Source of the DNA: Methylococcaceae bacterium
GTDB taxonomy: Bacteria > Pseudomonadota > Gammaproteobacteria > Methylococcales > Methylococcaceae
Assembly (NCBI GenBank): GCA_004299145.1
Contig: SCQD01000005.1
Location: 1 to 34,349, forward strand
Reading direction: 5' to 3'
DNA length: 34,349 nucleotides
In this document: in pieces, positions 1-34,349 of the stretch
Layout of the letters: every line of letters begins with the position of its first letter
How positions within the stretch are numbered: position 1 is the first letter of the stretch
The notes under the pieces: generated by a model
Seen by the model: the letters and a program-made list of their open reading frames with translations, nothing else
Told to the model about the DNA's origin: nothing
The model's database searches: none
Translations under genes and position numbers: made by a program

Positions 1-1
1 G

Positions 2-1042
2 GACCAACTGGACGCCAAAGCGGATGAAATCGCCGCGCTGATGCGGCGCATTCCCGGCGGCGCCGACGTACAACTGCGCTCACCGCCCGGCACCGCCGGC
101 GTGGACATACGCTTGCGGCTGGACCGGCTGGCGGCCTACGGCCTGCAACCCGCCGCAGTGCTGGACGCCGTTCAGGCGGCCTACGAAGGCAAAGTGGTCG
201 GCAAAGGCTACGTCGGCAACCGCATTTTTGAACTGGCGGTGATACTCCCGCCCGACTGGCGCCAAGACCCGGACGACGTCGGCCAATTACCACTGCGCGC
301 GGCGGAAGGCGAGGTGTTGACGCTGGACCAGGTGGCCGACATCCGCGCCGGCGAAGGCCGCTACAACGTGCTGCACCGGGGCTCGCGGCGGGTGCAGAGC
401 ATCACGGCCGGCGTCGCCGGGCGCGATCTGGCCTCGTTCATGGCGGAACTGAAACGGCGGACGCTGGCAGAAATCACGTTTCCCACCGACACGTACCCGG
501 AATTCACCGGCGCCGCCATCGAACAAGCCAAAGCGCGCAACGAACTGATCCTGCACGCCCTGCTGGCCGGCGCCGGCGTGCTGCTGCTGATCTACATCGC
601 CATCGGCGATCTGCGCCACACCCTGCTGACCCTGGTCAACCTGCCGTTTTCCCTGGTCGGCGGCGTGCTGGCGGCGCTGCTCAGCGGCGGCATACTCTCG
701 GTGGGTTCGCTGGTGGGATTCGTGACGCTGTTCGGCATCACCGTGCGCAACGCCATCATGCTGATTTCGCACTACCGGCATCTGGTGGAAATCGACGGCA
801 AACCGTGGAACCTCGCCACCGCCGTGCAAGGCGCCCAGGAAAGACTGCCCAGTATATTGATGACCGCGCTGGTCACCGCCCTGGCCATGCTGCCCATCGC
901 CGTCAACAGCGACAACCCGGGCCGGGAAATCATGGGACCGATGGCGGCTATCATCGTCGGCGGATTGTTTTCGTCCACCGTGCTGAACCTGCTGCTGCTG
1001 CCGGCCATGCTGCTGCGGTTTGGGCATTTTGCGGGGAAATAA
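2..1042 (+). CDS. Heavy-metal efflux RND transporter (CusA/CzcA type), C-terminal part
   Basis: This is the 3' end of an inner-membrane RND pump of the heavy-metal efflux (HME) group, which exports metal cations by proton antiport through a periplasmic adaptor and an outer-membrane channel. The open frame runs off the left edge, so the first ATG at 41 is internal; about 346 of roughly 1,030 family residues remain. The first half is the periplasmic porter/docking region. The second half holds the last transmembrane block, with hydrophobic helices near residues 180-200, 205-235 and 280-345. The motif GSLVGFVTLFGITVRNAIML is typical of the HME branch. The metal cannot be told from this part. Any adaptor and outer-membrane genes would lie upstream, outside the window. 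Confidence 0.9.
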   Translation, partial: DQLDAKADEIAALMRRIPGGADVQLRSPPGTAGVDIRLRLDRLAAYGLQPAAVLDAVQAAYEGKVVGKGYVGNRIFELAVILPPDWRQDPDDVGQLPLRAAEGEVLTLDQVADIRAGEGRYNVLHRGSRRVQSITAGVAGRDLASFMAELKRRTLAEITFPTDTYPEFTGAAIEQAKARNELILHALLAGAGVLLLIYIAIGDLRHTLLTLVNLPFSLVGGVLAALLSGGILSVGSLVGFVTLFGITVRNAIMLISHYRHLVEIDGKPWNLATAVQGAQERLPSILMTALVTALAMLPIAVNSDNPGREIMGPMAAIIVGGLFSSTVLNLLLLPAMLLRFGHFAGK

Positions 1043-1119
1043 CCAAGAAGCTCCATTGTCCTCCCCTTTTTGCCCGTCTTGGCATGGCCGGCGAGTTCTA
1101 TGGTTATATGAACCATAAT

Positions 1120-1216
1120 GGGGCAAAATAAGCACCAAATGCGGGCTTTGCCGCCAGCCAATGCACTAATAAGGCGCATTGGCTGGCGCTGCCAGCCAGC
1201 GATGCTTATTTTCCCC
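1120..1216. repeat. Nested palindromic element upstream of amt
   Basis: A perfect 13-bp inverted repeat (1152-1164 with 1176-1188, 11-nt loop) is enclosed by a second pair, 1120-1134 with 1203-1216, that differs by one extra base. The right inner arm also pairs with a third segment (1181-1187 with 1191-1197), so two hairpins are mutually exclusive. There is no T-run, so it is not an obvious intrinsic terminator. It could be a mobile palindromic repeat or a structured leader of amt. Confidence 0.6.
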
Positions 1217-1237
1217 GTTTAGAATTCAGGTCCATTT

Positions 1238-2524
1238 ATGAACACCACCCGGAAACCCTCTATCTCCCTGGGATGCGCGCTTTGGCTGTTGCCGCTGGCT
1301 GCTTCGGCTGACGAACTCAACTCGGCCGACACCGCCTGGATTCTGACTTCCGCCGCGCTGGTGCTGTTCATGACGGTGCCTGGGTTGGCATTGTTTTACG
1401 GCGGACTGGTGCGCACCAAAAACGTGCTGTCGGTACTGGTGAACTGCTTTGCCATCACTTCCCTGGCGTCAATATTGTGGGTAGTCGTGGGGTACAGCTT
1501 GGCGCTCACCGAAGGCAATTCATGGCTGGGCGGCTGGTCGCGGCTGCTGTTGTCCGGCATGGACGCCGACAGTTTGCACGGCAATCTGCCGGAATCCGTT
1601 TATGTGATGTATCACCTGACCTTCGCCATTTTTGCTCCGGCGCTGATCGTGGGCGGCTTGGTGGAGCGCATGAAGTTTTCCGCGCTGCTGGCGTTTGTTG
1701 CTCTGTGGCTGCTGCTGGTGTATGTGCCGGTATGCCATTGGCTGTGGGGCGGCGGCTGGTTGCAGCAAATGGGGGTGATGGATTTTGCCGGCGGGATCGT
1801 GGTGCATACCAGCGGCGGCATCGCCGCACTGATGGCCGCGCTGATGCTGGGGCCGCGCCGGGGGTTTCCGCGTACTCCGATGCCGCCGCATAACCTGACC
1901 ATGACCGCGACCGGCGGCGGCATACTCTGGGTCGGCTGGCACGGTTTCAGCGCGGGCAGTGCGCTGATGGCCAACGGTGCGGCCGGCATGGCGATGCTCA
2001 CCACGCATATTGCAGCGGCCGCTGCGGCTCTGGTATGGATGGGCATCGAGTGGCTGCGTTTCGGCAAACCCAGCGTGCTGGGAGTGATCACGGGCATGGT
2101 GGCCGGCTTGGGCATGGTTTCACCGGCGGCGGGCTTTATCGGACCTGGCGGCGCCTTGTTGATTGGCATCACGGCGGGCGCGGTCTGTTTGTTTTCCATT
2201 CTGTGGATCAAGCGCAGGCTGGGCGTGGACGATGCTTTGGACGTGTTTCCCGTGCACGGCATAGGCGGGATGGTCGGCGCGGTGTTGACCGGGGTGTTTG
2301 CCGCGGAATCGCTGGGCGGGCGCGGCTTGGCCGGCGATGCGGGCATGCTGGCGCAAGTGGCCTTGCAAGCTTTCGGCGTGGGCGTCACCTTGGCCTGGAG
2401 CGGTGGGGTGAGCTTTATGCTGCTCAAAGGCCTGGACCTGGCATTAGGGTTGCGCGTCAACCCGGACGAAGAAACCGAGGGCCTGGATATCGCGCTGCAC
2501 GATTCCAAAGGCTACAACCCATAA
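1238..2524 (+). CDS. amt: Ammonium transporter (Amt/MEP/Rh family)
   Basis: This is an inner-membrane ammonium channel of 428 residues, normally trimeric. An N-terminal signal peptide (about residues 1-24, ending AASA) is followed by 11 hydrophobic segments. The pore twin histidines are visible as H190 (VVHTSGG) and H340 (VFPVHGIGG), exactly 150 residues apart as in E. coli AmtB H168/H318. D182, F129 in YHLTFAIFAPALIVGG and W170 in LWGGGW match other recruitment and gate positions. WVGWHGFSAGS is a variant of the usual WFGWFGFNAGS. The start is ATG with a weak upstream AGG. No glnK partner lies beside it, so PII control would have to come from elsewhere. The next gene is convergent. Confidence 0.95.
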   Translation: MNTTRKPSISLGCALWLLPLAASADELNSADTAWILTSAALVLFMTVPGLALFYGGLVRTKNVLSVLVNCFAITSLASILWVVVGYSLALTEGNSWLGGWSRLLLSGMDADSLHGNLPESVYVMYHLTFAIFAPALIVGGLVERMKFSALLAFVALWLLLVYVPVCHWLWGGGWLQQMGVMDFAGGIVVHTSGGIAALMAALMLGPRRGFPRTPMPPHNLTMTATGGGILWVGWHGFSAGSALMANGAAGMAMLTTHIAAAAAALVWMGIEWLRFGKPSVLGVITGMVAGLGMVSPAAGFIGPGGALLIGITAGAVCLFSILWIKRRLGVDDALDVFPVHGIGGMVGAVLTGVFAAESLGGRGLAGDAGMLAQVALQAFGVGVTLAWSGGVSFMLLKGLDLALGLRVNPDEETEGLDIALHDSKGYNP

Positions 2525-2555
2525 AAAAAGCGGTGGCTGCCCAGGCAACCACCGC
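2522..2555 (-). terminator. Rho-independent terminator of the beta-barrel gene
   Basis: A 12-bp stem with one mismatch (2530-2541 with 2544-2555) is followed, on the minus strand, by a run of seven T (the A-run at 2523-2529). It lies about 60 bp past the stop of the outer-membrane protein gene. The T-run is on the wrong side to serve amt efficiently. Confidence 0.75.
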
Positions 2556-2615
2556 GTGCAACAACGCCGATGAAAGCGTTAGAACCAGTCCATCGGTAGA
2601 AGGGAAGTTCGAAGT

Positions 2616-3986
2616 CTAGAAACTGACTACTACGTCAGCCGTAAACAACACCTGGTCACCCCGCTTGCCGCCGTCAAATGCCTTGACTTTATCGGACCAG
2701 TCGTAGCGGACGTTGGGGCGCAGGTTCAACCACTTCAGCGGTTTGTAACTCAGGCCGGCCGTAATGGCGTAATAGCTGCTGCCGTCGTACGGGTAGGCCG
2801 CGCCGACCGGGTTGATGGCGCCGCCGCAGGCGTATGAATCGCCTGCTCCATTGTTGACGTTGGTGCTGGCGACGCAGCGACCCGGTCCCCAGACGCGGAA
2901 GCCGCCGTGGTCGCGGAACCATTCCGCGCGCACGCCCGCGGTCAGGTTGTCCTTGATGTCGTAGAACAAATATTGGTTGATGCCGTACCAGCGAGCGTTT
3001 TCCGTTTTGCCGGAAAGCGCGCTATGCGAAGTGAGGACGTTGTCGGCATAGCCGTGGTCGTGCTGGATCACATAGTGCAATTTGTCGGTGAAGTTGTGCT
3101 TGCCGACCAGACTGTATAAAGCCCAGGCCGAGCTGGAATCTTCGCTGCGGTCGCCGGCGGTGGAAGTCAGCGCCAACGAGGTGCCTGCATCGTCGCTGGT
3201 CCAGGTGACGCCGCCCAGAAAGGCCCAGTTGCCCAGATCACGGTCAAAGCCGCCGTCCCAGCCGCCGGTGCTGCTGCCGGTGACTGCGCCGGCAGTGGCG
3301 CTCCAGTTCGAGTTGACCGAATAGTTGGCCAGGATGCCGGTATGCGTGAACGGCTCGCCGTATTGCATGGTATACGGTTTGGTGACGAAGAAGTTGTCCG
3401 GCGAGGTCACTACCTCATAACCGATCGGCGTATAAAAATGGCCGGCTTTCACGGAAACGCCGTTGCCCACCGGCAGGTTGAATTCAGCATAAGCTTGCGG
3501 CAGCGCGATGCCGTAGAAACGGTCGTTGTGGCTGTTGAGGTGCAAATCCCAATGCCCACGGTTGATCGGCGCGCCGGTGCGGGGATCGAATGGCCACGAC
3601 CCATAAGCCTGGGTAAAGATGGCGTCGGTGCCGTACATGAAATCCACGCGGCCACCCCAATCGAAACTGTCGCCGTTGACGTTGACCGCTTTTTGCAGAT
3701 ACAGGTACAACTGGTTCATCTGCAGTTCGCCGGTGCGGTCGTTGAACGTGACCGGGCCGTTGAAGTTATCCGGTGAACTGTGCATGTTGGCCGACACGCT
3801 GGATTCGATCCATCCGCCGAACTTGAGGTTCCAATCTTTCATGAGCTTGGCGTCGTTGATGTTGACGCCTGCCGCTTCAAGCAGGCCGGCAGCTTCATCA
3901 CCCGCGTGGACGGAGCCCGTGGCCGAGGCAACCAGGGCGCCCAGCGCCAATGCGCTGATGACCAGGCTGGATTTTTTCGTTTTCAT
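2616..3986 (-). CDS. Outer-membrane beta-barrel porin-like protein (BBP2/OmpL-like)
   Basis: The protein has 456 residues. A signal peptide (MKTKKSSLVISALALGALVA, cleavage after VHA) is followed by alternating aromatic/hydrophobic strands and a C-terminal phenylalanine (ADVVVSF), the usual signal for BAM-mediated insertion in the outer membrane. Phrases such as LPQAYAEFNLPVGNGVSVKAGHF, here given only as the strand around residues 165-185, fit the putative beta-barrel porin-2 family, whose substrates are unknown. The start at 3986 is preferred because AAGGGG lies 9 bases upstream; an in-frame TTG at 4007 would place that site inside the gene. A candidate sigma-54 promoter lies 60-80 bp upstream. 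Its place next to amt hints at a link with nitrogen supply, but that is inference. Confidence 0.8.
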   Translation of the reverse strand: MKTKKSSLVISALALGALVASATGSVHAGDEAAGLLEAAGVNINDAKLMKDWNLKFGGWIESSVSANMHSSPDNFNGPVTFNDRTGELQMNQLYLYLQKAVNVNGDSFDWGGRVDFMYGTDAIFTQAYGSWPFDPRTGAPINRGHWDLHLNSHNDRFYGIALPQAYAEFNLPVGNGVSVKAGHFYTPIGYEVVTSPDNFFVTKPYTMQYGEPFTHTGILANYSVNSNWSATAGAVTGSSTGGWDGGFDRDLGNWAFLGGVTWTSDDAGTSLALTSTAGDRSEDSSSAWALYSLVGKHNFTDKLHYVIQHDHGYADNVLTSHSALSGKTENARWYGINQYLFYDIKDNLTAGVRAEWFRDHGGFRVWGPGRCVASTNVNNGAGDSYACGGAINPVGAAYPYDGSSYYAITAGLSYKPLKWLNLRPNVRYDWSDKVKAFDGGKRGDQVLFTADVVVSF

Positions 3987-4046
3987 TTGCACACCCCTTA
4001 GTTTCAAGGACTAACATAGCCGGTTTAAGGCATTACGTGAAATTTT

Positions 4047-4064
4047 TAGCAGGATTGATGCCAA
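4047..4064 (-). promoter_or_regulatory. Candidate sigma-54 (-24/-12) promoter of the porin-like gene
   Basis: On the minus strand the sequence TTGGCATCAATCCTGCT has the diagnostic GG and GC doublets with exactly 10 bases between them and matches 10 of 13 fixed positions of the -24/-12 consensus. Transcription would begin near 4036-4038, leaving a leader of about 50 nt. The surrounding DNA is AT-rich. No activator-binding site was identified. Confidence 0.45.
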
Positions 4065-4175
4065 ATAAAAATAGCTTTATTATTCAGTTAGTTATGCGTT
4101 GATACAGGGGGGCTGTCGCGAATCTTTCGGCATTTATGCACAATTGTTGTGCATGATGCTCGATTTTGATTCAGC

Positions 4176-4209
4176 AAAAAAAACGCCGATGGGAATCGGC
4201 GTTTTTTTT
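4176..4209. terminator. Bidirectional intrinsic terminator after htpX
   Basis: A strong stem (ACGCCGAT with ATCGGCGT, loop GGGA) is flanked by eight-base A- and T-runs, so it would work in both directions. It lies about 25 bp past the htpX stop. A run of ten G follows directly at 4210-4219. The rest of the 3987-4234 gap shows only the AT-rich promoter region described separately. Confidence 0.85.
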
Positions 4210-4234
4210 GGGGGGGGGGTAAGTCGCTACGACC

Positions 4235-5131
4235 TTAGTGTTGCTGGCCCGACTCCAGCGCGGCAATGCGTTTTTCCAGCGGCGGATGGCTCATAAACAA
4301 CTCCATCCAGCCGTTGCCGCCACCGCGTATGCCGAATGCCATCATTTCCGCCGGCATTTCGGTAGGGTCTTTGGCGCGTTGCAAGGCGTGCAGCGCCGCG
4401 ATCATTTTGGCGCGGCCGGCCAAGCTGGCGCCGCCCGCATCGGCGCGGAATTCGCGCCAACGCGAAAACCACATGACTATCATGCTGGCGAGTATGCCCA
4501 GGACGATCTGCGCCACCATCTGCGTGATGTAATAGGCGGGACCAAAGCCGCCGGACTCTTCGTTATCCGAGCGCAGCAGGGTGCGATCCACCACGTAGCC
4601 GGCAATGGTGGCGAGAAAATACACAAACGTATTCACCACGCCCTGGATCAGCGTCATGGTGACCATGTCGCCGTTGGCCACGTGGGAAATTTCATGGCCC
4701 AGCACGGCTTCCACTTCGGACTGGTTCATGTTGTGCAACAGGCCGGAGCTGACCGCGACCAGGGCATTGTCGCGGCTGGCGCCGGTAGCAAAAGCATTGG
4801 GCTCGTGGCTGTCGAAGATGCCCACTTCCGGCATGCCGATGCCGGCCTGTTTGGACAGACGCCGGACGGTTTCCACCAGCCAGGTTTCGGTCGGGTTGCT
4901 GGGCCGTTCGATGACAAACACGCCCATCGAGCGCTTGGCCATCCATTTGGAGATGAACAGCGAAATAAACGAGCCCGTCATGCCCATGAATGCCGATACG
5001 ATCAGCAGATGGGTCAGGTTCAGGCCCACGCCGCGCTGCTGCATGAATTGACCCAGACCCAACAGGTGAAACAGCAGGCCGACGACCACCATGATGGCGA
5101 TGTTGGTGAGTAAGAATAAAAGTATGCGCAT
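4235..5131 (-). CDS. htpX: Membrane zinc metalloprotease HtpX
   Basis: HtpX is an M48-family inner-membrane protease that removes misfolded membrane proteins alongside FtsH, often under envelope or heat stress control. The 298 residues match the family length. Two N-terminal transmembrane helices (about 1-22 and 40-60) are followed by the catalytic HEISH at 146-150, two more hydrophobic segments (about 160-182 and 205-222), and the third zinc ligand E228 in RWREFRADAGG. The start ATG has GGAAGGA about 10 bases upstream. It is a single-gene unit, divergent from the LPS-kinase-like gene, and ends in a strong terminator. Confidence 0.96.
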   Translation of the reverse strand: MRILLFLLTNIAIMVVVGLLFHLLGLGQFMQQRGVGLNLTHLLIVSAFMGMTGSFISLFISKWMAKRSMGVFVIERPSNPTETWLVETVRRLSKQAGIGMPEVGIFDSHEPNAFATGASRDNALVAVSSGLLHNMNQSEVEAVLGHEISHVANGDMVTMTLIQGVVNTFVYFLATIAGYVVDRTLLRSDNEESGGFGPAYYITQMVAQIVLGILASMIVMWFSRWREFRADAGGASLAGRAKMIAALHALQRAKDPTEMPAEMMAFGIRGGGNGWMELFMSHPPLEKRIAALESGQQH

Positions 5132-5195
5132 ATCAGTTTTTCCTTCCGGGTTGCGAGTGCATTAGTATATTGAGCCCTCCAGCCAGGAAATCAAG

Positions 5196-5981
5196 TTGAA
5201 CCCTCATCAAGCCCCCCGTTGGCTGGCCCGCCTCGGCCATTTACTGGCTGGCCGTCGGCAGCTCTGGTGGCAAAACCCCGCCGCCGGCTCACAACCTGCG
5301 TTCAGCGACCTCGGCCACGCCTGGGATTGCACGGGTGCAACCGTATCCCGCGATGCCATCAGCGAAGTAAGGCGCATCGACATCGACGGGCACGGCTATT
5401 ACGCCAAGTATTACCGTCAACCGGGCAAGGGCTGGCGGCGCTGGCTGGGGCGCAGCCGCATCCGTACCGAGTGGGAAAACCTGCGGTTGTTTCGCGAGCT
5501 GGGCTTGCCGGTGCCGGACCTGGTGGCCTACGGCGAGCAATGGGACAGCGACGGCTACCGGGGCGTGATGGTAACGGCGGCATTGGCGAACACGGCGGGC
5601 CTGGATGCGCTCAGCGAGCGCATGCAGCAGCGCGAATGGCGCGCAGCGGTATTTGCCCAGCTGGCACGCCATCTGGCCGTGCTGCACCGGCACGGCTTTG
5701 CCCACGGCGATCTCAACTGGCGCAACCTGCTGATTACGCGGAGCGGCGAGCCGCGCCTGTTTTTCATCGATTGCCCGCAAGGCCGCTGCTGGCCCTGGCC
5801 GCTGCGCTCACAAAAAATCGACAAAGACTTGTGGATGCTGGACAAGCTGGGGCGGCAGAAGCTGTCCCGTAGCCAACGGTTGCGGTTTTATCTGCTTTAT
5901 CGCGGTGTGCAGCGCCTGGACGCAGCCGATAAACAACGGCTGCGCCGTATCGCCAACAAACCGGCAAAGCGTGAGCGCTGA
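5196..5981 (+). CDS. Lipopolysaccharide core / Kdo kinase-like protein (WaaP family)
   Basis: The 261 residues show a small kinase fold of the Kdo/WaaP group, which phosphorylates sugars of the LPS inner core on the cytoplasmic face of the inner membrane. An ATP-binding lysine sits in YYAKYY (about residue 70), the catalytic loop is HGDLNWRNLL (about 170-179) and the metal-binding aspartate is in FFIDCPQGR (about 191). The likely start is TTG at 5196, because AGGAA lies 6-7 bases upstream and no better ATG precedes the fold. The sugar target cannot be assigned, and no other LPS core genes are adjacent. Its stop is only 9 bases from the convergent regulator gene, with no terminator between them. 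Confidence 0.82.
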   Translation: MNPHQAPRWLARLGHLLAGRRQLWWQNPAAGSQPAFSDLGHAWDCTGATVSRDAISEVRRIDIDGHGYYAKYYRQPGKGWRRWLGRSRIRTEWENLRLFRELGLPVPDLVAYGEQWDSDGYRGVMVTAALANTAGLDALSERMQQREWRAAVFAQLARHLAVLHRHGFAHGDLNWRNLLITRSGEPRLFFIDCPQGRCWPWPLRSQKIDKDLWMLDKLGRQKLSRSQRLRFYLLYRGVQRLDAADKQRLRRIANKPAKRER

Positions 5982-5990
5982 TGGATCGGC

Positions 5991-7370
5991 TTACTCCTGT
6001 ACTTTCAAGCCGTATTTCCGCACCCGGTAGCGCAAGGTTTCGCGGGTGGCGCCCAGCGCGCGGGCGGCGGCGGTCAAATTGTTGCCGGAACGCTCCAGCG
6101 CGGTTTTGATGATGTGGCTGTCCATGTCGTCCAGCGCCATGCTGCCGTCCAGCGGCAGATAGATGCCGTTTTGATCGGCATGCGGCTGGACGGAGGGTTG
6201 ACCCGGTAGTTGCAGCCACTGGCCGGGAAACGCCGCGCCGTCGGCGAACAGCACGCAACGTTCGATGACGTTGCGCAGTTCTCGCGCATTACCGGGCCAG
6301 TGGTAGGCGCGCAGCTTGTCCCAGACCTCCTGGGCGATGGTTTTAACCTGTTTGCCGGCTTTGGCGTTGAATTCGGCCACGAACAGCGGCACCAGTTCGT
6401 CCAGGTCCGCTTTCGATTCGCGCAAAGGCGGCAAGGTAAGGCGGAATACGCTGAGGCGGTGATACAAGTCGGCGCGAAAGCCGCCGTTGATCACCATTTT
6501 TTCCAGATCGCGGTGGCTGGCGGCGATGATTTGCACATCCACCTGAATTTCTTTTTCGCCGCCCAAGCGGCGTACTTTGCGGTCGTCGATGGCTTTGAGC
6601 AGCTTGGCCTGCAATTCCAGCGGCATTTCGGCGATTTCATCCAAAAACAGCGTGCCGCCGCCAGCTTGCTCCAGCAAACCGCGATGCCGCGCCGTGGCGC
6701 CGGTGAACGCCCCGGCTTCATGGCCGAACAGCTCCGATTCCAGCAATTCACGCGGCAATGCCGCGCAGTTCAGTTCCACCAGCGGTTGCTGGGCGCGTGG
6801 GCCGCCATAGTGCAGAATGCGCGCCGCCAAGCCTTTGCCGGTGCCGGTTTCGCCGCCCAGTATCAAGGCGCTGAAAGGAACCTGCATCAGCTTGCCCAGC
6901 ATCAGGCGCACTTCCTGGGCTTTGGCGCTACGGCCCGCATAAGCTTCCAGCGAGTAGCGGCGATGATGCGACTGGGTCTGATCGATGACGCGCCGTTGCA
7001 GCCCGGCGTTGCGCGCGGCGCTGGCCACCACCAGGTCCAGCCGGTCCAGGTCGCAGGGTTTTTCCAGAAAATCATAAGCGCCCAGCCGCAAAGCCCGCAC
7101 CGAATCGCGCACGCTGCCGTAACCGGTGAGAAACAGCCACTCGGCGTGGCTGGTTTTGCCTTGCGCGGCCTCCATCAGATCCAGCGCGTTGCCGTCGGGC
7201 AGGTTCATGTCCGAGAGTACCAGCAGCGGGTCCAGGCGCTGGTCGATCAGCAGGTGGCGAGCTTCGGCCAGTTGCGTGACCAGCACCACATCCCAGCCGG
7301 CCTGACGGTAGTGGTGCGACAACTCGGCGCCCAGCAGTTTTTCGTCTTCGATCAGCAGTAAAGTGTCCAT
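5991..7370 (-). CDS. Sigma-54-dependent response regulator (NtrC family)
   Basis: The 459 residues comprise a receiver domain (about 1-120; acidic pair E8/D9, phospho-acceptor D54 in SDMNLPDG, T82, K104), an AAA+ domain, and a Fis-type helix-turn-helix at the C-terminus (about 425-457, [20 protein letters not shown]). The AAA+ domain has Walker [10 protein letters not shown] at 172-180, the sigma-54 contact loop GAFTGA at 220-225, and Walker B GGTLFLDE at about 238-245. Phosphorylated regulators of this type open sigma-54 promoters from upstream sites. No histidine kinase is adjacent, so the signal is unknown. The HAD gene upstream is 23 bp away on the same strand and may be co-transcribed. 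The only sigma-54-like site I found nearby precedes the porin-like gene. Confidence 0.93.
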
Positions 7371-7393
7371 GGCGGGTATTTACCAACGATAAA

Positions 7394-8050
7394 TCACAGC
7401 AATCCCGCCGTCACCACCGCGTCCAGCGTCGGCAATACCCGTAACGCCAGTTCCGCTCCGGCTCTGGCTGTGTCGGCACAGTGGGTGATCAGCACCGGCG
7501 CCATGCCTGCCTGATGGGCGGCGGTCAGGCCGGGCAGGGAGTCTTCCAAGACCAGACAGCTATCCGGTTCAGCCCCCAATAGCCGCGCCGCTTGTAAAAA
7601 CACGTCCGGGGCCGGTTTGCCGCGTGCCACGTCTTCACGGGCGGCCATGATGGGAAACGTGGCGTCCAGGCCGGCCAGCCGCAAGCACAGTTCGGCGTAG
7701 TGGCGGCGGCTGTTGGTGGCCAGGCCGAATGGTAGGCGCCGCCGCTGGATGTGTTCCAGCAAGGCGTGAAAGCCCGGCTTTACCGCGATGCCGTGGCGGT
7801 CCACGTGGCGCTGCCAGTGCCGGTCGCCGCGTTGCTTGAAATCCGCCAGCGCGAAGTCCGTGCCCAGTTCCGCCAGCAACGCCGCTTCCACTTCGCTGCC
7901 TTGCAGGCCCGACAAGCCGGCAAAAAAAGCGTCGTTCAGGCTATGCCCCATGTCGGTCGCGGCTCTTTCCCAGGCCAGCCGGTAGGTGGTTTCGGTGTCC
8001 AGCACCAGGCCGTCCAGGTCGAAAATTACCGCTGTGAATCGTGTCGTCAT
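7394..8050 (-). CDS. HAD-family hydrolase (beta-phosphoglucomutase/phosphatase-like)
   Basis: This is a soluble haloacid-dehalogenase-type hydrolase of 218 residues. The nucleophile motif FDLDGLVLDTE near the N-terminus has Asp as nucleophile and Asp as general acid. Motif II is ATNSR, the motif III lysine is in ARGKPAPDVFL, and motif IV is LVLEDSLPG. This combination is typical of subfamily IA enzymes such as beta-phosphoglucomutase and small phosphosugar phosphatases; the substrate cannot be told. The frame could start at a TTG at 8083, but the ATG at 8050, 8 residues before the first motif, fits the family better. It is divergent from the sulfurtransferase gene, with a gap of about 50 bp. 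Confidence 0.88.
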   Translation of the reverse strand: MTTRFTAVIFDLDGLVLDTETTYRLAWERAATDMGHSLNDAFFAGLSGLQGSEVEAALLAELGTDFALADFKQRGDRHWQRHVDRHGIAVKPGFHALLEHIQRRRLPFGLATNSRRHYAELCLRLAGLDATFPIMAAREDVARGKPAPDVFLQAARLLGAEPDSCLVLEDSLPGLTAAHQAGMAPVLITHCADTARAGAELALRVLPTLDAVVTAGLL

Positions 8051-8101
8051 TTCGGTTACTCTCTGTTTCACCTTTTTGTGCAAACATTATCGCCTTTGAT
8101 C

Positions 8102-8962
8102 ATGAACTATCCCAATTCTTCTGCTTTGCTGGACTGCCGGTGGTTGGCCGACAATCTGGACCATAGCGATGTGGTGGTGCTGGACGCCGGTTTTTTTCTG
8201 CCCACCGAGCGGCGCGACGCCGCCGCCGAATATCGGCAGTGCCATATTGCCGGCGCGCAGTTTTTCGATATCGATGCGGTGGCCGACCACGGCACGCCAC
8301 TACCGCACATGCTGCCCAGCCCGGATACGTTCGCGGCGGCGGCAGGCAAACTGGGCATCGGCAACGATACCTTGGTGGTGACTTACGACAATAACCGCTT
8401 CATGGCGGCGGCGCGGGCGTGGTGGATGTTCCGCGTATTCGGCCACGACCAGGTGGCGGTACTGGACGGCGGTTTGCAGCGCTGGCGCGCGCTGGGCTTG
8501 CCGGCCGATGCCGCCGAGGTGGCGCGCGCGCCGCGCCGTTTCGAGGCCGGCTTTCGGCCCGGACTGGTCCGCGATCTGGCACAAATGCGCCGCTGGGTGC
8601 AGGCGCCGGATAGGCAACTGCTGGATGCCCGCTCGCCCGGCCGTTTCGAAGGCAGCGCTCCCGAGCCCCGGCCCGGCGTCCGCTCCGGCCATATTCCCGG
8701 CAGCCGCCATCTGTTTTATGCCGATCTGGTGGACCCGGACAATCACCAGTTGTTGCCAAACGATGCCTTGGCGGCGCGTTTTGCCGCGGCGGGCATCGAT
8801 ACGGCCCAGCCGGTGACGACCACCTGCGGCACCGGGGTGACCGCCGCGATATTGGCGCTGGCGCTGTATCAATTGGGCCGGCAGGACGTGGCGGTGTACG
8901 ATGGTTCCTGGAGTGAATGGGGCGGTCTGGCGGATACGCCGGTGGCGCTCGGGCCGGCTTGA
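8102..8962 (+). CDS. sseA: 3-mercaptopyruvate sulfurtransferase (tandem rhodanese)
   Basis: The 286 residues form two rhodanese domains; the N-terminal one is structural and the C-terminal one is catalytic. The enzyme moves sulfane sulfur from 3-mercaptopyruvate or thiosulfate to a thiol acceptor. The active loop at C242 reads CGTGVTA. It is closest to the CGSGVTA of mercaptopyruvate sulfurtransferases and unlike the CRKGVTA of thiosulfate-specific enzymes; the Ser-to-Thr change is mild. The ATG at 8102 begins the conserved region, and the long in-frame extension upstream overlaps the divergent HAD gene and is spurious. No clear ribosome-binding site precedes it. Confidence 0.88.
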   Translation: MNYPNSSALLDCRWLADNLDHSDVVVLDAGFFLPTERRDAAAEYRQCHIAGAQFFDIDAVADHGTPLPHMLPSPDTFAAAAGKLGIGNDTLVVTYDNNRFMAAARAWWMFRVFGHDQVAVLDGGLQRWRALGLPADAAEVARAPRRFEAGFRPGLVRDLAQMRRWVQAPDRQLLDARSPGRFEGSAPEPRPGVRSGHIPGSRHLFYADLVDPDNHQLLPNDALAARFAAAGIDTAQPVTTTCGTGVTAAILALALYQLGRQDVAVYDGSWSEWGGLADTPVALGPA

Positions 8963-8988
8963 TAAAGGCCGCAACCCTTTTATCTCCC

Positions 8989-9035
8989 CCTCACCCCAAC
9001 CCTCTCCCGGGGGGAGAGGGAGCCCGTTCCTGGGG
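8989..9035. repeat. C-rich/G-rich palindromic repeat, also present inside murD
   Basis: CCTCTCCC and GGGAGAGG form a compact inverted repeat. The 19 bases at 9006-9024 plus the following GTTCCTGGG recur at 24351-24383 within murD, with a spacer of 1 base here and 5 bases there. Confidence 0.75.
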
Positions 9036-9062
9036 CGGGCTCTGCTCACCACAACCTTACAT

Positions 9063-9110
9063 CGTTCCCACGCTCTGCGTGGGAACGCATCCCGGGACGC
9101 TCCGCGTCCC
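9063..9110. repeat. TTCCCACGC palindrome plus adjoining small palindrome
   Basis: A 25-bp near-perfect palindrome (9063-9087) is followed by the 17-bp palindrome GGGACGCTCCGCGTCCC (9094-9110). The first recurs at 9389-9411 (inverted) and at 18129-18153. Confidence 0.85.
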
Positions 9111-9137
9111 GAATGGTGCTTGGAATTTGGCTGCCAA

Positions 9138-9281
9138 TAACTTCCCGACATGTTCCAAGGCGCTGGCGTAGGGTGGGCACCGCCCACCACAGCCTTGCCA
9201 GGCCGCCCGCCTTGGTTGGATGCGCGGGCTCTTGGTGGGCGATGCCCACCCTACCGGGAATGCAAACCGGGAAGTTGTTTT
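9138..9281. repeat. MITE-like nested inverted repeat
   Basis: Outer ends AACTTCCCG and CGGGAAGTT enclose a 12-bp inverted pair (9168-9179 with 9243-9254, GTAGGGTGGGCA and its complement). Each inner arm itself folds as a small hairpin. The end motif ACAACTTCCCG recurs at about 11977, just before the 58-bp stem-loop at 12001. No transposase is encoded, so it would have to move in trans if it is mobile. Confidence 0.6.
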
Positions 9282-9363
9282 TGACCCAATCCTTAGCCTA
9301 TGGGCGGCATTGGTTTGTTATGCAGGACAGTCAGTTGTTCTCCAAACGGATACGACACGACAC

Positions 9364-9411
9364 GGGACGCAGAGCGTCCAAGGCTGCATTCCCACGCAGA
9401 GCGTGGGAACG
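9364..9411. repeat. Inverted copy of the TTCCCACGC palindrome pair
   Basis: GGGACGCAGAGCGTCC (9364-9379) and a 23-bp palindrome (9389-9411) repeat the 9063-9110 unit in the opposite orientation. The unit ends about 35 bp before the pilU start. Confidence 0.8.
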
Positions 9412-9445
9412 ATAAAATAAATCAAGTTCTTTTGAGGTAAACCGC

Positions 9446-10579
9446 ATGGAATTTAAAGATTATTTACGCACCCTGGTGACCAAAGACGGTTCGGATATTT
9501 ATCTGTCCGTGGCGGCGCCGCCGGCGGCCAAGTTTCAGGGGCGCTTGACGCCGCTGGATAGCCATATTCTGACGCCGGAAGATACCCATCGTATCGCTTA
9601 CGATTTGATGAATCCTGAGCAGCAAAAGGATTTCGAGCGTAAGCCGGAAATGAACCTGGCCATCAGCGAGCCGGGCATAGGCCGCTTCCGCGTCAATATA
9701 TTCAAGCAACGCAACTTCATCAGCATGGTGATCCGCAATATCAAAACGGAAATTCCCAACGCCGACAAGCTGGGGTTGCCGCCGATATTAAAAGAAGTGA
9801 TTATGGAAAAGCGCGGGCTGATTTTATTCGTGGGCGGTACGGGTTCCGGTAAATCCACGTCTTTGGCCGCCTTGATCGATTACCGCAACAGCAATGCCGG
9901 CGGACACATCATTACCATCGAAGACCCTATCGAGTATGTGCACCCGCATAAAAAATCCATCGTCAACCAGCGCGAAGTGGGGGTGGATACCGACACCTTC
10001 GAAGACGCGCTGAAAAACACCCTGCGCCAGGCGCCGGACGTGATACTGATCGGCGAAATCCGCGCCCAGGAAACCATGGAGCACGCCATCGCTTTTGCCG
10101 AAACCGGCCATTTGTGCTTGTCGACGCTGCACGCCAACAACGCCAACCAGGCGCTGGACCGTATCATCAACTTTTTCCCGGAAGCGCGCCGTAATCAGCT
10201 GTTGCTGGATTTGTCGCTCAATCTCAAAGCGTTCGTGTCGCAGCGTCTGGTTCCCACCGTCGACGGCAAGCGCGTGGCGGCCATCGAAATTCTGCTGGGT
10301 TCTCCGCTGGTGGCCGATACCATACGCAAAGGCGAGGTGCACGCCATCAAGGAAGTGATGGAAAAGTCGGAAAATATCGGCATGCAGACTTTCGATCTGG
10401 CCTTGTATAACCTGTATAAGGACGGACGTATCACGCTGGACGAAGCGTTGCGCAATTCGGATTCACCGAACAATTTGCGCCTGAAAATCAGCCTGAGTGA
10501 AGAAACCCGCGATACCGCGCGCCGGGAAACCGGTAGCGCCGGCAGCGGGCCGACGCTGGAGCTGCTGCATGATGATTAG
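9446..10579 (+). CDS. pilU: Type IV pilus retraction ATPase PilU
   Basis: PilU is a hexameric cytoplasmic ATPase that assists PilT in retracting type IV pili. The 377 residues contain Walker A GGTGSGKST at 130-138, the Asp box ITIEDPIEY at about 156-164, Walker B DVILIGEIR at about 198-206 and the His box AETGHLCLSTLHA at about 218-230. GRFRVNIFKQRN with SMVIRNI at about 79-99 is more like PilU than PilT. The start ATG follows GAGGT by 7 bases. pilT, usually adjacent, is not in the window, so the gene stands alone between the repeat patch and a cytochrome gene. Confidence 0.92.
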   Translation: MEFKDYLRTLVTKDGSDIYLSVAAPPAAKFQGRLTPLDSHILTPEDTHRIAYDLMNPEQQKDFERKPEMNLAISEPGIGRFRVNIFKQRNFISMVIRNIKTEIPNADKLGLPPILKEVIMEKRGLILFVGGTGSGKSTSLAALIDYRNSNAGGHIITIEDPIEYVHPHKKSIVNQREVGVDTDTFEDALKNTLRQAPDVILIGEIRAQETMEHAIAFAETGHLCLSTLHANNANQALDRIINFFPEARRNQLLLDLSLNLKAFVSQRLVPTVDGKRVAAIEILLGSPLVADTIRKGEVHAIKEVMEKSENIGMQTFDLALYNLYKDGRITLDEALRNSDSPNNLRLKISLSEETRDTARRETGSAGSGPTLELLHDD

Positions 10580-10610
10580 CTGCTTATAAAAATCTATTTT
10601 GGAGGGGTAT

Positions 10611-11960
10611 ATGTCGACCTACGGCAAAATGTTGTTGGGTATTGGCTTGGTATGGGTGACCCAGTTATATGCGGCGGATTATCCTTTGCCGGAACCGGCC
10701 GTCAAAACTGATTTTCCTCGTCCCGACGATGCAAAAACCAATCTGGGCAGGCTGTTGTTTTACGACAAGATACTCAGCGGCAACCGCAATATTTCCTGCG
10801 CCACTTGTCACCATGCGCTCACGGCCACCGGCGACGGCTGGTCTTTATCGGTGGGCGAAGGCGGCTTAGGCCTGGGCGTAGCGCGCAACACCGGTCAGGG
10901 CCTCAACGAAATTCACGCCCGCGTGCCGCGCAATGCACCGCCGGTATTCAATCTGGGGGCTGCGTCTTTCGATACTTTGTTTGCCGATGGCCGGGTGCAG
11001 GCCGATGCCGGTCAGCCCAGCGGCTTCAAGACGCCCGCCGGCGATGATTTGCCCACCGGTATCCTGGAAAACGTTTTGGCCGCGCAGGCCATGTTTCCGG
11101 TGACGTCAGGCACGGAAATGGCCGGGCAGTCCGGTGAAAACGATATTGCCAATCTCAGCGCCGTGAACGATTTCAATGGAGTATGGCAGTTATTGGCTGA
11201 ACGTCTGCGCTCGGTTCCCGAATACGTGGCCTTGTTCCAGCAAAGCTTTCCCGAGGTGCATGGCGCGGCGGACATTACCTATGCCCACGCCGCCAATGCC
11301 ATCGCCGCTTTTGAAGGCACGGCCTGGCGCTGTGACAACAGCCGTTTCGATCAGTACCTGCGCGGCCGCCAGGACGTTTTAAGCGCGCAGGAAAAACGCG
11401 GGGTAAAGTTGTTTTATGGCAAGGCTGATTGCGCCCAGTGCCACAGCGGGACGTTCCAGACGGACGGTGATTTCCACGCCATCGCCATGCCGCAGATCGG
11501 GCCGGGTAAGGGCGACAATCTGCCGGGATATACCGATGGGCTGGATGATTTCGGCAGGGAGCGCGTGACTAAAAAACGCGAAGACCGGTTTAAATTCCGT
11601 ACGCCCAGCCTGCGCATGGTGGAGTGGACGGGGCCGTGGGGACACGATGGCGCTTACAATAGTCTGGAAGGCGTGGTTCGGCATCACCTGAATGCGACGG
11701 CGGCGCTGAAAAGCTACGATACCCGGCAAGCCGTTTTACCGTTGCGGCCTGATTTGTCCGCGCTGGATTTTGTCGTGCAAAACGATCCGGCCAGGAGAAA
11801 ATCCATTGCGGCGGCATCGGAAATACAACCCATCGCTTTGGATGACAGGGAGGTTGCCGATCTGATGGCGTTTCTGTTCTCGCTGACCGACCATCGTTGC
11901 ACCGATTTGCGCCGCGATGTGCCGCAAAGGGTGCCGAGCGGGTTGACTATTGCCGATTAA
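10611..11960 (+). CDS. Periplasmic di-heme cytochrome c peroxidase / MauG-like protein
   Basis: The 449 residues begin with a signal peptide (about 1-21, ending LYAA). Two c-type heme sites follow, CATCH at 63-67 and CAQCH at 274-278. FPVTSGTEM supplies a candidate methionine ligand, and the C-terminal FRTPSLRMVEWTGPWGHDGA is the family signature. Members reduce hydrogen peroxide with electrons from small cytochromes or, as MauG-like enzymes, oxidise a partner; which applies here cannot be decided. The protein is longer than the classic enzyme of about 330 residues. The start at 10611 has GGAGGGG 4-5 bases upstream; an earlier TTG at 10599 would overlap that site. A 58-bp stem-loop lies 40 bp after the stop and may end the transcript. 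Confidence 0.9.
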   Translation: MSTYGKMLLGIGLVWVTQLYAADYPLPEPAVKTDFPRPDDAKTNLGRLLFYDKILSGNRNISCATCHHALTATGDGWSLSVGEGGLGLGVARNTGQGLNEIHARVPRNAPPVFNLGAASFDTLFADGRVQADAGQPSGFKTPAGDDLPTGILENVLAAQAMFPVTSGTEMAGQSGENDIANLSAVNDFNGVWQLLAERLRSVPEYVALFQQSFPEVHGAADITYAHAANAIAAFEGTAWRCDNSRFDQYLRGRQDVLSAQEKRGVKLFYGKADCAQCHSGTFQTDGDFHAIAMPQIGPGKGDNLPGYTDGLDDFGRERVTKKREDRFKFRTPSLRMVEWTGPWGHDGAYNSLEGVVRHHLNATAALKSYDTRQAVLPLRPDLSALDFVVQNDPARRKSIAAASEIQPIALDDREVADLMAFLFSLTDHRCTDLRRDVPQRVPSGLTIAD

Positions 11961-12000
11961 GGATGTGGCTGAAAACAACTTCCCGACCGAGCCTATCGAT

Positions 12001-12058
12001 GTAGGGTACGCTGTGCGTACCGTTCGACGCCCTCGAAGGTACGCACAGCGTACCCTAC
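12001..12058. repeat. 58-bp stem-loop element, copy 1
   Basis: Perfect 21-bp arms (12001-12021 and 12038-12058, beginning GTAGGGTACGCTG) enclose a 16-base loop that itself contains TTCGA/TCGAA. A second 58-bp copy lies at 18904-18961; its loop matches better in reverse complement, so the copies are in opposite orientation. The rest of 11961-12193 holds a partial relative of the GGGACGC palindrome near 12130 and no gene. Confidence 0.9.
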
Positions 12059-12193
12059 AAGATTGGCTCGACCATGGAAATATCGCGTCGATTCAGGAAG
12101 GTTCTTTCCATCAGACTTGTGCATAAAGACGGGCGCTCAGCGTCCCAAATGGTCTCACCACAACCCTTCTTGGATAACCATCCTCTTTTCTTG

Positions 12194-12994
12194 TCATTCT
12201 TCAATCCTTTTTTCTGCTGACAACGCTGCACACTCCGGCGGTTGGCGTATTGGCGCCGCCGGGGGCTTGTGTTCCGGTTGGTGCGGTTGAAACCACCAGT
12301 CCAGCTCGGAACCACATCCGTCACCCGGCGGGGGGGGCGCTTGTGGTTGGCAGGCGGGGCTGTCGGTTGGGCAGGTCAGGCGGGCGTGGAAGTGATCGTC
12401 ATGGCCGTACCAGGGGCGCAGCTTGTGTAGCCAGCCGCCGGGCATGCTGCGGCATAGTTCGCGTTTGATCACGGGATTGACGAAAATTCGGTCCAGCGTC
12501 GGCGCTTCCGCCGCCAAGCGCAGCAAACGGCTTTGCCGGCCGTTCCACAGCGAGGGCGACAGGCCGGTTTTGCCGGGATTGAGCAGGGAGGGCTGTACGC
12601 CGGGATCGCGTAGCGCGTCCAACGGCGAGAATGGCGGTTTGGGTGCGATGTGAAACCAGATGTCGACGTCCAAGCCGTTTTGGTGGCTGCTATGGCCGTA
12701 AGGCATGCGGCCGCCGCGCGCCAGCGATAGATCGCCCACCAGCAGGGTGCCCAGGCCGGACGCGGCGACGCGAGTCCCAAGCTGCTGGATGTAATCGATT
12801 AATGCGCCATGCCCATAGTAGCGTTCGCGCGTGGTGCGCACCACGCTGTAACCGTCGCCGTCGAAAGCCAGGCTTTGCGCGCCGGCCAGACAACCGCTGG
12901 CGGCTGCGCCGATGCTGCGCGCCGGGCCGTCGCTGGGCGTTGCTGCGCCTGCCTCAAAACACACCCACAGTAGCGCGATGGCTTTCCAGCCCAT
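12194..12994 (-). CDS. mepA: Penicillin-insensitive murein endopeptidase MepA-like
   Basis: MepA is a periplasmic zinc LAS-type peptidase that cuts D-alanyl-meso-diaminopimelyl cross-links. The expected metal and catalytic motifs are present: HSSHQNGLDVDIWF (H and D ligands) and YGHDDHFHARLTCP (H ligands) near the C-terminus. The signal peptide is MGWKAIALLWVCFEAGAATP, so the start is placed at 12994 (266 residues). An ATG at 13021 would add nine residues; neither has a clear ribosome-binding site. After the catalytic core the protein has a proline-rich tail of about 50 residues (PQAPPPPGD) that I do not recognise. Confidence 0.88.
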   Translation of the reverse strand: MGWKAIALLWVCFEAGAATPSDGPARSIGAAASGCLAGAQSLAFDGDGYSVVRTTRERYYGHGALIDYIQQLGTRVAASGLGTLLVGDLSLARGGRMPYGHSSHQNGLDVDIWFHIAPKPPFSPLDALRDPGVQPSLLNPGKTGLSPSLWNGRQSRLLRLAAEAPTLDRIFVNPVIKRELCRSMPGGWLHKLRPWYGHDDHFHARLTCPTDSPACQPQAPPPPGDGCGSELDWWFQPHQPEHKPPAAPIRQPPECAALSAEKRIEE

Positions 12995-13129
12995 GCTTGA
13001 ATGTTCGTGCAAGATCGGCATTGGCTAAAAACGAAGAAAGCTGCTGCCGACAAAATGCCGGTAAGCTAAAGGTGTATATGGGGCGGGGTGGGGTGGGATG
13101 CGTCGACCAGCGACGCCGAGAAACTGGAA

Positions 13130-13174
13130 GTTCCGGTGTGATAGGGCGGGCAGCTCAAGCTGCCCGCACGGAAC
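13130..13174. repeat. Two-tier palindrome upstream of mepA
   Basis: A 10-bp perfect inverted repeat (13146-13155 with 13158-13167, GCGGGCAGCT and its complement) lies inside a second 6-bp pair, GTTCCG/CGGAAC (13130-13135 with 13169-13174). It may be a repetitive element or a protein site. The rest of 13022-13262 has a G-rich run and nothing recognisable. Confidence 0.65.
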
Positions 13175-13262
13175 CATAACGGCGATCCCTGCCATATTTG
13201 TTGGCCGTATGAACAGACGCGCCGTTCAACCTACTTCCTGAGTGAAACGATGGACAATCGAC

Positions 13263-13445
13263 TTATTTGCCGACGTCTTTGATCGGCGGCATATTGCGAT
13301 AAGACTTGCCGTCCTGTTTTACCAGCTCTTCATGAGCAGAATAAGGGATATCCGATTGAACGTCTTTTTTCACCATGAACATAACAACGGCTGCGATGGC
13401 AATAACGCCAGCAATGTAGTACCAAAAGTTATCTTTTTCTTCCAT
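13263..13445 (-). CDS. Small single-helix membrane protein, function unknown
   Basis: This is a 60-residue protein with one transmembrane helix (about residues 8-24, WYYIAGVIAIAAVVMFMV) and a polar, lysine-rich tail. The start ATG at 13445 has GAGG 8 bases upstream; the longer reading frame upstream lacks such a site. I do not recognise the family. Its good ribosome-binding site and clean topology argue that it is real. It is convergent to nothing and stands alone between mepA and the L,D-transpeptidase gene. Confidence 0.65.
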   Translation of the reverse strand: MEEKDNFWYYIAGVIAIAAVVMFMVKKDVQSDIPYSAHEELVKQDGKSYRNMPPIKDVGK

Positions 13446-13690
13446 TGTTGTTGCCTCGAGAAAATTAGAATGAAAACAAAGGATCGCTGATTGCTTGGTT
13501 GAAAACCTACTAGCGCAGTCATTTAATCCCATAAGAATTTTATGGACTTTTGCGGGCTTTGTCTACCATAAAAAGTGATGTTACTTTCGCCGGCAAGTTC
13601 CGGCAGCGGGTTGCCCCCAGAGTGTCTTAAACTATGCGCCGTCGATTTTTATTGATTGCCCCCCCACGACTTGGGTTACGATTAGCTCCT

Positions 13691-15346
13691 ATGATTAAGT
13701 TCCGAATGCCCTTTCTATTGGTTCTGGCTTTGGTCGTGCCGTTCGTTGCGCAGGCTGAAGGCGCTTTGCCCGTGCCGGACAATGCCAAGCCGGCCATGCG
13801 CGGAGTCCTGGAAAAACTCGGCTACGCCGGCCCGTATGCGGTCGAGCTGCGCCGTTTGTACGAAAGCCAAGCTTACCAGCCTTTATGGAGCCATGACGGC
13901 AGCGCGACGCCGCAGGCGCAGGTGATGGTCGATGCCTTGGTCCGTGCCGGTGAGCGTGGCTTGATTGCCGCCGATTATGACGGCCCGAACCTTAAAGACA
14001 GCCTGACCCGCTTGAGCAGTGGCCAACCCTCGGCCGGTGAAAGCTGGGCCGCGTTTGACGTGACCTTAAGCCGTGCGTCAATGCGCTTCGGCAATCACCT
14101 GCATCGCGGCCGCATTGACGTTGCCGATCTGACCAAACTGGGCATTTCCATTCAGGCGAATCGGCCTCTGGACTTGCCGCGCGTGGTGAGTGAACTATCC
14201 AAGTCCGCCGATCCGCTGCGTGAGTTGGATCGCTTGGAGCCAGCAACGGGCGTCTACGGCGCGCTTAAAGCGGCTTTGGCGCACTATCGCGCGCTGGCTC
14301 AAGCAGCGCCGCCAGCGCCGGTAAAACTGGCTAAAAGCCTGCATGCCGGCGAATCCAGCGAAAGCGTGCCGAACTTGCGCACGCTATTGCAACTGAACGG
14401 CTATCTCGATCCCAACGCCTTGCCGGCCGCCGACGCGAATTTGTACGACGATGGCCTGGCCGACGCCGTGCGCCGCTTTCAGGCCCGTTTTGGCCTGGAG
14501 CCGGACGGCATCGTCGGGGGGCAGACGCTGAAGCAGATCAACATGACGCCGGCGGAACGCCTGAACCAGATCCGCCTGGGACTGGAAAGGCTGCGCTGGT
14601 TGCCCGAGCAGCGCGACAGCGCTTACCTGATCGTCAACGTGCCTTCGTTTCGGCTTTATGGCTATGACGCGGGCGTGCCGGATCTGGCCAAGCCGGATAT
14701 CAGCATGAACGTGATCGTCGGGGAAGCCATCGATACCCATAACACGCCGGTATTTCACGCCGACATGGAATCCATCGCCTTCCGCCCCTATTGGAACGTG
14801 CCTTACAGCATCGCGCACAAAGAGTTGCTGCCTTTAATCGAAAAATCCTACAGCTATCTGGCGAAAAACGACATGGAAATCGTCGCTGACGATGGCATCA
14901 GCGTGGGGCTGGATGCTTCACAGGGCAATATCGACGCCGTGGACCATGGGCAGTTCCGGCTGCGCCAGCGGCCAGGGCCGAAAAACGCGCTGGGCCCGAT
15001 CAAATTTGTTTTTCCCAACATGAACAGCGTGTATCTGCACGGCACGCCCAAGCAGTATTTGTTTCAACGCGCGCGCCGGGATTTTAGCCACGGCTGCATT
15101 CGTTTGGCCGACCCGGCCGGGCTGGCCGAATTCGTTCTGAAAAACGAAAACGGCTGGAACAGAAGCCGCATCGAAAGCGCCATGCAAGGCGATAAATCGT
15201 TCAGCGTGCGCTTAAGCCGCAATGTGCCCGTGTATATTTTTTACACCACCGCCTTGGCCGATGCCCAGGGGCAGGTTTTATTCTATCCCGACGTTTATGG
15301 GCAAGACGCAGGACTGTTGCAGTTGCTGGGCAAGGAAGGCGGCTAA
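13691..15346 (+). CDS. L,D-transpeptidase, YcbB/LdtD type
   Basis: This periplasmic enzyme forms 3-3 cross-links in peptidoglycan or attaches lipoprotein, using a catalytic cysteine. The 551 residues begin with a signal peptide (MIKFRMPFLLVLALVVPFVA). A family-specific N-terminal region follows, then a peptidoglycan-binding domain (about 250-285, ADAVRRFQARFGLEPDGIVG) and a YkuD catalytic domain with YLHGTP and SHGCIRL, the nucleophile being C469. The length and the three-part plan fit YcbB. The start at 13691 is chosen for the signal peptide; an ATG at 13634 adds 19 basic residues, and neither has a strong ribosome-binding site. It converges on ftsZ and shares a terminator with it. Confidence 0.92.
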   Translation: MIKFRMPFLLVLALVVPFVAQAEGALPVPDNAKPAMRGVLEKLGYAGPYAVELRRLYESQAYQPLWSHDGSATPQAQVMVDALVRAGERGLIAADYDGPNLKDSLTRLSSGQPSAGESWAAFDVTLSRASMRFGNHLHRGRIDVADLTKLGISIQANRPLDLPRVVSELSKSADPLRELDRLEPATGVYGALKAALAHYRALAQAAPPAPVKLAKSLHAGESSESVPNLRTLLQLNGYLDPNALPAADANLYDDGLADAVRRFQARFGLEPDGIVGGQTLKQINMTPAERLNQIRLGLERLRWLPEQRDSAYLIVNVPSFRLYGYDAGVPDLAKPDISMNVIVGEAIDTHNTPVFHADMESIAFRPYWNVPYSIAHKELLPLIEKSYSYLAKNDMEIVADDGISVGLDASQGNIDAVDHGQFRLRQRPGPKNALGPIKFVFPNMNSVYLHGTPKQYLFQRARRDFSHGCIRLADPAGLAEFVLKNENGWNRSRIESAMQGDKSFSVRLSRNVPVYIFYTTALADAQGQVLFYPDVYGQDAGLLQLLGKEGG

Positions 15347-15365
15347 GCGGCGGCGGAGTCCTGCC

Positions 15366-15393
15366 GCTGTTGCTGTAAAGCTGTTGCTGTAAA
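15366..15393 (+). repeat. 14-bp direct repeat after the L,D-transpeptidase stop
   Basis: GCTGTTGCTGTAAA occurs twice head to tail (15366-15379, 15380-15393). It is a short duplication with no evident function. Confidence 0.7.
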
Positions 15394-15407
15394 TAAGACA
15401 TAAACGA

Positions 15408-15447
15408 AAAAATCCGGACTGAAGTAGGATCTTCAGGCCGGATTTTT
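15408..15447. terminator. Bidirectional terminator between the L,D-transpeptidase and ftsZ
   Basis: A 17-bp stem with one mismatch (15408-15424 with 15431-15447) and a 6-base loop is flanked by A- and T-runs, so it would end transcripts from both sides. It closes the dcw cluster about 65 bp after the ftsZ stop. Confidence 0.9.
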
Positions 15448-15510
15448 GGTTCACTACAGAGGAGGAAGCCGCGCCCAACGAGCTATTAGCAGCCCCGGTA
15501 GGCGGCAATG

Positions 15511-16674
15511 CTAGTCCGCCTGACGCCGCAGAAAAGCCGGTATATCCAAATACTCCATGTCTTCTTTGCCGCCTTTGGGCGATTCGCTACGGAAGTCCTG
15601 ACCAACCGCCTGCTGGCGTTGCTGACGCATGAAAGTGGGACGACGCAACTGATCGTAGTCCAGCTTGCCGTTGTTTTTCTGCACCAGCTTCAGCGACGCA
15701 TCGTGCTGCTGTTCGCGCTGGGTCAGGCCGGTAGCCACTACCGTGACTTTCATGTCTTCGTTCATGTCCGGGTCCATGGCGGTGCCGATGATGACGAAAG
15801 CATCGTCGGAAGCGAATTCCTTGACGATATTCCCCACCTCGTCGAATTCACCCATGGTCAGATCAGGCCCGCTGGTGATGTTGACCAGCACGCCGCGCGC
15901 GCCTTGCAGATTGATATCTTCCAGCAGCGGGCTGTTGATGGCTTTTTCCGCCGCCTCCTTGGCACGATTGTCGCCACGGCCGCGCCCTGTGCCCATCATG
16001 GCGACGCCCATGGCGGACATCACCGTGCGCACGTCGGCAAAGTCGACGTTGATCAAGCCGGGACGGGTGATCAGTTCGGCAATGCCTTGCACGGCGCCTT
16101 GCAATACGTCGTTGGCGGCGGCGAACGCGCTCAGCAGGCTGGCGTCCTTACCCAACACCCGCAGCAGCTTTTCGTTAGGGATGGTGATGAGGGAGTCCAC
16201 ACACTCGCTGAGCTCCACGATGCCTTTATCGGCGATATCGCGGCGTTTTTTTCCTTCGAACGGAAATGGCCGGGTCACCACGGCGACCGTGAGTATGCCG
16301 GCTTCCTTGGCAATTTCGGCGATAACCGGGGCCGCCCCGGTACCGGTGCCGCCACCCATGCCGGCCGTGATGAACAGCATGTCCGCCCCGCTGATCATTT
16401 CCTGGATGCGCTCCCTGTCATCCAACGCCGCCTGACGGCCCACTTCCGGGTTGGCGCCCGCGCCCAGACCCTTGGTCAGCATGCCGCCCAATTGCAGTAC
16501 GCTCCGGGTTTTGACGTGTTTCAAAGCCTGCGCATCGGTGTTGCAGCAAATAAACTCGACGCCTTCGATACTGCTGTCCATCATGTGATTGACGGCATTG
16601 TTGCCGCCGCCGCCCACGCCGATAACCTTGATTACCGCACTCTGGCTAAAAGAATCCACCAACTCAAATTTCAT
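15511..16674 (-). CDS. ftsZ: Cell division protein FtsZ
   Basis: FtsZ is the tubulin-like GTPase that forms the Z ring at mid-cell. The 387 residues show the N-terminal nucleotide-binding VIGVGGGGNNAV (about 17-28), the tubulin signature GGGTGTG at 107-113, the synergy-loop region, a linker rich in Q and R (about 318-375), and the C-terminal peptide DIPAFLRRQAD (377-387) that binds FtsA and ZipA. The start ATG has a GGGCGGGGG ribosome-binding site. It is the last gene of the cluster. The 158-bp gap to ftsA (16675-16832) is AT-rich and may hold its own promoter, but I could not pick a convincing pair of boxes. lpxC, often next, is not here. Confidence 0.98.
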   Translation of the reverse strand: MKFELVDSFSQSAVIKVIGVGGGGNNAVNHMMDSSIEGVEFICCNTDAQALKHVKTRSVLQLGGMLTKGLGAGANPEVGRQAALDDRERIQEMISGADMLFITAGMGGGTGTGAAPVIAEIAKEAGILTVAVVTRPFPFEGKKRRDIADKGIVELSECVDSLITIPNEKLLRVLGKDASLLSAFAAANDVLQGAVQGIAELITRPGLINVDFADVRTVMSAMGVAMMGTGRGRGDNRAKEAAEKAINSPLLEDINLQGARGVLVNITSGPDLTMGEFDEVGNIVKEFASDDAFVIIGTAMDPDMNEDMKVTVVATGLTQREQQHDASLKLVQKNNGKLDYDQLRRPTFMRQQRQQAVGQDFRSESPKGGKEDMEYLDIPAFLRRQAD

Positions 16675-16832
16675 TTTTCCCCCGCCCTTAGAATTTATGC
16701 ACCGAGATGGCTTTTAATACACCCACGACCACTTGCATCAACACCATACTTGATACGGTTATAATATAAAGATACCAGATATGAGACGCCGCCACAAGCC
16801 ATCAATTTACCTAAAAAACTCGTCATTAATCA

Positions 16833-18068
16833 TTAAAAATTCCCCTGAAACCAATTTTTCATTCGCTTAAACAAGCCTTTGTAACCCGTACCCACCACGG
16901 CGTGTTTTTCCCCCAACCCCTGGTGTTGCTTACCAAACAATAACAACCCCATTCCGGTAGAATAAATAGGATTGCGGACGACTTCCGCCAATCCAGTCAC
17001 ATATTGCGGCATACCGATGCGCACCGGCATATGGAAAATTTCTTCCGCCAATTCGGTCAATCCTTCCACTTTGGCGCTGCCGCCGCTCAACACGATGCCA
17101 CCGGCAATCAATTCTTCAAACCCGCTACGGCGCAACTCCTGCTGCACCAGCAATAACAATTCCTCGTAGCGCGGCTCGACGATTTCCGCCAGATTTTGCC
17201 GCGAAATCCTGCGCGGCGGACGATCGCCGATACTCGGCACCTCAATGGTGTCGTCCAGCTCCGCCATGTGCGTCAAGGCACAGGCGTGCTTGATTTTTAT
17301 CTCCTCCGCGAACTGCGTCGGCGTGCGCAAGGCGACTGCTATATCATTGGTCACTTGATCGCCGGCAATAGGTATCACTGCCGTATGGCGGATAGCGCCG
17401 TCGGTATATACGGCTATGTCCGTGGTTCCCCCACCGATATCCACCAGGCATACACCTAAATCTTTTTCATCTTCGGTCAGGCAGGCCGTACAGGAAGCCA
17501 GCTGCTCCAAAATAATATCTTCGACTTCCAAACCACAGCGATTGATGCACTTGACAATATTCTGCGCGGCGCTGACCGCACCGGTAACGATATGCACGCG
17601 CGCTTCCAAACGAATACCCGACATTCCGATGGGCTCTTTGATACCCTCTTGGTTATCGATAACAAATTCCTGAGGCAAAATATGCAGAATTCGCTGATCG
17701 GCAGGAATAGCCACAGCGCGAGCTGAATCGATGACTCGGTCCACATCGCCCTGACAAACTTCCTTCTCTTTAATCGCCACAATACCGTGGGAATTCAAGC
17801 TGCTGATATGGCTGCCGGCGATGCCCACGTATACCGAACTGATCTGGCACCCCGCCATCAATTCCGCTTCTTCCACCGCGCGCTGAATCGAGGCGACGGT
17901 GGTTTCCAGATTCACCACCACGCCCTTCTTCAAACCACGCGAAGGGTGGCTGCCAATACCCACCACTTCAATATCGCCTTCCTCGCTGACTTCTCCCACA
18001 ATCGCCGCCACTTTGGAAGTGCCAATATCGAGCCCTACGATGAGGTTTCTTTCGGATCTTTTCCCCAT
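16833..18068 (-). CDS. ftsA: Cell division protein FtsA
   Basis: FtsA is an actin-like ATPase that anchors FtsZ filaments to the inner membrane and recruits later divisome proteins. The 411 residues carry phosphate-1 LIVGLDIGTSKVAA at about 8-21, phosphate-2 VDIGGGTTDIAVY at about 209-221, and the adenosine motif GIVLSGGSAKVEG. The C-terminus FKRMKNWFQGNF is the amphipathic membrane-targeting helix. The start ATG follows AAGGCG at about 8 bases. A gap of 90 bp separates it from ftsQ, unusually long for this junction and occupied by a palindromic repeat. Confidence 0.97.
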   Translation of the reverse strand: MGKRSERNLIVGLDIGTSKVAAIVGEVSEEGDIEVVGIGSHPSRGLKKGVVVNLETTVASIQRAVEEAELMAGCQISSVYVGIAGSHISSLNSHGIVAIKEKEVCQGDVDRVIDSARAVAIPADQRILHILPQEFVIDNQEGIKEPIGMSGIRLEARVHIVTGAVSAAQNIVKCINRCGLEVEDIILEQLASCTACLTEDEKDLGVCLVDIGGGTTDIAVYTDGAIRHTAVIPIAGDQVTNDIAVALRTPTQFAEEIKIKHACALTHMAELDDTIEVPSIGDRPPRRISRQNLAEIVEPRYEELLLLVQQELRRSGFEELIAGGIVLSGGSAKVEGLTELAEEIFHMPVRIGMPQYVTGLAEVVRNPIYSTGMGLLLFGKQHQGLGEKHAVVGTGYKGLFKRMKNWFQGNF

Positions 18069-18128
18069 AGCGTTACGCCTTATTTTTTGTAATCACACAT
18101 ACCAACCACTACCCATGAATCAATTTAT

Positions 18129-18153
18129 CGTTCCCACGCTCTGCGTGGGAACG
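18129..18153. repeat. TTCCCACGC palindrome in the ftsQ-ftsA gap
   Basis: This 25-bp near-perfect palindrome is identical to 9063-9087. It starts 5 bases after the ftsQ stop (18159 on the minus strand) and could fold as a hairpin in the polycistronic RNA. Confidence 0.9.
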
Positions 18154-18158
18154 ATGCG

Positions 18159-18998
18159 TTAGTTGGTCCGCTGCGCAGCCTTGGCTTTCATGCTCACCGC
18201 AAAACCGTTGGGATAGCGCAAGTCCACCCTCTGCACCGCCTGCAATCTTTCCGCACCCAACAACCCGGCCAGGGTCAGAAAACGCTCGAACGCCGCCAAT
18301 GCGTCCTGCCTGCCCATCACTACCACCAGGCCGTCCTCCAACTTGACCGTCCAGGCATGACGATTGCTTAAATGTAATACCGCAATGCGCCGCCCCAGCG
18401 GCCCCAACCTGGCGTTCATGGTTTTCAACATGGCCAGCATGGGCTTCTCGTAATCAACCGGACCGATGATGGCCGGCAAATTAGCCGTTTCAGCGGTGAT
18501 GCCGGCGCGAAACCTGACGCCTTTTTCACTGACGAAACTGCCGTCGCCGCTGCGCGCATAGGGTGTTTGCTCCTGGATCTTCACGACCAGGGTGTCCGGC
18601 CAATAGCGCTTGACCGACGCCTCGCCCACCCAGGGCAAACCGAGCACGGCGGCTTCCATCGCTTTCAAATCCACCAGCAAATAACTGCCTTGCAGCAAGG
18701 GTTCCAGCACCGCTTGCAACGCCGGCGGCTCTACCTGGCGCAAAGCGCCCTCCACCCGCACATGGCGTACCGGCATGAATTTTATGGCAATACCCGCTGC
18801 GGCCAACAGCAGCAGCGCCAACAAGGTCAGCATGAACCCGCCACGCTTTGAACCCGACTGCTGTGTACCGCCTGCGGGCGGTCTTCCGGTCACTTCCACT
18901 ATCGTAGGGTACGCTGTGCGTACCTTCGATGACGCTGAACGGTACACACAGCGTACCCTACATCGATTAGCGCAGTTGTGCGGTTGCTTCCAACCCAA
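18159..18998 (-). CDS. ftsQ: Cell division protein FtsQ, 5' end altered by repeats
   Basis: FtsQ is a bitopic divisome protein that binds FtsB and FtsL. A transmembrane helix (LTLLALLLLAAAGIAI) is followed by the POTRA domain (VRHVRVEGAL) and the FtsQ beta domain (PYARSGDGSFVSEKGVRF). The start is uncertain. TTG at 18998 has AGGA 7 bases upstream and gives 279 residues, near the usual length, but then about 20 cytoplasmic residues come from the 58-bp stem-loop at 18904-18961. GTG at 18899 or 18893 avoids the repeat and leaves about 21 residues before the helix, but has no ribosome-binding site. ATGs at 19076, 19067 and 19046 lie in a HHEGHEDHEE-coding repeat. ddl, which often precedes ftsQ, is absent. 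Confidence 0.85.
   Translation of the reverse strand: MGWKQPHNCANRCRVRCVYRSASSKVRTAYPTIVEVTGRPPAGGTQQSGSKRGGFMLTLLALLLLAAAGIAIKFMPVRHVRVEGALRQVEPPALQAVLEPLLQGSYLLVDLKAMEAAVLGLPWVGEASVKRYWPDTLVVKIQEQTPYARSGDGSFVSEKGVRFRAGITAETANLPAIIGPVDYEKPMLAMLKTMNARLGPLGRRIAVLHLSNRHAWTVKLEDGLVVVMGRQDALAAFERFLTLAGLLGAERLQAVQRVDLRYPNGFAVSMKAKAAQRTN
18904..18961. repeat. 58-bp stem-loop element, copy 2, in the ftsQ 5' region
   Basis: Arms of 21 bp (18904-18924 and 18941-18961) differ at one position and enclose a 16-base loop. The size and arms match the copy at 12001-12058. On the ftsQ strand it is open in frame, so it is either translated or forms the leader. Confidence 0.9.
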
Positions 18999-19103
18999 CC
19001 CTTCATCCTGTTTTTCTTCGTGATCTTCGTGTCCTTCGTGGTGCATAAAGCCGCTGCGCCACGGCATCGGCTGCATGAAGCATGTATGATCCAGCGGTGC
19101 TCT

Positions 19104-20003
19104 TCAGTCACCCGCCTGCCCCGGTTCCGGCAATCCATCACCCACGATGCACACTTCCGATTGTAATGCGACCCCATAACGTTCCAGCACGGTGGCCCTC
19201 ACCCGCTCGATGAGGTGTTCGATGTCGCCGGCGGTGGCGCCGCCCAGGTTGACGATAAAATTGGCGTGTTTTTCCGACACGCAGGCCTGACCGATACCCA
19301 CGCCTTTCATGCCACAGGCTTCGATCAGACGCGCAGCATAATCGCCTTCGGGATTACGGAACACCGAACCGCAACTGGGCAGATTGGTCGGCTGCGTGGC
19401 GGCACGCTGAGCCAGCAGCTCGCGGATGCGTTCGCGGCTTTGCCAGACTTTCCCTGCCGACAACCGCAAGCGCGCCGCCAGAAACCATTCTTCCGCCGGC
19501 TTCACCACCTGGCGGTAACCGACCTGAAATTCGCCGGCCGTTCTGTCGCGCACCACGCCTTGCCGGTCCACCGTGGTGACGCTTTCCACCACCTTCCAGG
19601 TTTCTCCGCCAAAAGCCCCGGCATTCATGGCCAACGCCCCGCCCACGGTTCCGGGAATACCGGCAAAAAATTCAGCGCCGGTCAAACCTTCATCCGCACA
19701 AAATCTGGCGACGTGGGCACAGGCCACGCCGGCGCCGGCCGACACGCAGTCGCCATCGATACGCTTCAAACCCAGCAGACTGGAGCGCGTATAGATGACC
19801 GTGCCCGGAAAACCGCCGTCGCGCACCAGCAGATTGCTGCCCAGCCCCAGCCACAGCAAAGGCTCATCGACCGGCAAAGTGCGCAAAAACGACAGCAAAT
19901 TTTCACGATTGGCCGGGTGATAAAAGCGTTTGGCCTTGCCGCCCGCGCGCCAGGTACAGTACTTGGCCATGGATTCCTCGTGGCGCAATTCAGCGTCCAT
20001 CAT
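19104..20003 (-). CDS. murB: UDP-N-acetylenolpyruvoylglucosamine reductase MurB
   Basis: MurB is a cytoplasmic FAD enzyme that reduces UDP-GlcNAc-enolpyruvate to UDP-MurNAc with NADPH. The protein has about 299 residues. The FAD-binding parts LGLGSNLLVRDGGF and GIPGTVGGALAMNAGAFGGE are clear. The proton-donor serine lies in LPSCGSVFRNPEGDYAARLIE, read here only up to its first 20 residues, and the C-terminal glutamate in SEVCIVGD. The start is taken at 20003 because GGAGG lies 4 bases upstream (7 bases for the adjacent ATG at 20000). An ATG at 20045 would overlap the murC end but has no such site. The HEDHEE-type repeat follows its stop. Confidence 0.96.
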   Translation of the reverse strand: MMDAELRHEESMAKYCTWRAGGKAKRFYHPANRENLLSFLRTLPVDEPLLWLGLGSNLLVRDGGFPGTVIYTRSSLLGLKRIDGDCVSAGAGVACAHVARFCADEGLTGAEFFAGIPGTVGGALAMNAGAFGGETWKVVESVTTVDRQGVVRDRTAGEFQVGYRQVVKPAEEWFLAARLRLSAGKVWQSRERIRELLAQRAATQPTNLPSCGSVFRNPEGDYAARLIEACGMKGVGIGQACVSEKHANFIVNLGGATAGDIEHLIERVRATVLERYGVALQSEVCIVGDGLPEPGQAGD

Positions 20004-20034
20004 ACCCCCTCCGGCATGCATCCGATCGATTGAA

Positions 20035-21462
20035 CTACGGGTCATGTCGGCCGGCCTCCGCCAAAACCTGGGGTAAAGTCGCCGCCCACTGGCCTACGTT
20101 GCCGGCACCCAAGGTCAGCAATACGTCGCCCGGATGCAATAGACGCGGCAAAACTTCCGCCAAGTCGGTCATTTTTTCCACGAACACCGGATCCACCTGG
20201 CCGCGCATGCGTATGGCCCGGCTCAGCGAGCGGCTGTCCGCGCCGGCGATAAACGCTTCGCCCGCCGTATAGATGTCCAGCAACACCAATACGTCCACTT
20301 TGGACAACACTTGCACAAAATCCTCGAACAAATCGCGGGTGCGGGTATAGCGGTGCGGCTGAAACGCCACCACCAGGCGCCGATCCGGCCAAGCCCCGCG
20401 CGCCGCTTCCAGGGTGGCCGCCACTTCGCGTGGATGGTGGCCGTAATCGTCCACCAGACTGATCAGCCCGCCTCGCCAGGAAATATCGCCGTTGAGCTGA
20501 AAGCGGCGGCCTATGCCTTTGAACTCGGCCAGCGCTTTACCCATGGCGGCGTCGGGCACGCCCAGTTCGCCGGTGATCGCGATGGCCGCCAAGGCGTTGA
20601 GAATATTGTGCTGCCCCGGCAGATTCAGCGTCACCCGCAAATCGGCCTGCCCCTGACGCTGTACGGTAAAGGCCGAACGCAAACCGTTGCGCTCGATAGC
20701 CACCGCGCGTACGTCGGCGGACTCGTGCATGCCGTAGGTTTTCACCGGCTTGGTGATGTCCGGCAGGATGCCCTGGATACCGGCATCGTCCAGGCACACC
20801 ACCGCCAGACCGTAAAAAGGCAGGTGATGGATAAATTCGATAAACGTGCGCTGCAAGCGTCCGTAATCGCCCTGATAGGTTTCCATGTGATCCTGGTCGA
20901 TATTGGTCACCACCGCCATCATGGGCTGCAAATATAAAAACGAGGCGTCGCTTTCATCCGCTTCGGCGACCAGGTAATCACTGCCGCCCAGTTTGGCGTT
21001 GGCGCCGGCGCTATTGAGCCGGCCGCCGATGACGAAAGTGGGGTCCAAGCCGGCTTCGGCCAGCAGACTGGCGGTCAGGCTGGTGGTGGTGGTCTTGCCG
21101 TGGGTGCCGGCGATGGCGATGCCGAAGCGGAAACGCATCAATTCAGCCAGCATTTCCGCGCGCGAAATCACCGGCACGCGGCGGCGGCGCGCGGCCAGCA
21201 CTTCGGGATTGTCTTCCGCCACCGCCGATGAAATCACCACCACGTCGGCCACTTCCGCCCAGGCGGCGTCGTGGCCAATGCCGATTTCCGCCCCCAGCCC
21301 CTGCAAGCGGCGGGTGTTGGCGCTCTCCGCCTTGTCGGAGCCGGACACCTGGTAACCCAGGTTCAGCAGCACTTCGGCGATGCCGCACATGCCCACGCCG
21401 CCGATGCCGACAAAATGCACGCGGCGGATGCGCTGCATGGCCTGTCGCGCGTCCATGCTCAT
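20035..21462 (-). CDS. murC: UDP-N-acetylmuramate--L-alanine ligase MurC
   Basis: MurC is a cytoplasmic ATP-dependent ligase that adds the first residue, L-Ala, to UDP-MurNAc. The protein has 475 residues. The N-terminal UDP-binding Rossmann motif is [16 protein letters not shown], the P-loop [10 protein letters not shown], the central-domain motif [10 protein letters not shown], and the C-terminal motifs [10 protein letters not shown] and [12 protein letters not shown]. The start at 21462 overlaps the murG stop as ATGA and has GGGAGG 7 bases upstream; an ATG at 21483 would precede that site. It is translationally coupled to murG and close to murB. Confidence 0.97.
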
Positions 21463-22526
21463 GGCTTGGCCTCCCGCAGACAAACCGCCGCCACCTGCTG
21501 CGTCGCCTCCGGCGTGGCCAGCGCGCGCGCTTTGGCCGCCATGGCGTGCAGCAACTCGCGCTGTGCCGCCAAGCCGCTCAAACGCTCCGCCAAGCCGGCC
21601 GCGTCCAACTGCGCCTGCGGCAACAGATCAGCCGCACCGGCCTCGCTCAGATAGCGGGCATTGGCGGTCTGGTGATCGTCTATCGCAAACGGAAACGGCA
21701 CCAGCACGGCCGGCAGGCCGGCGGCGCACAGCTCGCCCACCGTCATGGCGCCGGAACGGCACACGGCCAGATCGGCCCAGGCATAAGCCGCCGCCATGTC
21801 GTCGACAAAAGCCTCCACCCTGGCCGGCAAACCATTGGCCGCATAACGCTGACGGGTGTATTCCAACAGGGCTGCACCGGTTTGATGCCATACCTCGAAT
21901 ACCACGCCGGATTTCGCCACGGCCTCCGGCACTAATCCGTTCAGCGCCTTGGCGCCCTGACTGCCGCCCAACACCAGCAAGCGCAGCGGACGGGCGGCAT
22001 CGGCGATGGGCTTGGCCGGTAAAGCGCTAATTTCGCGGCGAATCGGGTTGCCGGTGTGCAGCGCGCCGACCGCCGGCGCAAAGCTGTCGGGAAAAGCTTG
22101 CAACACCGCCCGCGCCATGCGCGCCAGCAAGCGGTTGGTGGTGCCCGGTACGCGGTTTTGTTCGTGTATCACCAAAGGTATGCGCAACAATGCCGCCATC
22201 AGCCCGCCCGGCGCGGCGACGAATCCGCCCATGCCCAGCACCACCTGGGGCTTGCGCCGCAGCAATATCCAGGCCGCCTGCACGCAGGCCAACAAGATGC
22301 GCCACGGCGCCGTCAAGCGCTGCCACCAGCCTTTGCCGCGCACGCCGACCGCGCCGATCCAATCGATGGGAATATCCGCCGCCGGCACCAGTCTGGCTTC
22401 CAGGCCGTTGCGGGTGCCCATCCAGGTCACCACACAGCCCTCGGCGCGCAAGCGCTCGGCCACGGCCAAGGCTGGGAAAATGTGGCCGCCGGTACCACCG
22501 GCCATGATCATTACGCGCGTTGCCAT
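21459..22526 (-). CDS. murG: Lipid II synthase, GlcNAc transferase MurG
   Basis: MurG is a peripheral inner-membrane GT28 glycosyltransferase that adds GlcNAc from UDP-GlcNAc to lipid I, giving lipid II. The 355 residues contain the [12 protein letters not shown] loop (10-21), the second glycine-rich loop [20 protein letters not shown], the UDP-binding region [12 protein letters not shown] and the signature [20 protein letters not shown]. The start lies within the end of ftsW (16-base overlap), and the stop overlaps murC by 4 bases. Confidence 0.97.
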
Positions 22527-23710
22527 ACGGTTTTACCTTTGACGTTCACGCCCCGGGACTCGGCCACTTCGTGATGCACGCGCAGCAGGATGGCGACGGC
22601 CATGCACATGACGATGATGCTGCCGCCGCCATAGCTCATCAGCGGCAAGGTCAGGCCCTTGGTGGGCAGGATGCCCATGTTCACGCCCATATTGATGAAA
22701 GACTGGATACCGAACCACAGCCCCAGACCGTAGGCCAAAAATGCCGCAAAGCGCAGGCCGGCGATCTCGGCGGCGCGGCCTATGGCAAAAGCCCGCCACA
22801 GCAGATAGCTGAACAAACCGATCACCAGCATGTCTCCAGCCAGCCCCAGTTCTTCACCGATCACGGAAAACAAAAAGTCGGTATGCGCTTCCGGCAAATA
22901 AAACAGCTTTTGCACGCTGGCGCCCAGGCCGACGCCGAACCACTCGCCCCTGCCGAAAGCGATCAGCGCCTGGGTAAGCTGAAAACCGGTGTTCAAAGGA
23001 TCGGCCCAAGGATCGAGAAAGCTCATCACCCGCACCAGGCGGTAGGGCGAGGTATAAATCAGGATGACGCCGGCAATGCCCACCATCGACAGCAGCAAGG
23101 CAAACTGCCACAGGCGCGCGCCGCCCAGAAACATCATGCCCAGGGCCACCGACATGATCACCACCGCCGCGCCGAAATCCGGCTCGGCCAGCAACAGCAC
23201 GCAAGCCACGCCCAAAAGGCCCAGCGGCCGCACCATGCCCCACACCGAGTTGCGCACGGTCAGCATGCGGCGCTCCATATAGCCCGCCATGAACAGCACC
23301 GAAATCAGCTTGATCATTTCCGACACCTGGATGCGCACGCCGCCCAGCACCAGCCAGCGGGAACTGCCGTTCACTTCGCGGCCCAGGCCCGGCACCAGCA
23401 CCAGCACCAGGAACAGCAAGCCGATCAGAAACAGCGTCTGGCCTTTTTGCTCCCACACTTGCAATGGCACCCAGGCGACGCCTATCGCCATCACGCAACC
23501 CAACAGCGCGTGCGCCAATTGGCGCTTGGGATAATAAAACGCATCGTTGGCCAGTTTTTCGCCCAGGTGCAAAGAAGCCGAGCTGACCATGATCAACCCC
23601 AGCAGCAACAAGCCCACGGCGGCGATCAGCACGTGGCCGTCCAGGTGAAAACGGCGCTGCTTCCACACCAGCAGCAAATCACCGCCTTGCTGCAACAGGG
23701 TTACGCTCAT
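22511..23710 (-). CDS. ftsW: Septal peptidoglycan polymerase FtsW (SEDS family)
   Basis: FtsW is an inner-membrane SEDS glycosyltransferase that polymerises lipid II together with FtsI. The 399 residues show about ten hydrophobic segments. SEDS hallmarks include EPDFGAAVVI (the acidic residue in the central loop), FLDPWADPLNTGFQLTQALIAFGRGE (here only its ends matter), EAHTDFLFSVIGEELG and PTKGLTLPLMSYGGGS near the C-terminus. The start overlaps the murD stop as ATGA, and the end overlaps murG by 16 bases. Confidence 0.97.
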   Translation of the reverse strand: MSVTLLQQGGDLLLVWKQRRFHLDGHVLIAAVGLLLLGLIMVSSASLHLGEKLANDAFYYPKRQLAHALLGCVMAIGVAWVPLQVWEQKGQTLFLIGLLFLVLVLVPGLGREVNGSSRWLVLGGVRIQVSEMIKLISVLFMAGYMERRMLTVRNSVWGMVRPLGLLGVACVLLLAEPDFGAAVVIMSVALGMMFLGGARLWQFALLLSMVGIAGVILIYTSPYRLVRVMSFLDPWADPLNTGFQLTQALIAFGRGEWFGVGLGASVQKLFYLPEAHTDFLFSVIGEELGLAGDMLVIGLFSYLLWRAFAIGRAAEIAGLRFAAFLAYGLGLWFGIQSFINMGVNMGILPTKGLTLPLMSYGGGSIIVMCMAVAILLRVHHEVAESRGVNVKGKTVWQRA

Positions 23711-25170
23711 GTTCTCAATGCCTTTACCGCTTCGGCGAATACGCGTCCGCGATGTTGATAATCGGTGTACTGGTCCAGGCTGGCGCAGGCCGGCGACAAC
23801 AGCACGCAGTCGCCGCGCCAGGCGAGTTGACGCGCCGCACTGACCGCGCTGCGCATATTGGCGGCCCGCACCGTTTCAGTGACGGGTTTCAACACGGTTT
23901 CCAGTTTGTCGGCGTCTTTACCCATCAACACCACGCCGCGCAGCTTGTCCGCCAGCCCCGCCAGGGGTGCGAAATCGGCGCCTTTGCCGTCGCCGCCGGC
24001 GATCAGCACGGCATGGCCCGACAAGCCTTCCAGGGCCGCCATGCAGGCGCCGATGTTGGTGGCTTTGGAATCGTTGATCCACACCACGCCGTCGATTTCC
24101 GCCACGAACTGCATGCGGTGATCCAGGCCGCGGAAACTGCGCAACGCTTCCTGCATGCCCTCGCGCGGCAGACCGATCGCATCGCCCAGCGCCAGCGCCG
24201 CCAGGGCGTTGGACAAGTTATGGCGGCCTTTCAGCAGTACTTCGCCGGCGCGCAACAAAGGTTCGCCGCGCATGGCCAGCCACTCCTGGCCGTCTTGTTC
24301 GATGAGGCTGTAGTCCAGAAGCCTTAGTGATACCGCTTCGCGGCGGCTTTCCCGGGGGGAGAGGGAGCCGACAGGTTCCTGGGTAGGATCAGGTTGAGGG
24401 CCACGACTATCCAAACCATAAAACACACAAGCCCGCCCCGGCTCCGTCATGCGCGCCACCAGCGCATCGTCGGCGTTCAGCACCCTGACCCCGGCGTGGC
24501 GGAAAATGCGCTGCTTGACCGCCGCGTATTCGGCCACGTCGCGGTATCTATCCATGTGGTCGGGGCTGACGTTCAACACGGTGGCCGCCGCCAGCGGCAA
24601 CCACTCGGTGCGCTCCAATTGAAAGCTGGAAAGCTCCAATACGTACAATTCCGCCGCCTCATCCAGCAAATCCAGCGCCGGCGTGCCCAGATTGCCGCCT
24701 ACTTGCGCTTTTTTACCGCTTTTTTGCGCCATGACGCCCAGCAAGCTGGTCACCGTGCTCTTGCCGTTGGCGCCGGTAATGCCCACCACCGGTGCCTGCA
24801 CCATGCAGGCAAACAGGTCGATGTCGCTGAGCAGGCGCGCACCGCCGGCCAGGGCGCTCTGTACGCTGGGCTCGTCCAGCGCCACGCCGGGGCTGACGAT
24901 GAGGTGGGTGGCGACGGCCATGGCGGGCCGCTCGAAGCCGCCCAGAAACACGGCGGCGTCCGGGCAGGATTCGCGCAGTTCCGCCAGGCCCGGCGGGCGT
25001 TCGCGCGAATCCACCACCGCAAACGCAATGCCGCGTGCATTGAGAAACTTCGCCACCGACAAACCGGTTTTACCCAGCCCCACCACCACGACCCGCGTTT
25101 TGGCTGCGGCCAGTCCCAGCCGCTCCAGGCAGGATGTGGTGGAAATTTGGGTCGATGAGGAACTGCTCAT
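23707..25170 (-). CDS. murD: UDP-MurNAc-L-Ala--D-Glu ligase MurD with an in-frame repeat insertion
   Basis: MurD is a cytoplasmic Mur ligase that adds D-Glu to UDP-MurNAc-L-Ala. The 487 residues exceed the usual 440-450. The N-terminal VVVGLGKTGLSVAKFL, P-loop GANGKSTVTSLLG, central LELSSFQLE and NVSPDHMDRY, and C-terminal NDSKATN and LLSPACASLDQ are all intact. About residues 253-280 are extra relative to the family pattern, in which VFYGLD should soon meet DYSLIEQDGQEWL. That stretch is encoded by DNA related to the palindromic repeat at 8989-9035. The start is 4 bp after the mraY stop, with only a weak AAGG. Confidence 0.96.
   Translation of the reverse strand: MSSSSSTQISTTSCLERLGLAAAKTRVVVVGLGKTGLSVAKFLNARGIAFAVVDSRERPPGLAELRESCPDAAVFLGGFERPAMAVATHLIVSPGVALDEPSVQSALAGGARLLSDIDLFACMVQAPVVGITGANGKSTVTSLLGVMAQKSGKKAQVGGNLGTPALDLLDEAAELYVLELSSFQLERTEWLPLAAATVLNVSPDHMDRYRDVAEYAAVKQRIFRHAGVRVLNADDALVARMTEPGRACVFYGLDSRGPQPDPTQEPVGSLSPRESRREAVSLRLLDYSLIEQDGQEWLAMRGEPLLRAGEVLLKGRHNLSNALAALALGDAIGLPREGMQEALRSFRGLDHRMQFVAEIDGVVWINDSKATNIGACMAALEGLSGHAVLIAGGDGKGADFAPLAGLADKLRGVVLMGKDADKLETVLKPVTETVRAANMRSAVSAARQLAWRGDCVLLSPACASLDQYTDYQHRGRVFAEAVKALRT
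24351..24383 (-). repeat. Palindromic-repeat copy inside murD
   Basis: Nineteen bases (24351-24369) are identical to 9006-9024, and GTTCCTGGG (24375-24383) is identical to 9026-9034. It is read in frame as QEPVGSLSPRE within MurD. Confidence 0.8.
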
Positions 25171-25174
25171 GGCC

Positions 25175-26257
25175 TTAACGTAATTTCAAAGTAGCCAGGC
25201 CGCACAGCACCAGGATGACGGTGATGATCCAGAAGCGCACGATCACGCGGGGTTCGGGCCAGCCTTTCAGTTCAAAATGGTGATGGATGGGCGCCATGCG
25301 GAAAATGCGCTTGCCGGTCAGCTTGAACGACAGCACCTGCAGCATCACCGACACGGTTTCCATGACAAAGACGCCGCCCATGATCATCAACACGATTTCC
25401 TGGCGCACCATCACCGCCAACACGCCCAGCGCCGCCCCCAAAGCCAGGGCGCCGACGTCGCCCATGAACACCTGGGCCGGATAGGCGTTGAACCACAAAA
25501 AGCCCAGCCCGGCCCCGACCAGCGAACCGCAAAACACCACCAGCTCGCCGGTCAGCGGCAAATGGGGAATGGCCAGGTATTCGGCAAAATGCACGTTGCC
25601 CGAGGCATAGGCAAAAATGCCCAGCGCGCCGCCGACCATCACCGTCGGCATGATCGCCAGACCGTCCAGGCCGTCGGTCAGATTCACCGCATTGCTGGTA
25701 CCGACGATGACGAAATAGGCCAGCACCACGTACAGCCAGCCCATGTTCCACGCCACGCTCTTGAAAAACGGCACGATCAGCTGGGTTTCGGCGGGCAGGC
25801 TGGCGGTGGTGTACAAAGCCAGCGCCGCGGCAAAGCCGAACACCGACTGCCACAGATATTTGTGCTTGGCGCACAAGCCTTTGCTGTTGCGCAGCACCAG
25901 TTTTTTGTAATCGTCCACAAAACCGATGACACCGAATGCCAGGGTGACCGCCAATACCACCCACACGTAGCGGTTGGACAAATCGGCCCACAGCAGCGTG
26001 CTGATGCTGATGGCGACCAGGATCAGCGCGCCGCCCATGGTCGGCGTGCCCGCCTTGGAAAAATGGCTTTGCGGGCCATCGTCGCGAATGCTCTGGCCGA
26101 TTTTGTAACGGCTCAGCCGGCGTATCATCACCGGCCCCACCAGCAGGGAAATGACCAGCGCGGTCAACACGCCCAAGATGGCGCGAAACGTCAGGTATTG
26201 AAAGACCCGGAACGCGCCGAAATACTGGCTCAGCCAATCGGCAAAATAAAGCAACAT
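25175..26257 (-). CDS. mraY: Phospho-MurNAc-pentapeptide translocase MraY
   Basis: MraY is an inner-membrane enzyme that transfers phospho-MurNAc-pentapeptide to undecaprenyl phosphate, giving lipid I. The 360 residues match the E. coli length. Ten hydrophobic segments surround the catalytic cytoplasmic motifs: [14 protein letters not shown] (metal-binding aspartates), [31 protein letters not shown] and the histidine motif [11 protein letters not shown]. The start lies 2 bases after the murE stop. murF, expected in between, is missing. Confidence 0.97.
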
Positions 26258-26259
26258 AC

Positions 26260-27816
26260 TCAGGCCATCTCCACCCTTAAATTTTGCACGGTATCAGCCC
26301 GGGCCAATAATTGCTGTACCACGCATCTGTCACTGAACGGCGTGCTGATGCCCGCCACTTCCTGCATCGCTTCGTGCCCCTTGCCCGCCACCAGTATCAC
26401 GTCGCCCGGCTGAGCCTGTTTGATGGCGAGGGCGATGGCCGCACGGCGGTCGCGTTCCACTGCTGGAGGCTGGAGGCCGGAGGCTGGAGGACTGTGTTCG
26501 TCGTAACACCCCGCCAGGATGTCCGCCACGATGGCACCGCCGTCCTCATGGCGCGGGTTGTCGTCGGTAATCACCACCCGGTCGGCCAACCGCATTGCGA
26601 TGCGCCCCATTTCCGGCCGCTTGCCTTTATCGCGGTCTCCGCCACAGCCGAACACGCACCACAACCGTCCCCGGCAATGGGCGCGCAGGCTGTGCAGCAC
26701 GCTTTCCAGGGCATGCGGACTGTGTGCATAGTCGACGATCACCGAGAAATCCCCGGACGCGGCGGAAAACCGCTCCATGCGGCCGGGCACGGCGCGTACC
26801 GCCGTCAAACGTTCGGCGGCTTGCGGCAGCTCGTATCCCAGCGCCAGCAGCACCGCCAGACCGGCCAGCAGGTTGTCCACGTTAAAACGGCCGAATAACG
26901 GCGCTTTGACCTGCGCCGCGCCACCTTGACTATGGACACTGAAAGCCAATCCCGCCGTGTCCTGCTGAATGTCGTGTGCACTCAGCACCTCACCCTCACC
27001 GCTCCCCTGCCCCGTAGCGCTGAATGCCAATAAACGCACGCCTTGCGGCACTGCCGCGCGCACGGCGTCAAAACTGGGGTCGTCGCGGTTGGCGACCACG
27101 AATTCCAGACCGGGTGCCCGCAGCAACGTCAGCTTGGCGGCCAGATAGGCTTGCATGTCGCCGTGATAATCCAGATGGTCGCGGCTGAGATTGGTGAACA
27201 CCGCCCCCTTGAAATGCACGCCGTTCACCCGCCCCTGGTGCAAGCCGTGGGAAGAAACCTCCAGCGCCAGCGCTTTAACCCCCTGGTCGGCCAGTTGCGC
27301 CATGGCGCCGTGCAGGGTTAGCGCATCCGGCGTGGTATTGGCGGTAGCCGTCAATGCGCCGGGCATGCCCCAGCCCAAGGTGCCCATGACGGCACAGGGC
27401 AAGGCATCACCCAAAGCTTCGGCGATGTAGTGGGTGCAGGAACTTTTACCATTGGTGCCGGTTACGCCGATCACCGCCAGACGCCGGGACGGCTGTCCAT
27501 AAAATCGGTCTGCGATCACGCCCAGCCTGGCGCCCAGTCCTGCCACCGGCACGCAAGGCAACCGGGCGGTAAAAGCCTGTATCAGGCTTGAGCCATCGGC
27601 CGCCGGGTCGTAAATAATGGCGACCGCGCCGCGCTGCACGGCGGCTTCGGCGTGGACCAGGCCATGGCAACGGCTGCCGGCCAGGGCGATAAAGACATCG
27701 CCCGCCTGGAGGCGACGGCTGTCCAGCGCCAGACCGGCCACCGGCAACTCCGCCGTCGGCGGGGCAAACTCGGCCATGCCTGCCAACAATTGGCTCAAAT
27801 GAATTACAGCCTTCAT
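26260..27816 (-). CDS. murE: UDP-MurNAc-tripeptide synthetase MurE (meso-DAP type)
   Basis: MurE is a cytoplasmic Mur ligase that adds the third residue of the stem peptide. The 518 residues contain the N-terminal UDP-binding region ([15 protein letters not shown]), P-loop GTNGKS at 120-125, TTPDAL and [11 protein letters not shown] at about 419-422 is the signature for meso-diaminopimelate rather than lysine. AGKGHE follows near the C-terminus. Between DNPR and AGKGHE the chain [14 protein letters not shown] (about 440-453) is encoded by four 7-bp units and looks like an insertion of several residues into a variable loop. The start overlaps the ftsI stop as ATGA. There is no fusion to MurF. 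Confidence 0.97.
26463..26490. repeat. Heptanucleotide tandem repeat (4 units) inside murE
   Basis: CTGGAGG, CTGGAGG, CCGGAGG, CTGGAGG occur head to tail. Because 7 is not a multiple of 3, each unit is read in a different frame, and any single-unit change would shift the murE frame. Confidence 0.9.
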
Positions 27817-29552
27817 ATGGCCCCAACTCCCTGCTCCAGCAACGGCACGGTTTCCTGTTGATCAGGCGCGATATTCAGCAAGCGCAGCGCGCCGCTCATG
27901 ACCTTGGAAAACACCGGCGCCGCCACCGAACCGCCGTAGTATTCGCCGGCGGACGGTTCGTCGATCATCACGATCATGACCAGACGCGGATCGCTGGCCG
28001 GCGCCATGCCCACGAACACGGACAGATAGCTGTCTTCGGTATAGCCGCCGGCCACCGAGGATTTTTTCACCGTGCCGGTCTTACCCGCCACCCGGTAACC
28101 CGGCACGCTGGCGCGCAAAGCCGTGCCTTCCCGGCTGACCACGTGCTCCAGCATGGTGCGCACGGTTACCGCCGTTTCCCGCTTCATGGCGCGTTGCGGC
28201 GCTTCCTGATTTTCCGCTTTAAGCAAATATGCCCTGGGCAGCAGGCCGTCGTTGGCAAACGCGGCATAAGCCCGCGCCATCTGCAACACCGACACGGAAA
28301 TGCCGTAGCCGAACGACAAAGTGGCCTGTTCGAACTGGCCCCAGTTTTTGTAATTGCGCAGCTTGCCCGCCGTTTCGCCGGGGAAACCCAGGCCGGCGAT
28401 ATCGCCGAAGCCCAGGCCGTTGACAAAGCCCCAAAAGCGCTCGGACGGCAGCGTCAAGGCGATTTTAGTCACGCCCACGTTGCTGGATTTTTGCAGCACG
28501 TGCGACACGTCCAGCACGCCGTAATTGTGGATGTCCCGCACCACGTTGCCGGCCACCAGCATGGTGCCGGGGTTGGTGTCTATCATGGTTTCCGGGCGGA
28601 AAGTGCCCAATTCCAGCGCGCAGGCCACGGCAAACGGCTTCATGATGGAGCCCGGCTCGAACGAGTCGGTCACCGCCCGGTTGCGGGTAGCGCTGCCCTG
28701 CACTTCCTTGCGGCTGCCGTTGGGATTGAACGAAGGCTGATTCACCATCGCCAGCACTTCGCCGGACTTGGCGTCCAGCAGCACCAGCGAACCGGCTTTG
28801 GCGCTGTGCCGCAGCACGGCCGACTTCAATTCGCGATAAGCCAAGTATTGCAGGCGCTGGTCTATGCTCAGCACCAGGTCTTTGCCGGGGATGGCCGCGC
28901 GCACGTCTTCCACGTCTTCGATGATGCGCTGCTTGCCGTCGTGGATCACCCGCCGCTGCCCGGCGGTGCCGCGCAGCCACTTGTTGTACGCCAGCTCCAG
29001 GCCTTCCTGGCCGTTGTCGTCGATGTTGGTAAAGCCCAAAACGTGTGACGTGACCTCGCCACCCGGATAGTAGCGACGGAATTCGCGCTGAAAATCCAGC
29101 CCCGGCAAGTTCAGCGCCTGCACCTGCTCGGCCAGCGCCGGATCGATACGACGCGCCAGATAAACGAAATTGCGGCCACTGTCGGGCGAAACCTTGGCCA
29201 GCACCTGTTTGTAATCCAAACCCAGCAGATTCGCCAATTGGGCGATTTGCGCCGGGGTGGCTTGAAATTCCTTGGGATTGACGCTGACGGTCTTGACCGG
29301 CGTGCTGAGCGCCAACAATTCGCCCTGACGGTCCAGCACCTTGCCGCGATGGGCCGACACCGGCACCACGCCCACGTGGCGCAAATCACCCTGGTGCTTG
29401 AGAAACTGGTGATTGAACACTTGCAGTTCCACGGAACGGCCCACCAGAACCATCATGCAGAGGGTCAACAAACCCAGCACGAACCACCAGCGGCCCGCAT
29501 ATTCCTTGAATTGCTCGTTGCTTTCACCGACCGCAGATATCACAAAAAACAC
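27813..29552 (-). CDS. ftsI: Septal D,D-transpeptidase FtsI (PBP3)
   Basis: FtsI is an inner-membrane class B penicillin-binding protein that cross-links septal peptidoglycan with FtsW. The 579 residues show a cytoplasmic tail, one transmembrane helix (about 22-40), the pedestal domain with RGKVLDRQGELLA, and the transpeptidase domain with SIMK at 302-305 (S302 the nucleophile), SSN at 356-358 and KTGT at 491-494. The start is probably GTG at 29552, 7 bp after the ftsL stop. No good ribosome-binding site is seen, and the alternative GTG three codons later cannot be excluded. Confidence 0.97.
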   Translation of the reverse strand: MFFVISAVGESNEQFKEYAGRWWFVLGLLTLCMMVLVGRSVELQVFNHQFLKHQGDLRHVGVVPVSAHRGKVLDRQGELLALSTPVKTVSVNPKEFQATPAQIAQLANLLGLDYKQVLAKVSPDSGRNFVYLARRIDPALAEQVQALNLPGLDFQREFRRYYPGGEVTSHVLGFTNIDDNGQEGLELAYNKWLRGTAGQRRVIHDGKQRIIEDVEDVRAAIPGKDLVLSIDQRLQYLAYRELKSAVLRHSAKAGSLVLLDAKSGEVLAMVNQPSFNPNGSRKEVQGSATRNRAVTDSFEPGSIMKPFAVACALELGTFRPETMIDTNPGTMLVAGNVVRDIHNYGVLDVSHVLQKSSNVGVTKIALTLPSERFWGFVNGLGFGDIAGLGFPGETAGKLRNYKNWGQFEQATLSFGYGISVSVLQMARAYAAFANDGLLPRAYLLKAENQEAPQRAMKRETAVTVRTMLEHVVSREGTALRASVPGYRVAGKTGTVKKSSVAGGYTEDSYLSVFVGMAPASDPRLVMIVMIDEPSAGEYYGGSVAAPVFSKVMSGALRLLNIAPDQQETVPLLEQGVGAI

Positions 29553-29559
29553 TCAATAT

Positions 29560-29820
29560 TTAAGGTTTCAGATAAACAATCGACTTTCTTTCCGGTAATT
29601 CCATCCCCAACCGGTTGCGCGCGATGCGCTCGATCCGGCTGTGCTCGCCCCAGGTATTCTGCTCCAGGCGCAGCAGGCCCCATTCGGTCTGGGAGGCTTC
29701 AATTTCCTGCTCCAGACGCTGCGCTTCGGCGAACAGCATCCGCGATACATGCTTGGTGTACACCACCGCCACCGCCGAAATCAGCACCAGTACCAACAAC
29801 ACCGCTGTATTGACGTTCAG
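29560..29820 (-). CDS. ftsL: Cell division protein FtsL, probable CTG start
   Basis: FtsL is a small bitopic divisome protein that forms a coiled coil with FtsB and activates FtsWI. One transmembrane helix (LLVLVLISAVAVVY) is followed by a leucine-zipper-like helix with heptad spacing (AEAQRLEQEIEASQTEWGLL) and the conserved end IARNRLGMELPE. The first ordinary start, GTG at 29802, has no ribosome-binding site and leaves no residues before the helix. The CTG at 29820 lies 8 bases after GGTGGAG (29829-29835) and adds NVNTA, so 86 residues in all; I prefer it. It lies between rsmH and ftsI, as in other gammaproteobacteria. Confidence 0.88.
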   Translation of the reverse strand: MNVNTAVLLVLVLISAVAVVYTKHVSRMLFAEAQRLEQEIEASQTEWGLLRLEQNTWGEHSRIERIARNRLGMELPERKSIVYLKP

Positions 29821-29853
29821 ATTCGTTACTCCACCCGAAAGTAGAACTAATCC

Positions 29854-30777
29854 CTATCCTGAAACAAGCCGCTCCGCCACCCGCATCACCGCGCTACGCG
29901 CCCTGGGATTGCGCGCCACTTCCGCCTCACCCGGCCGCACCGCTTTACCGATGCGCCGCAAGGTCGGCGCCGCCGTCACCCACTGCGGGGCGTGCACGTC
30001 ATGACCACGCTCCTGGTCACGCATAAACCGCTTCACGATACGATCCTCCAGCGAATGGAAAGCGATCACCACCAATCTGCCGCCGGGTTTCAATACAGCC
30101 AAGCTTTGCTGCAAGCCTTGCTGCAACTCACCCAATTCATCGTTCAAAAAAATGCGTATCGCCTGAAAGCTGCGCGTGGCCGGGTGTTTTCCCGGTTCGC
30201 GGCTGGGTACGGCCTGCTCGATCAGCTTGGCCAACTGCCCGGTGCTGGTGATGGGCTGGCCGGCGCGCTGCAAAACGACGGCGGCGGCGATACGGCGGGC
30301 AAAACGCTCTTCGCCGTAAACGCGCAGCACCTCGACCAGCTCTTTTTCCGCCACTTGCGCCAGCCACTGGGCCGCACTCAGCCCGGCGTCCACGTTCATG
30401 CGCATGTCCAAAGGACCGTCGCGCATAAAGCTGAAACCACGCTCGGCCGTATCCAACTGTGGCGAAGACACGCCCAAATCCAGCAAAATGCCGTCTACCC
30501 GGCCCAGCCCTTCCGCTTGTTCAGCCAGCCGGGCAAAACTGCTGTGCACTAAAGAAAAACGCGCATCCCCCGATAAAGCCAACGCCTCCGCCGAAACGAC
30601 GGCATCGCGGTCTTTATCCAACGCCAGCAGCCGCCCCTTCGCGCCCAACCGCTGCAACAAAGCCCGGCTATGTCCGCCGCGCCCGAAAGTGCCGTCCACA
30701 TAAACGCCGTCGGCACGGAGGCACAAAGCATCCAACGCTTCTTCCAGCAGCACGGGCAAGTGATCAGGGCTTTCCAT
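29854..30777 (-). CDS. rsmH: 16S rRNA (cytosine-1402-N4)-methyltransferase RsmH (MraW)
   Basis: RsmH uses S-adenosylmethionine to methylate C1402 in the ribosomal P site; it is the usual second gene of dcw clusters. The 307 residues contain HLPVLLEEALDAL, the SAM-binding VDGTFGRGGHSRALL, DGILLDLGVSSPQLD, RGFSFMRDGPLDMRM, and the C-terminal FHSLEDRIVKRFM. The ATG at 30777 is preferred to a TTG two codons upstream. The gap to mraZ is about 12 bases, so it relies on the mraZ promoter. Confidence 0.97.
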   Translation of the reverse strand: MESPDHLPVLLEEALDALCLRADGVYVDGTFGRGGHSRALLQRLGAKGRLLALDKDRDAVVSAEALALSGDARFSLVHSSFARLAEQAEGLGRVDGILLDLGVSSPQLDTAERGFSFMRDGPLDMRMNVDAGLSAAQWLAQVAEKELVEVLRVYGEERFARRIAAAVVLQRAGQPITSTGQLAKLIEQAVPSREPGKHPATRSFQAIRIFLNDELGELQQGLQQSLAVLKPGGRLVVIAFHSLEDRIVKRFMRDQERGHDVHAPQWVTAAPTLRRIGKAVRPGEAEVARNPRARSAVMRVAERLVSG

Positions 30778-30789
30778 CGGCAAGCCGGC

Positions 30790-31248
30790 TCAAAACGCCA
30801 AAGCGCCCAACTCGGGCGCCAGCTCGCCTAAATCTTCCAGCCCTTCATCCTGCAGCCACTCTTCACAGCGAACGTTCCACACGTCCTCGTCCCATATTTC
30901 GAATTTATTGCCCTGGCCGGTGAGCACCACCCGCTTGTCCAGCCCGGCGAATTTGCGCAAAGGTTCGGAAACCAGCACGCGGCCCTGGCTGTCCATTTCG
31001 CACTCGGTCGCATGGCCGATGAGCAGCCGTTGTAAACGCCGCGCTTGGGGATTCAAGGTCGGCAAGCGAATCAGCTTGCGCTCGATTTCTTCCCACTCCT
31101 GCAAAGGGTAGAGCAGCAGGCACTTGTCCCGATCGACGGTCAACACCAGCTGACCCTCGCAGGACTCCTGCAATTCGGCACGATAACGCGTAGGGATCGC
31201 CAAACGCCCCTTGGTATCGAGATTGATGGAAGTAACACCCCGGAACAC
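30790..31248 (-). CDS. mraZ: Transcriptional regulator MraZ
   Basis: MraZ is a DNA-binding protein of the AbrB/SpoVT fold, forming rings, that represses its own dcw promoter in E. coli. The GTG at 31248 gives 152 residues, the same as E. coli, and has AAGGG 7 bases upstream; the longer reading frame upstream runs into the operator. Two copies of the fold are seen, with [13 protein letters not shown] near residue 11 and [18 protein letters not shown] near residue 85. It is the first gene of the cluster. Confidence 0.96.
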
Positions 31249-31281
31249 TACACGCCCTTCTGTACTATTTTTTCCATTTTT

Positions 31282-31306
31282 TTCCCTATTTCCCCACAAT
31301 GCCCCA
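31282..31306 (-). promoter_or_regulatory. MraZ operator boxes
   Basis: On the minus strand TGGGG (31306-31302), a 5-base spacer and TGGGG (31296-31292) reproduce the TGGGN direct repeats with 5-bp spacing known for MraZ sites. A third, degenerate GGG (31284-31286) follows at nearly the same period. They lie at about +1 to +25 of the predicted start point, a good place for repression. Confidence 0.75.
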
Positions 31307-31315
31307 CTTCATCGC

Positions 31316-31344
31316 ACTATAAGTAGCAAGATCAGCTTCGTCAA
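31316..31344 (-). promoter_or_regulatory. Sigma-70 promoter of the dcw cluster
   Basis: On the minus strand TTGACG (31344-31339), a 17-base spacer and TATAGT (31321-31316) each match the consensus at five of six positions. This is the best promoter seen in the window and stands about 70 bp before the mraZ start. Confidence 0.8.
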
Positions 31345-31388
31345 GCCACTTAAAAATAAAATGTGCGTCCTGTGATACACAGCCCATT

Positions 31389-31432
31389 GACGGCGTGGAC
31401 TTGAATTGATGACGGCGCGGACTTGAATTGAA
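31389..31432. repeat. Two tandem 22-bp repeats, probable transposase-binding end repeats
   Basis: Two adjacent 22-bp units (minus-strand unit starts TCAATTCAAGTCC and ends CGCCGTCA) differ at one base. Part of the unit (CGCCGT) recurs once more near 31436-31441. An edge beginning 5'-TGT lies at 31371 (or 31362), between the repeats and the mraZ promoter. Tandem 22-bp sites next to the terminus are the layout of the Mu right end; some IS ends (for example IS21 type) are also built of repeats. Confidence 0.6.
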
Positions 31433-31753
31433 ATAACGGCGATCCCGGTTTGAAAGCCACTCGCGGCTTGGCTGCCGTTCTTGATCTGGAAAAATTTTTT
31501 CGGGGGAGTGAAAAAAATTCGGTGATCCTGGTTGAAACACCAGAGCCGCTAGGCTGAATGTGGAGAAATCAGAGAGGGACCACTGTAGTAATCCGATATT
31601 CACATGGTTAGCAATGATCTACAATCGGACCTAGCGGGTGACTGCGACACGGTGCTATTCCCCCGGCCGTAGCACGGCGGATAACCGCCGGAGCGCCATG
31701 CGAGGTTCCTGCCGCTTCAATGCGGCGGGGTGGGGGGCCTCGCCAGCCATCCG
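31433..31753. other. Gene-free stretch beside the element end
   Basis: No gene is credible here. Seen are an AT stem (31491-31520, a T-run facing an A-run around CGGGGGAG), the hairpin CGGCGG/CCGCCG near 31677-31692, and a smaller one near 31710-31730. None has the form of an intrinsic terminator with a clean T-run. Confidence 0.5.
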
Positions 31754-32143
31754 CTACTTTCCTTTTTCATTGCGCATCAAAATATTGCTGTCTTCGTTGG
31801 AAGTCTGAATATCGTTGAGATACAACCGACGCATTTTTGCCACAACGTCATAGGTATGCGCGACTGAAATACCGTACTTTTTTGCCAAAGCGGCGTAGCC
31901 TGCACCTTGCCTGTGATCTTTGAACAACTCGCGGTTACGCCTTTCGGCCTTTAAGTTGACAGCCTTGGGGAGGTAGATCAGTTCCCCATTGAATTGGTCA
32001 GTGATTAAAAACACCAGGTCCAGCGCAGCGTTTTCTGCATTGCCCACCCCAATATCCTGTAGAAAATGGGCGGTAACCGCCAACATCCCCGCAAATACCT
32101 CGGGCACCTTTGCTGCATTGTGGCTCTGATATTCTCTCTTCAT
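31754..32143 (-). CDS. Mor transcription activator family protein (1)
   Basis: The 129 residues fit the Mor/C family of Mu-like phages, which activates middle or late phage promoters. An N-terminal dimerisation part is followed by ALDLVFLITDQFNGELIYLP (about 40-59), the family signature, and then a helix-turn-helix (about 82-108, ALAKKYGISVAHTYDVVAKM). The start ATG at 32143 lacks a strong ribosome-binding site. A TATATCATAAT stretch about 30 bp upstream may serve as a -10 region. It is the gene nearest the presumed element end. Confidence 0.8.
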   Translation of the reverse strand: MKREYQSHNAAKVPEVFAGMLAVTAHFLQDIGVGNAENAALDLVFLITDQFNGELIYLPKAVNLKAERRNRELFKDHRQGAGYAALAKKYGISVAHTYDVVAKMRRLYLNDIQTSNEDSNILMRNEKGK

Positions 32144-32216
32144 GACGCGCGTGGCTTTTCAAAAATTATGATATATGGGTAGACCGCCAGGCCTCAGTGA
32201 GAAACACCGGATTTTG

Positions 32217-32744
32217 TCAACCCTTGAGGCCAGATTCCTCAAGCTGGGCCGCCAGCGCATCACGCTGGCGATTGAGTTCTTCAATCTCCACTTCGAGCTG
32301 TGCGGTCAGCTTCAGGCGTTCAGCTACAGGCATAGCGTCATGAGGCCAGTCTTGTCCATCCAGAGCATCGGCGATCCGCTGCTTGATCAGGTCACCGAAA
32401 TACCAGCAAACGGCTGTAGGAGCGATTTCGATCGGGGGAAAATAGCCCGCAGAAAACCAAGGAATTCGCATCCCGTCTTCACTATCCACCATCCGCCGCA
32501 AGCGGATCATATCTTGCGGCTGAGACTTTACAGCCCGGCGTAGCTGTTCAACAAAAGGGCGAGCTATCCGGTCGATGTCCTCACCCACAAAAGACAGGTA
32601 ATCGGCCTTGGACAACGGCGCGTTGATAACCTGGTCGCGCTCACGCTGCTTGGCGTCAATCTGGTCGTCAAGGTCGTGTATCTGGCTGACCAACTCACGA
32701 ACGGATGAATTGAGTTGATCCAATAGTTGTTTGATGTCGGCCAT
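32217..32744 (-). CDS. Coiled-coil phage-associated protein, function unknown
   Basis: The 175 residues begin with a long predicted coiled coil (about 4-40, rich in L, D, Q, K) and end with another (about 135-172, LEVEIEELNRQRDALAAQLE). The middle is an unassigned globular part (RIPWFSAGYFPPIEIAP). I do not recognise the family. The start at 32744 has AAGGG 7 bases upstream and lies 1 base after the stop of the preceding small gene, so the two are coupled. Confidence 0.6.
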   Translation of the reverse strand: MADIKQLLDQLNSSVRELVSQIHDLDDQIDAKQRERDQVINAPLSKADYLSFVGEDIDRIARPFVEQLRRAVKSQPQDMIRLRRMVDSEDGMRIPWFSAGYFPPIEIAPTAVCWYFGDLIKQRIADALDGQDWPHDAMPVAERLKLTAQLEVEIEELNRQRDALAAQLEESGLKG

Positions 32745-32745
32745 G

Positions 32746-32931
32746 TTAGCGCCCTTCCCGTTGCAGAGTAGCTTTAACCGCGCCGTCCCGCCGACTAAAA
32801 GGCTTGGGCATAGGCTCGATGACACCGCCCGCCAGCAGTTCATTCGCTTGCTGTCCACTGAATTCGGCTAATTGGCCGTACTTATAGCGCACGCCATCTG
32901 CGTGGATATTACCTAAGCATCGATATTGCAT
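32746..32931 (-). CDS. Small phage protein resembling Mu gp35-type proteins
   Basis: The 61 residues have the pattern of small proteins found after the capsid genes of Mu-like phages: a short beta-rich N-terminus (YRCLGNIHADGVRYKYGQLA) and a hydrophobic segment ending LLAGGVIEPMP. The start at 32931 has GAAGGA about 8 bases upstream; an ATG two codons earlier is too close to that site. The family assignment rests on general pattern only. It is about 15 bp after the I-protease-like gene. Confidence 0.55.
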   Translation of the reverse strand: MQYRCLGNIHADGVRYKYGQLAEFSGQQANELLAGGVIEPMPKPFSRRDGAVKATLQREGR

Positions 32932-32946
32932 CGTCATTTTCCTTCT

Positions 32947-33558
32947 CTAAAGATTGAGCGCATAACACGCCAGATAGTTGGCTTCCGAATAGCTCAGGCC
33001 GGAACAATCCTGCCTGAATTCCGCCGCCAATCGTTCACTTTCGGTCATGGGTAACCGGTCTGGATAGGCGGATTCGGAAAAGTTCAGGGAGTTGTGAACA
33101 TTAACGGGATAGCCCTCGCAGAAATTCAAAAAACCACCGCATCGTTCGGAAAACTCCGGTGGCGTCATGCCCTTGATAGCGGGCGGCATAGCGCCAAGAA
33201 AGCCCACATGGCGCAAATAGTAGGAGTCTGGTCGGGGGTTGTTGGGTGCGTAGGGCGGATAAAAAGCCGCCGAAACATACCGGTAACGACCAGCACGCAC
33301 CAGGGTTACCAAGCTATCGCTGACTGCTGCTTGGGCATATAGATTGCCGTTCTTTTCCACCAGCACATTCACTTCACCAAAGCCGGGCTGGTTATCCGAG
33401 GGGTGTCCCAACACCAGCGGTGCAAGCTGCCTTTCCGGGGCGTAAACCGCCATCATTTGGAAAACGTCCCGCTCACTAAAATGCCGGGTGTTCCCCGCTG
33501 AATCAGTATGAATACCGGCCCGAAATATTTGGAACAGCTTTTGATGGCGCTGCTTCAC
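32947..33558 (-). CDS. Mu I-like phage head protease/scaffold, shortened
   Basis: The 203 residues match the N-terminal part of Mu-type I proteins, which process the scaffold of the phage head. Seen are APLVLGHPSDNQPGFGEVNV (about 41-60), LYAQAAVSDSLVTLVRAGRY with YVSAAFYP, and YYLRHVGFLGAMPPAIKGM. Full-length relatives have about 350 residues and carry the scaffold at the C-terminus; here the chain turns into an unrelated-looking tail (MTESERLAAEFRQDCSGLSY) and stops. The GTG start overlaps the upstream Mor-like stop as GTGA, implying coupling. No major capsid gene follows. Confidence 0.7.
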   Translation of the reverse strand: MKQRHQKLFQIFRAGIHTDSAGNTRHFSERDVFQMMAVYAPERQLAPLVLGHPSDNQPGFGEVNVLVEKNGNLYAQAAVSDSLVTLVRAGRYRYVSAAFYPPYAPNNPRPDSYYLRHVGFLGAMPPAIKGMTPPEFSERCGGFLNFCEGYPVNVHNSLNFSESAYPDRLPMTESERLAAEFRQDCSGLSYSEANYLACYALNL

Positions 33559-33971
33559 GACCTTGCCCCCCGGCGCCGAACCTGCCGGTTCGGCTTCCCA
33601 TCGCGGGCGATGACGGTGGCAACGGTGCGGTCGCTCACCCGGTGGACTTGCGCAATATCACGAATGATTTGCCCCTCGGTATAAGCCTGGAGAATGGCCT
33701 TGTCCCGGCAATACCGTTGCAAACGGTGCGCACGTGGCACATAGAAGCTTGAGTTGGCGCACTTGGCCGACAGCTTTTGTGCGGCCTCCAAGCCAATGGC
33801 CTGCGCCAGTTCGCTGGATTCCTCCACAGTGCAAGGCACACACACGGGACCGCCGCCATAGCGGTAAATCAGTCTCAGCACAGCGGCCAAAGGAAGGCCG
33901 TCCTGGAGCAGCAACCGGCAGGAAGCAGGCAGCAAGCGGGTTAACGTTTCGTCGGGGATTGTGGTGTCCAT
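33555..33971 (-). CDS. Mor transcription activator family protein (2)
   Basis: The 138 residues are a second, divergent Mor-like protein: LRLIYRYGGGPVCVP (about 30-44) and IGLEAAQKLSAKCANSSFYVP (residues about 56-76, shown in part) are followed by a helix-turn-helix (about 100-122, IRDIAQVHRVSDRTVATVIA) and a basic tail. The ATG at 33971 is preferred, since the upstream extension to 34070 has no family features. It overlaps the I-like gene by 4 bases, an unusual pairing of a regulator with a head gene. Confidence 0.65.
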   Translation of the reverse strand: MDTTIPDETLTRLLPASCRLLLQDGLPLAAVLRLIYRYGGGPVCVPCTVEESSELAQAIGLEAAQKLSAKCANSSFYVPRAHRLQRYCRDKAILQAYTEGQIIRDIAQVHRVSDRTVATVIARDGKPNRQVRRRGARS

Positions 33972-34222
33972 GGCGACTATGGAAACTCTTCTGATGTTGG
34001 AGGGTAATCTGAAATCTTTCAGAGGGAACGCACGGGGTGGCGGGTTTCGTCCGGCGCAAAGGTGTTGCACGGAGCGAAACCCAAGAAAGTCGCATTTACC
34101 CAGCTTTCCAGCGGCTTGACCAAGCTGGCGGAGAACCCGCGTTTATAAAGCTTTACGGCGGGGCTTCCTGCCTTGTAACAGCTTGGGCGGGGCCGAAGTA
34201 CAGCCCCGCCCGCCAAACCGCA
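33972..34222. other. Gap with a strong hairpin between phage genes
   Basis: There is no convincing gene. A 9-bp GC stem (34185-34193 with 34203-34211) lies just after the stop of the right-hand gene and may act as a terminator, though no T-run follows. The reading frame at 34019-34216 lacks a start site with a ribosome-binding signal. Confidence 0.5.
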
Positions 34223-34348
34223 TCAGGTGGCCTGTTTACGCCGCCCCTGCTGTTTTTCTCGATCAGCGACTCGCGCACGCACGATAGCCGCTGCGGCTTC
34301 GTCAAACATGGCTTCATTTTGCCTGGCGCTGGCATGAATCACTTCCAG
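34223..34348 (-). CDS. C-terminus of an unidentified gene, cut by the window edge
   Basis: An open frame of 41 residues enters from the right edge and ends at TGA (34223-34225). It is helical and basic (FDEAAAAIVRARVADREKQQ, then GRRKQAT). The composition would fit a phage or nucleic-acid-binding protein tail, but no family can be named. The overlapping frame at 34153-34335 is less protein-like. Confidence 0.4.
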   Translation of the reverse strand: MEVIHASARQNEAMFDEAAAAIVRARVADREKQQGRRKQAT

Positions 34349-34349
34349 T

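Follow-up and report, generated by a model that had tools for sequence, protein, structure and literature searches.

Phage satellites of the P4-like, PICI, cfPICI, PLE and PICMI families use an integrase of their own. Capsid-size redirection factors are known among satellites, namely Sid of P4, CpmA/B of SaPI and TcaP of PLE. Insertion of phage Mu is accompanied by a 5-bp target duplication. The five families listed first are named in the available text of PMC11389934; according to the same text, MITEs are without protein-coding genes, and are moved in trans by the transposase of a helper, through shared ends. BcepMu-like phages (Bcepmuvirus), represented here by the HH107, EcPF16 and AW1.7 prophages of E. 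coli, span 30-34 kb and resemble the elements described below in their tandem-site termini and, for HH107 and EcPF16, in a 6-bp target duplication.

The stretch of DNA analysed here (the window, 34,349 nucleotides of a Methylococcaceae genome) probably breaks off within a small satellite element of transposable phages of the BcepMu/Mu type; it holds the late half of this element, which would work as proposed below. The element occupies the region between 31.4 and 34.0 kb, on the minus strand, in the order Mor regulator, protease, gp35-like ORF, coiled coil and second Mor regulator, followed by repeats located next to mraZ; both this order and the tandem 22-bp repeats, put forward in a preliminary description, were confirmed by domain, profile and repeat scans. 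All five genes are open frames. The window stops where the contig does (position 34349), and the remaining part of the element lies beyond it; an ORF further upstream, of which only the 3' part precedes the break (34223-34349, minus strand), shows no family match.

The two repeat units (31388-31409 and 31410-31431) are identical at 21 of 22 bases, and are proposed to be transposase-binding sites at the right end of the element. When positions 31300-34349 were scanned for pairs of 13-mers with 11 or more identities and a spacing of 20-25 bp, the tandem repeat was the sole pair found, and the exact double 22-bp pattern occurs once in the genome. The same scan, applied to a relative (L070), picks its two right-end sites (position 6621, spacing 23), which have the same sequence as the ends of relatives verified by target duplications; the repeat of the window is unlike the enterobacterial one in sequence. 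As homology to the region upstream of mraZ in a genome of the same genus is clear only as far as about 31352, the edge of the element, adjoining that region, must lie between 31353 and 31388; the proposed TGT is possible as the exact edge. mraZ itself starts at 31299, after the repeat side of the element.

The Mor-family late activator most distant from the repeats (33555-33971, minus strand) matches Pfam Mor (E=1.5e-9) and phrog_836 (E=1.8e-19), and the last gene before the end (31754-32143, minus strand) matches Pfam Mor (E=4e-18) and phrog_532 (E=3.6e-20), so that the presence of two Mor regulators, as originally claimed, holds. The GTG start of the protease gene (32947-33558, minus strand) falls within the stop of the first Mor gene, in the four-base GTGA overlap reported before. 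The match of the protease to the head maturation protease family phrog_976 (E=2.8e-45) is confined to positions 29-173 of a 415-position profile, and the protease may for this reason properly be called shortened. In alignments with full-length relatives (365-446 aa, versus 203 aa in the window), the catalytic domain and the C-terminal tail are kept, while the central scaffold region, by which they differ from the window protease among the head maturation proteases of phages and herpesviruses (phrog_976; assemblins), is missing.

The predicted model of the short protease (pLDDT 81) places C-terminal helices at residues 173-184 and 190-202. In a Foldseek search, herpesvirus assemblins come on top (KSHV protease, E=3e-4, TM 0.37/0.39), with T4 gp21 at rank 29, a weak but consistent indication of an assemblin-like fold. 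Over 37 protease sequences, H52 and H117 are invariant and S96 is conserved in at least 90%; we take these residues to be the predicted catalytic triad. The conserved His, Ser and His follow the assemblin order, and together with the modelled fold are those of an assemblin-type head protease.

Downstream of the protease, a 63-aa ORF (32746-32937, minus strand) has no match in the Pfam or PHROGs libraries; its gp35-like character stands as a likeness by eye, in comparison with ORFs of two other loci (L029 and L003), to the small proteins that follow Mu-like capsid genes. The next gene (32217-32744, minus strand) encodes a satellite-specific coiled-coil protein of 175 aa, predicted by AlphaFold to be all-helical (helices 2-40, 46-86 and 140-170). 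It matches by BLASTP the protein found at the same place in an E. coli satellite (E=6e-13), and has no match at E 0.01 in 50,697 phage records, none at E 0.001 in PDB, and no Pfam or PHROGs family above its threshold.

Loci were also collected with the protease alone. The 80 loci found contain 78 complete protease ORFs, of which 3 are intact and short, 74 long and 1 a fragment. In each of the intact short cases (L074, L075 and L108), Mor precedes the protease and the coiled coil follows it, a capsid gene being absent; the long ones are followed by capsid in 65 of 74 cases, and by the coiled coil in none. The window shows the arrangement of the former, with a short, C-terminally tailed protease, then the coiled coil, separated by one small ORF, and no capsid gene next; the missing capsid, already pointed out in the preliminary description, is shared with 3 out of 3 intact short-protease relatives. 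The window protease is 54% identical to that of the viral contig L074 (residues 7-203), 50% identical to that of the viral contig L075 (residues 6-193), and 40% identical, over nearly the full length, to that of an E. coli satellite. The border of the family is not sharp, since one short-protease locus (G058) has no coiled coil detectable by HMM, and another locus (L073) has the coiled coil without the short protease.

The search for the same gene order elsewhere, suggested at the outset, was successful: the Mor, short protease and coiled coil block, without capsid, recurs in E. coli, Citrobacter and Enterobacter, within elements of 6.9-7.8 kb, much below the 30-34 kb of the BcepMu-like prophages. 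These elements lie at scattered sites, for two of which the empty counterpart is available (L034 versus L035; L031 versus L036). Where both ends are in view, perfect 6-bp target duplications are found (7 out of 7); the helper prophages HH107 and EcPF16, carrying two tandem terminal sites about 23 bp apart, have them as well (2 out of 2), and the 5-bp duplication initially suggested is not what the relatives show. Both termini are shared by satellites and BcepMu-like prophages: the left end is about 86% identical over 50-51 bp, and the right ends are alike. Mor, DUF3102, protease, tape measure and TerS homologues are also common to the two.

According to the annotations of the relatives, no transposase, large terminase, portal or capsid gene lies between the ends; the nine genes of one complete element (L037) were also scanned against Pfam and PHROGs, with the same result, and no recombinase, be it integrase or MuA/MuB, and no primase was found among them. 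ExeA-like ATPase, sheath and baseplate genes were not found in the satellites. A BcepMu-like phage unites in one element its own transposase with terminase, portal, capsid and a tail module; such a set is not seen in the relatives, and the 6-bp duplications, together with the absence of MuA/MuB from L037, set them apart from phage Mu. No satellite genome was found among the 50,697 phage records, the one match covering 4% and falling in a tail gene. Some enterobacterial members carry a truncated small terminase; one satellite protein shares 43% identity with the TerS of the helper along its first 67 aa. A tape-measure gene is also carried, of 827 aa versus 821 aa in the helper, and of 1026 aa in L037; shortening of the tail by the satellite tape measure was considered and is not supported, as the E. 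coli lengths are equal to or above that of the helper.

In the preliminary description, the element was read either as the decayed end of a prophage or as a compact satellite drawing on the transposase and capsid of a helper. The former, an ordinary Mu/BcepMu-like prophage having lost by deletion the capsid and the rest of its head module, is compatible with a window copy cut by the contig end, the other end of which was not found, within a genome split into 353 contigs and holding other Mu-like pieces. Dead copies do exist, as in one damaged E. coli satellite (L040, 6.4 kb) the tape measure gene is missing from the annotation and an IS5 transposase gene lies inside. However, the five genes of the window are open, and the short protease and coiled coil recur at 40-54% protease identity. 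Among enterobacterial members, to which the analysis was confined, dN/dS values of 0.06-0.21 for the protease, 0.09-0.23 for the coiled coil and 0.07-0.14 for the tape measure point, at the sequence level, to purifying selection on the satellite genes. The short protease and the coiled coil are also found in elements whose ends and target duplications are perfect. As short proteases of the same design occur in separate lineages, and are selected in this way in the one lineage measured, a decayed end is considered unlikely. The satellite reading is well supported by the complete relatives, because of their helper-shared ends, 6-bp duplications, lack of transposase and capsid genes, and low dN/dS; the window copy itself shows one end only, and neither a target duplication nor an established helper was found for it.

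The late genes of Mu type could also belong to an integrase- and primase-based satellite, similar to P4 or PICI, whose 22-bp repeats would not be transposon ends. A primase/helicase-like gene is present at the short-protease locus G058, an element bearing a tyrosine integrase (L155) encodes a distant relative of the coiled coil (E=3e-8), and the window contains only the right part of its element. Against this, no integrase or primase was found in the complete relative scanned (L037), seven relatives have transposon ends, and the window element stops, like them, at a tandem-site end, which makes this reading very unlikely. The elements are indeed akin to P4-like, PICI, cfPICI, PLE and PICMI satellites in being small and helper-related, with few morphogenesis and regulatory genes, but differ from them in that no integrase was found (L037) and in their scattered sites with transposon-type duplications.

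A domesticated anti-phage element, in which the short protease and the coiled coil would poison Mu-like procapsids, its own spread being secondary, appears highly improbable. A core-deleted scaffold keeping its capsid-binding end would presumably have a dominant inhibitory effect, and in 5426 E. coli genomes the satellite protease gene is rarer (39) than the helper transposase gene (631). On the other hand, ten proteins (eight from enterobacterial satellites and two from the window) gave no defence-family match, except for a weak one of the window coiled coil to ZorA (E=0.0085). The many insertion sites, with perfect duplications around elements whose termini are intact, speak for mobility, and a defence role would not require Mor, a truncated TerS or a tape measure.

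Within the genome of the window, searches for a further pair of the 22-bp repeats were negative. A single unit, allowing up to 3 mismatches, detects two further sites, each with 3 mismatches (contigs C253 and C281), versus 1 for the control. The gene preceding mraZ in a genome of the same genus (G001) has an orthologue on contig C98, upstream of which host genes, and no element within 12 kb, were found. The window end has no match in viral contigs; an insertion-sequence end was considered as source of the repeat, and a 248-base query over the window end gave no plasmid match at E 0.1.

One search of the genome_contigs collection with the window protease returned a single relative (L003), a full-length protein of 446 aa followed by capsid. 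A BcepMu-type transposase or DUF3102 gene was not found in the genome, by a search run without a positive control, and a portal search gave no match, 14 controls being silent too. Genes for a Mu-type transposase, a B-like protein, Mor and a scaffold and, by eye, for a capsid lie on contig C186; the window end motif, allowing up to 1 mismatch, is absent from this contig, which may or may not represent the helper of the window element. A further contig (C107), unrelated to the window element, contains a primase, Mor, a mini-scaffold of 38 residues and capsid. As this is the second core-deleted scaffold in the genome, such scaffolds may be a general weapon of satellites.

For the satellite reading, we infer that both transposition and packaging depend on the helper. 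Since the satellites carry the end sequences of the helper, and share its 6-bp duplications, the transposase of an active helper would insert and replicate them, in trans, as for MITEs; contrary to the latter, they encode regulators and virion-assembly proteins. The Mor protein(s) of the satellite would switch on its late genes when those of the helper are switched on. The short protease, corresponding to a protease-scaffold protein of helper type minus the scaffold core, probably enters the helper procapsid via its C-terminal tail. The coiled coil could then be a substitute or competing scaffold, altering, together with the short protease, the capsid size, or diverting assembly. In enterobacterial members, the truncated small terminase, where present, and the tape-measure gene may add packaging and tail functions.

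By analogy, the role proposed for the short protease and the coiled coil would be that of P4 Sid, SaPI CpmA/B and PLE TcaP, which alter the helper procapsid. SaPI rcm (PMC12409344) belongs to the same comparison. The satellites differ in having a core-deleted protease-scaffold protein and a coiled coil without matches in phage records.

Whether these elements form an undescribed satellite family, present in Enterobacteriaceae and in the host of the window, devoid of a recombinase, driven by a transposable helper, and remodelling its head with scaffolds that have lost the core and kept the capsid-binding end, is a matter on which we are evenly divided. No description of a satellite of transposable phages was met in the available portions of PMC11389934, PMC13232261, PMC9239132, PMC12924245 and PMC5977238, in a literature search whose coverage left out most subscription journals, and none of the satellite families listed in the available text of PMC11389934 depends on a transposable helper. 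If the proposal is true, elements relying on helper transposition for insertion and replication would stand, in their way of life, between MITEs and phage satellites. Their dependence on the helper is directly testable in E. coli AW1.7, which carries together a helper prophage and satellite genes, with the satellite protease gene at two places, and scaffold proteins without their core would offer an easy means to study how scaffolds set capsid size.

Five genes on the minus strand occupy the last 3 kb of the window, at its right end: a Mor gene of the phrog_836 type (Mor1, 33971-33555), a short protease gene (33558-32947) sharing a GTGA with Mor1, a 63-aa ORF (32937-32746), the gene of a coiled-coil protein (32744-32217) and a second Mor gene, of the phrog_532 type (Mor2, 32143-31754). 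Two 22-bp tandem repeats (31388-31431) lie beyond Mor2, and are followed by mraZ (31299-30790). The genome totals 4.64 Mb in 353 contigs, and the window is an entire contig; since this stops at 34349, the upstream part of the element is off the contig. Six Mor matches and a single protease of the head maturation family phrog_976 are present in the genome, while searches of it found neither the left half of the window copy, nor its target duplication, helper or second end-repeat copy.

The window protease matches the 415-position profile of the head protease family with its first ~145 residues only. The window protein (203 aa) and those from the genome G058 (241 aa) and from E. coli (204 aa) were aligned with five full-length relatives of 365-446 aa: the three short proteins keep the catalytic domain, and most of the region between this and the C-terminal tail is absent. 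They end in a tail with the motif S[YF]SEA, similar to the extreme C-terminus of some of the full-length relatives. In the structure predicted for the window protease (mean pLDDT 81), a disordered linker (139-159) joins a beta barrel to two C-terminal helices (173-184 and 190-202), both of them well predicted. Its top Foldseek matches are herpesvirus assemblins, with an E-value of 3e-4 and a TM-score of only 0.37-0.39; T4 gp21 ranks 29 (E 0.014). Over 37 protease sequences, H52 and H117 do not vary at all and S96 varies very little; by analogy with assemblins, we take these to be the catalytic residues. The tail presumably binds the capsid protein, by analogy with other scaffolds.

The coiled-coil protein is homologous to the one encoded behind the short protease in E. 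coli (BLASTP E=6e-13, 27% identity). Six sequences all share, as invariant residues, a W, a P and an ER pair near the C-terminal helix. Neither the window nor the E. coli protein matched any of 50,697 phage records at E 0.01, and within the class 3 of 369 genomes gave a match to the coiled coil, including the window's own, the third match being weak (E 6e-4). A distant relative was observed in the genome G136 (contig C34, 3302-12585), in an element encoding a tyrosine integrase as well as an AAA ATPase and a tail protein; because of this integrase, the coiled coil may occur in integrase-type elements too.

Complete elements were found in enterobacteria. Searching plasmids with the window protein retrieved short proteases behind Mor on a Citrobacter IncFIC plasmid and on Enterobacter IncFIB plasmids. 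Element-free versions exist of both backbones, and the comparison revealed clean insertions, 7782 and 6924 bp long, each with a 6-bp duplication. The short-protease gene is also present in 39 of 5426 complete E. coli genomes; none has it at more than two places, and in 33 of the 39 the match covers 80% or more of the query. Of the four E. coli loci that were read, one is at ybhJ, one within a lambda-like prophage, one between sbmC and dacD, and one near infA and a tRNA-Ser gene. Perfect 6-bp duplications flank each of the seven satellites for which both ends could be seen; the viral-contig loci L070 and L071, with one end in view, are outside this count. These duplications, together with the empty sites, demonstrate past mobility.

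In the usual arrangement, the leftward genes are one of Gp27/TerS-like or phrog_4623 type and small ones of Arc/HicB-like type; rightward, a DUF3102-like gene comes first, then one for a protein of 95-96 aa, and after it Mor, short protease, coiled coil and tape measure. A search of all nine genes of the E. coli satellite L037 found none for a recombinase, portal, large terminase or capsid, and none was seen in the annotation inside the ends of four others (L031, L034, L038 and L039), the plasmid gene tables used for this check being possibly incomplete. The locus near tRNA-Ser in E. coli SK1144 (L040, 5065-11438) has no annotated tape measure and contains an IS5 transposase gene. Other E. coli also have genes at this same 86% identity, one O25:H4 being among the matches listed.

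When the satellite left end was used as a query, matches were obtained in 26 E. coli genomes; 10 also carry the short protease, and in the remaining 16 the match is limited to the first 50-51 bases. Two of these 16, HH107 and EcPF16, were read together with the AW1.7 prophage. All three prophages are BcepMu-like, with a DDE transposase, an ExeA-like ATPase, Mor, a DUF3102 protein and late genes. Those of HH107 and AW1.7 encode a 365-aa protease; the one of EcPF16 is without part of the head module. The HH107 and EcPF16 prophages are flanked by 6-bp duplications, and both their termini align with the satellite termini, with two sites ~23 bp apart at each. The helper transposase gene occurs in 631 of the 5426 E. 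coli genomes; in 24 of these, its identity reaches 90% or above. In AW1.7, the helper sits in an arginine decarboxylase gene and the short-protease gene is present at two places, one of which was read. The satellites share their ends with the helper, and no recombinase of their own was found. The window end, with two sites 22 bp apart, has the end architecture of its relatives but a different sequence, so that the helper of the window copy would belong to another lineage. A prophage that is BcepMu-like by inspection was noted in a genome of the same genus (G001; L023, 2983-3020); the late side of this prophage terminates close to tandem GCGCGATAAAT sites, which are like those of the E. coli helper.

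Satellite and helper proteins were also compared. The tape measures are 48% identical and nearly the same in length (827 vs 821 aa; 1026 aa in L037), and identity is 47% for the protease domain, 29% for Mor and 33% for DUF3102. The first 67 residues of a 114-aa satellite protein are 43% identical to the 181-aa small terminase of the helper. The satellite proteins are conserved: among five enterobacterial loci (L037 and L040 excluded, and pairs without synonymous differences set aside), the protease has a dN/dS of 0.06-0.21 and the coiled coil one of 0.09-0.23, and the values of the tape measure are 0.07-0.14. Satellite Mor proteins are of two very different types, swapped between otherwise similar satellites, with dN/dS within one type of 0.08-0.18. 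L031 and L040 fall on one side of this split, L034 and L037-L039 on the other. The exchange looks as if Mor were matched to the late promoters of different helpers.

Viral contigs were scanned with the short-protease and coiled-coil alignments, and the loci were annotated with custom HMMs, window proteins being among the HMM inputs. From at least 582 confirmed protease loci the best 80 were taken, and 78 complete ORFs were found in them. Three are intact short proteases (L074, L075 and L108), each preceded by Mor at a distance of no more than 1.5 kb, followed by the coiled coil as the next gene, and without capsid; a further one is an 81-aa piece of a split gene. For the 74 longer ones, several of which are near-copies of each other, a capsid gene lies within 2.5 kb in 65 and none in nine, and the coiled coil is present in none. 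The coiled-coil scan gave four loci, three with Mor and short protease (L070, L071 and L072); L070 shares its contig with L108. By HMM annotation the fourth, L073, has no short protease; on this contig (583-11471) a Mu transposase, Mor and the coiled coil between two gpT-type capsid genes were observed. The L074 protease is the nearest to the window's among the matches listed (54%); on its contig (1-17852) a tape measure gene lies ahead of it and a baseplate gene behind, which may or may not be part of the satellite.

Among 101 related genomes, six have a protease match, which is short, besides the window's, in G058 only. This locus, at the start of contig C1 (1-5400), is a related satellite type. 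It encodes a primase/helicase, a TubC_N-like protein (the match being below the Pfam cut-off), the 241-aa protease with two C-terminal SFSEA-like repeats, gpG and a protein of 368 aa that matches tape measures weakly; Mor comes last.

A parallel was found in the window's own genome. Contig C107 (1-2818, minus strand) carries a primase-like gene, Mor, a 38-residue mini-scaffold ORF and a capsid gene, and looks like a second, capsid-carrying satellite. Contig C186 (4902-11908) holds the left part of a Mu-type prophage, with repressor, transposase, B-like protein, gp16-like, Mor, a 207-aa scaffold and, by eye, a capsid gene interrupted by the contig end. The C107 ORF resembles the first 15 plus the last 22 residues of the C186 scaffold, and a 493-bp stretch that covers the scaffold end and the capsid start is 93% identical in the two contigs. 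The sequence differences proper to C107 argue against an artefact of assembly.

The satellite families named in the passages of PMC11389934 consulted do not include one with Mor, short protease and coiled coil, and literature searches found no description of a satellite of a transposable phage. In the mechanism we propose, the helper transposase would act in trans on the satellite ends, Mor would set the timing of the satellite late genes, and the truncated TerS and the left end would recruit packaging. The core-deleted protease, via its putative capsid-binding tail, and the coiled coil may then alter the head of the helper, and the C107 parallel in the same genome supports the idea that a core-deleted scaffold could do so.
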